From Methylobacter tundripaludum (lineage in GTDB: Bacteria > Pseudomonadota > Gammaproteobacteria > Methylococcales > Methylomonadaceae), in contig NZ_PTIY01000002.1 in the NCBI RefSeq assembly GCF_002934365.1, positions 124,001-188,000 of the forward strand: a DNA stretch of 64,000 bases, read 5' to 3'. Shown here one piece after another: positions 1 to 64,000 of this stretch (position 1 is the stretch's first letter; every line of letters begins with the position of its first letter). A program made the translations under genes and the position numbers. The notes beneath the pieces were generated by a model. That model made no database searches and was not told where the DNA came from. It saw nothing but the letters and a program-made list of their open reading frames with translations.

Positions 1-1
1 A

Positions 2-2509
2 GAGGATGCCGGTGCGGCGGACGAACAGGACGGTTTTTCGGGTTTTAGTGACTTCAACGAGCCGGAAATGGGTGGACAGGACTCGGCATCTGCGACGGAA
101 GAGGAGGAGCTTGATGATTTTATGGCCCTTGTTGGCGATGATTTTGACCCATCGGATCTCATTCAGGATGATGACGTTACCGAAGCGGCTTCGACGGCGG
201 GAGGTTTGACTACGCCCGAAAAAATCGTCGAAGAGTCTGGTCTGGACAAGGATATTGACGCGCTTGACGAAGTGGATGAGTTTTCGGATTTTAGCGACTT
301 TAATGAGCCTGAAGCTGTTGAACAGGATTTATCACAGACGGCTGAAGCTGAACAGGCTGTAGCGGATTTGCCCCTGCCCGAAGAAATCGCCGATGGCTCC
401 GGTCTGGACAAAGATGTTGGCGCGCTTGACGAAGTGAATGAGTTTTCGGATTTTAGCGACTTCAATGAGCCTGAATTTGTTGAACAGGACTTGTCGGATG
501 CGGCCGAGGATGAAAAAGCCGGTGCTGAATCTGAACAGGCTTCCGCGGAAGCATTATCGGATGTCGAACAGTTTGCATCAGCGGCAGTGGATTCGACTGA
601 GACCACGGAAGTCGTCGATGAATCCGATGTGGAAGAAGAGGCCGGTACAGGCTTGGCGGATGAGGTCGATGACTTTTCCTTCCTTAGCGATCACTTTGAT
701 GAGTCGGATCTGATTCAGGATGATGAAGTGACTGCTGCACCGGCTGCGGAAGCCGTCGATGTAGAGGATCGGGAAGAAGATATAGCGGATGAGAACGATG
801 ATTTTTCTTTCCTTAGCGATCACTTTGATGAGTCGGATCTGATTCAGGATGATGAACTGACTGCTGCACCGGCTGCGGAAGCCGTCGATGCAGAGGATCG
901 GGAAGAAGATATAGCGGATGAGATCGATGATTTTTCCGGCTTTAGCGATGAGTTTGATAGTTCCGATTTGATTCGGGGTGATTCGGAGTCTGCGGATTTA
1001 CCTGCCGCCGATGAAGAGCTGGAGACGGTGGCCGAAGAATCATTTAATGAATTGCAGGATGATAACGGCATTGACAATTTGCTTGCGGATGCCGGCTTTG
1101 ATGCGGAAGGCGAGTTAGATCAAAATCTTGGAAAGAACGAGGCGTTTGGGGATGATGCGGATTTGAGTGAAATTAATGACCTTTTTCAGCTCGATGAAGT
1201 TAGTGACGATTCTTCCTGGCAGGCAGAGGGCGTTCAGTTAGGGGAAGCTGAAGAACCCTCCTCGGCGAAGGAAGATGATTTTCTTTTGCCTGATTTTGAT
1301 ATTACGGCGGATATGGAAATTTCTGATGCAGGCGTCAATAAAGACGATGAGTTGGCGGATGTTTTTGGCGACTCTGGTTTTCTAGGGCCGGATGAAGCGG
1401 TTCAGGGGTTTGACACGGAAACTGCCGGGTTAAAACCGGGAGATAACGAAGCGGTTGCCGGACCGGGTTCGGAACAGACTGCCGCGCCTGAGAAAGAAGA
1501 CGTTGCCAATGTAAAGTTGAGTCCATTTGGGTTTGAACAGGAAGATATTAAAAGACAGCTTGAAGAGGCTGAAAGTAAGGTTAAAAAAGCAAAGCTTTTC
1601 AGTTATGTAGCATTGGGATTTGGCGTCGTTGCATTAAGCACGGCAGCCGGGCTGGGTATGATGATTTATGGCGCGAAAACTGAAGTCTCAAAGTTAAATG
1701 AAGTGGTTTCAACGCTTGAAGCAAGTCTGGCGAAGAGCGCCGCCAATAATCCCAATGAAGAAATGAATGCGATGCGGAATTCAGTTGTGCAATTGAATCA
1801 GCAGGTCGATGGTTTTATAACGGAGCTGAAAGGGAACCCACAGTTTCCCGTCGATTTGTTAAATCACAAGCTGCCTGATATTGTCGCTAAACAGGATATG
1901 GTAAGTAAGGCGATGGATGTGTTGCAGGTCAAGATTGGCGGGCCGGACGTAAAGCCAAAGCCTGTTTCGGAACCAGCCGTTGCAGTTCCACCGAAAGTTG
2001 AAGTCGTTCATAAGCCTGAACCGGTTAAACCTGAACCGGTTAAAGAAGTGAAGCCGCAGCCGGTTACGCCGGCTAAAACAGGTGTAGAACATGCTCCGGC
2101 TAAAGAGAAAAACGCGCACGAAACAGAACCGGCTCCCGCCAAGGTAGAGGCTGCGCATGAAACCGCAGCCGCCAAAGAAAAAACTCAACCTGAAACGGTA
2201 AAAGCCAAGCCAATAGCGGCTGAAAAAATTGTTGTAAAGCAAGAGCCGGTGAAGGAAAAAAGGCAAGAAGCGCCTGGAAAATGGGGTGTAAATCTGGTTG
2301 CCTTCAAACAGGAATGGTTTGCTAAAAGTAAAGCGGCGGAATTTGCCCGGCAAGGCGTTTTTGCCGAAGTAATCCCTGTCCGTGAGAAGAATACAACGAT
2401 GTACAGATTGCGAGTCGGGGGGTTTAAAAGCAAACAAGAAGCGCAGGCCAATACCGACAAAATAAAAAGAGCACTCAATTTGGATTCGGTTTGGGTAAGC
2501 GATAATTAG
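2..2509 (+). CDS. Acidic-repeat membrane protein with C-terminal SPOR domain (5' partial)
   Basis: The frame is open from base 2, and the residues before the first ATG (base 68) already carry the FSDFNEPE repeat, so the gene starts upstream of the window. The visible 835 residues begin with over 500 strongly Asp/Glu-rich residues built of repeats around FSDFNEPE, FDESDLIQDDE and GLDKD. One transmembrane segment follows (about residues 530-552 of the visible protein), then a coiled coil, a Pro/Lys/Glu/Ala-rich linker and a C-terminal SPOR domain of about 70 residues starting near WGVNLVAF. SPOR domains bind denuded septal peptidoglycan, so the C terminus is inferred to be periplasmic and the acidic part cytoplasmic. 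The long acidic region is unusual for the family. A 5'-nucleotidase gene follows after 10 bases. The exact role is unknown; a link to division or pole organisation is inference. Confidence 0.85.
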   Translation, partial: EDAGAADEQDGFSGFSDFNEPEMGGQDSASATEEEELDDFMALVGDDFDPSDLIQDDDVTEAASTAGGLTTPEKIVEESGLDKDIDALDEVDEFSDFSDFNEPEAVEQDLSQTAEAEQAVADLPLPEEIADGSGLDKDVGALDEVNEFSDFSDFNEPEFVEQDLSDAAEDEKAGAESEQASAEALSDVEQFASAAVDSTETTEVVDESDVEEEAGTGLADEVDDFSFLSDHFDESDLIQDDEVTAAPAAEAVDVEDREEDIADENDDFSFLSDHFDESDLIQDDELTAAPAAEAVDAEDREEDIADEIDDFSGFSDEFDSSDLIRGDSESADLPAADEELETVAEESFNELQDDNGIDNLLADAGFDAEGELDQNLGKNEAFGDDADLSEINDLFQLDEVSDDSSWQAEGVQLGEAEEPSSAKEDDFLLPDFDITADMEISDAGVNKDDELADVFGDSGFLGPDEAVQGFDTETAGLKPGDNEAVAGPGSEQTAAPEKEDVANVKLSPFGFEQEDIKRQLEEAESKVKKAKLFSYVALGFGVVALSTAAGLGMMIYGAKTEVSKLNEVVSTLEASLAKSAANNPNEEMNAMRNSVVQLNQQVDGFITELKGNPQFPVDLLNHKLPDIVAKQDMVSKAMDVLQVKIGGPDVKPKPVSEPAVAVPPKVEVVHKPEPVKPEPVKEVKPQPVTPAKTGVEHAPAKEKNAHETEPAPAKVEAAHETAAAKEKTQPETVKAKPIAAEKIVVKQEPVKEKRQEAPGKWGVNLVAFKQEWFAKSKAAEFARQGVFAEVIPVREKNTTMYRLRVGGFKSKQEAQANTDKIKRALNLDSVWVSDN
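672..929 (+). repeat. Tandem 129-bp direct repeat inside the SPOR-protein gene
   Basis: Two nearly identical 129-bp units lie back to back, encoding 43 residues each with the core FLSDHFDESDLIQDDE. The few base differences are mostly silent or conservative. A looser 162-bp (54-codon) repeat with core GLDKDxxALDEVxEFSDFSDFNEPE lies upstream, its copies starting near 240 and 402. Both periods are multiples of three, so copy number could change without breaking the frame. Confidence 0.85.
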
Positions 2510-2519
2510 AACTTCGGCT

Positions 2520-3422
2520 ATGCGAGAAAAAAAGCTGGTCGTGGCGGTATCGTCCAGAGCGTTATTCAATCTGGATGAATCGCATACGATATTTGAAACC
2601 CAAGGCAAGGAAGCCTTCTGCCAATATCAGATAGAGCACGAGGATGAAATTCTGGCGCCGGGTTACGGCTTTGCGTTGGTTCAAAAGCTGCTGGCTATCA
2701 ACGACAGCCGCCCCAATGACCCGCTGGTTGAAATCATCCTGTTATCGCAAAATAGTGCGGATACCGGGCTAAGAATCTTCAATTCCATTGCCCATCATCG
2801 GTTAGCCATTATCCGTGCGGCATTTACCAGCGGCGCATCGCCTTACAGTTATATCCCGGCGTTCGGGGCGCATTTGTTTTTATCGGCTAATGCCGATGAT
2901 GTCGCCAAGGCGCTGGATGCCGGGTTTGCTGCGGCGACTATTCTTTGCGGTCCTTCGGTGGCGCATTATTCCGATCAGTTGCGTATCGCGTTTGACGGGG
3001 ATTCCGTATTGTTTTCGGATGAGTCGGAACGGATTTATCAGCAGCGCGGCTTGGCTGTATTTACCGAAAATGAACGCAACGAAGCCAAAACGCCATTGCC
3101 GGGCGGCCCGTTTAAGGATTTCCTGAGCGCCCTGCATCATATCCAGACGCAGTTTGATTCCCAATCATCACCGATTAGAACGGCGCTAGTGACTGCACGT
3201 TCTGCGCCGGCACATGAGCGGGTGGTCAGGACATTAAGGGCCTGGGGTATTCGTATCGATGAGGCGCTTTTTTTGGGCGGAATGGCGAAAGGCGATTTTC
3301 TGAAGGCATTCGGTGCGGATATTTTCTTCGATGACCAAAAAGGGCATTGCGAGTCAGCAGCCCAGCATGTCGCCGCCGCGCATGTGCCGCACGGCATTGC
3401 TAACCAGATACAGGGTAAGTAG
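2520..3422 (+). CDS. 5'-nucleotidase (cytosolic 5'-nucleotidase family)
   Basis: The 300-residue product opens with KKLVVAVSSRALFNL and matches the bacterial members of the cytosolic 5'-nucleotidase family (PF06189 type). In place of the DxD seen in classical HAD phosphatases, this family has a variant first loop. Further hallmarks seen are the HHRLAIIRAAFTSGASPYSYI region, which carries the substrate-loop residues, and a late acidic FFDDQKGHCE motif typical of Mg-binding HAD loops. Family knowledge says it removes phosphate from nucleoside monophosphates. No signal peptide is present, so it is cytoplasmic. It lies 10 bases after the SPOR gene and is probably cotranscribed with it. The start ATG has no strong ribosome binding site. 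Confidence 0.85.
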   Translation: MREKKLVVAVSSRALFNLDESHTIFETQGKEAFCQYQIEHEDEILAPGYGFALVQKLLAINDSRPNDPLVEIILLSQNSADTGLRIFNSIAHHRLAIIRAAFTSGASPYSYIPAFGAHLFLSANADDVAKALDAGFAAATILCGPSVAHYSDQLRIAFDGDSVLFSDESERIYQQRGLAVFTENERNEAKTPLPGGPFKDFLSALHHIQTQFDSQSSPIRTALVTARSAPAHERVVRTLRAWGIRIDEALFLGGMAKGDFLKAFGADIFFDDQKGHCESAAQHVAAAHVPHGIANQIQGK

Positions 3423-3804
3423 CCGTTTAAAATTTTTTTGGCCTTTATTGCTCGCGCTCACGACGAAGGGTGCGGAGCTCAAGAAGAACATATCAAACCT
3501 CATGAATCCAGTATGTTCCGGGATAGGTATGATGCGCGATGAATTTGCCGCATGCGTTTAAAAAATACGCAAGTATCCCGTTCAATCAGGCTATTATGTT
3601 CGGTAACGTACAGACGGGCTGCTGATGTTGCGGTTAAGCTACATTTGAGATTTTATAGCAACACTGATTTTGTAAGGAGTATTTTCTGTAAAATAGCATA
3701 AAAGGTAATGGATGCTGGTTCAAGATAGTGTGAATCGAAACGAAATAACGAGATCAATTCTAAAGACCCTGATGAAAAATAAACTAGAGATAAGGAAAAA
3801 TATT
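3423..3804 (+). other. Gene-free stretch upstream of the OmpA gene
   Basis: No coding frame with family similarity is seen here. The short ATG frame entering from 3712 is in frame with the OmpA gene but lacks a ribosome site and would precede the signal peptide. The stretch holds a block around 3604-3635 (core CGTACAGAC then TGATGTTG) that recurs upstream of the BON lipoprotein at about 5030-5062. It probably contains the ompA promoter and leader. Confidence 0.5.
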
Positions 3805-4857
3805 ATGCTGAAAAAGAATTTACTATTCATTGCCCCGTTACTCACTGCGGGTTTTCTGCCGCTGGCGCAAGCCGCCGATGCATTCCAGGATGACCGTTGG
3901 TATGTGGCGCCTTTCGCTTCGTTTGTCAAAACCGGTGGCGACCGTAGAGCAAGCGATGGCTGGGGGGGCGGCATGGGCATTGGCAAGATCCTCGATAAAC
4001 ATTTCAACGTCGAGGTTAAAGGGTTTTATGAAGGATTTGGCGGCGATAACGGTCCCTGGGATCTGGCGGGCGGCACGGCTGATGTACAGTATTATTTCTT
4101 CCGCGATAAATTCTCGCCTTATACCGTCGTCGGAGTAGGCGCCATGAACACATGTGCTTCCGCTAATTGCGGTGTAGGCGTTATCGGCGAAGCAGGCGCA
4201 GGTTTTACCTACGAGCTTCACGACAACTTCTTGCTCCGCAGTGATGTGCGTTATCGTTACAACAACAATCTCAATGCCCACGTACAGCCGGGTACAGATG
4301 AGTTCCACGATATGACCGTCAACGTTGGTTTTGTCATTCCGTTTGGCGACAAGCCGAAACCTGCAACAAGGGCTGAGGCTCCAATCGCAGCCGTCCCGGT
4401 TGCCGCAGTTGAAAATTGTTCCACCCTCGACACGGATTCTGACGGTGTTAACAACTGTTTGGATAAATGTCCCGGAACTATCAAAGGCAGTAAGATTGAT
4501 AATAAGGGATGCCCAATCAGACTTGTATTGACAGGCCAGCATTTCAAATATGATTCTGCGGAGTTGACACTGAATGCCAAGGAACTGCTTGATGGTATCG
4601 CAGGAAATCTTGTTGCCTATCCTCAGAAAAACGATATTGAAGTCCAGGGGCATACCAGCAGCGAAGGCACCAATGCTTACAACATGAAGTTGTCGGAACG
4701 GCGCGCGAAGTCAGTTGTTGAATACCTTAAAATGAAAGGCGTCACCAACAAGTTGACTGCGAAAGGCTATGGCGAAACCCAACCTATTGCCGATAACAGC
4801 ACGGAAGCAGGCAAGGCTGAAAACCGTCGTGTCGAGTTGATCTGGATCGAATATTGA
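3805..4857 (+). CDS. OmpA-family outer membrane protein
   Basis: The 350-residue protein starts at the ATG at 3805, with AAGGA about 8 bases upstream, rather than at 3712. A signal peptide covers residues 1-23 (cut after LAQA). An eight-stranded OmpA-type barrel follows to about residue 185. A short Pro/Ala linker leads to a thrombospondin type 3-like calcium motif (DTDSDGVNNCLDKCP). The C-terminal OmpA/Pal peptidoglycan-binding domain covers about residues 245-350, with the typical QGHTSSEG, LSERRAKSV and GYGETQP motifs. Family knowledge makes it an abundant protein tethering the outer membrane to the wall. It is transcribed alone and ends at a clear terminator. The layout resembles the OprF and OmpA porins of gammaproteobacteria. 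Confidence 0.92.
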   Translation: MLKKNLLFIAPLLTAGFLPLAQAADAFQDDRWYVAPFASFVKTGGDRRASDGWGGGMGIGKILDKHFNVEVKGFYEGFGGDNGPWDLAGGTADVQYYFFRDKFSPYTVVGVGAMNTCASANCGVGVIGEAGAGFTYELHDNFLLRSDVRYRYNNNLNAHVQPGTDEFHDMTVNVGFVIPFGDKPKPATRAEAPIAAVPVAAVENCSTLDTDSDGVNNCLDKCPGTIKGSKIDNKGCPIRLVLTGQHFKYDSAELTLNAKELLDGIAGNLVAYPQKNDIEVQGHTSSEGTNAYNMKLSERRAKSVVEYLKMKGVTNKLTAKGYGETQPIADNSTEAGKAENRRVELIWIEY

Positions 4858-5199
4858 TCAAGCTATAAGGCCGCGAAAATAAGTCGGCTGGAATTGTCTA
4901 AATGCTGTAAACACAAAAACCCGCTTTCAAGCGGGTTTTTTTATGCTAACCAGTCCGAGCTTGAATGCCGAAACCGGGCTGTTTTCTTTTCTCAATGGCG
5001 TTTGTTCAAATTGGATGGGCCTTATGTACGATACCGTACAGACCCTGCCTGATGTTGTCGCTAGAATTTGTATGAGCTTTCAATCCAATGCGCTCGATTC
5101 AAAGAGAGGGAATTTCTTTTACCTGACGTTTTTCTCTAATGGGGTTCCCTTAATGTCATTTGGCGCATTTTTAAAAAATACAACGCAAAGGAATAACCA
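4858..5199 (+). other. Intergenic stretch before the BON lipoprotein
   Basis: Apart from the ompA terminator, no convincing gene is seen. Around 5023-5062 lies GTACGATACCGTACAGAC followed by CTGATGTTG. This contains the inverted repeat GTACG-N4-CGTAC and resembles the block upstream of ompA. A small in-frame ORF at 4943-5203 has no family match and is not accepted. The AAAGGA ahead of 5200 serves the lipoprotein gene. Confidence 0.5.
4915..4942 (+). terminator. Rho-independent terminator after ompA
   Basis: A GC-rich stem (CCCGCTT pairing with AAGCGGG, small loop) is followed by seven T, 58 bases after the OmpA stop codon. Confidence 0.9.
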
Positions 5200-5814
5200 A
5201 TGAAAATAACCAACGAGTACAAACAAAAAAAATTAGCCGCTAACGTTGTTGTGATCGGCTGTTTATCCGCTGTTCTCGGACTGGCGGGGTGCCAACAAGA
5301 AGGCACAGCAGAAAAAGCAGGGCAAAAAATCGATCGTGCGGCTGAAAAAGCTGAGCAAAAGATTGAACAAGCGACTGAAAAAGCAGAAACAAAAATTGAC
5401 GCTGCAAAAGAGTCATTGGATAAGAAGGCCGACAAAGCCGGAGAATACATCAATGAATCAACTGACGCCTCTAAAGGGGCGCTGGAAAAGGCGGGAAAAA
5501 AACTTGATCAGGCGACAGAAAAAGCAGGAGAAAATATTGAGGGCGCAAAAGAGTCGGTAGTTGATAAGGCTGAAACAGCGGGGGAATACATCGATGATTC
5601 GGTTATTACCACAGAGGTTAAGACGGCGATTTTAAATGATCCTTTACTTAATGCATCCCATATCGAGGTGACGACTGATAAAGGCGTAGTGAAGTTGAGC
5701 GGCACTGTTGATTCCGAGCAAAGCATCGGTAGGGCGGTGGAAGTGGCCAATAGTCAGAAGAATGTAAAATCAGTGCAAACTGACTTGATCGTAAAGAGCG
5801 CGCCGGGTAAATAA
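5200..5814 (+). CDS. BON-domain lipoprotein with 11-residue helical repeats
   Basis: The 204-residue protein has a lipoprotein signal with lipobox LAGC (Cys31). Residues 38 to about 135 are Lys/Glu/Ala-rich 11-residue repeats of the type EKAGQKIDRAA, including a duplicated block of about 35 residues that ends in AGEYI both times. A BON domain covers about residues 140-200 (core VKTAILNDPLL ... GVVKLSGTVDSEQ). BON domains bind phospholipid or envelope surfaces, and 11-mer amphipathic helices often lie on membranes. A role in envelope stress tolerance is therefore likely but inferred. An AAAGGA ribosome site precedes the start. The DUF1207 gene begins two bases after the stop, so the two form an operon. 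Confidence 0.85.
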   Translation: MKITNEYKQKKLAANVVVIGCLSAVLGLAGCQQEGTAEKAGQKIDRAAEKAEQKIEQATEKAETKIDAAKESLDKKADKAGEYINESTDASKGALEKAGKKLDQATEKAGENIEGAKESVVDKAETAGEYIDDSVITTEVKTAILNDPLLNASHIEVTTDKGVVKLSGTVDSEQSIGRAVEVANSQKNVKSVQTDLIVKSAPGK

Positions 5815-5816
5815 TA

Positions 5817-6950
5817 ATGGTCTATTTACGATTCATAGTTGTTTTTGGCGTTATGCTGGTCCCCGTGTCTTTTGCTCATGCCACGGATCAGGATGACGCT
5901 TACATAGCCGGTTATGCCGCTGGCGTGTTAAAGCATGATTTAAAACGTGATATGCCGACATTAGTTGTACAGGATGGTGTAATTACTTTGCCGGTGAGTA
6001 GTTTGGAAGCCGCCGACCGGACCAAAGCGGTGCGGCTGTTAGCGGAAATTCCCGGGGTTAAGGCGGTAAAACTATCGGAAGCGACTAGCCGGCAGTCTGT
6101 GGCTGATTCTTCAAAGTCTGTCCAAGCTGCGGGCGATGGGGTTGGAGCAGGCGCTGAAACAACCCTATTGCCGACAGGACTTTTGCCCACCGGTCATCTA
6201 TTCAAGCCATTATTGGCCGATACGCGCTGGGCCCATTTCTCGGCTGCTTACCGTAACTACCAGAGCAATAATTTTGATGGCAGAGATATAGCTTCTGTCA
6301 GCTTTGGTGAAACGATACCGTTTTATCGCAGTAATTTCGGACAATCCACTGCGCAATGGGAAACAGGGGTGCAAGCAGGAGTCTTTAGTGACTTCAATCT
6401 GGGGGCCTCATCGTCTGATCTGGTCAACACAGATTTTATTGCCGCAGTCTATTCAAGTGCGCGTGCTGGCCAGTTTTCAGCGTTTGGCCGTATTTATCAC
6501 CAAAGTTCACATCTTGGCGACGAATTTCTGTTGCGCAAGATAAATACGAAATTCGAGCGAGTAAACCTCAGTTACGAAGGCGCGGATTTAAAGCTCTCTT
6601 ATGAACTCCCCTATGGAGTCCGCTTGTATGGCGGCGGGGGAGGCCTGTTCCACAAAGAACCTTCGACGCTTAAGATATGGTCGGCGCAATATGGTGTTGA
6701 GTTTCGAAGTCCTTGGCGCATAGATTTTGCATCAATGCGGCCTATCGTTGCAGCTGACATCAAGAATTACGACGAAAATAACTGGAGTACGGATGTGTCG
6801 GCCAGAGCGGGCGTTGAATTTGGAAATTCAGGCGTATTAGGCCGGAAGCTTCAGGTTCTTGCAGAGTACTATAACGGCTACTCTCCTAGTGGGCAGTTTT
6901 ATAAAGAGAAAGTGGAATATGTTGGCTTAGGTGCGCATTATCATTTCTAA
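5817..6950 (+). CDS. DUF1207 outer-membrane protein with BON-like N terminus
   Basis: The 377-residue exported protein has a signal peptide at residues 1-22 (ends SFAHA). Residues about 45-87 resemble half a BON domain (VVQDGVITLPVSSLEAADR ... PGVKAVKL). From about residue 120 on it matches the DUF1207 family: LLPTGHLFKPLLADTRW, then many alternating beta strands ending HYHF. The C-terminal aromatic residue and strand pattern suggest an outer-membrane barrel of unknown function. It starts two bases after the stop of the BON lipoprotein, so the two probably act at the same place. Confidence 0.75.
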   Translation: MVYLRFIVVFGVMLVPVSFAHATDQDDAYIAGYAAGVLKHDLKRDMPTLVVQDGVITLPVSSLEAADRTKAVRLLAEIPGVKAVKLSEATSRQSVADSSKSVQAAGDGVGAGAETTLLPTGLLPTGHLFKPLLADTRWAHFSAAYRNYQSNNFDGRDIASVSFGETIPFYRSNFGQSTAQWETGVQAGVFSDFNLGASSSDLVNTDFIAAVYSSARAGQFSAFGRIYHQSSHLGDEFLLRKINTKFERVNLSYEGADLKLSYELPYGVRLYGGGGGLFHKEPSTLKIWSAQYGVEFRSPWRIDFASMRPIVAADIKNYDENNWSTDVSARAGVEFGNSGVLGRKLQVLAEYYNGYSPSGQFYKEKVEYVGLGAHYHF

Positions 6951-6971
6951 CCGAAGATAGAGAGGGCTTAA

Positions 6972-6994
6972 CGTCTGTCCGTAAACGGCAGACG
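6972..6994. terminator. Hairpin between convergent genes
   Basis: CGTCTG pairs with CAGACG, and an inner CCGT/ACGG stem closes a two-base loop. It lies just after the DUF1207 stop codon and faces the convergent crp-like gene. There is no T run, so a terminator role is only likely. The remainder of 6951-7205 holds no recognisable gene. Confidence 0.45.
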
Positions 6995-7205
6995 CTTTGC
7001 CTGACATCATCTGGAATAGGATGATTCCGAAAAGGAAGCGTTTCTCGGATTACTCTGGTAAATTCTGGAAAACCAACCGGGAAGGTCATGCAACCGGAGG
7101 CTGACAGGAAAGTCAATGGTTACGAGTCTGAACGCTTGGCATCGTCTACGACAGTATCAAAACCTGCATCCGATCGGGGATAGGCTGAAATGGATCTCCA
7201 GTGTG

Positions 7206-7955
7206 CTAATCGGCCTGCTCAAATGGGTGGGTTGGGGCGGGTAGCAGGCGATCGAGTTCCGTTTTGACCACTTGGTAGCACTCGCAAACCCGCGATTCCA
7301 AACCCTGCCTGTCCAGTACTGTGATACGGCCACGGTTGTAATCAATTAATCCCGCGCGCTGTAAATTCCCGGCGGCCTCGGTGACGCCTTCGCGGCGCAC
7401 TCCCAGCATATTGGCGATCAATTCCTGAGTCATAATCAATTCGTTCGACGTGAGCCGGTCCAGGCTTAGCAGCAGCCAGCGGCAAAGTTGCTGATCCACT
7501 GAATGATGCCGATTACAGACCGCCGTTTGCGCTGTCTGGGTAATCAGCGCTTGGGTATAACGCAGCAGCAAATTATGCAACACTCCGTTGCGAGGCCCCT
7601 CCGCACGGGTGAATTCCTGCATAAGCAAGTGTCCCCGCAGTCTATAGGCATAGCCCGCACTCTGCACGACAGCCCGGTTGAGCATTGTTTCGCCGCCCAT
7701 GAACAGCGCGACACCGATGATGCCTTCGTTGCCGACCACGGCGATTTCGGCCGACGCACCATTCTCCATCACGCAAAGCAGCGATACGATACAGGTCGTT
7801 GGCAAATAGACATAACTCAACTTGGCGCCGGACTCGTAAAGGACTTCACCTAGCGGCATCTGAACCAGTTCAAGATGGGGAGAAATGCGTTCGTATTCGG
7901 TTTCGGGCAGAGCGTCGAGAAGATGGTTTTGCCGCGGGTCATGCGAGTCAGTCAT
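7206..7955 (-). CDS. Crp/Fnr family transcriptional regulator
   Basis: The 249-residue protein starts at the ATG at 7955, which has AGGAG 8 bases upstream. The longer frame to 8066 lacks a ribosome site. Residues about 15-130 form a cyclic-nucleotide-binding-like beta roll (LGEVLYESG ... EIAVVGNEGIIGVALFMGG). Residues about 165-230 form the Crp-type helix-turn-helix (LIMTQELIANMLGVRREGVTEAAGNL). The Cys cluster of Fnr is absent from the N terminus, so it is not an oxygen-sensing Fnr. The ligand is unknown. This subgroup of short Crp-like regulators is common in proteobacteria. It is transcribed alone, convergent with the DUF1207 gene and downstream of epmB. Confidence 0.85.
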   Translation of the reverse strand: MTDSHDPRQNHLLDALPETEYERISPHLELVQMPLGEVLYESGAKLSYVYLPTTCIVSLLCVMENGASAEIAVVGNEGIIGVALFMGGETMLNRAVVQSAGYAYRLRGHLLMQEFTRAEGPRNGVLHNLLLRYTQALITQTAQTAVCNRHHSVDQQLCRWLLLSLDRLTSNELIMTQELIANMLGVRREGVTEAAGNLQRAGLIDYNRGRITVLDRQGLESRVCECYQVVKTELDRLLPAPTHPFEQAD

Positions 7956-8182
7956 AAGTAGCGCTCCTATTTGTAAGTTAAGATCGAATCGCGTTAGCCA
8001 CCTAAACAAAGCGGCGGGTGATATGTTAAGCGGCTGTAGGATAGAGAATGTCGTCTTTTCACACAATAAGAATTATTGTTTATCGGGCGAATTCGCTATT
8101 GAGCTGAATGCCTTATGCCGCTAACGCCTAAACTGGCGACCGGGATGGATAAAGCGGGCAGAGCCAAGGGAATCTGATGACT

Positions 8183-9193
8183 CTAAAAAACAGGTTGCTT
8201 GGATGCAGCTCCAGCCTGTTCTTTGACGAGCTTTGGAACCAGATAGCCGGGCAGGGCGGCTTGAACTTGCTTGATTAGCGCCAACGCTTCTGTTTCAGAG
8301 ACTTCAAAATGCCCGGTTCCCGATGCCTTATCCAATAAATGCAGATAGTAGGGGATGACGCCGTTGCCGAACAGTCGTTCGCTCAGTTCGCATAAGATTT
8401 CCGCGTTGTCATTGACGCCTTTTAACAGCACCGATTGGTTAAACAAGGTGATGCCGCTGTTTTTCAGTGCGTTGCAGGCGGCAATGACGCGGGCACTGAT
8501 TTCATTGGCATGGTTGCAGTGGACGACCATTACAATTTGTTGAGGGCTTTGGCGTATTGTGTCGATCAATTCATCGGTGATGCGGGCAGGCAGGACGATA
8601 GGCAGACGGCTGTGTATCCTGATACGCTTTAAATGTTTAATGCCGTTTAATTGCTGCATAAGCCGGGCTAATCTTGCGTCGCTTAGCAATAAAGGGTCGC
8701 CGCCGCTTAAAATAACTTCCGAGATACTTGCGTCGTCTCGTATGGCTTGGATGGCGGTAGTTTCCTTTTGTTTGCCAAGCTGCAAGTCGGCGTATGGAAA
8801 ATTGCGCCGGAAACAATACCGGCAGTTGATGGCGCAGCTGCCGGTATTGATAAACAAAACCCGGCCATGATATTTGTGCAAAACGCTGGTCCGGGTGGCG
8901 GCCGCAAGGTCGCCGACAGGATCATTGCTAAAACCCGGATAAGCGAATAGTTCATCTTTTATGGGCAGTACCTGTCGTAATAAAGGATCATGCGGATTGC
9001 CTTTTTCGATACAGGCGGCAAAACTTAAAGGTACGCGTAAAGGGAAATCTTCAACGGCAGCGGTTGAAACCGGCAAGTCATCCGGCGATAAGTCCAGGTA
9101 ACGGCAAAGGTCGTCAATGTTATTAAAAGCTTCGGCAAGTTGCTGTTGCCAGTGTTTAGTAAAGTGCTGGATTTCGGATTGCGGCTCGGACAT
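8183..9193 (-). CDS. epmB: EF-P beta-lysylation protein EpmB (lysine 2,3-aminomutase)
   Basis: The 336-residue radical-SAM enzyme converts (S)-alpha-lysine to (R)-beta-lysine for elongation factor P. The iron-sulfur motif is CxxxCxxC at C120, C124 and C127, followed by FRRNFPY. SGGDPLLL and the PLP-binding C-terminal half are in place (KLVKEQAG near the end). The length matches E. coli YjeK. The gene is divergent from efp-epmA, so the complete modification pathway sits together, which supports the call strongly. It is not a catabolic lysine aminomutase, since those are longer. Confidence 0.95.
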   Translation of the reverse strand: MSEPQSEIQHFTKHWQQQLAEAFNNIDDLCRYLDLSPDDLPVSTAAVEDFPLRVPLSFAACIEKGNPHDPLLRQVLPIKDELFAYPGFSNDPVGDLAAATRTSVLHKYHGRVLFINTGSCAINCRYCFRRNFPYADLQLGKQKETTAIQAIRDDASISEVILSGGDPLLLSDARLARLMQQLNGIKHLKRIRIHSRLPIVLPARITDELIDTIRQSPQQIVMVVHCNHANEISARVIAACNALKNSGITLFNQSVLLKGVNDNAEILCELSERLFGNGVIPYYLHLLDKASGTGHFEVSETEALALIKQVQAALPGYLVPKLVKEQAGAASKQPVF

Positions 9194-9208
9194 CAGAGAT
9201 TATTAAAT

Positions 9209-9237
9209 TTTCTATCGGTTGTTGGCTCTATTATAAT
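9209..9237 (+). promoter_or_regulatory. Candidate efp promoter
   Basis: A perfect TATAAT lies at 9232-9237 between divergent epmB and efp, 38 bases before the efp ATG. The -35 element is weak. Confidence 0.4.
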
Positions 9238-9275
9238 GCTTAAGTTTTACATTGTTTGTCATCTTTGAGGATAAA

Positions 9276-9845
9276 ATGGCCATTTATAGCACCAACGAGT
9301 TTAAAGCCGGGTTAAAAGTTATGCTGGATAACGATCCCTGTGCAATTATTGAAAATGAATTTGTAAAGCCGGGTAAAGGCCAAGCGTTTAACCGGGTAAA
9401 AATCAGGAATTTGAAAACCGGCCGGGTGATTGAAAGAACCTTTAAATCGGGCGAGTCGCTTGAAGGCGCCGATGTGGTCGATGTCGAGATGCAATATCTG
9501 TATAACGACGGTCAATTCAGGCATTTTATGGTGCCGGATACTTTTGAACAGTATCAATGCGACGAAAAAATCGTCGGCGATGCGGGTAAATGGCTTAAAG
9601 ATCAGGATTCTTGTACGGTGACCTTGTGGAATGATGCGCCTCTTGCTATTTCCCCCGCTAACTTTGTCGAGCTGACCATTGTGGAAACCGATCCGGGCGT
9701 GCGTGGCGATACTTCGGGCGGCGGCGGCAAGCCGGCCACTCTGGATACAGGTGCAGTGGTCAGGGTTCCTCTGTTTGTGCAGCAGGGTGAAATGATTAAG
9801 GTCGATACCCGTACCGGCGAATACGTTTCCCGCGTAAAAGAATAG
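9276..9845 (+). CDS. efp: Translation elongation factor P
   Basis: The 189-residue EF-P starts at the ATG at 9276 with GAGGA just upstream, not at 9252. The KOW-like domain I carries the tip loop PGKGQAF. Its Lys34 is the residue that EpmA beta-lysylates in E. coli. Domains II and III follow (OB folds), ending [12 protein letters not shown] relieves ribosome stalling at polyproline stretches by entering the E site. epmA follows with a one-base overlap and epmB is divergent upstream. The loop and its neighbours together predict the beta-lysine form and not the rhamnosylated Arg form. Confidence 0.97.
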
Positions 9846-10870
9846 TGTTGCAAGAGTGGCAGCCGACTTGCCCCATAGAGCTTCTGCGGTTAAGGGCGCG
9901 GACGCTTGCGAAGATACGTCAGTTTTTTGCCGACAGGTCGGTGCTGGAAGTGGAGACGCCGCTGCTTGGCAACAGCATCGGAACCGATCCGCAGCTGGCG
10001 TTTTTCACGACTGAGTATTTATCGCCAGGGATGGTGTGTACGCCGGAAGCCTGTCAGGAACAAGCTTGGCAGTCGCCATCCCGGCAAACGCTGTTCCTGC
10101 AGACATCACCCGAGTTCGCAATGAAACGCTTGCTCGCAGCCGGCAGCGGTTCCATCTATCAGATCGGCAAAGCTTTCAGAAACGGCGAGTCGGGGCGTTT
10201 TCATAATCCCGAATTTACGATGTTGGAATGGTATCGTGTCGGTTTTACCTTGCCTCAGTTAATGGATGAAATCGCCGAGCTGGTCGGTGGGCTGTTTATC
10301 GATCTGCCGTTACAGGAAACACAACGGGTCAGTTATCAAGACGTGTTTGTTTCATTTACCGGTTTAGACCCTCTGGTATTTTCATATCAAGACTATTGCA
10401 ATTTTGCCAGGGAATGCGGGTTATCGGAGGCAGTGGATATTTGCGGACACGATCATGCGTTGTGGCTGGATTTTATCTTCAGCCATAACGTTCAGCCGCA
10501 TTTGGGTAAAAATGCGTTGTGCATGGTTTACGGTTATCCCGCTTGTCAGTCGTCATTAGCCAGAATCAATGAGCAATGCGCGCAGATCACTGAACGGGTT
10601 GAATTGTTTGTCAACGGCGTTGAACTTGGCAACGGTTATCATGAGCTGACGGATGCGGCGGAACAGAGCAGTCGCTTTGATAAGGAGTTGGCGATCAGGC
10701 AACAACAAAAACTGCCTGTTTCCGTTAAAGACAAACGTCTTATTGCGGCTCTGGAGTCGGGGCTGCCGGAATGCTCAGGCATGGCTATAGGTTTGGATCG
10801 TTTATTGATGCTGTTGTCGGGTAGTGCATCCATTGATGATGTGCTTAGTTTTCCGATTCATAGGGCTTAA
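9845..10870 (+). CDS. epmA: EF-P lysine ligase EpmA (PoxA/GenX)
   Basis: The 341-residue class II lysyl-tRNA synthetase-like enzyme lacks an anticodon-binding domain. It attaches (R)-beta-lysine to Lys34 of EF-P. Seen are class II motif 1 (VLEVETPLL), motif 2 (FRNGESGRFHNPEFTMLEWYR) and motif 3 (GMAIGLDRLLML). The start is a GTG whose G is the last base of the efp TAG stop, which gives tight translational coupling. Length and motifs separate it from full-size LysS. Confidence 0.95.
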   Translation: MLQEWQPTCPIELLRLRARTLAKIRQFFADRSVLEVETPLLGNSIGTDPQLAFFTTEYLSPGMVCTPEACQEQAWQSPSRQTLFLQTSPEFAMKRLLAAGSGSIYQIGKAFRNGESGRFHNPEFTMLEWYRVGFTLPQLMDEIAELVGGLFIDLPLQETQRVSYQDVFVSFTGLDPLVFSYQDYCNFARECGLSEAVDICGHDHALWLDFIFSHNVQPHLGKNALCMVYGYPACQSSLARINEQCAQITERVELFVNGVELGNGYHELTDAAEQSSRFDKELAIRQQQKLPVSVKDKRLIAALESGLPECSGMAIGLDRLLMLLSGSASIDDVLSFPIHRA

Positions 10871-10899
10871 GCTTTTTTAAATATTTACTGTGATATAAT
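10871..10899 (+). promoter_or_regulatory. Candidate bamA promoter (extended -10)
   Basis: TGATATAAT gives an extended -10 with TATAAT at 10894-10899, 51 bases before the bamA start. The -35 region is only T-rich. Confidence 0.45.
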
Positions 10900-10950
10900 C
10901 CGGCAGTTTTTCAATATTGGACAATAGCTGTTTCATTCTTAGACTTCTAC

Positions 10951-13338
10951 ATGAAATTAAATACTTTTTCGCGCGCGCTATTGCTGTTTCTACTTGTTTC
11001 CCAGGCGGTTAAAGGTGATGAAGAGTTTGTTGTAGAGGATATTCAGGTCAAAGGTCTGCAACGTATCTCTGTAGGCACCGTTTATAACTATCTCCCGGTT
11101 AATGTGGGAGAAAGATTTTCATTGGATAATGTCGCTCCGGCAATCAAGGCGCTATTCAAAACCGGTTTTTTTAAGGATATTTCTCTGGAAAGGGAAGGAT
11201 CAACGTTGATTGTTAACGTGGTGGAGCGGCCCTCGATTGCAAAGATCATTTTTGAAGGCAATAAGGATTTGAGCAAGGATGACTTGACTAAAGCCTTAAA
11301 GAAAATCGGTTTGGCCGAAGGCAAGGTGTTCGACCAGCAAGTGCTGGATAAAGTCGAGCAGGAGTTAAGCCGCCAATATTTCAGCCACGGCAAATACGGC
11401 TTAAAGATTAAGACCGACGTGTCTAACCTTACCCGCAACCGGGTCGGTATTCATATCAAGATTTCCGAAGGCAGGGTAGCCAAGATTAAACAGATCAATA
11501 TTGTCGGAAACAACGTTTTCGACGATAAAACCCTGTTGCGCAATCTTGAGTTGAATACGTCGAATTTATTGTCGTTCTATACCAAGGACGACCAGTATTC
11601 CAAACAAAAGTTGTCGGCGGATTTGGAGACTTTGCGTTCTTATTACCTGGATCGCGGTTATGTCAACTTCAATATCGAGTCGACGCAGGTAGCGATCACC
11701 CCGGACAAAAAAGATATTTATGTCACGATCAATGTCAAAGAGGGCGATGTTTATACGCTGGATAAAGTCAAGTTAGCCGGTAATCTGGTGGTCGATCCTC
11801 CCGAACTTATCAAGCTGGTCAAGGTAGGGCCGGAAGAAATCTTTTCCAGGAAAAACGCTACAGAAACCTCTAAAGCAATTTCCGACCGCTTGGGTGATGA
11901 CGGCTATGCGTTTGCTAACGTCAACATGGTGCCGGAAATCAATGAGGCGAAAAAGACCGTCGATATGACTTTTTTTGTCGATCCGGGCAAGCGCGTTTAT
12001 GTCAGGCGTATTAACATGAAAGGCAACAGCAAAACCCGCGATGAAGTGTTGCGCCGGGAAATGCGGCAAATGGAGTCCAGCTGGGCGTCCAGTTCGAAAA
12101 TTGAACGGTCGAAAACGCGTCTTGAACGCTTGGGCTATTTTGAGGAAGTCACTGTGGAAACGCCGCCGGTTGCAGGCGCCGCGGATCAGATCGATGTTAA
12201 TTATTCAGTCGTGGAAAAGCCATCCGGCAATTTGTCGGCAGGCGTCGGTTTTTCTCAGGTTCAAGGTATCGTATTGAATGCCAATATCGCTCAGGATAAC
12301 GTGTTCGGCTCGGGTAAGCGGGTGAATCTTGCCTTTAACAATAGTAGTTACTTAACAAGTTATCAGTTTGGTTTTTTAAACCCTTATTTCACCGTGGATG
12401 GCGTCAGTCAAGGTTATAATGTGGGTTATACCAAGCGAAATGCCGGCCAAATTAATATTGCCAATTATTCAACCAATGTGGCGAATGCCGGGATCAATTT
12501 CGGCATACCGCTAAATGAGTTCGACAGCTTGCGTTTCGATATCGATGTAAAACATACTTCGTTGAGTGCAACCAGTTATTCATCCAATCAGATTTGCGAC
12601 TTCATTTATGGCAATAATGGCACGGATATTTGTGCAAATAACTCAAACGGTAACGTTGCAGGAGGGGCCAATACCCGGAAGAAAGTTAAGGCGACAGGCG
12701 ATTCGTTTCTGACATTGGCGCCATCGGTGGGTTGGACTCATGATACGCTTAACCGGGCTATCTTCCCGAATAAAGGGCAACAACAGCGTTTTTCCGCGTT
12801 GGCGACAGTCCCCGGCAGCGATCTGGAATATTATAAGCTTACTTACAAACATCAATTGTATTTCCCCCTGGCTAAAGATTTTACATTCAGACTGCAAGGG
12901 GAGGCGGCATACGGGAATGGTTATGGAAAGACAACCGCTTTGCCTTTCTTTGAGAATTTTTTCGGCGGCGGTACCGGGTCTATACGGGGCTTTAAGAATA
13001 ATACTGTGGGGCCGAGAGACTCCAATGGCTATGCGTTTGGCGGCTCCAGCAAAATTATCGGGAATGCCGAATTGTTTTTCCCTGTGCCTTTTTTACCTGA
13101 GACAAAATCAGTCAGGTTAGGGACCTTTATGGATGCAGGGTCCATTAGTGACGGTTTTAAAACGAATAACCTAAAATATTCTGTCGGGGTCTCAGGCGAG
13201 TGGATGTCGCCGTTCGGCGCTTTGTCTGTCAGTGCCGCGTTACCGCTAAATGCCAAATCCACCACAACAGCAGCCGATGGCACTATTACAGGGGATCAAA
13301 AAGAGATGTTTCAATTCAACTTCGGGCAAAATTTCTAG
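10951..13338 (+). CDS. bamA: Outer membrane protein assembly factor BamA
   Basis: The 795-residue Omp85 protein has a signal peptide at residues 1-22. Five POTRA domains cover about residues 24-425, and the remainder is a 16-stranded barrel. The loop-6 motif IRGF is near residue 681, and the chain ends in a strand with terminal Phe (FNFGQNF), the usual outer-membrane signal. BamA is the core of the Bam complex that inserts outer-membrane proteins. The length is close to E. coli BamA (810). skp, fabZ, lpxA and rnhB follow, the usual envelope cluster, but the usual upstream rseP is replaced here by the EF-P module. Confidence 0.97.
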   Translation: MKLNTFSRALLLFLLVSQAVKGDEEFVVEDIQVKGLQRISVGTVYNYLPVNVGERFSLDNVAPAIKALFKTGFFKDISLEREGSTLIVNVVERPSIAKIIFEGNKDLSKDDLTKALKKIGLAEGKVFDQQVLDKVEQELSRQYFSHGKYGLKIKTDVSNLTRNRVGIHIKISEGRVAKIKQINIVGNNVFDDKTLLRNLELNTSNLLSFYTKDDQYSKQKLSADLETLRSYYLDRGYVNFNIESTQVAITPDKKDIYVTINVKEGDVYTLDKVKLAGNLVVDPPELIKLVKVGPEEIFSRKNATETSKAISDRLGDDGYAFANVNMVPEINEAKKTVDMTFFVDPGKRVYVRRINMKGNSKTRDEVLRREMRQMESSWASSSKIERSKTRLERLGYFEEVTVETPPVAGAADQIDVNYSVVEKPSGNLSAGVGFSQVQGIVLNANIAQDNVFGSGKRVNLAFNNSSYLTSYQFGFLNPYFTVDGVSQGYNVGYTKRNAGQINIANYSTNVANAGINFGIPLNEFDSLRFDIDVKHTSLSATSYSSNQICDFIYGNNGTDICANNSNGNVAGGANTRKKVKATGDSFLTLAPSVGWTHDTLNRAIFPNKGQQQRFSALATVPGSDLEYYKLTYKHQLYFPLAKDFTFRLQGEAAYGNGYGKTTALPFFENFFGGGTGSIRGFKNNTVGPRDSNGYAFGGSSKIIGNAELFFPVPFLPETKSVRLGTFMDAGSISDGFKTNNLKYSVGVSGEWMSPFGALSVSAALPLNAKSTTTAADGTITGDQKEMFQFNFGQNF

Positions 13339-13350
13339 AAGAAGTTGGTT

Positions 13351-13377
13351 TTGTTTAACAGGCTTATCCCCTATAAT
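13351..13377 (+). promoter_or_regulatory. Candidate skp promoter
   Basis: TTGTTT (13351-13356) and TATAAT (13372-13377) are 15 bases apart. The same TTGTTTAA-N13-TATAAT layout occurs at 49739 and 52601, which supports reading it as a promoter of this organism. Confidence 0.45.
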
Positions 13378-13443
13378 TCGGCATATGATTTAACTTATTC
13401 TTAATCATTACTTATTTTAATTTCACCAGAGAACCGTGTAACA

Positions 13444-13944
13444 ATGAAAACAAAAATTGCTTTATTTTTAGGATTGTTGCTCGCTGCTAATGCGAGCTAT
13501 GCTGATTTAAAAATTGGCTTTGTCAATATACCAGCCGTTCTTGAAAAAGCACCTCAGGCGGAAAAAGCCAAAAAACGCCTGGAGCAAGAGTTTTCACCTA
13601 GAGATAAACAATTAGTCGCTCAGCAAAAAGAAATCCAAAGCATGGACGAAAGAATGACCAAAGACGCCGCCGTGATGGGGGAGTCGGCACGGGCCAACCT
13701 GGAAAAGGATATTTTAAACAAGAAACGGGATGCAAAAAGAGCCCAGCAGGAGTTTAGCGAAGATTTCAATGCCCGTCGCAATGAAGAATTGGGCAAATTG
13801 CAACGCCGCATCGTTGAAGCTATTCGGGAAATAGCCAAAGACCAAAATTTTGATTTATTACTCACCGATGGCGTTATCTATGCCAGTGAAAAAATTGACG
13901 TGACTAGCCAAGTTCAACAAAAGTTGTCAGCCATGCCGGAATAA
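13444..13944 (+). CDS. skp: Periplasmic chaperone Skp/OmpH
   Basis: The 166-residue product has a signal peptide at residues 1-20 (ends ASYA). The OmpH domain opens with LKIGFVNIPAVLEKAPQ. It has a long charged coiled coil (about residues 40-125) and a C-terminal return strand (FDLLLTDGVIYASEKIDVT). Skp forms a trimer that holds unfolded outer-membrane proteins on the way to BamA. Placement directly after bamA is the standard order. Here fabZ follows next, whereas lpxD lies between the two in most gammaproteobacteria. Confidence 0.95.
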   Translation: MKTKIALFLGLLLAANASYADLKIGFVNIPAVLEKAPQAEKAKKRLEQEFSPRDKQLVAQQKEIQSMDERMTKDAAVMGESARANLEKDILNKKRDAKRAQQEFSEDFNARRNEELGKLQRRIVEAIREIAKDQNFDLLLTDGVIYASEKIDVTSQVQQKLSAMPE

Positions 13945-14003
13945 TTACACACGGTTTTTATCCCATCGCATCGTCATCAACTTTATAAGAAAAATCCTTA
14001 GAC

Positions 14004-14447
14004 ATGTCCATTAAGCTAGATATTTTACAAATACAAGAATTCCTGCCGCATCGTTACCCTTTTTTGCTGGTTGATAAGGTGATCGAATGCGAGCCCGGCG
14101 TTAGGTTGCTGGGAGTGAAAAACGTCACTTATAACGAACCGTTTTTTCAAGGACATTTTCCGCAAAAACCCATTATGCCCGGCGTACTGATTTTGGAAGC
14201 TTTGGCTCAATCGACAGGGTTGTTGGCATCCGAAACAGCAGGGGATGAACTGGCCGGAATGATTTATTATTTGGTCGGCATCGATAAGGCTAAGTTTAAA
14301 AGACCCGTTGTGCCCGGCGATCAATTGATGCTGGAAGCAAAATTCCTTAAAAGCAAACGCAATATCTGGGCATTCGAATGCTGCGCCGAGGTTGACGGCG
14401 AGTTCGTTGCGAGCGCCGAAATCAGATGTGCGGCCGTGGTAAATTAA
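14004..14447 (+). CDS. fabZ: 3-hydroxyacyl-ACP dehydratase FabZ
   Basis: The 147-residue hot-dog-fold enzyme dehydrates 3-hydroxyacyl-ACP in fatty acid synthesis. The catalytic pair is visible as His51 ([11 protein letters not shown]) and Glu65 (LILEALAQ). The opening [11 protein letters not shown] is typical. lpxA follows one base after the stop. FabZ and LpxA compete for 3-hydroxyacyl-ACP, which explains the widespread pairing. The ribosome site is weak, so translation may be coupled to upstream genes. Confidence 0.97.
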
Positions 14448-14448
14448 T

Positions 14449-15219
14449 TTGATTGATCCAACAGCGATAATTGATAGCAAGGCGGAGCTGGCTGATGACG
14501 TGTCGGTCGGCCCTTTTTCCGTTATCGGGCCTGATGTAAAGATTGATGCGGGTACCGTTATAGGCTCCCATGTCGTTATTAAAGGGCCTACCTCGATAGG
14601 TAAGCAAAATCGTATCTATCAATTCACGTCCATCGGCGAAGATCCCCAAGACAAGAAGTATGCGGCCGAGATCACCCGGCTGGAAATCGGCGATAGAAAT
14701 ACGATACGCGAGTATACCTCTATGCACAGAGGTACCAAGCAGGATAAAAGCCTTACCAAGATAGGCAATGACAACTTGTTTATGGCTTATACCCATGTAG
14801 CGCACGATTGCATCATCGGCAATCACGTCATTATGGCCAACGGCGCTTCGTTGGCCGGTCATGTGCATTTGCACAGCCACGCCATTTTGGGCGGATTCAC
14901 CCTGGTGCATCAGTTTACCCAGATAGGGCAGTACAGCTTTGCCGCGATGGGCAGCGCGATTACTCAGGATATTCCCCCGTTTGTAATGGTCGGCGGCAAG
15001 CCCACCCGGCCGCACGGCATAAACTCGGTCGGCATGGAGCGCAACGGCATATCCCCCGAAGACATCCGCTTAATCAGGAAAGCTTACAAGATCATTTACA
15101 AGACCAATTTGCGCCTCGAAGACGCCATCGATCAAATGGAAGATTTGGCCGGGGAAAGCAAAGAATTGTCCGACATGGTCAGTTTTTTGCGCAACGTCAG
15201 CCGGGGCATATTGCGTTAA
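14449..15219 (+). CDS. lpxA: UDP-N-acetylglucosamine acyltransferase LpxA
   Basis: The 256-residue left-handed beta-helix protein performs the first step of lipid A synthesis, transferring a 3-hydroxyacyl chain to UDP-GlcNAc. Hexapeptide repeats fill residues 1 to about 185. The catalytic His is His119 in VAHDCIIGN, matching E. coli His125. The start is a TTG one base after the fabZ stop. It gives the conserved MID opening, which makes it convincing despite being a rare codon. lpxB, which normally follows, is absent here, and rnhB comes next. Confidence 0.96.
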   Translation: MIDPTAIIDSKAELADDVSVGPFSVIGPDVKIDAGTVIGSHVVIKGPTSIGKQNRIYQFTSIGEDPQDKKYAAEITRLEIGDRNTIREYTSMHRGTKQDKSLTKIGNDNLFMAYTHVAHDCIIGNHVIMANGASLAGHVHLHSHAILGGFTLVHQFTQIGQYSFAAMGSAITQDIPPFVMVGGKPTRPHGINSVGMERNGISPEDIRLIRKAYKIIYKTNLRLEDAIDQMEDLAGESKELSDMVSFLRNVSRGILR

Positions 15220-15250
15220 GCGCTTTTGGCACGCTTAAACTGAAGCCGTT

Positions 15251-15844
15251 ATGGATGATGGGTTTTCAACCAAAAGTATTGTCGCCGGCGTTGACGAGGC
15301 GGGCCGAGGACCGCTTGCAGGTCCGGTTTTCGCAGCAGCAGTCATTCTCGATCCGATGCGGCCGATAGCCGGATTGGCCGATTCCAAAATCCTTAGCGAA
15401 AGCAAACGGGATAGTCTTTACATCCTGATCAAAGAAGCCGCTTTAAGCTGGTCGATTGCGCAAGCCAGTGTTGAAGAGATTGACCAACTCAATATTCTTC
15501 AGGCCACTTTATTGGCAATGCAACGAGCGGTACAAGGATTGCACATCCAGCCCGATGAAGTGTTAGTGGATGGCAACCGTCTCCCCCAATTGTCCATGCC
15601 CGCCCAAGCCATCGTCAAAGGCGACAGCAAAGTGCAGGCGATCAGCGCGGCGTCAATATTGGCGAAAGTCGAGCGGGATAAGCTGATGGTTGAGTATCAT
15701 CAGCAGTATCCAGACTTTGCGTTTCACGAGCACAAAGGTTACGGTACCAAACAGCATCTGGCCGAAATTGAGCGGTTCGGTTTTTTGGATGTGCATAGAA
15801 GAACATTCAACCCGGTAAAGTCCATGCTGCAAGGTAAGCTTTAA
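15251..15844 (+). CDS. rnhB: Ribonuclease HII
   Basis: The 197-residue RNase HII nicks RNA-DNA hybrids and misincorporated ribonucleotides. The first active-site acids are Asp15 and Glu16 in [24 protein letters not shown] and KVERDKLM carry further conserved residues, and GYGTKQHL is the tyrosine-containing motif that recognises the RNA-DNA junction. Its place after the lipid A genes is usual. Its last four bases overlap the end of the convergent srkA gene. Confidence 0.96.
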
Positions 15845-16830
15845 CCCAACTCAAGCGGCCCTTCATCCATTAACGCGATCTGTTCGCGCAGCTCAATAAT
15901 CCTGTCCTGCCAATAACGCGGGATGTCGAACCACGGGAACGCCATAGGAAACGCCGGATCATCCCAGCGCCTAGCAATCCAGGCTGAATAATGGATCAGA
16001 CGCAGGGTGCGCAGGGCTTCTATCAGATGCAGCTCCCGGATATCGAAATCGTAAAAAGTCCGGTAGCCGGCCAACAGATGGTTTAACTGCACGGTCATTT
16101 CGGCGCGATCCCCGGACAGCAACATCCACAAATCCTGTATCGCAGGCCCCATCCGGCTGTCATCGAAATCGACAAAATGCGGGCCGTCATCGGTCCATAA
16201 AATATTGCCGGGATAACAGTCGCCGTGCAGGCGCAAGTTTTTCACCTTGCCTGCGCGCTCGAAGCAACGTCTTGCGCCAGCCAGCGCATGTTCGCTCACG
16301 CTACGGTAAGCCTCGGTAAGATCGGCGGGGATGAAGTTATTCGCCAGCAGATAAGCCCTTGGTTCATCGCCGAAACCGGCAATATCAAGCGTCGGCCGGT
16401 CCTTGAACGGCTGTAAAGCGCCGACGGCATGAATACGGCCGATAAACCGTCCCATCCATTCCAGTGTTTCGCGGCCGTCAAGCTCTGGCACGCGACCGCC
16501 TTGTCTTGGGAATACCGAAAAGCGGAAACCGTCGGCTTCGATTAACGTCTGATGATCGCCAAACGGCGTCGCCGGAACGACAGGAATTTCAGACTCGAAC
16601 AATTCCTGAACAAAAGCATGTTCTTCAAGAATGGCCGCAGATGTCCAGCGTCCGGGCCTGTAAAACTTGGTCACAATAAACGATGTATCCGCCATGCCGA
16701 CCTGGTAGACCCTGTTTTCGTAACTATTAAGCGCGAGCAATCGGCCATCGCTATGCAGGCCTATAGCGTCGAGCGCGTTCAAAATAATATCGGGCGTCAG
16801 CGCTGAAAAAGGAGTGAGATTCGTATTCAT
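15841..16830 (-). CDS. srkA: Stress response kinase SrkA (YihE-like)
   Basis: The 329-residue aminoglycoside-phosphotransferase-fold Ser/Thr kinase matches E. coli YihE/SrkA in length and motifs. These are [10 protein letters not shown] at the nucleotide loop, [11 protein letters not shown] at the Lys-bearing strand, [12 protein letters not shown] as the catalytic loop and [11 protein letters not shown] as the metal-binding motif. In E. coli it protects cells from stress-linked death by acting against MazEF-type pathways. It stands alone here, convergent with rnhB and divergent from the cytochrome P460 gene. Confidence 0.93.
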
Positions 16831-17025
16831 GGTTACTATTGTAACGCTGAACGTCGATTCGGCTAAGGTTTGTCGTTACCCCGTTAATGAAAACAGAGTT
16901 AGTTGCTTGGTTTTCTGGTATAACATTCGGGCATTACTTTCTATCGGGCGGCTTAATTCATGCGGCCGATCAAGAGCTAAATACTCAAATTCTAAAACGC
17001 ATTCTGAACTAGAACGGAGGGTTAT

Positions 17026-17532
17026 ATGAAAAAATCGCAAAATCTTAAATTGGGTTTATTCCTGTTTGCCGGTTGTTTGTTTTTATCCGCAACATTATTT
17101 GCGGAAACTAAAACGCCGGCAGATACTGCAAAACCGGTCCACGGCGAATATATCGACTGGCGTTTGTTGGCCGTTTCCCACAGGGAAGATAAAAAAACAC
17201 TGCGGGCTATTTTAGGTAACGATACGGCTATCGCCGCAGCACGAAAAGAACAGACCAAGCCTTGGCCGGACGGCTCCGTTTTAGCTAAAGTCGTGTGGAA
17301 GGAAAGCACGCATCCCAATTGGCCGCAAGCGATTGTTCCCGGCGAGTTTGCGTCCGCCGAGGCGATGGTTAAGGACGGGAAAAAATACGCCAATACCGGC
17401 GGCTGGGGATTTGGCCATTGGGAAGGCGGAAAGCTCATCATGCACGAGGAAGCTAAAGCGAAGGAATGTTTTGCTTGTCACATGCCGATGAAGGATAACG
17501 ATTACGTTTATACCTTTAACGCACTAAAATAA
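17026..17532 (+). CDS. Cytochrome P460 family protein
   Basis: The 168-residue exported protein has a signal peptide at residues 1-26. A single c-type haem motif CFACH (C148, C151, H152) lies near the C terminus, and the DGSVLAKVVWK region aligns by eye with the DGTVTVKELV of Nitrosomonas P460. Lys88 then falls on the lysine that crosslinks to the haem in that enzyme. P460 enzymes oxidise hydroxylamine, mostly to N2O or NO, and occur in ammonia oxidisers and methanotrophs. The related cytochrome c'-beta shares the fold without the crosslink, so activity needs testing. A strong GGAGG ribosome site precedes the start. The gene stands alone. Confidence 0.85.
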   Translation: MKKSQNLKLGLFLFAGCLFLSATLFAETKTPADTAKPVHGEYIDWRLLAVSHREDKKTLRAILGNDTAIAAARKEQTKPWPDGSVLAKVVWKESTHPNWPQAIVPGEFASAEAMVKDGKKYANTGGWGFGHWEGGKLIMHEEAKAKECFACHMPMKDNDYVYTFNALK

Positions 17533-17546
17533 ATAGCGTCACCAGG

Positions 17547-17582
17547 CGTTAACAGATCAGTGCTCGTGCTGATCCGTTAACG
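17547..17582. terminator. Long hairpin between convergent genes
   Basis: CGTTAAC and GATCAG on the left pair with CTGATC and GTTAACG on the right around an 8-base loop, with one mismatch. It lies 14 bases after the P460 stop and just past the end of the opposite operon, so it may end transcription from both sides. No T run is present. Confidence 0.55.
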
Positions 17583-17595
17583 TTAACTTCTGATT

Positions 17596-18411
17596 TTACG
17601 GGGCAAAGTGTACGACCTCTCCTTCCTGCATGGCATTGCCGGGTGCAGGGGCGGTATTTTGATAGGCGCCGATGCCCAGCTGTTCATTAATCTGCCGCGC
17701 CACATCCAGTCCCAGGCTTTTTGACACTTCCGAGACGACCTTGCCGCGACTCGGAACCACCCGGCTTCCTCCGGTCACAATACGAACATCCTGACCCTCG
17801 CCGGTAGCGCTAAAGGCGGCTTTGACTTCGTAAGTGCGGGTGCTGATCAGGCTGAACTCCGCGACCAGCGTCAGGCTGAAAGTGCTGGACAGCGTGTCAG
17901 TACCGATAATGGGATTCACTTCATTGCGAAAATCAAGATCGCTGACCGTGCCAAATAACACATAATCGGCCCCAGGATAAGCGCCTTTTTTGATGCGGCT
18001 GATAATGTCGTAGATCTGCTCGCCGCTCTTGGCGGTATAAGGCTTGGCTTGCGATAGTTTAAAGTCGCCGGTTTTAAGGATTTCCCCTTTAATGTCGCCG
18101 ACAAATTTACGCAACTCGCCATATTCTATATAGCTGTAACTGCTTTCGACCTCGGTATAATCAGTCTGTGATTTTCCGTTATACGATGAACGGCTCGAAG
18201 CCGAGGAACTTTCAAAACCGTCCCGTTCCCGCTCGCTGTGGCTCGCGCGCTCGGACGACTTGTTGTGATAATCGACAATATGAAAATAACCGCTGACACG
18301 CTCGGCATAAGCCAGATCGGTTACCGCGATTTTAGTCGCCTGGGCGCTACAAGCCCCAAACAGTGACGACATCAGGAATAACAAACGCAACGCTTTCATT
18401 GGGCGGCTCAC
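17596..18411 (-). CDS. CsgG/LpoB-related exported protein
   Basis: The 271-residue protein is the last gene of the lipoprotein operon. A signal peptide ends near ACSAQA. The GACSA stretch could also serve as a poor lipobox. An Asn/Ser/Arg-rich low-complexity insert covers about residues 48-95. The C-terminal half resembles the CsgG/TolB-N-like fold (GADYVLFGTVSDLDFRNE, then a long beta region). The start is either the GTG at 18411, which shares a base with the lpoB stop, or the ATG at 18399. Neither has a strong ribosome site, so coupling to lpoB is likely. The fold relation to LpoB suggests an envelope partner, but the function is unknown. Confidence 0.7.
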   Translation of the reverse strand: MSRPMKALRLLFLMSSLFGACSAQATKIAVTDLAYAERVSGYFHIVDYHNKSSERASHSERERDGFESSSASSRSSYNGKSQTDYTEVESSYSYIEYGELRKFVGDIKGEILKTGDFKLSQAKPYTAKSGEQIYDIISRIKKGAYPGADYVLFGTVSDLDFRNEVNPIIGTDTLSSTFSLTLVAEFSLISTRTYEVKAAFSATGEGQDVRIVTGGSRVVPSRGKVVSEVSKSLGLDVARQINEQLGIGAYQNTAPAPGNAMQEGEVVHFAP

Positions 18412-19019
18412 TAGAACATGGATTTATTGGATGTTTTGCGTATTTCTTTTTCGTCGGCCCATTCCATGATGCCGGATTCGTTGTCCACCAGTTGCAAGCT
18501 GAATTTGTAGTACACGTCTTTGACATCGCCTGCGCGTTTGACGATAGAGGTGATGGAGCCTTCGATACGGAAATCGGCGCCTTCCATGTTACCCATTTTC
18601 TTGGATTTGCTTTTTTTGTATAGGCTTGTTTGATTTTGCCGGGTTAACTCCTCGACCTGGGTTTGCATGGCGCTGGTGTCCACTGCAAAACGCACCAATC
18701 CGCTTTTCAGAATTTTAGCTCGTATCGAATCGGTGATGGATTTTGTGTCTATGTATTCGCTGGTTCTGTTTTTTACATCAGCGACTGTTACTAAAGGGCG
18801 CTGTTTTGCAGTCAGGGGAGCGGATTGCAATAGCGAGCCGGCCATCGATTCCGCTATGGTTTGCAGATCGGTGGAACCGAACTCGTTAGTCAAAGTTTCA
18901 ACCGCTTTACTGTCGCCGTATTCGACATTGCCCGAGCTGAGTGTTGGCGACTGCGTAGCGCAACCGCTTAACAGCAGCGCTATCGTTGTGGCTTTGAATG
19001 CATTTGAATAGTTATACAT
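18411..19019 (-). CDS. lpoB: Penicillin-binding protein activator LpoB
   Basis: The 202-residue lipoprotein has lipobox LLSGC at residue 20. The globular domain (PLVTVADVKNRTSEYIDTKSI ... ADFRIEGSITSIVK) is the TolB-N-like LpoB fold. In E. coli, LpoB crosses the wall and switches on PBP1b. The flexible linker seen in E. coli is short here, so reach across the periplasm may differ. ycfL lies upstream in the same order as in E. coli. Downstream, the CsgG-like gene overlaps the stop. Confidence 0.88.
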   Translation of the reverse strand: MYNYSNAFKATTIALLLSGCATQSPTLSSGNVEYGDSKAVETLTNEFGSTDLQTIAESMAGSLLQSAPLTAKQRPLVTVADVKNRTSEYIDTKSITDSIRAKILKSGLVRFAVDTSAMQTQVEELTRQNQTSLYKKSKSKKMGNMEGADFRIEGSITSIVKRAGDVKDVYYKFSLQLVDNESGIMEWADEKEIRKTSNKSMF

Positions 19020-19040
19020 GGATTTATGTCTCTGTTGGTG

Positions 19041-19090
19041 TGGGGCGACTTCAGTCGCTCAATATATTGAAAAGGCGGCTAAAGTCGCCG
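19041..19090. repeat. Pair of small palindromes between lpoB and ycfL
   Basis: GCGACTTCAGTCGC (19045-19058) is a perfect palindrome. GGCGGCT/AGTCGCC (19074-19089) is a second, slightly imperfect copy of the same family in the reverse sense. Such GCGACTxxAGTCGC elements look like dispersed intergenic repeats, and here they would form a double hairpin inside the operon transcript. Confidence 0.6.
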
Positions 19091-19100
19091 TTACCGTTAT

Positions 19101-19502
19101 CTAAGGCAGATTACCGGTGTTATCCGGGCTTTGCACAACAAGCCTGAAATCGGTGGCCTGGGGCGACGGCGCGACGGCCGTTAACGTTTGTTTCTGGTAA
19201 GCGTAAACCAACACTGGTTTCCAGGCTTCCTCGCTGCCGACCGTAAAGCCGTTGGCATCCAGCCATTTAAAGCGATAGTAAAGCTGTTGATTATCCGAGT
19301 CGGTATTGTTGATCTCCGCCTGCACCGTCAACAGATGATTGCGTTTTACGGCGCGCAGGTCGGTTATTTGCAGATACGACATTTCACTTAGCTGCTCGAC
19401 TTTGGCATGGATGCTGCCGGGCCGTGGCGGCGGCTTGTGGCTGGCGCAGCCGCTGAGCAGCGACAAAGCAATTGCTAACGGTACGATTTTAAACGGATGC
19501 AT
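19101..19502 (-). CDS. ycfL: YcfL-family lipoprotein (DUF1425)
   Basis: The 133-residue lipoprotein has lipobox LLSGC at residue 19. It then has a single immunoglobulin-like beta domain with the DUF1425 pattern (LLTVQAEINNTDSDNQQLYYRFKWLD). Function is unknown, but its gene is next to lpoB in many gammaproteobacteria. AAGGA lies inside the upstream gene's stop region and only three bases separate the two genes, so they are cotranscribed and probably coupled. Confidence 0.85.
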   Translation of the reverse strand: MHPFKIVPLAIALSLLSGCASHKPPPRPGSIHAKVEQLSEMSYLQITDLRAVKRNHLLTVQAEINNTDSDNQQLYYRFKWLDANGFTVGSEEAWKPVLVYAYQKQTLTAVAPSPQATDFRLVVQSPDNTGNLP

Positions 19503-19505
19503 GGT

Positions 19506-20999
19506 TTATCCTTTTGCTTGTTGGACAGGTTTTCTGGCTTTTTTCTTTTTGGATTTAGCGGTGCCTTTGGTTGCAGCCGCGCTATTGTCGTTCGCAGGCT
19601 CAATAACAACGGGTGCGGCATAAACCGGCGTGTGCGGCCCATAAGCCGGTTGCGACCAGTAAACCTGATTGCCTAGCAGACGCGTCACCACGACGGCGTG
19701 AGAGCCTTTGATGTCGATGGATTGCTTGCTGCCGCCGATGGCGATGTCATGCTTGCCGGAAGGCAATGTTGCGCGGGCAATGCTGATGGTTGCAGGCAAA
19801 GTGCGCCAAGTGCGTTCATCAGCGGATTCGGTAATGACATTGGCTATATTCAGCGCAATGCCGGCAATCGCCGCGCCGCCGCCTTGGTCCATCAAGGCTT
19901 TTTGGGACATTGCTTTTGCCGCGGCACGAAGAATGCCCCGAACGATAATTCCCGGCATATCGTCTCTTAATGCCCGTTTGGACATTGTATCCAGGCTGGT
20001 CACACCCGCTAATGGCAGGGTTTCTTTGCCGTCGATGCCGAGGGTGCTGGGTTGCGGAGTGCGGCTGGGGTCTGAATGCAGTACCGGAAACGATATGGGA
20101 ATAACGCCCAAATTGCTGACGATGACCGGCACGGGAATAGTGACTGAGCTAAGCGCGGGCGCGGTGCCGGATTCAACCACAAACAACACATCGGTTTCGG
20201 CAGGTTTACGGAGGCTAGTACGGGCTTCCAACGTCGCCAGGCCGTCTTCCAGAATTTTAATATTGGGCTGTAGCTCAATCGCCTGCCGGTAACCGGGCGC
20301 GGCGAGTCCCTGTTCGTTCAAGGCTTCATAGACAAAACCGGCCAAATAATGGCTGAAAGCGCTTTGGTAACCGTTTTTCAGTCGGGTGACTTCGGCCGAA
20401 TTAAGCGTTTCGACCGGATAACCGTTCAAATCCTTAAAGGTTGTGGCGATGCCTTTTTCCTTGCTTTCCTGTTCCAGAGCCTCGGCGTCTTTCGCGTTGA
20501 TTTCCGCGATAATGGCTTCGCGCTCGTGGGTTTTCTTGATCTCAATTCTGGCGGCATTCCAGTCGCCTGCCGATAAGTGATCCAGAGCCAGTCGGGTGGA
20601 CAGCATGACTTTTTCATAATCATGCCCGTCGTAGCGGCGGGTTTTGTCGTTTAGCACCACCGCGCCGACATTTTCCAAAATTGCGCCGGCCCTGATTTTG
20701 GCCTCATTTTCCCACTCATTGACTTTCCGGTCGGCCAACATCCACGCGCCTGCGCTGTCTTTATATTGGCTTTTCAAACGCAATAATTCGCCTTTTTCCA
20801 GATAGTAAAGCAAATCGAAGTCGCCGCCGGTGTTGTTGGCTTCATGTTGAGTTAAGGCTTGATCAAGCTGGCCTTGTCCGACCAGATCTATGGTTTGTTT
20901 GAGTTCGTTATCGTAACTGCGCATTGCGGAGCAGCCGGATAGCGTCAGCATCAATACAAAAGGCAGGGCAAGGCCTGGAGAAGAGGTAAAGAGGGGCAT
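19506..20999 (-). CDS. COG3014-type lipoprotein, first gene of the lpoB operon
   Basis: The 497-residue lipoprotein has lipobox LSGC (Cys23). The N-terminal half is helical with TPR-like spacing (DLLYYLEKGELLRLKSQYKDSAGAW and further helices to about residue 255). The C-terminal half is beta-rich, followed by a Lys-rich tail (KSKKKKARK). The same family occurs ahead of ycfL and lpoB in other gammaproteobacteria, which makes a role in wall synthesis plausible. No direct function is known to me. AAGGA precedes the ATG. Confidence 0.8.
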   Translation of the reverse strand: MPLFTSSPGLALPFVLMLTLSGCSAMRSYDNELKQTIDLVGQGQLDQALTQHEANNTGGDFDLLYYLEKGELLRLKSQYKDSAGAWMLADRKVNEWENEAKIRAGAILENVGAVVLNDKTRRYDGHDYEKVMLSTRLALDHLSAGDWNAARIEIKKTHEREAIIAEINAKDAEALEQESKEKGIATTFKDLNGYPVETLNSAEVTRLKNGYQSAFSHYLAGFVYEALNEQGLAAPGYRQAIELQPNIKILEDGLATLEARTSLRKPAETDVLFVVESGTAPALSSVTIPVPVIVSNLGVIPISFPVLHSDPSRTPQPSTLGIDGKETLPLAGVTSLDTMSKRALRDDMPGIIVRGILRAAAKAMSQKALMDQGGGAAIAGIALNIANVITESADERTWRTLPATISIARATLPSGKHDIAIGGSKQSIDIKGSHAVVVTRLLGNQVYWSQPAYGPHTPVYAAPVVIEPANDNSAAATKGTAKSKKKKARKPVQQAKG

Positions 21000-21733
21000 G
21001 AGGATTCCTTGTTTTATTATTATGGTGGTGTACGGTTTTTACCCGCTAGCTTCGGTGTCGTCCGTAACTAAGATGCCAACGCAGTAGAGGAAGTATAAAT
21101 GTTTTTTTTGATAACCCAATTTTTTTGAGCTGATGCACTTTACGGCATTACAGCGATAGCAATGTGTCGGGATTTGCGAATAACGGAGGACAATTGGAAT
21201 AAGTTTAAGTTATTTATCTGTTTTTTATTCTTCCAGACGATAGGTCGCACTCATTTTTTTGCCGCCCATCGTCGAGACCATATCTTTGTTTGCCGTAAAC
21301 CGGAATGTTCTTGTCAACTCATTTGTAAGCTTAGACCGACTATACAAATATAGTGAAATAGTGAACAATGAAAACCGGTCGTAAAGGGTGAATTTAGCAA
21401 ATAGGAGCGGTTGACCGCTAAATTACAGAAGCTCAGAACCACCTTAGTCTGTCCGTATTTTTTTCAAAAATGCACAATGCAAGACTTGAACCTGATGTTA
21501 TAGGGCAGGTTTCAGGATGAGATCGAAGCTATGTTCGGTCAATCTGCCAAAATTGCACCGCAGAAACGACTAAAAAATCAAAAAATAACTGAAAACAACC
21601 TATTGGCCTTTATCGCCTCTTTTCAGTTAAGAGCGATATCATATGTCAAAAAATCATGATAAATCTGACGCCTGGAACGCGTTGGTTTTAATCTTACAAC
21701 GGAATAAACAACTAAAATTATGGGGTGGAAATT
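21000..21733. other. AT-rich gene-free stretch with inverted repeats
   Basis: No supported gene is seen in these 734 bases. Small open frames (for example 21162-21353) have no family features. Two inverted repeats are visible. AGCGGT-TG-ACCGCT lies near 21407-21420. TAACTGAAAA pairs with TTTTCAGTTA at 21586-21629 across a 24-base loop. The base composition is lower in GC than the flanks and continues into the next two genes, so this may be the left end of an acquired island or its regulatory region. Confidence 0.5.
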
Positions 21734-22543
21734 ATGGGATGGACAAAATCTGTCAGTAAAGGCGCGAAGGGTGTTGGCAAATCAATAGACAAGGGTGCAA
21801 AAGATACCGGTAAAGCAGTCGTAGATACCGGAAAAGATGCTGGAAAAGCAATTGAAAAAGGTGCAACGGATACGATTGATACGGTCGTTGATACTACAAC
21901 TACCGTTATCAATGTCGCAACTGATACATACAATTACGCAGTCGATTTTGCTAATGATACGGCCGCTAGAACTGAAAGCATTGAAGCGACGGTATTGAAA
22001 AATACCGAAGAAATGGCAAAGGCTGGTATTGATACAACTTCAAAGGAGTTTAACGATTTATCAAAACAAGCTGAGCAACAAGTTATTGCTGGTGTTGAGG
22101 TTGTTAAAGATGCGGCAGTAGACGCTTATGCGTGGATTGATGAGAACGCTTGTAGAATTGGTCTAACGGCGTCGCTATCGATGGGTTTCGTCGCAGCATT
22201 TACGCCTGCGCAGCCAGAGGGGGCGGCGACATCAACTACGATGAGTTCATTATATGTAACTATGATTTCAACTGCTGGAAAATATGCAACTGCAATAGCA
22301 TTGGCGGAAGCGTCTACAGAATTAATTTATTTGATACCTGGTGTAAAGGGGCAAGTGAATCAAGACCTTTTATTTAATTGTGTTTCAAATTGTATTTACT
22401 ACTCATTAGATTCGGCCGCATTGTGGGGAACGCCTGCTGGAGTTGGGATCGCGATGGGGGCCGCAGTGTCGCCAATTGTAGCAACTTTAATATGCACTAG
22501 AACTTTACCTAACGGATTTTCCAAAGCACTGCCAAAGAGTTAA
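21734..22543 (+). CDS. Unrecognised protein with seven 11-residue amphipathic repeats
   Basis: The 269-residue protein starts at the ATG at 21734 after GGGGTGG, not at the GTG at 21725. I do not recognise the family. Residues 9-85 form seven 11-residue units (KGAKGVGKSID, KGAKDTGKAVV, DTGKDAGKAIE and so on). This is the pattern of LEA proteins and alpha-synuclein-like helices that fold on membranes. A mixed helical region follows. Two Gly/Ala-rich hydrophobic stretches (about 140-205 and 237-262) could enter membranes, and four Cys are clustered in the C-terminal part. No signal peptide is present. A putative 2OG-Fe(II) oxygenase starts one base after the stop. Codon use is AT-richer than the neighbours, which suggests transfer. 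Confidence 0.65.
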   Translation: MGWTKSVSKGAKGVGKSIDKGAKDTGKAVVDTGKDAGKAIEKGATDTIDTVVDTTTTVINVATDTYNYAVDFANDTAARTESIEATVLKNTEEMAKAGIDTTSKEFNDLSKQAEQQVIAGVEVVKDAAVDAYAWIDENACRIGLTASLSMGFVAAFTPAQPEGAATSTTMSSLYVTMISTAGKYATAIALAEASTELIYLIPGVKGQVNQDLLFNCVSNCIYYSLDSAALWGTPAGVGIAMGAAVSPIVATLICTRTLPNGFSKALPKS

Positions 22544-22544
22544 T

Positions 22545-23105
22545 ATGGAAAGCAAGGTGTTATACACATTAGAGTATTTAGTTGGACATTTGGACAATAT
22601 AGATAACCTAAAGTTAAAAGCTAACATATTGCGTAATTACGAAGGAAGAAACTTCATGGAAGATAGTCCAGAAGATATTCGTTATGAGGATATTAGACTG
22701 GACTTATTTCCAGAAGTTAAAAAGTTGATGCGCACTTTGATGGATAAGTTTGAGGAACAATATGGGTTGAAAATAAAACCCGTTCCAACATCAGACCCGA
22801 ATGAAGTTGTTTGGGCGGTTGTGCATCAACACAATGAAAGCACCAATTGGCACGATCACGCCACCCATACTAATTACAATAAGGGAGCTAAGGTAAGTGC
22901 GGTATATTATGTAGATGTTCCACATAATAGTGGGGATATAGTATTTAAAGTTTATGAGAATCCATTTGTAACTAAAATGTATTTGGAGAAAGCGGAAACG
23001 GGTAAGTTCATAATGTTTGATAGCACATTGTTACATTGCGTAACTAAAAATTTAAGCAATTATAATAGAATTATTATTAGCATGAATTTTACATTTGATG
23101 ACTAA
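22545..23105 (+). CDS. Putative 2-oxoglutarate/Fe(II)-dependent oxygenase
   Basis: The 186-residue protein has the jelly-roll features of the small 2OG-Fe(II) oxygenases of the PF13759 type. It has a His-rich metal motif NWHDHATH (H103, D104, H105, H108), the strand KVSAVYYVDVPHNSGDIVF, a distal His164 in FDSTLLHCV and Arg175 in NRIIISMNF for 2-oxoglutarate. About 75 N-terminal residues are helical and acidic. Such enzymes hydroxylate amino acid side chains or small molecules. The gene begins one base after the repeat-protein stop, so that protein is a possible substrate. This is inference. The sequence is markedly AT-rich. Confidence 0.7.
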   Translation: MESKVLYTLEYLVGHLDNIDNLKLKANILRNYEGRNFMEDSPEDIRYEDIRLDLFPEVKKLMRTLMDKFEEQYGLKIKPVPTSDPNEVVWAVVHQHNESTNWHDHATHTNYNKGAKVSAVYYVDVPHNSGDIVFKVYENPFVTKMYLEKAETGKFIMFDSTLLHCVTKNLSNYNRIIISMNFTFDD

Positions 23106-23261
23106 TCAAGGTTCTTCGGAGTCAGGGGCAATTTAGTAATTAAGCGGATATAATGGATTCGTAATGTTTTCGGCAATGCGATTAAGAAACGGTGATTGGA
23201 CTGCATAATTTCTTAACTGGGTGTGAAAATATATTTTCCCTGAAGAATTGGTTTCGTCAGT

Positions 23262-23762
23262 CTATTCGAGGGTTTTGTTTTTAATGCGGGTTCCCATTAG
23301 GTAATCGAACCAAGGCCAGGTAACGCACCAGTTACCGGGGGAATTGCCGCCGAGATGATGGTCGCAATGCCAGCGCAAATGCCGTTTAGCCCAAGCCGGG
23401 TCAAGGTGGGCCTTACGATGTTTATAGTAATAAAACATCAAGGAAGCATATAGTGTACCGGCAAATAGCGGGAACATGATCAACAGTGGCGCATGCAGCA
23501 GTACAATGCTTATCAACACCGCCAATTCCTTGGTTTGAGGATTCCATGTTGTTAAATTCATGGACTGATAGCCCGGGTCGAGCATGGCGTTTTGGGTGCA
23601 AGCGGCGTGATGTTCATACCAGTGGTAAGCCCAGAAACTATGCCGATTTCGTCCCAGCCCATGCAGAATGTATTTATGCATCAGCCATTCGCCCGCATTG
23701 GCGCCCGCATTGGCATAGGCCAAGCCTAAAATGAATTGGACAGCTACGCTAAGCATGGGCAA
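23262..23762 (-). CDS. Fatty acid hydroxylase/sterol desaturase-superfamily protein
   Basis: The 166-residue membrane protein has His clusters of the integral-membrane di-iron hydroxylases: HKYILH, HWYEHH, HRKAH and HCDHH. Two hydrophobic stretches lie near residues 5-25 and 83-110. It is shorter than typical sterol desaturases, so it is a compact member of the superfamily. The substrate cannot be read from sequence; a lipid or carotenoid-type molecule is likely from the family. It is transcribed alone and ends facing the accessory island. Confidence 0.75.
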   Translation of the reverse strand: MPMLSVAVQFILGLAYANAGANAGEWLMHKYILHGLGRNRHSFWAYHWYEHHAACTQNAMLDPGYQSMNLTTWNPQTKELAVLISIVLLHAPLLIMFPLFAGTLYASLMFYYYKHRKAHLDPAWAKRHLRWHCDHHLGGNSPGNWCVTWPWFDYLMGTRIKNKTLE

Positions 23763-24004
23763 AATACCTCGTGCGTTAATTAATCGATCGGCATTAGCCG
23801 GAATATTTCTTGTTTCTATAGTACGTCTGTTATTAAATCAAGCAAAAGATATTGTCAGATAAAGCCATTCCAAGTGGGGTGTTAAATGACGCCGATTAGT
23901 GTGCTCAGCGGTTGCCCCGGCGGCCGGATTGCAAGATTTTCTTTTTTAGCCGTTATAAAGTTGATAAAATCAGTGGGTTTTTCATTTATTGGGTGATTAT
24001 CATC

Positions 24005-24328
24005 ATGAGCGTTATAGAAAGAATTAAAGACCAGATTGGAAATAATCCGGTGGTTTTATATATGAAAGGGTCGCCGGATTTTCCTCAATGCGGCTTTTCC
24101 GGTCAAACAGTGCAGGTGTTAGAGGCCTGCCATGCCAAATATAAGCACGTTAATATTTTCGAGGATCCCGAGCTTCGCGAGGCGCTTAAAGAGTATTCGA
24201 ACTGGCCGACCTATCCCCAGCTTTATATTGGCGGCGAATTAGTCGGCGGTTGCGATATTGTTACCGATCTTTATCAAAAGGGTGAGCTGGCAAAGATGTT
24301 GGCTGCGGTTGGCGGTGTAGAAGAATAA
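24005..24328 (+). CDS. grxD: Monothiol glutaredoxin (Grx4 type)
   Basis: The 107-residue protein starts at the ATG at 24005. The longer frame to 23912 adds a non-conserved tail. The active site is CGFS with Cys29. WPTYPQLYIGGELVGGCDI carries the glutathione-binding residues. Monothiol CGFS glutaredoxins hold and pass [2Fe-2S] clusters and act with BolA proteins. The gene next door, on the opposite strand, is rnt, a pairing seen in E. coli and relatives. Confidence 0.95.
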   Translation: MSVIERIKDQIGNNPVVLYMKGSPDFPQCGFSGQTVQVLEACHAKYKHVNIFEDPELREALKEYSNWPTYPQLYIGGELVGGCDIVTDLYQKGELAKMLAAVGGVEE

Positions 24329-24368
24329 GTTGTATTTGATTTGTCGGGTTACGCTACGCGAACCCGAC

Positions 24369-24989
24369 TTACGCTCGCGATTCCAGTTCCTTCCAGCGGT
24401 TGACGATCATGCAAAACAGTTCCGCTGTTTTTTCGGCGTCATAGAGCGCTGAATGCGCTTTTTCGTTATCCCAGTCCAATCCTGCCGATTGGGCGATTTT
24501 CGCCAGCACTGTCTGCTGATAGGCCAATCCTCCCAACGTCGCGGTATCGAAAGTGCTGAACGGATGAAAAGGGCTGCGTTTTATTTGGGTCCGTTGAATG
24601 GCTGCATTCAGGAAGCTGATATCGAAAGCCGGGTTGTGGCCGACCAAGATTGCCCGTGTGCAATTATTACGTTTGACGGCTTCTTTAATCGGCTTAAACA
24701 GCATGTGTAGCGCATCTTTCTCTTCGATAGCCATCCGAAACGGATGGTGCGGATCGATCTTGTTAAATTTGAGAGCGGCTTCGTCCAGTTCGGCGTTTTT
24801 AAAGGGAATGACATGTGTTGTATAACGTTCGGTTACTTCCAGGTCGCCGTTGCCGTTATATTCAACAATAACCGCGGCAATCTCCAGTAATGCATTTTTT
24901 TTTGGATTAAATCCGGCTGTTTCTATGTCAATGATTACCGGAAGGAAGCCCCGGAAACGTTTGTCTAAGGGAATTGCAGGTGTATCCAT
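24369..24989 (-). CDS. rnt: Ribonuclease T
   Basis: The 206-residue DEDDh exonuclease has acidic residues Asp21 and Glu23 (VIIDIETAGF), a later ILVGHNPAFDISF motif and the HSALYDAEKTAELF motif with the catalytic His and last Asp. RNase T trims the 3' ends of tRNA and other stable RNAs as a dimer. Length and motifs match E. coli Rnt and not the DNA polymerase epsilon subunit. It is convergent with grxD and divergent from mlaA. Confidence 0.95.
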   Translation of the reverse strand: MDTPAIPLDKRFRGFLPVIIDIETAGFNPKKNALLEIAAVIVEYNGNGDLEVTERYTTHVIPFKNAELDEAALKFNKIDPHHPFRMAIEEKDALHMLFKPIKEAVKRNNCTRAILVGHNPAFDISFLNAAIQRTQIKRSPFHPFSTFDTATLGGLAYQQTVLAKIAQSAGLDWDNEKAHSALYDAEKTAELFCMIVNRWKELESRA

Positions 24990-25090
24990 TTTGTGAGTTA
25001 TGCCAAGATGTGTTGAAATGATGAGTAATAAATGCGGCGATTTATGATATGTTACGCGAAAATCAATAACAGCGTTGTGGAGAAAATGTA

Positions 25091-25852
25091 ATGCGGCAGA
25101 AAAAATTAATCACTCAACTCGGATGTCTTGTTTTGTTGGGTGCGCTGGGTGGGTGTGCAACTTCCGCTAAAGATCCTCAGGATCCATTTGAAGAATGGAA
25201 TAGAGGCGTGCAGACGTTCAACGATAATCTTGACGAGTATGCAATGAAGCCTGTTGCCAAAGGCTATCAGTGGATAACGCCATCGTTTGTTGATCGCGGC
25301 GTGACTAATTTTTTCAGCAATATTAATGATATTGGCGTAACTATTAATGACTTGTTGCAGTTCAAAATCGAACAAACCGGTATGGACGGATCGCGATTTC
25401 TCGTGAATACCGTCGCCGGTCTTGCCGGTTTTATTGATGTCGCAGAGATGATCGACTTGCCCAAGCATAATGAAGATTTTGATCAAACCATGGGCGTCTG
25501 GGGTGTGCCGGCAGGCCCTTATCTGGTGTTGCCGTTTTTCGGGCCAAGCTCTCCTCGGGGAGTGGGCGGTCTGATCGGCGATGCGGCGATGAATCCGATC
25601 AGCTATATTGATAGTGGGGCAATCACCGGCGGCTTGTTTGCGTTGAATGCCGCCGACTTGCGTGCAGACAACTTGGCTACTGAAAAAATTGCTACAGAAG
25701 CGGCCGTAGACCGGTATGCGTTTTTTAAGAGCGCTTATTTTCAACATCGTGAATACCTGATCCACGATGGCAACCTGCCGGAAGGACATGATTTGCTGGA
25801 GCTTGATAAGGAGTTTAATGAGGATAATTTGGGGCCGATTAAGCCTTACTAA
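25091..25852 (+). CDS. mlaA: Phospholipid-binding lipoprotein MlaA (VacJ)
   Basis: The 253-residue lipoprotein has lipobox LGGC (Cys22). The family signatures DPFEEWNRGVQTFND and GYQWITPSFVDRGVTNFFSN are present, as are DFDQTMGVWGVPAGPYLVLPFFGPSSPR and a final ELDKEFNEDNLG tail. MlaA sits in the outer membrane beside a porin and takes surface phospholipids inward for return by the Mla system. GTGGAG precedes the ATG. A strong terminator lies 18 bases after the stop. The other mla genes are not nearby, which is usual. Confidence 0.95.
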   Translation: MRQKKLITQLGCLVLLGALGGCATSAKDPQDPFEEWNRGVQTFNDNLDEYAMKPVAKGYQWITPSFVDRGVTNFFSNINDIGVTINDLLQFKIEQTGMDGSRFLVNTVAGLAGFIDVAEMIDLPKHNEDFDQTMGVWGVPAGPYLVLPFFGPSSPRGVGGLIGDAAMNPISYIDSGAITGGLFALNAADLRADNLATEKIATEAAVDRYAFFKSAYFQHREYLIHDGNLPEGHDLLELDKEFNEDNLGPIKPY

Positions 25853-25870
25853 TCCATACCTGATCCACGA

Positions 25871-25902
25871 AAGGGCCGGTAGTTATGCACCGGCCCTTTT
25901 TT
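25871..25902 (+). terminator. Rho-independent terminator after mlaA
   Basis: AAGGGCCGGT pairs with ACCGGCCCTT around an 8-base loop, followed by a T run. In the other direction the stem could also serve pyrC, which ends 17 bases further on. Confidence 0.92.
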
Positions 25903-25918
25903 GTAGGCAATATCCAGG

Positions 25919-26950
25919 TTATTGCAATTTCCAGGGTAATTCTTCATTAGCCTTCAACGGCGTAATCGACAGGTCATTTTTCCCGTAAACAGCTGGCACT
26001 TTCCAGGCGGTTTTTTCCAGCGTGACTGTACCTGAATTTCTGGGTAGCCGGTAAAAATCAGCGCCGTAAAAACTGGCGAAAGCTTCCAATTTATTCAGTG
26101 CATCCGCCCGTTCGAATGCTTCCGCGTAAAGTTCCAATGCCGCATGGGCGCTGTAACAACCGGCGCAACCGCAGGCGTTTTCTTTTAACGAAGTCAGGTG
26201 CGGCGCGCTGTCTGTACCCAAAAAGAACTTTGGATTGCCGCTGGTCGCAGCTTCGACTAATGCCAGACGGTGCGACTCGCGTTTGATGATCGGCAGGCAG
26301 TAATAGTGCGGCTTGATGCCGCCGGCCAGAATCGCATTGCGGTTAAAAAGCAAATGTTGGGGGGTGATGGTTGCGGCAATATTGGGAGTGGAAGCCAACA
26401 CAAACTGCACGGCTTCAGTTGTGGTCACATGCTCGACCACGATGCGTAAGCCAGGAAAATTGCGGGTGATGTCGCTTAGGTAGGTGTCGATGAACACCCG
26501 CTCCCGGTCGAAAATATCGCAAGCGTCGTCGGTTACTTCGCCATGAATCAGCAAGGGCAGGTCATGCCGCTCCATTGCCGCCAATAGCGGATAAATAGCT
26601 TTGATGTCGGCAACACCGGAATCGGAGTTAGTGGTGGCTCCTGCCGGATAAAGTTTGAAGGCATGGATATGTTCGCATTCGGCGGCTTTTTTGATTTCAG
26701 CCGTTGTCGTCGAGCCGGTCAGGTAAAGCGTCATCAGCGGCGTAAAATCCAGGTCCGCAGGAACTGCGGCTAAAATTTCTTCCCGATAAATCAAAGCCTG
26801 AGCCACCGTCGTAACCGGCGGCTTGAGGTTGGGCATGATGATCGCGCGGGCAAATTGCCGGGCGGTATGCGGCATGACGGTTTTTAAAACAGCGCCGTTT
26901 CTGACATGCAAATGCCAGTCATCCGGCCTTGTGATGGTTAATGTTTTCAT
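25919..26950 (-). CDS. pyrC: Dihydroorotase
   Basis: The 343-residue class II dihydroorotase is close in length to E. coli PyrC. The zinc ligands start with HLH (H13, H15) in DDWHLHVRNG. Lys99 in HAFKLYPAGATTNSDSG is the lysine expected to be carboxylated. LIHGEVTD, VVEHVTTTEA and GTDSAPH complete the metal and substrate site. It closes carbamoyl aspartate to dihydroorotate in pyrimidine synthesis. It stands alone, convergent with mlaA. Confidence 0.96.
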   Translation of the reverse strand: MKTLTITRPDDWHLHVRNGAVLKTVMPHTARQFARAIIMPNLKPPVTTVAQALIYREEILAAVPADLDFTPLMTLYLTGSTTTAEIKKAAECEHIHAFKLYPAGATTNSDSGVADIKAIYPLLAAMERHDLPLLIHGEVTDDACDIFDRERVFIDTYLSDITRNFPGLRIVVEHVTTTEAVQFVLASTPNIAATITPQHLLFNRNAILAGGIKPHYYCLPIIKRESHRLALVEAATSGNPKFFLGTDSAPHLTSLKENACGCAGCYSAHAALELYAEAFERADALNKLEAFASFYGADFYRLPRNSGTVTLEKTAWKVPAVYGKNDLSITPLKANEELPWKLQ

Positions 26951-27057
26951 TATTGGAGTTAAATTCTGTAAAATAGGCGGTTATTTTATAGTAAGTGCCT
27001 TGAAAAATTAAACGCAGCACTTATCGTAGCTATTATTTCTTATTATCGGAGCGATAA

Positions 27058-27315
27058 ATGCCAATATACGAGTACCAATGTCAATCATGCGGTCATGAGC
27101 ACGAAGCGTTACAAAAACTCAGCGCCGAGCCCCTCGTTATCTGTCCAGCCTGTAGCAAGCCGGAATTAATGAAAAAGATTTCTGCAGCCGGCTTCAGATT
27201 AAAAGGCAGCGGCTGGTACGAAACCGATTTTAAAAGCGGCGCCAAGAAGAATGTCGCCGGCGAAGCCAGTTGTTCGCCTTCCGGCGGCTGTCCGGCCGGC
27301 AACTGCAAAAGTTAA
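27058..27315 (+). CDS. FmdB-family zinc ribbon protein
   Basis: The 85-residue protein opens MPIYEYQCQSCGHEHE, with Cys pairs C8/C11 and C29/C32 forming a zinc ribbon. It ends in a Cys/Gly/Ser-rich tail. It belongs to the FmdB putative regulatory family, whose function is unclear. Its gene often precedes aspS, as here (102 bases apart), so it may be cotranscribed. GGAG lies ahead of the start. Confidence 0.88.
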   Translation: MPIYEYQCQSCGHEHEALQKLSAEPLVICPACSKPELMKKISAAGFRLKGSGWYETDFKSGAKKNVAGEASCSPSGGCPAGNCKS

Positions 27316-27357
27316 TAAAACAGGCGCAAGACACAAGGTGAAAGACAACGAACACGC

Positions 27358-27375
27358 TTTCGCCTTGAGCCTTTC
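27358..27375. repeat. Short dispersed repeat, copy 1
   Basis: TTTCGCCTTGAGCCTTTC occurs here and, with one mismatch, at 56560-56577. Both copies sit in intergenic DNA with similar purine/pyrimidine-biased flanks, so they belong to one repeat family. Confidence 0.55.
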
Positions 27376-27417
27376 GTCTTTTGCTTTTTACCTTAACTAA
27401 ATCAACAGGGAAAATTT

Positions 27418-29208
27418 ATGCGTACTCACAAGTGCGGAGAATTAAACACACAACAGCTAGGCGAAACGGTTTCAATCTGCGGTTGGGTACATAGACGCCG
27501 AGATCACGGCGGCGTTATTTTTATCGATCTGAGAGACCGCGCCGGCTTGGTGCAAGTTGTGGTTGATCCCGACGTGGCTGAAACCTTCGCGACGGCTGAA
27601 AGCGTCCGCAGTGAATATGTATTACAAATTACCGGCTTGGTTCGCGACCGTCCGGCAGGCACGGTTAATCCCAACATGCATTCCGGCGCGATTGAGGTAT
27701 TGGCTAAAAACATCGTCGTGCTGAACGAGTCGGAAACCCCGCCGTTCCCGGTCGAAAGCGAGATCGAGGTCAACGAGGAACTGCGTTTGCGCTATCGCTA
27801 TATCGACTTGCGCCGCACCGAGATGCAGGAAAAGATGAAGGTGCGCCGCGACGTGACGCGGGTGTTAAGAAATTTTCTCGACGACAACGAGTTTTTCGAG
27901 ATCGAAACGCCGTACCTAACCAAAGCGACTCCAGAAGGCGCGCGCGATTACATCGTGCCGAGCCGCACCCACGAAAATTCGTTTTTCGCGCTGCCGCAAT
28001 CGCCGCAATTGTACAAACAAATCCTGATGGTCGCGGGCATGGACCGTTATTATCAAGTCGTGCGCTGCTTCCGCGACGAAGACTTGCGCGCCGACCGTCA
28101 GCCCGAATTCACCCAGCTGGATATCGAAACTTCGTTCATGGATGAAAACGAGATCATGCATGTCATGGAGGAAATGATCCGCCAGTTGTTCATTAAAGTG
28201 ATCGGCGTAAACCTGGGCGACAAATTTCCGCGTATGACGCATCAGGAAGCCATCTCCCGTTACGGCGTCGATCGTCCCGATTTACGGATTTCGCTGGAAT
28301 TGGTCGATGTTGCCGAGGACATGAAAGACGTCGATTTCCAAGTCTTCTCGGCGCCGGCTAACGATCCGAAAGGCCGCGTCGTTGCAATGCGCGTACCGAA
28401 TGGCGGCGAATTAAGCCGTAAAGACATCGATGCGTTAACGAAATATGTCAGCATTTACGGCGCAAGAGGCTTGGCTTATATCAAAGTCAACGACCTGTCG
28501 GCCGGTGTCGACGGTTTGCAATCGCCTATCGTTAAATTCGCTCCTGCGGAAGTTTGGGACAGTGTGTTGGCCAAAACCGGCGCGCAAAACGGCGATTTGA
28601 TCTTTTTCGGCGCGGATAAAGCGAACATCGTTAATGAAGCGATGGGCGCATTGCGGGTCAAGTTGGGGCATGATTTGAACCTGCTGCAAGGCGACTGGAA
28701 ACCGGTTTGGGTGGTTGACTTCCCGATGTTCGAATGGGATGAAAAAAGCGGTCGTTACAATGCGATTCATCACCCGTTCACCGCGCCAAGTTGCTCGGTT
28801 GAAGAGTTGGTCGTCAATCCGGGTGCGGCATTATCGCGCGCTTACGATTTGGTGTTGAACGGCACCGAAGTCGGCGGCGGTTCGATTCGTATCAACCGCA
28901 GCGCTATGCAGCAAACCGTGCTTGAGATTTTAGGCATCGGCGAAGACGAAGCCAGGGAAAAATTCGGCTTCCTGCTGGATGCATTGAAGTACGGTGCGCC
29001 TCCGCATGGCGGTTTGGCGTTCGGCCTTGACCGTCTGGTCATGTTGATGACAGGATCAACCTCTATTCGCGACGTGATTGCTTTCCCCAAGACCCAATCG
29101 GCGGCTTGTCCGTTGGTCAGCGCACCGGCGGTCGTCACCGATGAGCAGTTGAAGGAACTGGGCATCAGGTTGATTAAACCTGCGGGAAAAGAGAAAGTTA
29201 AGGACTAA
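27418..29208 (+). CDS. aspS: Aspartyl-tRNA synthetase
   Basis: The 596-residue class IIb synthetase has the usual parts: an N-terminal OB anticodon domain ([24 protein letters not shown]), class II motif 2 ([18 protein letters not shown]), a bacterial GAD insertion (about residues 290-420) and motif 3 ([15 protein letters not shown]). It charges tRNA-Asp with aspartate. The length fits the bacterial type. The discriminating or non-discriminating nature was not assessed. An AGGGAAAA stretch precedes the ATG. Confidence 0.97.
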
Positions 29209-29220
29209 AAAGCTTTTTTA

Positions 29221-29286
29221 TTCACCACGAAGGCACGAAGGACACGAAGTTTTATTTCTTCGCGCTCTTCGTGCCTTCGTGGTGAA
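29221..29286. repeat. Long palindromic intergenic repeat, copy 1
   Basis: A 20-bp perfect stem (TTCACCACGAAGGCACGAAG and its complement) flanks a 26-base centre with further GACACGAAG-like units. A related palindrome lies at 38460-38516. It starts 12 bases after the aspS stop and could fold in the mRNA. Confidence 0.85.
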
Positions 29287-29358
29287 ATGCTTTTATGGAT
29301 TGACCTACCAAGCCGGTTGCTATGTATGGTATGAACAAATATTACAGAGAAAGCAAAT

Positions 29359-29877
29359 ATGGCTAAATGCCCAATATGTAATTCAAGAAAAGGGAAAAGA
29401 CAGTGTGTAATCGCTAATGGATTAGTGTGTAGCTTGTGCTGCGGAACTATCCGCAAAGAAGATTCCTGTTTAGAGTGCTCATATTATCAAAAGCCGAAAC
29501 GGAAATATAACGAAGTGCCGTCTTTTACGACCAATCAAGTACATGAAAGTGATGTATTGACGGGTTATAGCAATGCCATTGAAGGCGCTTTTTGTGCTTA
29601 CGATATTGAAAATAACAAGACTTTAAACGATGCCGATGCCATCAGAATCCTTGAGCTGCTGATTGATAAATATCATTTTAAAGACACTGAAATAAACTGC
29701 GACAGCTCGTTCCTATCGGCGGGATTCAATTTTGTCGATGCCGTGATAGGCAGGGATTTAGCCGGTATTGATGGGCTGGAATTGGTGAAATTGTTGTGTA
29801 TTCTTCATGCTGTTGTGAAAAGACTAACCAAGACCGGCAAAGAATACATGAATATTATTCATAGCTATGCAGGTTAA
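29359..29877 (+). CDS. Small Cys-rich zinc-binding-like protein, unknown function
   Basis: The 172-residue product has eight Cys in its first 40 residues (C4, C7, C16, C24, C27, C28, C37, C40), arranged as paired zinc-finger-like knuckles. The remaining 130 residues are helical with no recognised family. No signal peptide or membrane segment is seen. It lies between the palindrome and nadA and has its own leader. A metal-binding or nucleic-acid-binding role is plausible from the knuckles but not shown. Confidence 0.6.
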   Translation: MAKCPICNSRKGKRQCVIANGLVCSLCCGTIRKEDSCLECSYYQKPKRKYNEVPSFTTNQVHESDVLTGYSNAIEGAFCAYDIENNKTLNDADAIRILELLIDKYHFKDTEINCDSSFLSAGFNFVDAVIGRDLAGIDGLELVKLLCILHAVVKRLTKTGKEYMNIIHSYAG

Positions 29878-30012
29878 AAAATCGGTTCGTATCTGCCGGT
29901 TTTAAGCGATTATAGATTTTTAAGGTTTCTCCCTCTTAGGGCACAAACGCCATATTCTGCCGATGTTAAGCAGTAAACTAACCTCAAAATTCTCCGCAGA
30001 GGAGTTTCATTT

Positions 30013-31110
30013 ATGACCAATACCCCATTCCCGATTCAAGATTACGCCTTACTCAGCGATGAGGAATGCGATGCGCGGATTATCGCCGCCAAAGTCAAGC
30101 TTGGCCGCCGTTGCGTGGTGCTCGGGCATCATTATCAGCGCGATGAAGTGTTCAAGCATGCCGATTTTTCCGGCGACTCGTTAAAGCTGTCCAGGGATGC
30201 GGCGCAATCCGACGCCGAATACATCGTGTTTTGCGGCGTGCACTTTATGGCCGAAGTCGCCGATATATTGTCCCGTCCCGAGCAGATCGCCATTTTGCCG
30301 GACATGGCGGCGGGCTGTTCGATGGCCGACATGGCCAATCTGCTCAAGGTGCAAAAGTGCTGGGATGAATTGGCGCAAGTAATCGATGTGGAGGCCGAGG
30401 TTACACCCGTTACCTATATCAACTCTGCGGCCGATCTTAAATCCTTTTGCGGCCAGCATGACGGCATCGTCTGCACCTCATCCAACGCCCAGAAGATTTT
30501 GGAATGGAGCTTTGCCAAAAAACGGAAAGTGCTGTTTTTCCCCGACCAGCATCTGGGGCGCAATACCGGTTACAGGATGGGCATACCGCTGGATGAAATG
30601 GTGGCCTGGGATTTCAACAAGCCGATGGGCGGTTTGACCGAACAGCAAATCCGCAACGCCAAAATCATCCTTTGGAACGGCTATTGCTCCGTACATCAGG
30701 TGTTCAAGCCGGAACATATTGACGAATTCCTTAAACGTTACCCGGAAACCAAGGTTATTTCGCACCCGGAAGCCGCATTCGAGGTGTGCCAAAAAGCGGA
30801 TTACATCGGTTCCACCGAGTACATTTTAAAAACGGTCCGCGAAGCCGAAGCCAACACCCGATGGCTGGTTGCAACGGAACTCAATCTGGTCAACCGCCTG
30901 CACGACGAATGCAAGGCGCAGGGCAAAAATGTTCATTTCATGTCGCCTACATTGTGCATGTGCTCAACCATGTTCAGAACCGACCCGCAGCATTTGGCCT
31001 GGGTGCTGGAGAACCTGGCCGCAGGCCATGTAGTTAACCGGATTACAGTGCCCGAGGACGTGGCGAAGTACGCCAAGAAAGCGCTGGACAACATGTTGGG
31101 AGTTATATGA
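30013..31110 (+). CDS. nadA: Quinolinate synthase A
   Basis: The 365-residue protein condenses iminoaspartate and dihydroxyacetone phosphate to quinolinate for NAD synthesis, using a [4Fe-4S] cluster. Family features seen are VVLGHHYQRDEV, FCGVHFMAEVADIL with the first cluster Cys, GIVCTSSNAQKIL, FFPDQHLGRNTGY, SHPEA and MCSTMFRTDPQHLAW with the last cluster Cys. AGGAG lies 9 bases ahead of the ATG. The downstream small gene overlaps its stop by four bases. Confidence 0.96.
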   Translation: MTNTPFPIQDYALLSDEECDARIIAAKVKLGRRCVVLGHHYQRDEVFKHADFSGDSLKLSRDAAQSDAEYIVFCGVHFMAEVADILSRPEQIAILPDMAAGCSMADMANLLKVQKCWDELAQVIDVEAEVTPVTYINSAADLKSFCGQHDGIVCTSSNAQKILEWSFAKKRKVLFFPDQHLGRNTGYRMGIPLDEMVAWDFNKPMGGLTEQQIRNAKIILWNGYCSVHQVFKPEHIDEFLKRYPETKVISHPEAAFEVCQKADYIGSTEYILKTVREAEANTRWLVATELNLVNRLHDECKAQGKNVHFMSPTLCMCSTMFRTDPQHLAWVLENLAAGHVVNRITVPEDVAKYAKKALDNMLGVI

Positions 31111-31454
31111 TGTCGATAGATTTTAATCGTTTAAAGCATTTTTCGATGACATATGTGTTCATTGATGATGAAGATATAGCCTGCGAATATGAGCAAACAG
31201 AGCAAAATCCGGTCGTAGCCCCCGATGGCAACAGTGTCAGTTTCACCTTGAAAAATATCGATCAAGACGAAGACAAAGAGTGCTATTCGGTCGTTCTGGT
31301 AAAAGAAAGTGATGACGAGTTTTACATCAAATCCGATTATTTTGACGATGCGGCTGAGCCTTATCCTCTGGATGTTGAAATTTCCGATGACGACGTAAAG
31401 TTTATTCTGGAAGGTGAGGATGAGGTGATGTATTTATACGGGTTTTCCGAATAA
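31107..31454 (+). CDS. Small acidic protein coupled to nadA, unknown function
   Basis: The 115-residue protein is very rich in Asp and Glu and has no signal peptide or membrane segment. I do not recognise the family. Its ATG overlaps the nadA TGA as ATGA, so translation is coupled. It may start one codon later at a second ATG. Alternating strands such as YSVVLVKESDDEFYIKSDYF suggest a small beta fold. A link to NAD synthesis is only suggested by position. Confidence 0.65.
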   Translation: MMSIDFNRLKHFSMTYVFIDDEDIACEYEQTEQNPVVAPDGNSVSFTLKNIDQDEDKECYSVVLVKESDDEFYIKSDYFDDAAEPYPLDVEISDDDVKFILEGEDEVMYLYGFSE

Positions 31455-31613
31455 ATCGGTTGCTTAGGGCGAATCTGATAAAAGCTAAAGTCAAAAACAA
31501 GATAGCCCGATTGCCGCCAAACATAATGAAACAGCGGAACAGGGCGTTAAAAGGTGGTTTTCAGCTTGTCGGCTTCTTGATGTGCCGCGAAAAAAGTTAC
31601 AAAAGTTTTAACG

Positions 31614-32573
31614 TTATTTGGGTTCCGTTTGTTGAGGCGGCGCCGTTTCAGTACTTGGCGATGTGCTTTCAGCCTCCGGTGGCGTGCCTTGCGTGTTTGG
31701 GTCGCCGCCTTCGGTTTGCAAAATCTCCTGCTCGGTTTTTTTGTTCATAACGATAATGGAAATTCGCCGGTTAATCGGATCCAGCGGTTCGGTGGTGGCG
31801 CTGTAGTGAACACTGGACGATAACCCGATAACTCTTAAAACCTTTTCCTCGGCAAGCCCCCCTTGATTCAATTCGTACCGAGCGGCATTGGCCCGGTCGC
31901 TGGAGAGTTCCCAATTGGTATATTTCTTTTGATTGGGCGGAAATGGCCGTGCATCGGTATGGCCGTTTACGCTGACTTTATTGGGTAATTCGTTGATGGC
32001 CGGAGCCAGCGCCCTTAAAAGCAATTTAATTTGCGGCTCGGGTTCGGCACTAGCCAGTTTATACATGGGCCTGTTCTGCGCATCAACAATCAAAACCCGT
32101 AAGCCTTCGGAGGTTATTTCCAGTTTAATTTGATCCTTAAACTCGGTTAATTCTGGAGTTGTATCGATTTTATTCTGGATTTTTTCCTTCAGATTCTCGA
32201 GCTTTTCCCGCTCAATTTCCTCGGCTTTCTGTTCTATTTCCTCTGCCGTCATTTCCTTCTCTTCCGGTGTCAGGCCTTTGTCAACCTGGCCTTGATCTTG
32301 TGACGTGAGATCCGCGCCGCCCGCTTGAATTATGCTGGTGCGATCGCCGATATCGGCTCCTTTTTCTTCCGCGGATGCCTTAAAAGGGTCTTGAAAGTAT
32401 TCGGCAATGCCTCGGCGTTCCGGTTCGGTGGTTGTACCCAACAGCCACATCAGTAAAAAAAAAGCCATCATGGCGGTTACAAAATCGGCGTAAGCCAGTT
32501 TCCACACGCCGCCATGAGATTCATGTCCGCCTTTTTTGATTTTTTTTATGATGATCGGTTGTTGGTCGGCCAT
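31614..32573 (-). CDS. motB: Flagellar motor stator protein MotB
   Basis: The 319-residue protein has an N-terminal cytoplasmic tail and one membrane segment (about residues 27-47, YADFVTAMMAFFLLMWLLG) in which Asp30 is the ion-binding residue. A Glu/Lys-rich helical region follows. The OmpA-like peptidoglycan-binding domain covers about residues 150-285 (VSVNGHTDARPF, LSSDRANAARY, NRRISIIVM). The tail is Pro/Thr-rich. With MotA it forms the stator that drives flagellar rotation. The ion (H+ or Na+) cannot be decided here. It starts three bases after the motA stop. Confidence 0.95.
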   Translation of the reverse strand: MADQQPIIIKKIKKGGHESHGGVWKLAYADFVTAMMAFFLLMWLLGTTTEPERRGIAEYFQDPFKASAEEKGADIGDRTSIIQAGGADLTSQDQGQVDKGLTPEEKEMTAEEIEQKAEEIEREKLENLKEKIQNKIDTTPELTEFKDQIKLEITSEGLRVLIVDAQNRPMYKLASAEPEPQIKLLLRALAPAINELPNKVSVNGHTDARPFPPNQKKYTNWELSSDRANAARYELNQGGLAEEKVLRVIGLSSSVHYSATTEPLDPINRRISIIVMNKKTEQEILQTEGGDPNTQGTPPEAESTSPSTETAPPQQTEPK

Positions 32574-32576
32574 TTT

Positions 32577-33425
32577 TTAACCTTTGTTGGCTCTTAACTG
32601 TTCTTCCAGTTCCAGAAAGCCGGGACGCATGGAGGAAGAAATCATCGTGCGCATATATTCCGCAGTCATGGCCGGCGATACGCCTTTGGCGCAACACAGC
32701 AAGCCTTTTTGGGCGCATTTATAGACGTTGCCTGACGCTTCGGAACGTTCCCCCATGACCGCAGCGACGGGGCCGACAAAACCATAGGAAAGTAAAATAC
32801 CCAAAAATGTACCCACCAGGGCCGCGGCGATTAATTTGCCCAACTCTGAGGGCGGAATACCGACTGATTCCATGGTATGCACGACGCCCATTACCGCCGC
32901 GACAATCCCAAAGGCCGGCATGCCGTCAGCGATATTCTGGATGGCTTTGACCGGCGCATGGGCTTCTTCATGATGGGTTTCGAGTTCCTGATCCATCAGT
33001 TCTTCCAGCGCATAGACCTCAACGCCGGTTACAATCAGGCGAAGGTTGTCGCAGATAAATTCCAATAAATGGTGATCGCCGAGAATTCTGGGCGTAAAGA
33101 CCGGGCTGCTTTTCGGATCGTCGATAATACTTTCCAGCGATAATAAGCCTTCCTTGCGTGTTTTGGTGGTGATCGCATAAAAACACAACAGCAGCTCAAG
33201 GTAATAGGCTTTATTGTACGGGGTGCTTTTTAAGGTGGCGGTGGCCTGACTGATAGCCTCTTTGATTACATTTATGGAGTTTCCGCACACGAAAGCGCCC
33301 AAGGCCGCTCCAATAATGATCACAAATTCAAAGGGCTGAAAAAGAACGCCGGGGTGTCCGCCGGCCCCCATAAATCCGCCCATGATTGAGATAGAGAGGA
33401 TCAAATATCCGACAATAACTAACAT
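32577..33425 (-). CDS. motA: Flagellar motor stator protein MotA
   Basis: The 282-residue protein has four membrane segments in two pairs and a cytoplasmic loop with charged residues (SSPVFTPRILGDHHLLEFICDNLRL). MEQELETHHEEAH-like acidic runs and the conserved DGMPAFGIVAAVMGVVHTM segment with the pore Pro are seen. It partners MotB, the next gene. No other flagellar genes lie in the window, as is common for motAB. Confidence 0.96.
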   Translation of the reverse strand: MLVIVGYLILSISIMGGFMGAGGHPGVLFQPFEFVIIIGAALGAFVCGNSINVIKEAISQATATLKSTPYNKAYYLELLLCFYAITTKTRKEGLLSLESIIDDPKSSPVFTPRILGDHHLLEFICDNLRLIVTGVEVYALEELMDQELETHHEEAHAPVKAIQNIADGMPAFGIVAAVMGVVHTMESVGIPPSELGKLIAAALVGTFLGILLSYGFVGPVAAVMGERSEASGNVYKCAQKGLLCCAKGVSPAMTAEYMRTMISSSMRPGFLELEEQLRANKG

Positions 33426-33845
33426 GTGTTCTCTTTATGTGCTTGGTTTATATTGAAAAAAACTAAATATCATGCGATAGCCGCTGATGTTTAAGCAACG
33501 CTCACGGCATGATTATATATCGGGTGACACCAAAACCGATTTTAAATCCGAACTTTTGCTGTTTCTGTTCCATAACCGTAAGCTTATTTTAACTTGAATT
33601 TGAAATTCAAGGGTCAATCTTTCACTGCCTTGTTTTTCTTGAGTATGTACGGGTTTAGAACGCGGGCATCACAGACAAAGACGTGGTCCAAAGCCGGGTA
33701 ATCAAGGCGGCGAAAGCATGAAAGAGAGGTCCCCTCATGAAGCCGTTTGCAATCTTTGCGGAGTTATTTTGTAATGCCAATAGACTAGGAAGCGCTGATT
33801 GCCTTTTCGTTGCGCATGAACGAAAACGGTTTGTTCAGGGCTTCC
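33426..33845. other. Gene-free stretch between motAB and the sensor gene
   Basis: No supported coding sequence is seen. It must contain the motAB promoter on the minus strand. A hairpin TTTTCGTT/AACGAAAA at 33804-33826 lies just past the stop codon of the GGDEF-EAL gene and may end its transcription. Confidence 0.5.
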
Positions 33846-36800
33846 CTATGCTTGATCGATTAATAACCGGGCAAATTCTTCGGCGGGTAAGGGCTTGCTT
33901 TTGATGTAGCCTTGATAGGTATCGCAGCCTTTTTCCCGCAAAAATGCCAGTTGCTCAAGCGTTTCAACGCCTTCGGCCAACACCTTGAATCCTAGAATAT
34001 GCCCCATCGCGACTATCGTCGCGGTGATTTCCATGTCGTCTTGCAGCGAGGGAATATCATCGATAAAGCTTTTGTCGATTTTCAGTACGTCCAGAGGGAA
34101 GCGCTTTAGATAAGCCAGCGACGAATAGCCGGTGCCGAAGTCGTCAATCGCAAGACGGACGCCCTGGGCGCGCAAATTATTGAGCACCTCGACGGCTTTG
34201 TCTTCATTCTCCATTAAGCCGCTTTCAGTGAGTTCCAGTTCTAATAGTTCGGCGGGGAAACCGGTCTCGTGCAAAACATCGGCTACCAGAGCGCTGATGT
34301 CGCTACGGCGGAATTGGTGTGGGGAGACATTGACCGCTAAAGTTAATGACGGCAAACCGGCGTCTATCCAGCGCCTGCCTTGCCGGCAAGTCTCGCGCAA
34401 CACCCAGGCGCCGATTTCAACGATCAGCCCGGTTTCTTCGGCAATGGAGATGAAGCTGGATGGCGAAATCAGTCCCTCGGTGGGATCTTGCCAGCGTACC
34501 AAGGCTTCGGCGCCGATTATCAGGCCGCTGTCGATGTCTATTTGCGCCTGATAATAGACGCACAGCTCCCGCTGTTCAGTGGCGCGGCGCAGACGGGTTT
34601 CCAGCGCAATACGTTCGCGGGCGATAATGGTGAATTCTTCCGAAAAATAGGCAAAACAACCGCGGCCTTCATCTTTCGCTCTATAGAGTGCAATGTCGGC
34701 GTTATCCAGCAGCGCTTCGGGGCTGTCGCCATGCTGGGGAAACAAGCTGATCCCTATGCTGGCGCCTATTCTGACCTTTCGGTTCGGCTCATCAGGATTG
34801 GCATTGTTATTTTGCAGCAACTCAAAAGGCTTGCTTAAGTCGGCGACGATTTCTTCCGCGACCCGCGCTGCATCTTCCGGGTGTGTAATATCTTCCAGCA
34901 GCACGATAAACTCGTCACCACCCAAACGAGCGACCATGTCAACCTCGCGCAACCTTGACTTGATGCGGGCGGCAACCTGTTGCAGTAACTCGTCACCCGC
35001 CAAGTGCCCCATGCTGTCATTGACCGCTTTGAAGCGATCCAGATCGAGCATCAGCAACGCCAGTTGTTTGCCGTCACGCCGCTCCATATCAATGCTGTGC
35101 TTCAGACGTTCCCACATCAGGCGGCGATTGGGCAGTGCGGTGAGCGGATCGTAATAGGCCAGATTGTGAATGGTTTCTTCCGCTTCCTTGTCTTTGGTGA
35201 TGTCGGTGAAGGCGCCGACATAGTTGCTGATCTTGCTATTCGCATCGCTAACCGCAGTGATGATCAGCCATTCGGGGTAGATTTCCCCATTTTTGCGTTT
35301 ATGCCAGATTTCGCCTTCCCAGCAGCCATCCTGTTGCAGGCTGTGTTGCAGTGCTTGGTAGAAGTGCGCATTATGACGGCCCGAGTTAAGCAAAGCACCG
35401 GTTTGCCCAATGGCTTCTTCGGGACTATAGCCGGTGATACGGGTAAACGCCTTGTTGACCTTCAAAATAACCTGATCGGCATCGGTGATGAACATGCCTT
35501 CTTGCGATTCAAAGGCGGTTGCGGCGATGCGGAGTTCGGCTTCCGCCCGTTTTTGTTCGCTAACGTCGCGAAAACTCCATACTCTGCCGACTACTTTGTT
35601 GTTAATCAGTTTGGGGATGGAATAGCGTTCGACAATTTTTCCATCCTTAAACTCAATAATATCGAAAGAATGAGCTTCGGGAGTTGCATACAGCTCGATT
35701 ACCTTATTTGAGAAAGCTTCGGTATCTTTGATTTGATCGGGGCCGTACAATAATTCTATGCTGCCGTCTTTAGCGCCAATTTTGGCGGCTGCAACTTCAT
35801 TGGGGATTTGCCATAGATCAATAAATTTTTGGTTATACAGCAGCCAATTATTGTGTAGATCCACGGCCAGAATGGCCTCGCCGGTGGATTCCAATGTGGC
35901 TTTTAGTATCGACAGGGATTCCGCTATTTGCATCGTTGACCGGTTCCGTTCGATCACCAACTGCGCCAGACCGGCATAGTGCTTAATCAGGCTGATTTCG
36001 GCATCGGTTGATTGCACCAGCCAGTTCTCCATCGGTGTCGGCGCTTTCTTCATCCCTGGTGGTCGGCCGCATTGGTTCCCTACCATGTGCGACACTCCTT
36101 CCATCCCTGGAGGTCGATGATAGAAAGCGAAAGTTCCTAGCACGCGGCCCTGATTGTTTTTAATCGGATGCGACCAGCAGGCGTGTAAATTGGCTTGCTT
36201 GGCGAGATCACGATACGGTTCCCAATAGGGGTGGTGTTGTATATCTTCAACGATGACAGTCTTGCCGAGATACGCAGCCGTACCGCAGGAACCTACGCCA
36301 TCGCCGATTTCCAAGCCATCAATGGCTTGACTGTAAAAATCGGGTAAACTTGGCGCCGCACCGTGGCGCAGATGTTTATTGTCGTTATCCAGCAGCAAAA
36401 TTGAGCACAATAGGTCGGGGTGCAGCGCTTCAATTTGACGCGCTAACTCATCTAATATGTTGTGGAGATCGTCCTCTCGATTAATTAATTGCAGAATTTG
36501 ATTTTGCAGGGCCAGTTCGTCGGTACGGCTGCGTAATTTGTTTTCAACGGCCTTGCGTTCGGTTATGTCGCGCCAACAGACATGGGTAATAAGCTCGCTA
36601 TTCACTGTCATTGGCGTTAGGGACACTTCTACAGGAAAGTGCGATCCATCGGCCCTGATGTGCAGCCATTCAAATCGGTGATAACCCACTTTCCGGGCTG
36701 TAGCTATCATTTCAGCCGCTTTTTGATCCGATGGTTGTCCATCGGGCTGATAGGAGGGAGATATTTCATCGGGCCGGCAATTAATGAGTTCCGATTTTGA

Positions 36801-38369
36801 CTTAAGACCCAGCTGGATTAACGTAGCGGCATTGCAGTCGATGAATCGCCCCTCTTTGATCAGTAAAACAGGGTCGTTGGAATCTTCAAACAGGTGCCGG
36901 AATGCGTCCTCGCTCTCGCGTAGCGCAGCTTCCGCTTGCTTCCGTTCGGTAACATCCTGGACGGTGCCTATCAGTTGTGCGGGATTGCCGGTTTTGCCGT
37001 ACTCGATGTCGCCATGATCAACTACCCAGCGTGATTTGCCATCGCTGGGTCGGATGATGACATATTCCATCGAAAATCGTTCGTGGGTATGGATTATTTT
37101 CTGGAAGTGATCCAGCACAGACTGTCGGTGCTCAGGATCAATCAATGCAGCCCAATTGGGAATATCCCGTTCAAAGCGCGCGTCGATGCCGAAAATCTGA
37201 TCGAACAGGGGCGAACTTTCCCAGCGCCCTGTCGCCAGGTCGGTCACATAGTAGCCTATGCCTGCCGTCTCATGGGCCAAACGTAAAAGATTTTCGTTGC
37301 GAGCGGCTATTTTATTTTTTCGTTTTAACGATCTATAGGCGGCTAATAGGCTCAAGGTGATAACGCCGGTCAGCAGGGTAATGATTACGGCGATTTTGAG
37401 ATATTGGATCAGCTTTTCCTGGTCGGCTTTGGGGTTTGGATCATAGCTGAAACCTTGTAAAAATTTATCGTTTTCAACCATGCCCGCCTTGACGAATGTT
37501 TCCGCCATGTGCCGCCAGCGCCAGGGATTCATGTGTCCCAGGTCGATGACGTCCGGTATGATCAAGGAGCGTATGGCGTCGGCTTCAAACTCAAGGTGTT
37601 CTCTGGATTTATTGGTTTTGTATTTATTGAGCAACAGGGTAATGATTTCCCGCGGGTGATCCATTGCGTAATACCAGCCTTCAAGGCTGGCCTGGCGGAA
37701 TGCCTTTACGCGTTCAGGATGATGTTTCAGCTCGTTTTCCGTTGTAAACAGAATGTCGCTGTAGAAATCGATACCGTAGTTGCGCGGATTGAGTACGTTG
37801 AACTCAACGCCTTGTTGCTTTAGAAAAAAAGGTTCATTGCTTAGATATGAATTAAACGCGTCGGCTTTACCGTCAATCAAATCACGAATTTCATAACTGC
37901 TGGGGATGGCTTGAATGCGGCTTATATCTATACCTTCATTATTGAACATGGCGACAAAATCGGCGTCGACAGCCTGATTCAATAGCATGACTCTTTTCCC
38001 GATCAAGTCGTCAGGCGAGGAGATTCCGGTATCTTTTCGGGCGATTAATACGGAAGGGGAGTGTTGATAGATCGCAGCCAAGGCGACAAGCGGCGCGCCG
38101 CGCAAGCGTTCCAGCAGTAATTCGCTGTTGGCCTCGCCGTATTGGGCGCGGCCTTGAAGAACTTCCTGCACCGGTTTTTTTTCCGGGCTGCCTTCGTCGA
38201 TAATAACGTCGAGTCCGGCTTCTTTGTAATAGCCTTTTTCTAAGGCCGCATAGTATCCGGCAAATTGAAATTGATGATGCCAGCGTAACTGTAGATGGAT
38301 GGGTTCAGCCGACGCCAAAAAGCAAGGACAGATCAATGCCATAACAAGTATGGCACGGGTTCGCATCAT
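33846..38369 (-). CDS. Membrane NMT1-PAS-GAF-GGDEF-EAL c-di-GMP sensor
   Basis: This 1507-residue protein has a signal peptide and a periplasmic NMT1/THI5-like substrate-binding domain (about 22-300, opening LQLRWHHQFQFAGYYAA). One membrane helix lies near 317-340. PAS (360-480), PAS (490-615), GAF (630-800) and two PAS domains (815-1055) follow, then GGDEF (RLGGDEF near 1150) and EAL (EALVRW near 1286). GGDEF makes c-di-GMP and EAL degrades it; both motifs look intact. The GAF domain carries an in-frame insertion at about 751-784 with a repeated RPPGM. The periplasmic domain is related to thiamine-precursor or nitrate/taurine-type binding proteins; its ligand is unknown. Confidence 0.92.
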   Translation of the reverse strand: MMRTRAILVMALICPCFLASAEPIHLQLRWHHQFQFAGYYAALEKGYYKEAGLDVIIDEGSPEKKPVQEVLQGRAQYGEANSELLLERLRGAPLVALAAIYQHSPSVLIARKDTGISSPDDLIGKRVMLLNQAVDADFVAMFNNEGIDISRIQAIPSSYEIRDLIDGKADAFNSYLSNEPFFLKQQGVEFNVLNPRNYGIDFYSDILFTTENELKHHPERVKAFRQASLEGWYYAMDHPREIITLLLNKYKTNKSREHLEFEADAIRSLIIPDVIDLGHMNPWRWRHMAETFVKAGMVENDKFLQGFSYDPNPKADQEKLIQYLKIAVIITLLTGVITLSLLAAYRSLKRKNKIAARNENLLRLAHETAGIGYYVTDLATGRWESSPLFDQIFGIDARFERDIPNWAALIDPEHRQSVLDHFQKIIHTHERFSMEYVIIRPSDGKSRWVVDHGDIEYGKTGNPAQLIGTVQDVTERKQAEAALRESEDAFRHLFEDSNDPVLLIKEGRFIDCNAATLIQLGLKSKSELINCRPDEISPSYQPDGQPSDQKAAEMIATARKVGYHRFEWLHIRADGSHFPVEVSLTPMTVNSELITHVCWRDITERKAVENKLRSRTDELALQNQILQLINREDDLHNILDELARQIEALHPDLLCSILLLDNDNKHLRHGAAPSLPDFYSQAIDGLEIGDGVGSCGTAAYLGKTVIVEDIQHHPYWEPYRDLAKQANLHACWSHPIKNNQGRVLGTFAFYHRPPGMEGVSHMVGNQCGRPPGMKKAPTPMENWLVQSTDAEISLIKHYAGLAQLVIERNRSTMQIAESLSILKATLESTGEAILAVDLHNNWLLYNQKFIDLWQIPNEVAAAKIGAKDGSIELLYGPDQIKDTEAFSNKVIELYATPEAHSFDIIEFKDGKIVERYSIPKLINNKVVGRVWSFRDVSEQKRAEAELRIAATAFESQEGMFITDADQVILKVNKAFTRITGYSPEEAIGQTGALLNSGRHNAHFYQALQHSLQQDGCWEGEIWHKRKNGEIYPEWLIITAVSDANSKISNYVGAFTDITKDKEAEETIHNLAYYDPLTALPNRRLMWERLKHSIDMERRDGKQLALLMLDLDRFKAVNDSMGHLAGDELLQQVAARIKSRLREVDMVARLGGDEFIVLLEDITHPEDAARVAEEIVADLSKPFELLQNNNANPDEPNRKVRIGASIGISLFPQHGDSPEALLDNADIALYRAKDEGRGCFAYFSEEFTIIARERIALETRLRRATEQRELCVYYQAQIDIDSGLIIGAEALVRWQDPTEGLISPSSFISIAEETGLIVEIGAWVLRETCRQGRRWIDAGLPSLTLAVNVSPHQFRRSDISALVADVLHETGFPAELLELELTESGLMENEDKAVEVLNNLRAQGVRLAIDDFGTGYSSLAYLKRFPLDVLKIDKSFIDDIPSLQDDMEITATIVAMGHILGFKVLAEGVETLEQLAFLREKGCDTYQGYIKSKPLPAEEFARLLIDQA
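36051..36116 (-). repeat. Direct repeat bounding an in-frame insertion in the GAF domain
   Basis: CATCCCTGGTGGTCG (36051-36065) recurs as CATCCCTGGAGGTCG (36102-36116), 51 bases apart and so in frame. The enclosed codons read RPPGMEGVSHMVGNQCG and then RPPGM. This interrupts the usual GAF-end sequence between FAFYHR and the helix DAEISLIKHYAGLAQ. Confidence 0.75.
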
Positions 38370-38459
38370 ATTAAGGTAATCCGCTTTCTATGCTTGATAG
38401 TCATTTTTGTAACTTCTTACTAATAACGGGTAAATTCACAAAAAACCGATTAGAAAAAC

Positions 38460-38516
38460 TTCACCACGAAGACTGAAGGACACGAAGTTTTATTCTTTCG
38501 TGTCCTTCGTGGTGAA
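38460..38516. repeat. Long palindromic intergenic repeat, copy 2
   Basis: TTCACCACGAAG ... CTTCGTGGTGAA with inner GACACGAA/TTCGTGTC arms, around TTTTATTC. It is the same family as 29221-29286, with a 7-base insertion in the left arm. It lies between the sensor gene and the multicopper oxidase gene. Confidence 0.85.
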
Positions 38517-38594
38517 TAAAAGACTTTTAATCGCCTATTTACCAGTATTCCGCACTTAGCCGAGTCACCTTGCGGGTTATCCGAAGTTACGGAG

Positions 38595-40328
38595 TTATTT
38601 ATTAATCAGTTTACGAACACGGTCAATAATCAATTGGCGATTAATTATCAGCACATAACTTAATAGCCCCAGAATTAAACCGAATAGCAAGTTTCCAACA
38701 AAAGAGCTTTCCTGTTCAGCTTCAGGCGTTGCGTCCGTCCGTTTGGGTTGTACGGTTTGCACCGCAACTTTTGACGGTTGGTAGCTTGCCTTCAGGTCAG
38801 GCAGGCCTAAGCTGCGCCACTCGTCATAGTCTTGCCAGATCGGGTAATCGCGTTTCCACATGCCTTTGGTGAAATAGGGCGCAAGGCTCATGCCATGCGA
38901 TTTGGGAATGCCTTTTTCATCAAGGAAGCCGTCGTAAACGACCAGGCTGATGTCGCCGCCTTCGCCAACGCCGTTAGTGGTAAACGCTTTCTCAACATGG
39001 TCATGGAACATCCAGATGCCTTGGCCAAAGCTGTGCAAGCCGTCATCGATGCCGCTTAATTCCAGGTCCAGACGCTGCGCAGGCACCATGGTGTGTACAT
39101 CGCGCTGGATATATGAGCCGGGTCCGTTATCGACGCCGTCATAATGAGTTATGGTCGGCTTGTGGCCGTGGATATGCACGGCCATGGCTTCGGTGTGACC
39201 GTTCAGTATCCGCAGTTTAACTTTTTCGTCCTGTTTCATTTCAATCAATGATTCCCTTAGGGTGTAAGGGAAGGAACGGCCATTGAGCATGAAATAATCA
39301 TCGGTGGCATCGGTGGTGTCGTATTCCATGTTCATATGCTTGGCAATCAGCCGTGGGTCGTTGGCCGAGCGGGCAATAAGCTCATGCAATTCCCTGTCCG
39401 CCGATTCATAATGCAAATCATATTCCCGCGCATATTTTTCCAGCACCGCGACCGATGGATGACGCACTTGACCTGCGCCGACATTAAGGGTTTGCGGCCA
39501 GTTGTTGGGGCGGTTTTCCTCAACGATGAAAATGCCCTGCAAGCCCATTGGAATGTGGGTGTGCGGTTGGACATGGCAATGGTAATACATGGTACCCGGT
39601 TGGCGCGGTTTGATCACGTAGGTTTTGCTTTGTCCTGGCATCGTATCCATGTTGCTGGATTGCGCAACCCCGTCATTGCCCACTCCCGCATGGTCCATGA
39701 ACGGATGGTCGATACCGTGTAAATGGATGGAATGCGGCAAATAATGAGTGTTCTCCAGAACCAGCCAGACCACGTCATCCTGTTCGACACGGATTACCGG
39801 AGACGGTACGCGCAACAGGGGGTTGGCGATCGGCTCGTAGATGCTTAGCGTGGACATGTCGCGGGTTTTTGGAGCGAAAACCCAAAAAGTCGGTTGGATG
39901 CCAGGCGCTATGTCGAAAGTGGTGGTGGGGTCTTTCATGTCCGGTGAATGACCGTTGAGTTCGGCAACTTCAAGCTTGATGATGATTTTATCCGGGTCGC
40001 CGTCGCCGTCGATGTCGTCGGATAGGGTAATCGCATCGGCTGCGAGCTGAGTCTCCATCAGTGTCGTCATGGAAATGCCGTTGGTTCCCTTTACAAAGGC
40101 GGCGATATCGGCCGGATTGTCGGGATTACAGAGCCGTGAAGCTTGTATCGCAACACCGTCAATGACTTGTGCTTCACGCCATTTGGCGGGGGTGAAGTCG
40201 GAACAGACTTCTTCTACCGCTCCCATGTCCACTTTGGCCGAAGGAGGTAAATCGCTGGCCGCTTGACTCCAAGGATGCATAAGGAGCAGGGTGGCGCCCC
40301 CAATAAAGGTAAGAAGGTTTTTACGCAT
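38595..40328 (-). CDS. Multicopper oxidase with C-terminal membrane anchor
   Basis: The 577-residue protein has a signal peptide at residues 1-23. Copper motifs are HSIHLHG (near 200), YHCHVQPHTHIPMGLQG (near 248), VHIHGHKP (near 382) and MFHDHVEK (near 440). The HCH...H...M set that forms a type 1 site is in the first part, whereas the last motif is HDH with no Cys. An EF-hand-like DDIDGDGDPDK run is near residue 103. A membrane helix at about 550-568 ends in a short basic tail. The arrangement suggests a two-domain-like or laccase-like oxidase facing the periplasm. The substrate is unknown. Copper handling and manganese oxidation are possible family roles. Confidence 0.85.
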   Translation of the reverse strand: MRKNLLTFIGGATLLLMHPWSQAASDLPPSAKVDMGAVEEVCSDFTPAKWREAQVIDGVAIQASRLCNPDNPADIAAFVKGTNGISMTTLMETQLAADAITLSDDIDGDGDPDKIIIKLEVAELNGHSPDMKDPTTTFDIAPGIQPTFWVFAPKTRDMSTLSIYEPIANPLLRVPSPVIRVEQDDVVWLVLENTHYLPHSIHLHGIDHPFMDHAGVGNDGVAQSSNMDTMPGQSKTYVIKPRQPGTMYYHCHVQPHTHIPMGLQGIFIVEENRPNNWPQTLNVGAGQVRHPSVAVLEKYAREYDLHYESADRELHELIARSANDPRLIAKHMNMEYDTTDATDDYFMLNGRSFPYTLRESLIEMKQDEKVKLRILNGHTEAMAVHIHGHKPTITHYDGVDNGPGSYIQRDVHTMVPAQRLDLELSGIDDGLHSFGQGIWMFHDHVEKAFTTNGVGEGGDISLVVYDGFLDEKGIPKSHGMSLAPYFTKGMWKRDYPIWQDYDEWRSLGLPDLKASYQPSKVAVQTVQPKRTDATPEAEQESSFVGNLLFGLILGLLSYVLIINRQLIIDRVRKLINK

Positions 40329-40354
40329 ACGACGACCTCAGAAAAAACATTAAA

Positions 40355-40407
40355 TAAAATGGCGCACCGCCACACAAAGCGGAGGGTTTTTTAACGCCGC
40401 CATTTTA
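40355..40407 (-). promoter_or_regulatory. Inverted repeat in the multicopper oxidase leader
   Basis: TAAAATGGCG and CGCCATTTTA are perfect 10-bp arms 33 bases apart, starting 27 bases before the oxidase ATG. Inside is a smaller CCGC/GCGG hairpin. It could be an mRNA structure or an operator. Confidence 0.45.
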
Positions 40408-40568
40408 ACTGAATATCAACGAGAATTCATGTTTAACGCTAGAATAAGACTAAATTGCCATGAGCTGTTCGCCGAATCCGTATGTGATGCCATGATTGTA
40501 CGGAAGAATTATTACCAACCGATGAAAACGCATGCGGGCAGCCGCTTGCCGACAAAAGAGCGAAATAA

Positions 40569-42176
40569 ATGAATTCTCAAACAACGACGTCCGGGCTCGA
40601 TGACTTGATCTTCGATAACCGTTTTATACGCGAGTTACCTGCCGACCATGAAACCGTTAATAATCGCCGCCAGGTTCTTAGCGCCTGTTATTCGCGGGTG
40701 TCGCCAACCAAAGTTGCCGATCCGCGGATGGTTGCTTATTCCAGGGAAGTTGCAGAACTGCTGGATTTGAGCCCGGAAGATTGCGAGTCGGCCGATTTTA
40801 CCCAGGTATTTGCCGGTAATCGCTTGTTGCCCGGCATGGACCCTTACGCAACCTGCTACGGCGGTCACCAGTTCGGCAACTGGGCGGGACAGCTCGGTGA
40901 CGGCCGCGCGATTAATCTGGGCGAAGTAGTCAATCGCCGGGGCGGGCACTGGACCTTGCAGCTGAAAGGTGCGGGCGAAACGCCTTATTCAAGGAATGCT
41001 GACGGTTTGGCGGTGCTGCGCTCCTCGGTGCGCGAGTTTTTATGCAGCGAAGCCATGCATCATCTGGGCGTGCCGACCACGCGGGCATTGAGCTTGATAC
41101 TGACCGGCGAGGAAGTTATCCGGGATATGTTTTACAACGGCAATCCGCGGCCCGAACCGGGCGCGGTAGTTTGCCGGGTTGCGCCATCGTTTACCCGCTT
41201 TGGCAATTTCCAGATTTTTGCCGCCAGGGGCGAGATAGAGCTGCTGAAAAAACTGGTCGATTACACCATCCGCACCGACTTTCCGCATTTGGGCGAGCCG
41301 TCATTCGACGTTTATCTCAAATGGTTTGAAGAAGTCTGCCGCAGAACGGCGGAAATGATCGTGCACTGGCAGCGTGTCGGCTTTGTTCACGGCGTGATGA
41401 ACACCGACAATATGTCGATACTCGGCCTCACCATAGACTACGGCCCCTACGGCTGGCTGGAAAATTACGACCCCAACTGGACGCCCAACACCACCGATGC
41501 GGCGGATCGCCGGTACCGCTTCGGCAACCAGCCGCAAATCGCTTTCTGGAATCTGGGGCAGCTGGCCAATGCGATCTATCCGCTGATAGAACAGGTTGAG
41601 CCCCTGCAACAGGCGATTAATGCCTATAAAGACACCTTTGAGCGGGGCTGGCAAAAAATGGTCGCCGACAAGCTGGGGCTTAATGCCTATGATCCGGTTG
41701 CCGATAAGGAATTACACACCGAGCTGTTGATCCTGTTGCAAACGGTCGAAACGGACATGACCATTTTTTACCGCAAGCTCGGCATGCTGGTCATGGACGC
41801 TGAACTCGGCAATGAAGCTTTGATGGCGCCGCTGATGGAAGCCTATTATGTGCCGGAGCAGCTAACCGATGAATACAAGGCCCGTCTTGGCAACTGGCTT
41901 AAATCTTACATCAAGCGGGTGCAAAACTCCGGCGTTACCGATGAGGTGCGAATCAAGACTATGAATGCGGCGAATCCCAACTATGTACTGAGAAATTATT
42001 TGGCGCAACTGGCGATAGACAAGGCGGAGCAGGGTGATTTTTCGATGGTTAACGAGTTGTTGGAATTATTGCGTCATCCCTATGACGATCAGCCTGGCAA
42101 GGAAAAGTTCGCTTTAAAACGCCCGGACTGGGCGAGGCAACGGGCCGGGTGTTCTATGTTGTCGTGCAGTTCTTAA
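40569..42176 (+). CDS. selO: Protein adenylyltransferase SelO (YdiU)
   Basis: The 535-residue pseudokinase-fold enzyme transfers AMP to Ser, Thr or Tyr of target proteins. Family motifs seen are CYGGHQFGNWAGQLGDGRA, LQLKGAGETPYSRNADG, VGFVHGVMNTDNMSILGLTIDYGPYGW and LRNYLAQLAI. The C terminus GCSMLSCSS ends in the redox-active Cys tail, where the eukaryotic form carries selenocysteine. The reading frame is complete. A terminator follows 48 bases downstream. In E. coli SelO links protein AMPylation to oxidative stress. Confidence 0.95.
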   Translation: MNSQTTTSGLDDLIFDNRFIRELPADHETVNNRRQVLSACYSRVSPTKVADPRMVAYSREVAELLDLSPEDCESADFTQVFAGNRLLPGMDPYATCYGGHQFGNWAGQLGDGRAINLGEVVNRRGGHWTLQLKGAGETPYSRNADGLAVLRSSVREFLCSEAMHHLGVPTTRALSLILTGEEVIRDMFYNGNPRPEPGAVVCRVAPSFTRFGNFQIFAARGEIELLKKLVDYTIRTDFPHLGEPSFDVYLKWFEEVCRRTAEMIVHWQRVGFVHGVMNTDNMSILGLTIDYGPYGWLENYDPNWTPNTTDAADRRYRFGNQPQIAFWNLGQLANAIYPLIEQVEPLQQAINAYKDTFERGWQKMVADKLGLNAYDPVADKELHTELLILLQTVETDMTIFYRKLGMLVMDAELGNEALMAPLMEAYYVPEQLTDEYKARLGNWLKSYIKRVQNSGVTDEVRIKTMNAANPNYVLRNYLAQLAIDKAEQGDFSMVNELLELLRHPYDDQPGKEKFALKRPDWARQRAGCSMLSCSS

Positions 42177-42223
42177 TGCGCATGCGGCAACATTTGGACG
42201 GAAGGCTTGCCGATCAATGTATT

Positions 42224-42247
42224 CCGGCGTTGAAGCGCCGCTTTTTT
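42224..42247 (+). terminator. Rho-independent terminator after selO
   Basis: CGGCG pairs with CGCCG around a 6-base loop, followed by C and six T. Confidence 0.8.
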
Positions 42248-42350
42248 GTTTGCCGTCATAATGTTTATGACGGATTCCTCTTCACCTGGGCGGCGTTTGC
42301 TTTGCGCGGCCGTAAGGAAGAAGAATCCAGGCTATGAGCTTGATTCGCGA

Positions 42351-42752
42351 TTATTTTATCTTAATCAGTTCCTTGTCGCCGCTGGAAAAGTGGCATTTGC
42401 CGACGGTAAATGTGCCGCAATCTTTCGACTCTTCCACCTTCGCGCCGTTCGGGCTAAGTTTGATTTTTAGTTCGCAGAAACTGGCCGAGCTTTCAGAATG
42501 TTTTTTCAGCAGCAATTCGTTCTCGCCTGTGCTTTTGGCTTTGCCGGAAATGGTCTCGGAACAGTGGGCGATGCCGGCTTCTTGGACAGTGGCTTCAAAG
42601 TCTACGTCAGCGCTGACGGTGTAATCGTCGTCGATTTTGGTGACTTTTAAGTGGCGCACATAGTCGCCATCGCGCAACACGTAATGATCGGTAGCGGCGC
42701 TTACGTTGCCGGAAATCAGCATCGCAACAGTCAGAAACAAACTTTTTTTCAT
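42351..42752 (-). CDS. Small periplasmic protein, unknown function
   Basis: The 133-residue product has a signal peptide at residues 1-20 (ends VSAA). The mature part is beta-rich and Lys/Glu-rich with four Cys (near 63, 93, 111 and 119), which may form two disulfides. I do not recognise the family. It is transcribed alone, convergent with selO. A region of about 110 residues with alternating strands suggests a small sandwich fold. Confidence 0.7.
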   Translation of the reverse strand: MKKSLFLTVAMLISGNVSAATDHYVLRDGDYVRHLKVTKIDDDYTVSADVDFEATVQEAGIAHCSETISGKAKSTGENELLLKKHSESSASFCELKIKLSPNGAKVEESKDCGTFTVGKCHFSSGDKELIKIK

Positions 42753-43072
42753 AATGGCGTCTCTCTTTATTTGATTTAAATTTGATCAACATGGGGCGGA
42801 TGATAGTTCATTGCCGTTCATGCCGTCTTTGAATGTACTTGGCACAACTCGGGGTATTGTACCCCAGTGCAGGCGGTTACTAAAAGGCGGGACAATGATG
42901 ATTAAAAAACTACACACAGCAAACTATGTGTCTGCGCTTGTTCTATAGTCCAAGCGCCAGCCAACTTATGCGATTATAATATTAAGCGTGATTCCAGTTT
43001 AGGCTGGCCGAGATTCGTGGCGTGATGCGCCTTAACTGCATATTCCCATACGGCATGTGGGAACGGAACATA
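42753..43072. other. Divergent promoter region between the small periplasmic protein and mfd
   Basis: No gene is seen. A perfect small hairpin GGGGTA-TTG-TACCCC lies at 42851-42865. A TATAAT at 42975-42980 could serve mfd, although its -35 is weak. Confidence 0.45.
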
Positions 43073-46000
43073 ATGGCTAACAACTTAATTTTCTCTCCTA
43101 AAACGCCGCAAAAACAAGATCAAATACTGATCTGGGCGGGCTTAACCGGCTGCGGCGATTCGTTGGCGCTGGCTTCAGCCATTAAAAATGAAGACCGTCT
43201 GTTTGTCATGGTCACGCCGGATAATCAGACCGCCTTGCGGCTTGAACATGAATTGTCGTTCTTCTTACAGGGCGAGCACCCCATTTTGAATTTTCCCGAT
43301 TGGGAAACCTTGCCTTACGATGTTTTCTCGCCGCTGCCGGAAATTATCTCTGAACGGCTCAAAACCTTGGCCTTGTTGCCGCAGGTGAAGCGCGGCGCGC
43401 TGGTGGTTTCGGTGACGACGCTGATGCACCGGTTGGCGCCCCGTGAGCATGTTCTGGCCAACAGTTTTGCGGTTAAGGTCGGCGACGATTTTAACCTGGA
43501 GCTGAACCGCCTGAAGCTGGAAAGCGTCGGCTATCATTGCGTATCTCAGGTTTACCAGCACGGCGAATTTGCGGTCAGGGGGGCGATAGTCGATTTGTTC
43601 CCGATGGGCGGCAAGGCGCCGTATCGCATCGAGTTATTCGATGAGGAAATCGAATCCATCCGTACATTCGACCCTGAAACGCAGCGGTCATTGGAAAAAA
43701 TTGACCGGATTCAGCTGTTCCCCGCGCGGGAATTCCCGTTTACCGATGAGGCCATCAAGCATTTTCGCCAGGCTTTCAGAGATGCTTTCCCGGAAACTTC
43801 GCCGAAAAACCATTTTTATATGGATGTCAGCAAAGGCATCACGCCCGGCGGCATTGAATATTACTTGCCGTTGTTTGTCGATCGAATGGCGTCATTGTTC
43901 GATTACCTGCCGAAGTCGGCGGTTTTGGTGACGGCGGATAGTTTTGCCGCGACCGCCCAGGCTTTTTATGCCGAAGCCGAAGACCGGTTTCAGCAACGGA
44001 AATACGATGCGGACAGACCGTTGTTGAAACCGGAACTGTTGTTCTTGTCGACCGATGAGCTGGCGCAAAGAACCGAAGCATTTGCCCGTATTACGCTTGG
44101 CGGCATAGCTGCCGAGGATACCGACAGCATCGTTTTCAACTGCCGTCCGCTGCCCAATGTCACCATCGATGCGAAAGTGGAACAGCCGGCTCAGGCCTTG
44201 CAGCAGTTTGTAAGTGGTTTTGCCGGCAAGATTTTGTTTGTTTCGGAATCGGCAGGACGCCGGGAAGCCTTGATGGACAAATTAAGGCAGTACAAGATTA
44301 TCGTGAAGCAGGTGGAAAGCTGGGACAAGTTTCTCCAGTCCGAAGTGTCGCCGTGTCTTCTGGTTGCGCCGATGGATCATGGCTTGTGGCTCGGAAATCC
44401 GGCCATCGCGATCATCACCGAAAACCTGTTGTCCGGCGAAAAAGTCCAGCAACGGCGCAGGCGGCGCAAGTCCGGGGCGCATGAGCTGGAAAATATCGTC
44501 AATAACCTGAATGAACTGACTATCGGTTCGCCGGTCGTGCATCAGGAACATGGCGTCGGCCGTTACTTAGGCTTGCAGACTTTGGAGATCGGCGGAGTCG
44601 CGTCGGAATTTTTGACGCTGGAATACGCCAATAACGACAAACTTTATGTGCCGGTTTCATCGCTGCATGTGATCGGCCGTTACACCGGCATGAGCGCGGA
44701 AAATGCGCCTTTGCACAAACTGGGCGGCGATCAGTGGAGCAAAGCCAAGCAAAAAGCCATTAAGCGTATCCGGGATGTCGCCGCGGAATTGCTGGAGATT
44801 CATGCCAAAAGAGCGGTCAAGCAAGGCCACGCGTTTGATGTTGAAAATGTCGAATATGCGGCGTTTGCCGACGCGTTCCCGTTTGAAGAAACGCCGGATC
44901 AACAGACCTCGATCGAGGCGATATTGGACGACATGGCCAGCCCTCAGCCGATGGACAGGGTGATTTGCGGTGACGTCGGTTTCGGTAAAACCGAGGTGTC
45001 GATGCGCGCGGCGTTTATTGCGGTGCAAAACGGCAAGCAGGTGGCGGTCTTGGTGCCGACTACCTTGTTGGCGCAACAGCATTACCAGAATTTCCGCGAC
45101 CGCTTTGCCGACTGGCCGGTTCGCGTCGAGGTGCTGTCGCGTTTTGTCAGCGCCAAGCAGCAAAAAGAGATTACCGACGACCTGGAACAGGGCAAGGTCG
45201 ATATCGTGATCGGTACGCATAAATTATTGTCGAAAGAAATCAAATACAAAGCGCTGGGGCTGGTGGTGATTGACGAGGAACACCGTTTCGGCGTGACGCA
45301 GAAAGAACATTTCAAAAAGCTGCGCAATGAACTGGATATGTTGACGCTGACCGCAACGCCTATTCCGCGCACTTTGAATATGGCGATGTCGGGCCTCCGG
45401 GATATTTCCATTATCGCCAGCCCGCCGCCTAACCGTCATGCGATCAAGACCTTTATCAGCGAATGGATCGATGCACAGATCAGGGAGGCCTGTTTGCGCG
45501 AGATCAAGCGTGGCGGCCAGGTGTTTTTCTTGCATAACGATGTTAAATCGATGGAAAAAATGGCCAGGGAGCTCGAAGCGCTGGTGCCCGAGGCGCGGAT
45601 CGAGATTGCGCACGGACAAATGCCGGAGCGGGAGCTGGAACGCATCATGCTGGATTTTTATCACCAGCGTTTTAACCTGCTGTTGTGCTCTACGATTATT
45701 GAAAGCGGCATCGACATACCCAGCGCCAATACCATCATCATCAATCGCGCCGATAAATTGGGCCTGGCGCAGTTGCATCAGTTGCGCGGCCGGGTCGGGC
45801 GTTCGCATCATCGGGCTTACGCCTATTTTGTCGTGCCGCCGAAATCCTTATTGAGCAAAGACGCGATTAAACGGCTGGAAGCGGTCGAGGCATCCGGCGA
45901 TTTGGGCGCCGGTTTTATGTTGTCGTCGCATGACATGGAAATTCGCGGCGCGGGCGAATTGCTCGGCGATGACCAAAGCGGGCAGATTCAGGAAATCGGT

Positions 46001-46540
46001 TTTACTCTGTATACCGAGCTGTTGGAGCGCGCGGTCGATGCGCTAAAATCCGGCAAACAGCCTGAGCTCGAAACCCCGATAGACCGGGGGCCGGAAGTCG
46101 ATCTTCAAGCATCGGCGCTGATCCCGGAAGACTATCTTCCTGATATTCATGGCCGGCTGGTGTTGTATAAGCGCATCTCCAATACCGAAACCAAGGACGA
46201 TTTACGTGAATTGCAGGTGGAAATGATCGATCGTTTCGGCTTATTCCCCGAGCAGGTAAAGACGTTGTTCAGCGTCGCCGAATTAAAGCAGCAGGCCGAA
46301 AAAATGGGCGTCAAGAAAATAGAGGCCAATGCCGGCGGCGGGCGCATTATTTTTTCTGCGACGCCTAATATCAATACCGACCAGCTGATTTCGCTGATAC
46401 AAACCCAGGCCCAGGTTTATAAATTCGATGGGGCCGACAAGTTAAGGTTCAGTAAACCGTTTGAAACGACCGAGCAGAAGCTTGAGTTTATAACCGATTT
46501 GCTGGATAAATTAACCCTTAAACCGGCGGATAAAAAATGA
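43073..46540 (+). CDS. mfd: Transcription-repair coupling factor Mfd
   Basis: The 1155-residue protein (start chosen at the ATG at 43073; an upstream ATG at 43022 is in frame) has the full Mfd layout: UvrB-like N-terminal domains, an RNA polymerase-interacting domain (near SPVVHQEHGVGRYLGLQ), a translocase with Walker A GDVGFGKTE, the VIDEEHRFG box and the RecG-like motif RGRVGRSHHRAYAYF, and a C-terminal TRCF domain. It removes stalled RNA polymerase at DNA damage and recruits UvrA. csiV overlaps its stop by four bases. Confidence 0.97.
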   Translation: MANNLIFSPKTPQKQDQILIWAGLTGCGDSLALASAIKNEDRLFVMVTPDNQTALRLEHELSFFLQGEHPILNFPDWETLPYDVFSPLPEIISERLKTLALLPQVKRGALVVSVTTLMHRLAPREHVLANSFAVKVGDDFNLELNRLKLESVGYHCVSQVYQHGEFAVRGAIVDLFPMGGKAPYRIELFDEEIESIRTFDPETQRSLEKIDRIQLFPAREFPFTDEAIKHFRQAFRDAFPETSPKNHFYMDVSKGITPGGIEYYLPLFVDRMASLFDYLPKSAVLVTADSFAATAQAFYAEAEDRFQQRKYDADRPLLKPELLFLSTDELAQRTEAFARITLGGIAAEDTDSIVFNCRPLPNVTIDAKVEQPAQALQQFVSGFAGKILFVSESAGRREALMDKLRQYKIIVKQVESWDKFLQSEVSPCLLVAPMDHGLWLGNPAIAIITENLLSGEKVQQRRRRRKSGAHELENIVNNLNELTIGSPVVHQEHGVGRYLGLQTLEIGGVASEFLTLEYANNDKLYVPVSSLHVIGRYTGMSAENAPLHKLGGDQWSKAKQKAIKRIRDVAAELLEIHAKRAVKQGHAFDVENVEYAAFADAFPFEETPDQQTSIEAILDDMASPQPMDRVICGDVGFGKTEVSMRAAFIAVQNGKQVAVLVPTTLLAQQHYQNFRDRFADWPVRVEVLSRFVSAKQQKEITDDLEQGKVDIVIGTHKLLSKEIKYKALGLVVIDEEHRFGVTQKEHFKKLRNELDMLTLTATPIPRTLNMAMSGLRDISIIASPPPNRHAIKTFISEWIDAQIREACLREIKRGGQVFFLHNDVKSMEKMARELEALVPEARIEIAHGQMPERELERIMLDFYHQRFNLLLCSTIIESGIDIPSANTIIINRADKLGLAQLHQLRGRVGRSHHRAYAYFVVPPKSLLSKDAIKRLEAVEASGDLGAGFMLSSHDMEIRGAGELLGDDQSGQIQEIGFTLYTELLERAVDALKSGKQPELETPIDRGPEVDLQASALIPEDYLPDIHGRLVLYKRISNTETKDDLRELQVEMIDRFGLFPEQVKTLFSVAELKQQAEKMGVKKIEANAGGGRIIFSATPNINTDQLISLIQTQAQVYKFDGADKLRFSKPFETTEQKLEFITDLLDKLTLKPADKK

Positions 46541-47079
46541 CGATAATTAAAATAATGGCCTACAGTTTGACGGCAATGCTGGTTTTTTTCAGTAACCGGC
46601 TTTTAGCTGAAGATGGCGCTTATCAAATAGAGTTGATCATATTCTCGCAAGCGATGCCCAACTCCGAGGTGTTTGAACAGGCCGCCAGCCAGATTAAGTG
46701 GCCATCCGCGTTGACGGAACTGAGCGCTTATAAAAAACCGGGTGCTACAACGCTGGATGAGAGTTATGACGCATTATCGAAAGTCCCGGTTTACCGGCCT
46801 ATCCTGCATGTCGCCTGGATTCAGCCAATTGGCGGCGGAGGGTTAGCCGCTCCCGTGCATATTCAGGGTGCGGAGGGCAAGTTGGACGGTTATTTCCAGA
46901 TGCAACACGATCAGGGCCTGCAAATGACGGTTGATTTGGAGCTGGGTTCTCGTTTTGACGGCGATTCGGGGAAGGCGGTGATTTACCGCTTAAATGAAAA
47001 GCGATTCATTAAACTGAATGAACTCTATTATCTGGATCATCCCAAATTCGGGGTCGTCGTAAAAATCAGTCTTTTATAA
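46537..47079 (+). CDS. csiV: CsiV-family periplasmic protein
   Basis: The 180-residue protein has a signal peptide at residues 1-24. The core YQIELIIFSQAMPNSEVFEQ, LHVAWIQP and FDGDSGKAVIYRLNEKRFIKLNELYYLDHPKFGVVVKI fit the CsiV family, whose gene sits directly after mfd in Pseudomonas and relatives. The ATG overlaps the mfd TGA. The name comes from a peptidoglycan-binding role linked to cell shape in Vibrio. The function here is inferred from family and position. Confidence 0.85.
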   Translation: MTIIKIMAYSLTAMLVFFSNRLLAEDGAYQIELIIFSQAMPNSEVFEQAASQIKWPSALTELSAYKKPGATTLDESYDALSKVPVYRPILHVAWIQPIGGGGLAAPVHIQGAEGKLDGYFQMQHDQGLQMTVDLELGSRFDGDSGKAVIYRLNEKRFIKLNELYYLDHPKFGVVVKISLL

Positions 47080-47423
47080 AGCCTACAGCCAAGTGTGGTG
47101 TTGAAAAATTGGAGTATCGGTTTTTTTATGTTATTAAGATCAAGTCGGAATAGAGGCGGTATTAGAATTCCCAGTGAGCAGAGGGGAGTTGTTCTTGCGA
47201 GCATTATAGGAGCCTGATTTTAAGGCGGAGGACGGATAACTTTTGGCAAGAAATTGGCCGGATCGGGAATGATCGGTTTTTTTTGAATACGGATATGATT
47301 GTTTATCTGATGTTTGATAAAAATAAACTGACTGACAAGTTTGCTAAAGAACCGCAAATGCTTTGTTAGCCGAATAATTAACTGACGATTGCGTGGGTAT
47401 AGGGCAATTACTGAGGAAAAATA
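47080..47423 (+). other. Intergenic stretch ahead of the chemotaxis cluster
   Basis: No gene is seen. A weak terminator-like stem (CCGGATC/GATCGG) followed by eight T lies at 47256-47284 and may end the mfd-csiV transcript. Promoter elements for the PAS gene should lie after it. No convincing sigma-28 motif was found. Confidence 0.45.
47256..47284 (+). terminator. Possible terminator after mfd-csiV
   Basis: A short bulged stem, GGCCGGATC with GATCGG, directly precedes TTTTTTTT. Confidence 0.45.
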
Positions 47424-47954
47424 ATGAAGAGAAAAGAAATCATTCCGACAAGTAAGGAACGGTTAATGCGGGAGCAGGATTTCATTGTTTCCAAAACTGA
47501 CCTGACAGGGCGGATTACTTACGGAAACGATATTTTTATCGAGTTTTCGGGATACGAGGAACACGAGCTTTTGGGTAGTCAGCACAACATTATTCGTCAC
47601 CCTGATATGCCGAGGGCGGTATTTAAGTTGTTGTGGGATTATCTGGCGGAAGACAAGGAGATATTCGCCTATGTTAAAAACATGTCGAAAGATGGCGGGT
47701 TTTACTGGGTGTTTACTCACGTAGCGCCGATGAAAGACAAAAACAAACAAAAGATAGGCTACAGCTCTGTGCGCCGTATGCCTAATCCTAAGGCTATTCC
47801 GATTGTGACGGATGTGTATCGAGCCATGCTGGATGCCGAACGTAACGCGGGGCCGAAGGATGCTATGGCGGCGTCAGGCGCAGTATTGGGTAATGTATTA
47901 AAAGAAAAAGGCGTTACTTACGAGGAGCTTATCAATGTCTTACAGTCACTTTAA
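47424..47954 (+). CDS. Aer-type PAS-domain protein
   Basis: The 176-residue soluble protein is mostly a single PAS domain (about 15-125) with the Aer pattern: [25 protein letters not shown], the [21 protein letters not shown] segment and [12 protein letters not shown]. About 50 helical residues follow. Aer PAS domains bind FAD and report redox state for energy taxis. Here the PAS unit has no membrane or signalling domain; the next gene is an MCP, whose ATG lies 20 bases before this stop codon. Together they look like a split Aer receptor. Cofactor binding is inferred. Confidence 0.85.
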
Positions 47955-49692
47955 GAATAATGAAGCTATCGCCTTAGCGGTAGTCGCTTGTTGCTGGACC
48001 GGTTCGTTGGTTTATGGGTGGATGCCTGTTTTGACCGGAGGTAATGTTATCACGCCGTCTTTATTGACGGTGGCATCGGTTTTATCGGTCGTTTGGTGGC
48101 GTAAATCAATATCAGCCGATCAGTTGTTGTTGAAGAAGTTACTGAGCGCAAGCAAGGAATGGAGGCAGGGATCTGTCGATGTCAGGGTTACCTATATCGG
48201 CGGAAAAGACAGGCCGCTCCAACAGCTCGCCTGGTTGCTGAACGATTTGATGGATCAGGTCGAAACTGCACAGACAGATATGTATTATTCGCTGGCCTAT
48301 GTCATCTATGGCGATTTTACCCGGAAGAGCTATCCCGAAGGCTTGCATGGCGGGTTTGCGACAGCGCTGAAACAACTGAATGCCGTCGCAAAAACGCTGT
48401 CCGTGACTACAAACGCTATTACCGAATTAATGAACGCCCTTGCTGAAGGCGACTTTAACAAAAGGGTTAATGTTAATGTCGAAGGCGAATACAAGCTCGC
48501 GGTAGAGCACGCCATGCAAGCCATGCAGGCTATGCAGTCGATGCTGGGCGATGTAGGCAATGTCATGCACAGCGTGGCGCAAGGCGATATCAGTCAGCGG
48601 GTTCAGGCCGAAGGGCGTGGCGATCTCGGCAAACTGAAAGACGATATTAACCTTTCGCTTGATGCCTTGGGCAGTTTGAATGACATATCGGTTATTGCCA
48701 GTGCATTGTCGGAAGGTGACTTGACTAAAACGATCAGCAAGGACTACCCCGGCACTTTCGGCGCCGTGATTGTCGGCATGAACAGCACTGTCGAAAACCT
48801 CAGGGGGCTGGTCGAAGAAATCAAGGATTCCACCAACAACATCAATACTGCCGCCAAAGAAATTGCAGCGGGTAACAACGATTTGTCACACCGTACCGAA
48901 GAGCAGGCGGCCAGTTTGGAAGAAACCGCCGCCAGCATGGAAGAGCTGACTTCCACAGTGCAGTTAAACGCAAAAAACGCTCAATATGCCAACCAGCTTG
49001 CTGTCGGCGCGACCGATATTGCAGGCAAGGGTGTTGCAGTGGTGGAGCAGGTAGTGACGACGATGGAAGATATTAATGAGTCTTCACGCAAAATTGTCGA
49101 TATCATCACGGTGATTGACAGCATTGCTTTCCAGACCAATATTCTTGCCCTCAATGCCGCGGTGGAGGCGGCCCGCGCCGGTGAGCAGGGCCGTGGTTTC
49201 GCCGTGGTGGCTGGCGAGGTGCGTAATCTTGCCCAGCGCGCCGCTGCCGCGGCAGGCGAAATAAAAAACCTGATTGGCGATTCGGTAGAAAAGGTTGAGG
49301 ACGGCACCAAGCTGGTTGCTCAGGCCGGAAAGACCATGGAGGAAATTGTTAGCGCCATTCGCGGTGTTACCGTCATTATGTCGGAGATTAGATCCGCTTC
49401 CGTTGAACAAACTTCCGGCATCGAACAGGTTAATCAGGCGATCGGGCAAATGGATGAAGTGACGCAGCAAAACGCCGCCTTGGTCGAGCAGGCAGCGGCG
49501 GCTGCCGAATCGCTGGAAGAACAGGCGCAAAATTTGTCAGTCACGGTTGGGCGCTTTACTGTCGATAATGGTTTAGGCGGTTCTCAAAGTTTTCCGCGTG
49601 TAATGACGCCGGCGGTAAGTAAAAGTCCAACTCCGGCCAAGGTGAAACCGCAGTTGCAGCCGGTTACCAGCGATGAATGGGAGGAGTTTTAG
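47935..49692 (+). CDS. Methyl-accepting chemotaxis protein
   Basis: The 585-residue receptor starts at an ATG with GAGGAG just upstream, inside the end of the PAS gene. Two hydrophobic segments near 10-55 form a membrane hairpin with almost no periplasmic loop. HAMP-like repeats cover about 125-290. The MCP signalling domain (about 300-530) contains the tip sequence [33 protein letters not shown]. The C terminus DEWEEF resembles the pentapeptide that docks CheR or CheB. The absence of a sensory domain fits partnership with the PAS protein upstream. Its signalling half is nearly identical to that of the next MCP. Confidence 0.94.
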
Positions 49693-49738
49693 AGCGGTAG
49701 ACAAGAAAGGGAGTGTAAGTAAATGTCGCTATCTGATT

Positions 49739-49775
49739 TTGTTTAAGTAATCTTCAGGTTATAATAATCGCCGTT
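49739..49775 (+). promoter_or_regulatory. Promoter-like block, copy 1
   Basis: TTGTTT (49739) and TATAAT (49760-49765) stand 15 bases apart inside a conserved block that includes TCTTCAGGTTATAAT. The same block follows the second MCP gene at 52601-52637. Confidence 0.5.
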
Positions 49776-49875
49776 TACTCCCTCCCAACATCAATCTTAT
49801 TTTAATCCTAATGATTTCCCCCTTCATCCCCACATTTGTCCTGAATGTGACCGGTTTGGCGATCAGGAGTTGAAA

Positions 49876-50064
49876 GTGATTACTGTCAATCAACGCAACA
49901 CTAAGCCGCCTCTAACAACAGCAGTAACCACTCCTTGCTATCGCCGCAAGAGCTACGGAATGACCGCGCTTTTTGCGGTATGGCTTGCTTATAGCGCTTG
50001 TGCATTGGGCTGGTTCATATTGGAAGCGCCGGCCGGTGAACACTGCACAAATAATGTTTATTAG
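49876..50064 (+). CDS. Possible small single-pass membrane protein
   Basis: A 62-residue frame starts at the GTG at 49876 with GGAG six bases upstream. The N terminus is basic. Residues about 28-48 are hydrophobic (MTALFAVWLAYSACALGWFIL), and Cys residues flank the helix. It ends 11 bases before the second MCP gene. No family is recognised, so it may be a small accessory of that receptor or an incidental frame. The ribosome site and the membrane segment argue that it is real. Confidence 0.45.
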   Translation: MITVNQRNTKPPLTTAVTTPCYRRKSYGMTALFAVWLAYSACALGWFILEAPAGEHCTNNVY

Positions 50065-50075
50065 ATTAAGGAAAA

Positions 50076-52589
50076 ATGATGAATGATCAAGAAGACTTGC
50101 TAAAGCCTATTCGTACCAAAGTGGACGGTGTAATGATGATTACAGTGGTCACCGTATTTTTGGTTACGGTAGTTGTTGGACTGGTTTATGACGGGATAGT
50201 TTTTAGCTTGGCGGTTGGCCTCCCGGCCGTAGTCATCCCTTTTTTAATATGGCGTTCAACGCCGGGTACGCTGATCTCGAGACTGGCGATGGCAAGCGCA
50301 TTTGTCATTCAGATCGCGATCCAAATTCAAGTCAGTCATGGCCTGATAGAAATACACTTCGGTCTGTTTGTAGTGCTTGCCTTTTTATTGGCTTACCGGG
50401 ATTGGCGGCCGATTATTTTTGCTACGGGGTTGGTTGCTGTTCATCATTTGGCTTGTAACTACTTGCAAAGTATGCAGTTAGATGTGTGGGTGTTCCGTAA
50501 TGGACCAAACTTCGGTGTTGTGCTGCTTCATGCGGCATACTTGGTGTTTGAAGCGGTAATTTTAGTGTTTTTGGCGGTCCAGTTAAGGATTGAAGGTATT
50601 GAATCAGCAACGGTCGCTTTCCTGGCAAACCGAATTGGCAATGGCGATTTGAGTTCCAAAATTGACACGGGTCGAAATAATGGAACCGAAGGAACGTTGC
50701 AGTCAATGAAAGCCATGCAGGATTCTATTAACAGCTTTGTCGTCGCTCAGGGTGTTATGGCGCAAAAGCACGCTGAGGGATGGATTCACGAGCAAATCGA
50801 CGCCGCCCAGTTTCCCGGCACTTACGGCAAGATGGCGAAAGAGATTAATGAGCTGGTAGCAAGCCACGTCGCCGTAAAAATGCAGGTGGTTGATATTGTT
50901 TCGCAATACGCCAGGGGGGATTTTTCCCGTGACATGGATCGTTTGCCCGGCGATAAAGCCAAGGTGACAGCCGCCGTAGACGCCGTTAAAACAGCTTTGC
51001 TGGGTATCAATAATGAAATCAAAACGCTCGCAGAAGCGGGGGCTAAAGGTGATTTTTCATGCCGTGCCCACGCGGATAACTACGAGTTCCTGTTTAAAGA
51101 TATTTTGACCGACCTGAATACTTTGATTGAAACCTGCGATTCAGGCTTTAGCGATATAGAGCGTGTTGCAAAAGCGCTGGCTCAAGGCGATTTAACGCAA
51201 ACTATCAGCCAAAATTACCCGGGCGCTTTTGGTCAAGTCAAAGAAGCTGTCAATGAAACGGTGGAAAACCTCAAAAATACCATAGGCGGAATCAGGGACT
51301 CCGTCGACACGATTAGCAACGCGGCTAAAGAAATTGCAGCGGGTAATAATGATTTGTCGCATCGCACCGAAGAGCAAGCGGCGAGTCTGGAAGAAACCGC
51401 CGCCAGCATGGAAGAGTTGACCTCCACCGTGCAGCAAAACAGCGAAAACGCCAAGCACGCGAGCCGACTTGCGGTCAGCGCATCGGACATCGCCGGACGG
51501 GGGGTCAATGCAGTCAGCGAAGTCGTAACGACAATGGAAGGCATCAACCAAGCCTCAAGCAAGATTGTGGACATCATTTCAGTGATCGACAGCATTGCCT
51601 TCCAAACCAATATTCTTGCGCTCAACGCCGCAGTGGAAGCGGCTCGCGCCGGTGAACAAGGCCGGGGTTTTGCCGTTGTGGCCGTAGAAGTCCGCAATCT
51701 GGCGCAACGCGCCTCGGCTGCTGCGGGAGAAATTAAAAACCTGATTGGCGATTCGGTGGAAAGGGTTGAGGACGGTAGTAAATTGGTCGCCCAGGCCGGG
51801 AAAACCATGCAAGAAATCGTCAGTTCCATTCGCAGTGTGACTACTATCATGTCCGAGATCAGCGCCGCTTCGGTTGAGCAAACCTCGGGCATCGAGCAGG
51901 TTAACCAGGCCATTACTCAAATGGACGACGTGACTCAGCAAAATGCCGCCTTGGTAGAGCAAGCCGCAGCTGCCTCAGAATCGCTGGAAGAGCAAACCGA
52001 ACACTTGTCGGCCGCGGTAGCGAGTTTCAAATTGCACGGTAGCTCACAGGTTGCTGATAATTCCGTTAAGACTAAGTCGGTCGCTTATAGTCAAGCTGAC
52101 AGAAAAAGCGCGCCGGTTAAGATCGAGACCTATAAAAATGCGCCGGTGTCAGATGAAGTCGGTATAGATTTGGATAAAGCGCTTGAGCAGCATTCCGAGT
52201 GGAAGGTCAAACTGCGTGCGGCTATATCAAAACGTCAGGAGATGGATGTTGCGACTATTTCAAAAGACGATTGCTGTGAGTTAGGTAAATGGCTGCACGG
52301 TGGAGCCAAGCCCCAGCTTAGCCATAAGCCAAGTTATTCCGAATGTGTGTCTAAACATGCGGCCTTCCATATCGAGGCCGGTAGAGTAGCCGCTATGATC
52401 AATGCAAAAAAATTCAGCGAGGCGGAAACCATGCTCGGCACCGGATCCCCTTTTGTTTCTGCATCGACCACAGTCGGGGTTGCAATTATGCGGTTAAAAA
52501 AAGACGTCAAATCTCCCTCAAGCACGGCGGTCGTCAAGCCAAAATCTCAAGTGACGACAGCAAACGCCGATGAATGGGAAGAGTTTTAG
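50076..52589 (+). CDS. Methyl-accepting chemotaxis protein with CZB domain
   Basis: The 837-residue receptor has about six membrane helices in its first 170 residues. HAMP-like segments cover about 180-405 and the MCP signalling domain about 410-640, with the same tip sequence as the preceding MCP. A chemoreceptor zinc-binding domain (about 700-810) has the family residues in CCELGKWLHGG and KHAAFHIEAG. The C terminus again ends DEWEEF. CZB domains sense zinc and, through it, hypochlorous acid. The multi-helix N terminus lacks a periplasmic domain, so the ligand may be sensed in or near the membrane. A terminator lies at 52687. Confidence 0.94.
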   Translation: MMNDQEDLLKPIRTKVDGVMMITVVTVFLVTVVVGLVYDGIVFSLAVGLPAVVIPFLIWRSTPGTLISRLAMASAFVIQIAIQIQVSHGLIEIHFGLFVVLAFLLAYRDWRPIIFATGLVAVHHLACNYLQSMQLDVWVFRNGPNFGVVLLHAAYLVFEAVILVFLAVQLRIEGIESATVAFLANRIGNGDLSSKIDTGRNNGTEGTLQSMKAMQDSINSFVVAQGVMAQKHAEGWIHEQIDAAQFPGTYGKMAKEINELVASHVAVKMQVVDIVSQYARGDFSRDMDRLPGDKAKVTAAVDAVKTALLGINNEIKTLAEAGAKGDFSCRAHADNYEFLFKDILTDLNTLIETCDSGFSDIERVAKALAQGDLTQTISQNYPGAFGQVKEAVNETVENLKNTIGGIRDSVDTISNAAKEIAAGNNDLSHRTEEQAASLEETAASMEELTSTVQQNSENAKHASRLAVSASDIAGRGVNAVSEVVTTMEGINQASSKIVDIISVIDSIAFQTNILALNAAVEAARAGEQGRGFAVVAVEVRNLAQRASAAAGEIKNLIGDSVERVEDGSKLVAQAGKTMQEIVSSIRSVTTIMSEISAASVEQTSGIEQVNQAITQMDDVTQQNAALVEQAAAASESLEEQTEHLSAAVASFKLHGSSQVADNSVKTKSVAYSQADRKSAPVKIETYKNAPVSDEVGIDLDKALEQHSEWKVKLRAAISKRQEMDVATISKDDCCELGKWLHGGAKPQLSHKPSYSECVSKHAAFHIEAGRVAAMINAKKFSEAETMLGTGSPFVSASTTVGVAIMRLKKDVKSPSSTAVVKPKSQVTTANADEWEEF

Positions 52590-52600
52590 GGCTAAACTAC

Positions 52601-52637
52601 TTGTTTAAACTGTCTTCAGGTTATAATTATCATCGTT
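52601..52637 (+). promoter_or_regulatory. Promoter-like block, copy 2
   Basis: TTGTTT (52601-52606) and TATAAT (52622-52627), 15 bases apart, match the block at 49739-49775 over most of 37 bases. A terminator follows about 60 bases later, so the unit could produce a short RNA. Confidence 0.5.
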
Positions 52638-52686
52638 TCGGCATTGCCTGAACCGCCACTTTATCTGTGTCTATACAGTCGTACAA

Positions 52687-52715
52687 AGCTCTGGACAATT
52701 GTCCTGGGCTTTTTT
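52687..52715 (+). terminator. Rho-independent terminator after the CZB receptor gene
   Basis: AGCTCTGGACAA pairs with TTGTCCTGGGCT (one mismatch, one wobble), followed by a T run. Confidence 0.75.
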
Positions 52716-52804
52716 GCTATCTGCCGTCTCAATAGAATCAAGAAACGGGCTTTAAATTGAGGGGTTAAGCCCCAATGCTTTTCGGAAGATTTATTTATAA
52801 AAAT

Positions 52805-54148
52805 ATGACACAAAAACTTTATATTCAAACCAACGGTTGCCAGATGAACGAGTACGATTCCGAAAAGATGCGGGATGTGCTCAATACCTCGCATGGATTT
52901 GAATTGATTGACGACCCGAAACAAGCAGATGTCTTGTTGCTGAATACCTGCTCGATACGCGAAAAAGCGCAGGAAAAAGTCTTTTCGGCTTTGGGTAAAT
53001 GGCGCAAGATTAAAGACAAGCGTCCCGACGTAATTATCGGTGTCGGCGGCTGTGTCGCCAGCCAGGAAGGCGCGGCTATCCAAAAGCGTGCTCCGTTTGT
53101 GGACATTGTGTTCGGACCGCAAACCCTGCACCGTTTGCCTCAGCTGCTGGATCAGGCGCGCAGCCAGCAAAAGCCCGTCGTTGATGTCTCCTTTCCTGAA
53201 ATAGAAAAATTCGATGCGTTGCCGGAGCCAAGAGCGGAAGGCCCGAAAGCCTTTGTTTCGGTGATGGAAGGTTGCAGCAAATATTGTACGTTCTGCGTGG
53301 TGCCTTACACTCGCGGTGAAGAGATCAGCCGTCCGCTGGATGACGTAATCGCCGAAATTAGCGCCTTGGCCAAACAAGGCGTTAGGGAAGTCAATCTGCT
53401 AGGCCAAAACGTCAATGCCTATCGGGGCGTCATGGACGATGGCGACATCGCCGATTTTGCCTTATTGCTGCATTATGTGGCGGCGGTGGAGGGTATAGAC
53501 CGGATTCGTTTTACCACCTCGCATCCGATGGAATTCACCGACGAGTTGATCGAGGCTTTCGCCGAAATTCCGCAACTGGTTGACCATCTGCATTTGCCGG
53601 TGCAAAGCGGCAGCAACCATATCTTGAAAATGATGAAGCGCGGACATACGCGCGCCGACTATATTGAGATCATCCGCAAGTTGCGCGCGGTGCGGCCCCA
53701 TATTTATTTGTCATCGGATTTCATTATCGGTTTTCCCGGTGAAACCGATGCCGAGTTTGAAGAAACCATGTCGTTCATTGAAGAAATCGGCTTCGACTTG
53801 TCATTCAGTTTTGTTTACAGTCAGCGCCCTGGAACGCCGGCGGCCGATTTGCCGGATGACGTGCCGGCGGAAGTTAAAAAACAGCGTTTGGAACGGTTTC
53901 AAAACCGCATTAATGAAATGACGGCGGCGATTTCACAGAGCATGATCGGCACCGTGCAAACGGTTTTGGTTGAGGGGCAGTCTAAAAAGAATCCGCTGCA
54001 AATGCAGGGCAGAACCGAGAATAATCGGGTGGTTAATTTTATCGGTCATCCCCGGTTGGCTGGGCAGTTTGTCGATGTATTGATTGCCGAGGCTTTGCCT
54101 AATTCCTTGCGCGGTCGTATAGTCACCACTTCCTCCAATTCTTCTTGA
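52805..54148 (+). CDS. miaB: tRNA-2-methylthio-N6-dimethylallyladenosine synthase MiaB
   Basis: The 447-residue methylthiotransferase starts at the ATG at 52805, which gives the conserved opening [19 protein letters not shown]. The N-terminal cluster Cys are in [16 protein letters not shown] and [10 protein letters not shown]. The radical-SAM cluster motif is [16 protein letters not shown]-binding domain closes the protein. It adds the 2-methylthio group to i6A37 of tRNAs reading UNN codons. It leads the conserved miaB-phoH-ybeY-ybeX order. Confidence 0.96.
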
Positions 54149-54175
54149 TAAAACATGCTTGGTAACAATTGATTT

Positions 54176-55150
54176 ATGATTTCACAGGAAATTTCCTTAG
54201 GCCCAGCCGATAATGGCCGGTTGTCCAATTTTTGCGGCCAATTCGATGCGCATTTGCGGCAGATTGAATCGCGTCTTCAAGTTGAAATTGCCAATCGCGG
54301 CAACCAGTTCAGGGTGACTGGGTTAGACAGTTCGGTAAAAGCGGCTTGCGCCGTCATGCAGAAGTTGTTTGCCAGCACCGAGAAAGAGCAACTGACAGCA
54401 GAATTGGTTCATTTGGCCATGCAGGATTCATCGATCGACGAGCTGTTGGATGCCCCGGCAACGTCAGCTCAGCAAAATGTAAGCATCAAGACCAAGTGCG
54501 GAATGATCCGGGGGCGAGGGATTAACCAGCAAGAATATCTGCGGAAAATCATGACGCATGATATTAATTTCGGGGTGGGACCGGCAGGAACCGGCAAAAC
54601 CTATTTGGCGGTCGCTTGCGCGATTGAGGCATTGCAAAGCGAGAAGGTCAAAAAAATTATTCTGGTGCGTCCTGCTGTAGAGGCCGGTGAAAAACTGGGT
54701 TTTCTGCCGGGCGATATGGCGCAAAAAGTCGATCCTTATCTACGGCCTTTGTATGACGCGCTGTACGACATGCTCGGTTTTGAGCGTGTTGAGAAAATGA
54801 TCGACAAAGGCATTATCGAGGTTGCGCCGCTGGCTTTCATGCGCGGCAGGACGCTGAATGATGCTTTTATTATCCTGGACGAGGCGCAAAATACCACCAT
54901 CGAGCAGATCAAGATGTTTCTGACCCGCGTGGGATTCGGATCGACGGCTGTGGTTACCGGGGACGTTACCCAAATCGATTTACCCTCCGAAAAAATGTCC
55001 GGCCTACGGCATGTGCTTGAAGTGTTAAAGAATGTTGACGGCATCAGTTTTACTTTTTTCGATGTGCGTGATGTGGTCAGGCACCCCTTGGTGCAACGCA
55101 TCGTTTCCGCTTATGAAGCCTATGAAAAGAGCGGCAAGGCTGAGTCGTGA
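54176..55150 (+). CDS. ybeZ: PhoH-like ATPase (YbeZ)
   Basis: The 324-residue protein has an N-terminal RNA-binding-like region and a P-loop ATPase domain with Walker A GPAGTGKTYLAV and Walker B FIILDEAQNTT. It belongs to the YbeZ/PhoL family, thought to be an RNA helicase or ATPase that works with YbeY in rRNA processing. The ybeY GTG start overlaps its stop by four bases. The family place between miaB and ybeY is standard. Confidence 0.94.
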   Translation: MISQEISLGPADNGRLSNFCGQFDAHLRQIESRLQVEIANRGNQFRVTGLDSSVKAACAVMQKLFASTEKEQLTAELVHLAMQDSSIDELLDAPATSAQQNVSIKTKCGMIRGRGINQQEYLRKIMTHDINFGVGPAGTGKTYLAVACAIEALQSEKVKKIILVRPAVEAGEKLGFLPGDMAQKVDPYLRPLYDALYDMLGFERVEKMIDKGIIEVAPLAFMRGRTLNDAFIILDEAQNTTIEQIKMFLTRVGFGSTAVVTGDVTQIDLPSEKMSGLRHVLEVLKNVDGISFTFFDVRDVVRHPLVQRIVSAYEAYEKSGKAES

Positions 55151-55599
55151 ACAACATAGAGATCCAAGCTGTGTTTGAATCGGAAGGCCGGCCGGATCAA
55201 CAACAAATCCAGTGTTGGGTCGATGCGGCATTGGATGGACATAATCAGGACACCGAGATTGTGGTGCGTATTGTTGATGAGCAGGAAAGCGCCGACCTCA
55301 ATGAGCAGTATCGCCATAAATCAGGCCCGACCAATATCCTCAGCTTTCCGGTTGACCTGCCTCCGGGTATCGAACTGAATTTGCTCGGCGATCTGGTCAT
55401 CTGCGCGCCGGTACTGGAAAAAGAGGCGCAGGAACAAGGCAAGCTGCTGGCCGATCATTGGGCGCATATTGTCGTGCATGGCGTACTGCATTTGTTAGGC
55501 TATGATCACATCGACGACGCGGAAGCCGAGCTTATGGAAAACAAAGAAATAGCCATTTTAAACAAGTTACAGATAAATAATCCCTATAGTGAGGTATAA
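55147..55599 (+). CDS. ybeY: Endoribonuclease YbeY
   Basis: The 150-residue metalloprotein carries the UPF0054 zinc site HGVLHLLGYDH. It acts in 16S rRNA 3'-end maturation and ribosome quality control. The start is a GTG overlapping the phoH-like stop. ybeX begins five bases after its stop, so the genes are tightly linked. ILSFPVDLP is another family motif seen. Confidence 0.95.
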   Translation: MNNIEIQAVFESEGRPDQQQIQCWVDAALDGHNQDTEIVVRIVDEQESADLNEQYRHKSGPTNILSFPVDLPPGIELNLLGDLVICAPVLEKEAQEQGKLLADHWAHIVVHGVLHLLGYDHIDDAEAELMENKEIAILNKLQINNPYSEV

Positions 55600-55604
55600 G
55601 ACAA

Positions 55605-56447
55605 ATGAGTGACGAACAACCCCCAAGTAGAAACTCCCCGCAGAAAAGCTGGGTCGATAAGATCAGCCATTTACTGACTGGGGAGCCGCAAGACCTTGAG
55701 GATCTACTTGAAATATTAAGAGAGGCACGGGAAAAACGCTTATTGGATACGGACGCTTTGTCCATGATTGAAGGCGTTTTGCAGGTGTCTCAAATGCGGG
55801 TCAGGGATATTATGATTCCCCGCATTCAAATGGTGGTCGTACCCAAAGACGCCGAACTGGAAACCATCATGCCGCTGGTTACGGAATTCGGGCACTCGCG
55901 TTACCCGGTCATTGACGGCGATCGGAGCAAGGTGGTCGGCGTGTTGCTAGCCAAAGATCTGCTGACACGCATCTTGGAAAATAAAACCCTGAAAGTTCAT
56001 GAAATAATGCGCCCGTCATGCGTTGTTCCGGAAAGCAAGCGCTTGAATGTATTGCTTAAAGAATTGCGTACCAACGGTAATCACATGGCGATTGTTGTCG
56101 ATGAATACGGTCAGTCGGCAGGCTTGGTCACCATTGAGGATGTGTTAGAGCAAATCGTCGGCGAGATTGAAGACGAGCACGACGAGCATGAAGACGAAGG
56201 CTATATTTTTCAGCGCAGCCAAAATGAATATATGATTAAAGCGCTGACGCCTATGGATGAGTTTGACGAATATTTTTCCACCCATCTCGCAACTGATGAG
56301 TACGATACCATCGGCGGATTTATTGTCAGCCAGCTTGAGCATATGCCCAAAAAGGGCGAGAGTCTGGTCGTAGATGCTATGAAATTTGAAGTTATTAGGG
56401 CGGATAGTCGGCGCGTACATTTACTCAAACTGAAAATAATTGACTAG
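55605..56447 (+). CDS. ybeX: CorC/YbeX family CBS-domain protein
   Basis: The 280-residue protein has two CBS domains (about 70-190; VRDIMIPRIQMVVV opens the first) and a C-terminal CorC_HlyC domain (about 200-280). No membrane helices are seen. Family knowledge ties it to magnesium and cobalt resistance and to ribosome maturation through the ybe operon. lnt, which usually follows, is absent here; the next DNA is the tandem-repeat region. Confidence 0.94.
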   Translation: MSDEQPPSRNSPQKSWVDKISHLLTGEPQDLEDLLEILREAREKRLLDTDALSMIEGVLQVSQMRVRDIMIPRIQMVVVPKDAELETIMPLVTEFGHSRYPVIDGDRSKVVGVLLAKDLLTRILENKTLKVHEIMRPSCVVPESKRLNVLLKELRTNGNHMAIVVDEYGQSAGLVTIEDVLEQIVGEIEDEHDEHEDEGYIFQRSQNEYMIKALTPMDEFDEYFSTHLATDEYDTIGGFIVSQLEHMPKKGESLVVDAMKFEVIRADSRRVHLLKLKIID

Positions 56448-56474
56448 AGCTGTCCACGAAAGGCACGAAAATAT

Positions 56475-56545
56475 AAGGCTAAAGGCTAAAGGCTAAAGGC
56501 TAAAGGCTAAAGGCTAAAGGCTAAAGGCTAAAGGCTAAAGGGCTA
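56475..56545. repeat. 7-bp tandem repeat (AAGGCTA)n
   Basis: Nine perfect copies of AAGGCTA run from 56475 to 56537, then one with an extra G. The array is flanked by inverted sequences (GAAAGGCAC near 56457 and GTGCCTTTC ending at 56577). It lies in non-coding DNA between ybeX and the pterin dehydratase gene, where both neighbours end. Confidence 0.95.
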
Positions 56546-56559
56546 TATTGACGAGGTTT

Positions 56560-56577
56560 TTTCGCCTTGTGCCTTTC
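56560..56577. repeat. Short dispersed repeat, copy 2
   Basis: TTTCGCCTTGTGCCTTTC matches 27358-27375 with one mismatch. It forms the right flank of the tandem array. Confidence 0.55.
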
Positions 56578-56635
56578 GCCCGGTTTTCAATTTCGGCTTT
56601 CATAGACAGAATGCTTGTCAACGTTATCCGGGCAT

Positions 56636-57019
56636 CTAATCATATTTGAGGTATTTAAACCGCGGGTCGTCGGGTGTGCCTTCCAGTGCGCCGCCTTCGT
56701 TGCCGGGTTGCCACATGACCACTTCTTCGATTTTACGGGCCAATTCAAAATCTTTGTTGGTAATGCCTTTGGCGGCATGATTCATCAATTTAACGATCAC
56801 AAAGGCGTAAGAAACAGTAAGGTCGGGATGATGAAATGCAGCCTCGGCCAAGTGTCCCACCGTATTGACAACCATCAGTGTCGCTTTCCAGCCGCTGGTT
56901 TTGTATTTACGCCGAATCCAGCCGTTTTCCAGATACCAGTGCGGTAATTCTTCCTTTAAGCGTTGTTCGACATCAGCATCGGAATAAGTATCTTCATGTG
57001 TACGTTCTCTCCAGCCCAT
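56636..57019 (-). CDS. Pterin-4-alpha-carbinolamine dehydratase-like protein
   Basis: The 127-residue protein has the family signature EAAFHHPDLTVSYAFVIVKLMNH with the catalytic His pair, and a later DFELA. The enzyme dehydrates 4a-hydroxytetrahydropterin after aromatic amino acid hydroxylation. Some homologues act in molybdopterin or C1 pterin metabolism. No phenylalanine hydroxylase gene is nearby, so the partner is unknown. A C-terminal extension of about 25 residues is longer than in PhhB. It stands alone on the minus strand. Confidence 0.85.
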   Translation of the reverse strand: MGWRERTHEDTYSDADVEQRLKEELPHWYLENGWIRRKYKTSGWKATLMVVNTVGHLAEAAFHHPDLTVSYAFVIVKLMNHAAKGITNKDFELARKIEEVVMWQPGNEGGALEGTPDDPRFKYLKYD

Positions 57020-57067
57020 AATGGTTCACCTCTTAACTTGATTATAAAGTCAGATAACCTTGTAAGC

Positions 57068-57664
57068 CTAAATCTCTGGCTCAAGATGCGTGGCTTCGCA
57101 GCCTTGTTGATAAAAAATAAATGACGGGGCAAATGGAACAATATCGAGCGTCAGGGTTGTTTCTTGCTTAAATAGCTTAACGGCGTCCGCTACGCTGCTG
57201 CGGAAATTGTTAAACAATTGCTTGGCCAGCTTTTCTTGCGCTTCATCCGCGCCCAGGGAAAAGGGGTCTTCACCGAGATTGGTCTCATTAATAGCTTTTT
57301 GCAGCGCTTCTGTTGCAAACAGTTGAATTTTGTTTTCGAAATCACCGAAGATTTTCGTTCCTTGTTCATGTCTAATCCGTTCTACATCGGCCGGGTCGGC
57401 ATAGATCAGAAATATCCCTTTAGCGCCTTGATAATCATTTTTGCATGCACCGCCATCCATGATTCTCATCAGGTTTAATGTTTTGTCATCTTTAGCCAGT
57501 GTCAATGGCGGATTTTGACCGGACATTGGCGATGAACCGGGCGCCATTGCCGGCGCTTTATCAACAGCCGGAATGGGTTGTGCGTCTTGTTTGATCTCTT
57601 GAGTCGAGCATGCCGTCAGTACAATAAGTGTCATGCCGATTAAAATTTGTACGCTTACTTTCAT
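57068..57664 (-). CDS. Hypothetical lipoprotein
   Basis: The 198-residue lipoprotein has lipobox LTAC (Cys19), a Pro/Ala-rich linker and a helical domain of about 130 residues. It has two other Cys (near 75 and 189). The family is not recognised. It is divergent from the PA3496-like gene and just upstream of the pterin dehydratase gene, possibly in one transcript. Confidence 0.7.
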   Translation of the reverse strand: MKVSVQILIGMTLIVLTACSTQEIKQDAQPIPAVDKAPAMAPGSSPMSGQNPPLTLAKDDKTLNLMRIMDGGACKNDYQGAKGIFLIYADPADVERIRHEQGTKIFGDFENKIQLFATEALQKAINETNLGEDPFSLGADEAQEKLAKQLFNNFRSSVADAVKLFKQETTLTLDIVPFAPSFIFYQQGCEATHLEPEI

Positions 57665-57928
57665 AAATTACGCGATGTTTTTAGATGGGTTATCGAGCTT
57701 GGCGAGTATTGTAATCCTTAAAAAAGCCGTGAGGTGAGAAAATATGCTTGATGAGTTAAGGAATACGCTATAAATCAATAACAAATGAAACTGTTGATTA
57801 TGTATAGCTCCGTCCGGCAATTGAGAAGCGATACCTGACCCAAGGTTTTATTACAGTTGGATTAAAATTTCGCTTTACAAGCTTGCCATAAGTAATTAAA
57901 AAGTCACTTTTTAAAGACTAGATTAATT

Positions 57929-58183
57929 ATGACTATGAAAGTATCTAAATCCGTATCCGATAAATCCGGTCCTGAAATGGGTGCCGACAAAAATAAAGAT
58001 GAGGTTGATCTTGATATTGAAGGCTTCGATTTGGGTTTGAGTAATGAGTATGTAACGCTTCCTAATGAAAGCGAGCGGGCTGCAAAAAAGATGGCTGCAC
58101 GCAGAAAAATTGAACTGTATTGGGAGAAAAAACGCTTGCAGGAACAACTCGGTGATTTTTATGACGAGGATCTCGATTTCTAA
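57929..58183 (+). CDS. PA3496-like small protein
   Basis: The 84-residue acidic and basic protein has no signal peptide. Its C-terminal part (AARRKIELYWEKKRLQEQLGDFYDEDLDF) fits the small PA3496 family of gammaproteobacteria, described as a putative envelope-integrity protein. No role is clear. It stands alone upstream of pgaB with a gap of about 180 bases. Confidence 0.65.
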   Translation: MTMKVSKSVSDKSGPEMGADKNKDEVDLDIEGFDLGLSNEYVTLPNESERAAKKMAARRKIELYWEKKRLQEQLGDFYDEDLDF

Positions 58184-58367
58184 TTCAGCCATATCGACGG
58201 GGGAGGGGCGCCGTTCATTGAGAGTGTAAAATACTACGGTTGAGCGAATTTTGCAGTCTGAAGCCGGCTGTATGATCATTCTCTATCTATTATTCAATCC
58301 GGTTTGCAGGTTTTTCGGTTAATATTGTCGCCCGTCGGTGAGTTTTTCTTTTTGCAATCTGGATGTC

Positions 58368-60308
58368 ATGACCATTTTTACTTCTGTTACAGTCGCCAAT
58401 TACGTCAAAAAAGCGTGCTTGTTGGTTTTTCTTATTGGATTTTTCGGCACCGTATCAGCCAAAGAACATCATTTTTTTGTTCTTAATTATCACGACATAC
58501 TTACTGCCGAAGATGCTAGACGTTCTGTTGATAAAATGGATGTTGGTGTCGAGCATCTTGAAGAGCATCTAGGCTGGTTGAAAAACAAAGGCTACAAGAT
58601 AGTCAGCGTACAAAATGTCCTTGATGCGGCCGCAGGCAAGGATTCATTACCCGATAAAGCCGCTCTGTTGACTTTTGATGACGGCTACCAGAGTTTTTAT
58701 ACCCGTGTCTTTCCCCTATTAAAAAAATATCATTACCCCGCTACTGTTGCTCTGGTGGGAACCTGGATGGACGGCAACGTCACTGCCGACGATCCGGGCA
58801 AGCCATTACTCAGTTGGGAGCAGGTAAGAGAAATGGTGCAGTCCGGTTTGGTGGAAGTGGCCTCGCACAGTTACGACCTGCATAAAGGCGTGAACGCCAA
58901 TCCTCAAGCCAATTCGCAGGCTGCGGCGGTTACCCGGCTGTATGACGACCCGATGCTGGTTTACGAAACCGATGAACAGTATCGCGAACGTATCCATACA
59001 GCTCTGTTGAAAAGTGCTGAGTTCATTTTTCAGCATGTCGGTGTCAGGCCTAGGGTGATGGTCTGGCCTTATGGCGAATATAATCAAATTGCCGTGCAGG
59101 CCTCGCGTGAAGCGGGAATGCCGATAACGATGAGGTTGGACGACGGTTCAAATACGTTGGCGGATATAAGCACCTTACGTCGTTTGATCATGGTGGATAA
59201 TCCCGATGTCAAGCAATTTGCAGACATCGTTACAGGATTGCGCGCCAATAGGTCTTTGCGGGTAGCGCATCTGGATATGGATTATCTTTATGATAAAGAC
59301 CCCAAGCAAACCGAGCATAATCTGGATGCCGTGGTTCAACGCATCAAAGACATGCATATCAATACGGTCTATTTACAGGCCTATGCCGATCCCGACGGCG
59401 ATGGCAACGCCGATGCGTTATATTTCCCTAATCGCCATTTGCCGGTAAAACAGGATTTGTTCAGCCGGGTTGCCTGGCAGTTAAAAACCGTAGCCAGAGT
59501 CAAGGTTTATGCCTGGATGCCGATTATGGCCTATCAGGGCAACCTGCCGGAATCGTGGTATGTTCAGGAATGGCGGGACGGCAAGGCGCAAAAATCCAGC
59601 CATATCTACACCCGGCTGTCGCCGTTCAATCCCGAAGCGCGCCAGTATGTGGCGGAAATTTACGAAGATTTAGCCAAATATTGCAGCTTTGACGGCATCT
59701 TGTTTCATGACGACGGCATTTTATCGGATTATGAAGATGTATCTCCGCTGGCCCTGGCTTATGCGAAAGAGGCATGGGGCCTGCCCGATCAATTCGAGCA
59801 GTTGCATTCGACCAGCGCAATGCGCATGGCGTGGGCGCAACATAAAACCGAGTTGATTAATCAATTTACCGATGAGCTGGCAAGCCGGGTGCGTACTTAC
59901 CGGCCCGACATAAAGACTGCGCGTAATTTTTATGCGCTGCCTTTGTTAAAGCCCTACAGCGAAGAATGGTACGCCCAGTCTTTTACCTCCTTTTTAGCGC
60001 ATTACGATTACGTTGCGATTGAAGCCATGCCGTTTATGGAAGAGGCGGAAAATCCGAAGCAGTGGCTTACACAATTGGTAAAAACTGCGGCTAAAGAGCC
60101 TGACGGCCTTAAAAAGACCGTGTTTGAGCTGCAATCGGTCGATTGGAAAACCCAACAGAAAATCCCGATGCCGGTATTTATCGAACAACTGGAGTTGTTG
60201 AAAAAACTCGGCGTCAGTCACATCGGTTATTACCCCGATAATGTTTTTGAGGATCAGCCGCGCTTGGTGGATTTGCAACAACATTTCTCACTTCCTATTT
60301 TGCCCTGA
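58368..60308 (+). CDS. pgaB: Poly-beta-1,6-GlcNAc N-deacetylase PgaB
   Basis: The 646-residue protein has a signal peptide or membrane anchor near residues 8-30. The start is the ATG at 58368; a GTG at 58338 is also in frame. A carbohydrate esterase 4 domain follows (opening VLNYHDI, then LTFDDGYQSFYTRV with the metal-binding Asp pair). The C-terminal half is the glycoside hydrolase-like PgaB domain (LDMDYLYDKD, FHDDGILSDYE). In E. coli PgaB deacetylates PNAG in the periplasm so it can be exported. pgaC and pgaD follow, but no pgaA pore gene is seen. Confidence 0.95.
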   Translation: MTIFTSVTVANYVKKACLLVFLIGFFGTVSAKEHHFFVLNYHDILTAEDARRSVDKMDVGVEHLEEHLGWLKNKGYKIVSVQNVLDAAAGKDSLPDKAALLTFDDGYQSFYTRVFPLLKKYHYPATVALVGTWMDGNVTADDPGKPLLSWEQVREMVQSGLVEVASHSYDLHKGVNANPQANSQAAAVTRLYDDPMLVYETDEQYRERIHTALLKSAEFIFQHVGVRPRVMVWPYGEYNQIAVQASREAGMPITMRLDDGSNTLADISTLRRLIMVDNPDVKQFADIVTGLRANRSLRVAHLDMDYLYDKDPKQTEHNLDAVVQRIKDMHINTVYLQAYADPDGDGNADALYFPNRHLPVKQDLFSRVAWQLKTVARVKVYAWMPIMAYQGNLPESWYVQEWRDGKAQKSSHIYTRLSPFNPEARQYVAEIYEDLAKYCSFDGILFHDDGILSDYEDVSPLALAYAKEAWGLPDQFEQLHSTSAMRMAWAQHKTELINQFTDELASRVRTYRPDIKTARNFYALPLLKPYSEEWYAQSFTSFLAHYDYVAIEAMPFMEEAENPKQWLTQLVKTAAKEPDGLKKTVFELQSVDWKTQQKIPMPVFIEQLELLKKLGVSHIGYYPDNVFEDQPRLVDLQQHFSLPILP

Positions 60309-60369
60309 CCATGAATTTTGTCCCAATCAACCTGCATAGGGTGGGCGATGCTGCACACCCTGGAAAATC

Positions 60370-61698
60370 ATGAATACTTCATTGCAAAACCTTGGCGCAA
60401 TACTACAGAACCAATGGAATGACTTTGTGTCTGCATGGGGACCGCTGGATGGCGCCATAGAAGGATTCATTTATTACTATCCTTTGTTTATGGCCTACAT
60501 CTGGATGTTTGGTGCGATTATTTTTTATTTTCGCTATGAATGGCATCAGCAGGGCAATGCCGAACATCTGCCGGAATTAACCGATTATCCGCCGGTTTCG
60601 ATATTGATACCCTGTTATAACGAAGGGGAGAATGTTCGTGAAACCGTGGAAGTTTTGCTGCTGCAAAAATATCCCGCGTTTGAAATTATCGTCGTTAATG
60701 ACGGCAGCAAAGACAATACCCTGGAAATATTGCAGGAGCTGGCCGAACAACACAGTCGGCTTCGTGTGGTTAATTTGCATACCAACCAGGGCAAGGCGAT
60801 GGGCCTGCGCACCGCTGCATTGCTGGCGAACAGTGAAATCCTGATTTGCATCGACGGCGATGCGCTGCTGGCTCCCGAAGCTATCGCCTGGATGGTGCGG
60901 CATTTTCAGGATAATCCCAATGTGGGGGCGGTGACCGGCAATCCGCGCATACGCAACCGCTCCACGCTGTTAGGCCGTATCCAGGTTGGCGAATTCTCGG
61001 CCATCGTCGGCATGATCAAGCGGGCGCAACGTTCTTACGGACAAGTATTCACCGTCTCCGGCGTTATTGCGGCATTCCGAAAATCCGCGTTGCACGATGT
61101 GGGTTACTGGAGCAACGATATGGTCACCGAAGACATCGACATCAGCTGGAAATTGCAGCTGGCCGGTTGGTCGATCTATTTTGAACCGAACGCTTTGTGC
61201 TGGGTGTTGATGCCGGAAACCCTGCACGGCTTATGGAAGCAGCGGATGCGTTGGGCGCAGGGCGGAACCGAAGTGTTGTTGCGCTATTTTCGCGATCTGT
61301 TTCGCTGGTCGTCGCGCGGCATGTGGCTGTTATACGGCGAATGCCTGATCAGTATCTTTTGGGCGTTTTTGATCCTGTTGCATGTGCTTTACGCACCTGT
61401 GGACTTGTTTACCGAATCGACCAATGACTCGTTGCACGATCTGAGCCCTAACTGGACCAGCATGTTGTTGAGCCTGACCTGTCTTATCCAGTTTGCAGTC
61501 AGTCTGTTCATAGATTCGCGTTACGAATACCGGACCGGCGGCGTCGCGCGCTATTATTACTGGATGGTCTGGTACCCCATCGTATATTGGCTGATAAACG
61601 TCGGCACGACCATCGTCGGCTCGATCCGGGCGATAAAAAAGAAACGCGGGCAACGCGCGATATGGGTCACCGTGGACAGAGGCTTGCGCGAGAAATGA
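60370..61698 (+). CDS. pgaC: Poly-beta-1,6-GlcNAc synthase PgaC
   Basis: The 442-residue glycosyltransferase family 2 enzyme has N- and C-terminal membrane helices. Motifs are VVNDGSKDNT, DGDALLAP, TEDIDISW and QRMRWAQGG (the QxxRW box of processive transferases). It builds PNAG from UDP-GlcNAc, probably stimulated by c-di-GMP binding to PgaC and PgaD as in E. coli. pgaD overlaps its stop by four bases. Confidence 0.96.
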   Translation: MNTSLQNLGAILQNQWNDFVSAWGPLDGAIEGFIYYYPLFMAYIWMFGAIIFYFRYEWHQQGNAEHLPELTDYPPVSILIPCYNEGENVRETVEVLLLQKYPAFEIIVVNDGSKDNTLEILQELAEQHSRLRVVNLHTNQGKAMGLRTAALLANSEILICIDGDALLAPEAIAWMVRHFQDNPNVGAVTGNPRIRNRSTLLGRIQVGEFSAIVGMIKRAQRSYGQVFTVSGVIAAFRKSALHDVGYWSNDMVTEDIDISWKLQLAGWSIYFEPNALCWVLMPETLHGLWKQRMRWAQGGTEVLLRYFRDLFRWSSRGMWLLYGECLISIFWAFLILLHVLYAPVDLFTESTNDSLHDLSPNWTSMLLSLTCLIQFAVSLFIDSRYEYRTGGVARYYYWMVWYPIVYWLINVGTTIVGSIRAIKKKRGQRAIWVTVDRGLREK

Positions 61699-62141
61699 AA
61701 GAGTACATTATTAACGCACCGCAGCTGCAAAGCCTGCGAAAACGAATAAGCGCTTTATTGGTTTGGGCCGTCTGTTGGATCATGTGGATTTATTTGCTGG
61801 TTCCGTTGGTCACCCTAAGCAGTTGGGTGCTGGGCGATAAAAACATGATCAATGAAATGCGCTGGTTCGGCGGTTACAAAAGCCTGCTGGAACTGATGGA
61901 GATTTACGTTGTAACCTTGCTGGTCATGGCGGCGCTCTGGTTATGCTGGGTACTCTACCGCACCTTACGGAGCAGAGTGATGCACCCGTCGGCCCATAAA
62001 GTTGTCAACGATGCGGAGCTATGCGCGTTTTATCAAGTGAAAACCGGTGAATTGCAACAGTGCCGGGATGCAGCAATGATTACCGTTTATTTTGATGATC
62101 ACGGGCATATCGTTCATCTTGATCCGCATATAAACCGGTAG
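61695..62141 (+). CDS. pgaD: PNAG biosynthesis protein PgaD
   Basis: The 148-residue membrane protein starts at the ATG overlapping the pgaC TGA; a longer frame from 61587 is rejected. Two membrane helices lie near 17-44 and 71-95, followed by a cytoplasmic domain with VVNDAELCAFYQVKTGEL. PgaD joins PgaC to make the polymerase active and to sense c-di-GMP. PgaD proteins are poorly conserved, so the call leans on position and helix layout. Confidence 0.85.
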   Translation: MKEYIINAPQLQSLRKRISALLVWAVCWIMWIYLLVPLVTLSSWVLGDKNMINEMRWFGGYKSLLELMEIYVVTLLVMAALWLCWVLYRTLRSRVMHPSAHKVVNDAELCAFYQVKTGELQQCRDAAMITVYFDDHGHIVHLDPHINR

Positions 62142-62146
62142 GCGAG

Positions 62147-62185
62147 GGCGTGTTGTGCGTACCACCAGGATACGCACAACACGCC
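62147..62185. terminator. Large perfect hairpin between pgaD and cfa
   Basis: A 15-bp perfect stem (GGCGTGTTGTGCGTA with its complement) closes a 9-base loop. It lies six bases past the pgaD stop and 21 bases from the end of the convergent cfa, so it could end transcription from both sides. No T run is present. Confidence 0.7.
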
Positions 62186-62205
62186 GTATGGCATATATTA
62201 ATAAA

Positions 62206-63345
62206 TTAGCGGACCGATACATACCCTCCTGGCACACCGTTTTTGGATAAAACAATCTGCCAAAGCTGATTTTCCCGCGATCGGAACGCCCCCGCACAAG
62301 ACAGCAAATAATATTTCCACATCCGGTAAAAACGCTCGTCGTAGTTGGCGGCGATCCCGCTCCAGCCGGCATCAAAGTTGTCAAACCAACACATCAAGGT
62401 TTTATCGTAATCGGCGCCGAAATTATGCAAATCTTCGATAATGAACTTGTCTTCAGTGGCTTTGGCAATTTGTTTGATCGAAGGCAGCATGCCGCCGGGG
62501 AAAATGTATTTTTCCATCCACGGATCGACGGTAATGACCGATCTATTGCCGCCGATGGTGTGTAACAGAAACAGGCCGTCATCGTTGAGGCATTTCCTCG
62601 CAACCTTCATGTAGTGGGCATAGTTTTTGTAGCCGACGTGCTCAAACATGCCAATCGATACAATGTGATCAAAGGTTTCATTGAGATTGCGGTAATCGGT
62701 CAGGCGTATTTCAACCGGAAGATCGGCGCACAAGGATTGACTCAACGCATATTGTTCTTCCGACAGCGTGATGCCGACGCAAGAAACCCGGTAATGTTCG
62801 GCCGCATATTTCATAAAACCGCCCCATCCGCAGCCCATATCCAGTATTTTTTGTCCCGGCTGTAGATTCAGTTTTCTGCATATCAAGTCGAATTTGTGTT
62901 GTTGCGCTTGATCCAGCGTGTTGGCTTTGCGCCAATAGCCGCAGCTGTAAGCCAGGCTTTTATCGAGCATTGCGCTGTATAAATCATTACCAATATCGTA
63001 ATGGTGTTTGATGATGTCGGAAGTGAGATGCTTGCTTTGCTGATTGGAAAAATAAGCCAGCAGGCTTTTTTTGATGACGTGCGGATTGAGAGAGACTTTC
63101 TTTTTAATTTGGGCCAGACAGATTTTACAAAATAGCTCGTCGAGTTGGCCTGAGTCCCACCAGCCATCCATATAGGCCTCGCCCATCCCCACCGAGCCTT
63201 GAGTGAGGACTCTTTCATACAAATCGGCGTTATAGACGCGAATATCCCACGGGTTATCGCCATTAAAAGTTATGTTTGATCCTTCCAGTAATTTTTCCAG
63301 TTTCAGTCTGAATTTATTATATTTATTATCAATTGAATTACTCAT
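62206..63345 (-). CDS. cfa: Cyclopropane-fatty-acyl-phospholipid synthase
   Basis: The 379-residue SAM-dependent methyltransferase methylates double bonds of membrane phospholipid acyl chains. The SAM-binding motif is LDMGCGWGGFMKYAAEHY. HYDIGNDLYSAML is the typical upstream motif, and SIGMFEHVGYKNY the active-site segment. The length is similar to E. coli Cfa (382). It stands alone and is convergent with pgaBCD. Confidence 0.96.
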   Translation of the reverse strand: MSNSIDNKYNKFRLKLEKLLEGSNITFNGDNPWDIRVYNADLYERVLTQGSVGMGEAYMDGWWDSGQLDELFCKICLAQIKKKVSLNPHVIKKSLLAYFSNQQSKHLTSDIIKHHYDIGNDLYSAMLDKSLAYSCGYWRKANTLDQAQQHKFDLICRKLNLQPGQKILDMGCGWGGFMKYAAEHYRVSCVGITLSEEQYALSQSLCADLPVEIRLTDYRNLNETFDHIVSIGMFEHVGYKNYAHYMKVARKCLNDDGLFLLHTIGGNRSVITVDPWMEKYIFPGGMLPSIKQIAKATEDKFIIEDLHNFGADYDKTLMCWFDNFDAGWSGIAANYDERFYRMWKYYLLSCAGAFRSRENQLWQIVLSKNGVPGGYVSVR

Positions 63346-63510
63346 AGTTACGACCTAATTAGACCTGAAAAACAGGCACTGCCGGCTACAAATCGGTTAA
63401 ATAAACCGACGCTTCTTACTAACAGCAAGGCTGGTATGATAATAAGAATTCGATTTTTTTGGCAAATTGCAGATGTATTGAGCTTATAGGAGAAATCCCA
63501 TCGCCTCGAT

Positions 63511-64000
63511 TTATCCGCCGTTGCACCATCCGCAACCCAGCAAGAAATGTTTTTCATCAACAGGCGTTAGAGTGACGGTAGGCGGGCATCGAGAAGGCGA
63601 TGGCTGTTCGGAGACGAAGCGGCCAAGGCTTGTGTCGGTGAACGGTTTGGTCGCCAGCAGTTTGAGAGTCTTAATCGCATCCCGATAGTCGCCTTCGAAG
63701 TAGGCATAAGTGAAAGCCGCGAAATCGACGTGCGAGTTTTCTGTTTCGGATATGACGGCTGCTGCCGTTGCGCCGGCCAAGCGCAACGGTTTACGCAAGA
63801 TTACCACCGCCTTATATGAAGTGCCGTCGCCAAAACCGTGGGCGGCATACCCCGATTCAAAGTCGCTTCCTCGCTGAGCCAGCCGATATACGGCTTCAGC
63901 CGGATTACCTTTGCAAACGAGCGCATTGGAAAGCACTCGGTGTATATCCTGTTCACCGGCATAGGCCTGAAACGTACAGGCAATTGCGATCACAGCGAGA
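63511..64000 (-). CDS. Exported protein, unknown function (5' end outside the window)
   Basis: The frame runs off the window edge. The visible start is the end of a signal peptide (LAVIAIACTFQAYAG), so the true start is beyond 64000. About 150 mature residues are seen, with a central region like a single TPR or Sel1-type helix pair and three Cys near the C terminus (RCPP, LGCGWC). No family is recognised. The GTG at 63993 would give a shortened leader and is less likely to be the start. Confidence 0.6.
   Translation of the reverse strand, partial: LAVIAIACTFQAYAGEQDIHRVLSNALVCKGNPAEAVYRLAQRGSDFESGYAAHGFGDGTSYKAVVILRKPLRLAGATAAAVISETENSHVDFAAFTYAYFEGDYRDAIKTLKLLATKPFTDTSLGRFVSEQPSPSRCPPTVTLTPVDEKHFLLGCGWCNGG

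Follow-up and report, generated by a model that had tools for sequence, protein, structure and literature searches.

The adjacent genes A and B lie in a strain-specific insert of a bacterial chromosome, and the same pair, joined in the same way, is found on a viral contig. That both genes were captured by the bacterium as one phage-derived unit is well supported, and the transfer would have run from phage to bacterium. Beyond this, we tentatively propose, at rather less than an even chance for the reading as a whole, that A acts in lysis or at the envelope, that B hydroxylates A or a protein recruited by A, and that the unit has been domesticated in a methanotroph.

The window, i.e., the whole stretch of 64,000 bases that was analyzed, spans positions 124001-188000 of contig C2 in a genome of 4.18 Mb (45 contigs, 99.92% completeness). 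As a profile search of this genome detected two loci above the cut-off for PF02461 (methane/ammonia monooxygenase subunit), the source bacterium is most likely a methanotroph. The features discussed below are listed in Table 1.

Table 1. Positions in the window of genes A and B, of their sequence features, and of the insert with its bounding genes
Feature	Position	Strand	Basis
Gene A, 269 aa	21734..22543	+	ORF; ATG 21734, stop TAA 22541-22543
A N-terminal module, residues 1-72, undecad amphipathic helix (predicted)	21734..21949	+	moment peak, lag-11 identity
A C-terminal domain, about residues 131-269, family-defining core	22124..22543	+	28-row alignment
A hydrophobic stretch 1, residues 139-157	22148..22204	+	Kyte-Doolittle
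A hydrophobic stretch 2, residues 236-254	22439..22495	+	Kyte-Doolittle
Stop-start junction TAATATG	22541..22547	+	identical in phage copy
Gene B, 186 aa, PF13759 / phrog_81 2OG-Fe(II) oxygenase-like	22545..23105	+	ORF from ATG 22545; profiles
B HxH motif, H103-D104-H105	22851..22859	+	H103, H105 in 39/39 rows
B distal His, H164	23034..23036	+	39/39 rows
B Arg, R175	23067..23069	+	39/39 rows
Strain-specific insert	21110..23259, ends approximate	.	comparison with same-genus genomes
Lipoprotein-like gene, bounds insert	19506-20999	-	comparison with same-genus genomes
Fatty-acid-hydroxylase-like gene, bounds insert	23262-23762	-	comparison with same-genus genomes

A strain-specific insert at a variable site

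An earlier note on this DNA had described A and B as a two-gene island, and this description held: both genes lie in an insert of about 2.15 kb, and only one of the 237 genomes of the family, the source genome itself, contains A or B. No gene besides these two was recognized inside the insert. In the same-genus genome G048, the flanks matched on both sides, with about 56 bases between them versus about 2,150 in the window. We compared 16 regions from same-genus genomes, six of which bridge the lipoprotein-like gene to the right-hand genes; in the other ten, the lipoprotein-like gene was absent from the stretch compared, due to contig ends or other arrangements. The bridging regions carry about 56 bases (L043), 489 bases (L046), 2,290 bases with an HTH/Gp49 pair plus another antitoxin-like gene (L047), 6,094 bases with genes for a TacA-type antitoxin and a GNAT protein plus a calcineurin-like cassette (L051), and 160 and 116 bases (L190 and L191, both of which also lack the fatty-acid-hydroxylase gene). 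As the cargo differs among these six regions, the insertion site is a variable spot.

The cassette in L051 (L051:2737-7661), which adjoins the antitoxin and GNAT genes, looks like a defence-type cassette. It comprises one gene for a calcineurin-like phosphoesterase, which also matches a phosphoribosyltransferase weakly, and two genes that have no Pfam match. PADLOC gave partial matches for the calcineurin-like protein only.

The same-site cargo of L047 and L051, together with these partial PADLOC matches, would fit the idea that A and B are a bacterial defence or toxin-antitoxin-like pair, with A as a membrane-damaging effector and B as its regulator. We nevertheless consider such a pair unlikely, as PADLOC had no match for B of the window and found only weak ZorA stretches in A (1.1e-4 and 0.013), and as the other members of the A family are phage genes, several of them near endolysin or tail genes. 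Moreover, bacteria offer no A without B by which a dependence of the two could be gauged.

With respect to composition, the earlier note had regarded both genes as AT-richer than all their neighbors, which is true for B by GC and for A by GC3 but not for A by GC. Among the 48 ORFs of at least 150 aa in the window (window mean GC 0.489), B has the lowest GC (0.339) and A the fourth lowest (0.430, computed on the ORF as listed from an in-frame GTG at 21725, ahead of the ATG of A), and A and B have the two lowest GC3 values. No long repeats that could mark the ends of a mobile element bound the insert, and RNA families gave no match at E up to 1 in 20900-23500. The promoter scan yielded 5 promoter-like sites versus 6.7 expected and was uninformative, and 4 terminator-like sites were found versus 1.6 expected.

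Two further observations concern the DNA itself. A near-perfect tandem duplication of 14 bases (AAATTATGGGRTGG) is located at the start codon of A (21715-21742) and was not seen in the compared stretch of the phage copy. Outside the insert, a short stretch at about 24335-24373 matches many places in same-genus genomes and is probably a dispersed repeat.

The gene pair on a viral contig

Scans of a viral-contig collection with A and with B, which were run separately, reached the same contig, IMGVR_UViG_3300032236_002285. This contig has 476,236 bases, a terminase match, and phage-type neighbors, and its A and B genes are also one base apart. The phage copy shares 63% identity with the window in A (67% over aligned columns) and 78% in B, and the junction TAATATGGAA is identical in both. 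The spacing of one base that had been noted before was thus exact (the stop of A ends at 22543, and the ATG of B begins at 22545), and the expected adjacency in unrelated genomes was borne out in part: it is kept on this viral contig and, among the matches listed, on this contig only.

The DNA similarity detected by blastn starts at the ATG of A and ends at the stop of B. It falls into two main pieces on either side of an unaligned middle (22168-22382), other pieces being weak, and no significant piece was found in the flanks. Between window and phage, the differences at the three codon positions are 0.27/0.19/0.54 for A and 0.22/0.10/0.51 for B, with dN values of 0.27 (A) and 0.17 (B) and a dS that is 1.7 in A and past saturation in B. 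As third positions differ most, both A and B have been kept as coding genes. The stop-start junction TAATATG suggests that A and B are translationally coupled, and B would probably be produced from the same message as A by re-initiation at this site.

Gene A and its family on viral contigs

In A of the window, seven successive 11-residue units can be written, of which the last two are weak by eye. Identity autocorrelation reaches 0.31 at lag 11, 0.33 at lag 22, and 0.27 at both lag 7 and lag 18, and the maximum of the hydrophobic moment lies at 98 degrees, which corresponds to 3 turns in 11 residues; neither the lag-11 value nor the moment was reached in any of 2000 shuffles. The repeats are therefore amphipathic, as the earlier note had proposed from the letters, and predicted-helical, and the two hydrophobic stretches that it had listed coincide with two Kyte-Doolittle peaks above 1.3. 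On the basis of these sequence properties, A may bind membranes. The predicted structure of A was poor (pLDDT 50.9).

Up to an E of 1, neither Pfam nor NCBIfam assigned A to a family, the PHROG match of the window copy was weak (phrog_3824, 7.6e-4), and no match was found in 50,697 phage records or among plasmids. PADLOC matches to ZorA and PbeC and PHROG tape-measure matches were set aside, as they were weak and confined to helical stretches.

A family of related proteins was collected by scanning viral contigs, for which both alignments and a DNA pattern encoding TPAGVGIA were used. The C-terminal domain of A is present in at least 114 viral-contig stretches, some of which overlap on one contig, and in at least 67 distinct proteins on viral contigs, at least 56 of them with 190 aa or more, the assignment of contigs as viral being computational. 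Of the loci L197-L315 from the DNA-pattern scan, 96 of 119 carry the domain among the matches listed, and several A-bearing contigs exceed 100 kb. Two short-pattern scans of a genome collection of 84,980 species gave no confirmed A, with pattern seeds that would miss much of the family branch with a Cys-rich N-terminus. Matches in the bacterial genome G303 (E 4.3e-4, 55 profile positions) and in the genomes G747, G338, and G977 (47, 67, and 54 positions) were rejected as chance matches due to their short partial coverage.

An alignment of 28 family members, which are 227-345 aa long, has 28 invariant columns, 25 of which correspond to residues 131-261. The conserved core reads AYxWxDxNxC ... 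NxxSN ... AGVxIA ... C ... PxG, with W134, C140, P158, and C254 among the invariant positions. The window copy has this C-terminal domain with its invariant residues, and its identity to the other rows is 39-67%.

The N-termini vary. K/T/D 11-mers are found in the window, L005, L213, L199, and L210, E/A/R 11-mers in L006, and NDNVIQPI-type repeats in L018, L232, and their kin, while a short Cys-rich segment is present in 35 of 56 proteins among the matches listed. These classes derive from simple text patterns, of which the 'KT11' class (15) mixes the K/T/D 11-mers with the NDNVI type, and the two were separated by eye. Six N-termini, which represent two or more dissimilar types of sequence, share the undecad periodicity (window, L005, L006, L213, L199, and L210). 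All six have a moment angle of 97-99 degrees that none of 2000 shuffles reached, and their lag-11 identity was reached by no shuffle in the first five and by 3 of 2000 in L210. In L018, L232, and L195, the N-termini are amphipathic with an angle of 93-96 degrees (0/2000 shuffles), and they have a lag-11 identity that is not significant (229, 726, and 1317 of 2000 shuffles). The Cys-rich N-terminus of L205 is not amphipathic (367/2000; lag 11, 65/2000).

Among the 28 members searched, seven matched phrog_12278 ('tail fiber protein/lysozyme') with a best E of 3.2e-6, the match in L219 covering residues 40-147 at 4.6e-4, and single members matched tape-measure-type PHROG families. The best PDB profile match of the family (E 0.016) was to influenza HA2; this and further HA2 matches were taken as chance coiled-coil matches. 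Three divergent members had no match in the 50,697 phage records. Pfam, PHROGs, the PDB, and these phage records thus offer no clear match for the A family of phage proteins.

The variability of the N-terminus also bears on the idea, partly raised by the earlier note, that A is a stress-protective LEA-like protein accompanied by a modifying enzyme. The 11-mer periodicity resembles the one in group 3 LEA proteins. However, A has no Pfam match at E up to 1, and Pfam gave only a weak DUF2884 match in one of the 28 family members. Furthermore, the repeat is the variable part and the hydrophobic C-terminal domain the conserved part, and the phage neighbors of A include late genes. In view of the missing profile match and the varying repeat, we rejected A as a LEA or stress protein, a reading that is highly improbable.

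In the phylogenetic tree of A, the window copy groups on a long branch with L213, L199, and L210 (95/94) and not with its phage partner L005, which allows a mosaic history. In the 28-row alignment, 16 residues are unique to the two B-paired A proteins, and 14 of these, including K5, K12, and K23, lie in the N-terminal repeats. As the unique residues concentrate there, a modification would best be sought in the repeats first.

Gene B and its metal motif

The assignment of B as a 2OG-type oxygenase could be substantiated. B scored 33.7 bits against PF13759 (cut-off 27; 29.5 bits in the genome search) and matched phrog_81 at E 4.8e-20 over residues 41-186; TIGR02466 was matched with 39.8 bits, below the cut-off of 62.5 bits. 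The structure model of B (pLDDT 90.7, pTM 0.88) has strands from residue 89 on that form a double-stranded beta-helix fold, and its Foldseek matches include 2OG oxygenases, prolyl hydroxylases among them. The best PDB matches were 3bvc and 2rg4 (uncharacterised), proline hydroxylase H11, SyrB2, 3dkq (a putative oxygenase), and PHD2.

The metal motif was more complicated than the earlier note had suggested. The 39 rows that we aligned consist of B of the window, the B of its phage partner, and 37 relatives that were selected among the best matches of a pattern search that did not require the metal motif. H103, H105, H164, and R175 are invariant in all 39, so that the His-rich motif, the distal His, and the Arg following it stand. 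R175 is presumably the 2-oxoglutarate ligand. The second ligand position is occupied by His and not by Asp or Glu, and all 39 rows therefore have HxH...H in place of the canonical HxD/E...H facial triad. The usual triad of 2OG oxygenases has Asp or Glu at this position (PMC13168262, in excerpt), and the exchange suggests an unusual iron site, with either three or two His, in this branch of B-type phage oxygenases.

By eye, B has a longer loop after HxH that resembles those of L082, L083, L092, and L059. In the tree of B, the window copy and the B of the phage partner are sisters at 100/100. The phage partner of B also matched the CRISPR-associated '2OG' model of PADLOC at 9.1e-7.

Oxygenases in the neighborhood of A

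B adjoins A on only one viral contig among the matches listed, and A is absent from all of the 120 stretches with the B pattern, of which 112 gave a B-profile hit (among the matches listed). Searches for four kinds of oxygenases gave matches at a distance of up to 6.5 kb from A in 7 of 52 groups, whereas a second such oxygenase accompanies the central one in 27 of 112 control loci, again among the matches listed. A therefore has no special attraction to oxygenases, and a general link between A and oxygenases was not found. This slightly lowered the probability of a functionally coupled pair and slightly raised that of the rival view that A and B are two phage morons carried together, i.e., that A is linked to lysis or the virion, that B acts on a host protein, a surface sugar, or a small molecule, and that the two are adjacent due to a single transfer from a large phage, without being functionally coupled.

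The oxygenases near A include PhyH- and PF13640-type proteins. The L006 group, L232, and L284 have a phrog_61 / PF13640 oxygenase gene two genes downstream of A; the close relative L019 has none at this position. In L215, a PF13640-type gene eight ORFs from A had been missed by the four oxygenase queries. As a side aspect, L205 has a PhyH-type gene (phytanoyl-CoA dioxygenase; L205:309-1088) on the opposite strand, four ORFs from its A-family gene. The 269 kb viral contig of L018 (G636) has five phrog_81 matches, at about 41-45 kb and at 209 kb; four form one cluster with further oxygenase-like ORFs recognized by eye, and the fifth is nearest to the A-family gene, about 25 kb off.

The distance between A and phrog_81 genes on this 269 kb contig is in line with the two-moron view, as is the abundance of such oxygenases in cyanophages, with ten in one genome (PMC9964418, in excerpt). 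What argues against two genes without functional coupling is that the gap of one base and the identical junction were retained despite divergence to 63-78% identity, and that the DNA similarity begins with the start of A and ends with the stop of B. Altogether, we regard two such morons as a real possibility, at somewhat less than an even chance.

Lysis genes in the neighborhood of A

Several phage A genes have endolysin-like neighbors. These are of the GH19 type in L006/L207, L018/L196, L195, L213, and L232 and of the phrog_7 lysozyme type in L212 and, by similarity, in L304 and L307. A third kind occurs in L198 and L220, whose proteins are called endolysins by PHROGs and are presumably CHAP-like. 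The PHROG annotation 'endolysin' was assigned to neighbors of all three kinds, and the neighbor in L213 also matched GH19 of Pfam.

Within 6.5 kb of A, 14 of 52 groups have an endolysin-like gene, 16 a holin-like gene (three queries, one with a PHROG holin match and the others judged by eye), and 25 either of them, while the controls, 112 loci centred on B-type oxygenases, gave 1 endolysin-like and 0 holin-like matches, all counts being among the matches listed; as the queries were drawn from A neighborhoods and the controls represent other phage lineages, this contrast is biased and shows that there is a link but not how strong it is. The mean flank was 7.7 kb for A and 6.6 kb for the controls, and with flanks of at least 6 kb, an endolysin- or holin-like neighbor was found in 21 of 39 A groups versus 0 of 62 controls among the matches listed, with the same bias. 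No such neighbor was detected in 27 of the 52 groups among the matches listed, the B-bearing 476 kb contig included. In L243, a tail-sheath gene is among the neighbors of A.

Secreted-looking proteins with long low-complexity stretches of Ala/Ser/Thr and Lys/Ser/Glu were also seen near A (L006:5634-7160 and L195:11213-12706). Such proteins recur in 8 of 35 representatives, and the protein of L006 had no PHROG or Pfam match.

A possible function of the A-B unit

Based on these data, which add a phage origin, a large A family whose N-termini are exchangeable, neighboring lysis genes, and the HxH motif to what the earlier note had seen, we suggest the following scheme for a lysis- or envelope-acting A with B as its modifying enzyme. 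The methanotroph would have acquired A and B horizontally from a phage as an accessory unit. A would combine the conserved hydrophobic C-terminal domain with an exchangeable N-terminal module, in this case an undecad amphipathic helix of the membrane-lying type. The helix would bind the membrane, and the C-terminal domain would insert into it. Because the phage A genes appear to belong to the late genes, often near an endolysin- or holin-like gene, A most likely acts at the host envelope, either in lysis or in the control of lysis or superinfection. That B acts on A, as the earlier note had suggested, is possible for this pair but a guess: B would most likely hydroxylate A or a protein recruited by A and could thereby tune the membrane activity of A to oxygen and 2-oxoglutarate. 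We can also only guess at the benefit for the bacterial host, which may use a domesticated phage function, for example, to interfere with phages that share the lysis or envelope machinery. Several observations speak against this scheme: most A genes occur without B, the window copy does not group with L005 in the tree of A, seven of the 28 family members match phrog_12278, and the structure prediction for A is too poor to show a fold or a membrane topology.

In a bolder version, the A family would form a new class of phage proteins for envelope lysis, in which the N-terminus is a plug-in module that targets the membrane. Hydroxylation of the undecad repeats would then switch the lysis or membrane activity of the A-B unit, an oxygen-sensing lysis control that was taken over by the oxygen-dependent methanotroph. 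We regard this version as very unlikely.

Irrespective of the mechanism, A opens a phage protein family that has no clear match in Pfam, PHROGs, and the PDB (family members) or in NCBIfam (window copy) and that nonetheless recurs on many viral contigs. Its modular build and late-gene setting make a role in lysis or at the envelope directly testable, and for a 2OG oxygenase of the phage type, A is a concrete candidate as the substrate. The pair is also an example of a phage gene unit that has settled in a bacterial chromosome.

Comparison with known systems

Titles and the beginnings of abstracts, among the matches listed, mentioned neither the A-B pair nor the A family. With its PF13759 (2OG-FeII_Oxy_5) / phrog_81 kin, B shares W90, HxH, YY, H164, and R175 in all 38 other rows of the alignment; it differs from this family by its longer loop after HxH, by its position one base after gene A, and by a TIGR02466 score below the cut-off. 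PHD2, H11, 3bvc, and 2rg4 were matched by the B model with a Foldseek probability of 1.00 and TM values of about 0.56-0.71 by query length among the matches listed, but their sequence identity to B is about 10-16% in these matches, and B has HxH where the usual triad has Asp/Glu.

Undecad amphipathic helices are known from group 3 LEA proteins, alpha-synuclein, perilipin, and apolipoproteins. A shares with them the 11-residue periodicity and the 98-degree moment. Unlike the LEA- or apolipoprotein-like 11-mer families, A has no curated profile match, and its repeat is one of several exchangeable N-termini that precede a hydrophobic domain. With phage holins and their relatives, A has in common the hydrophobic stretches and a gene position that is often near endolysin- or holin-like genes. 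It differs from holins in that the A family is 227-345 aa in length, has long N-terminal modules, and matched no holin family when its 28 members were searched against PHROGs.
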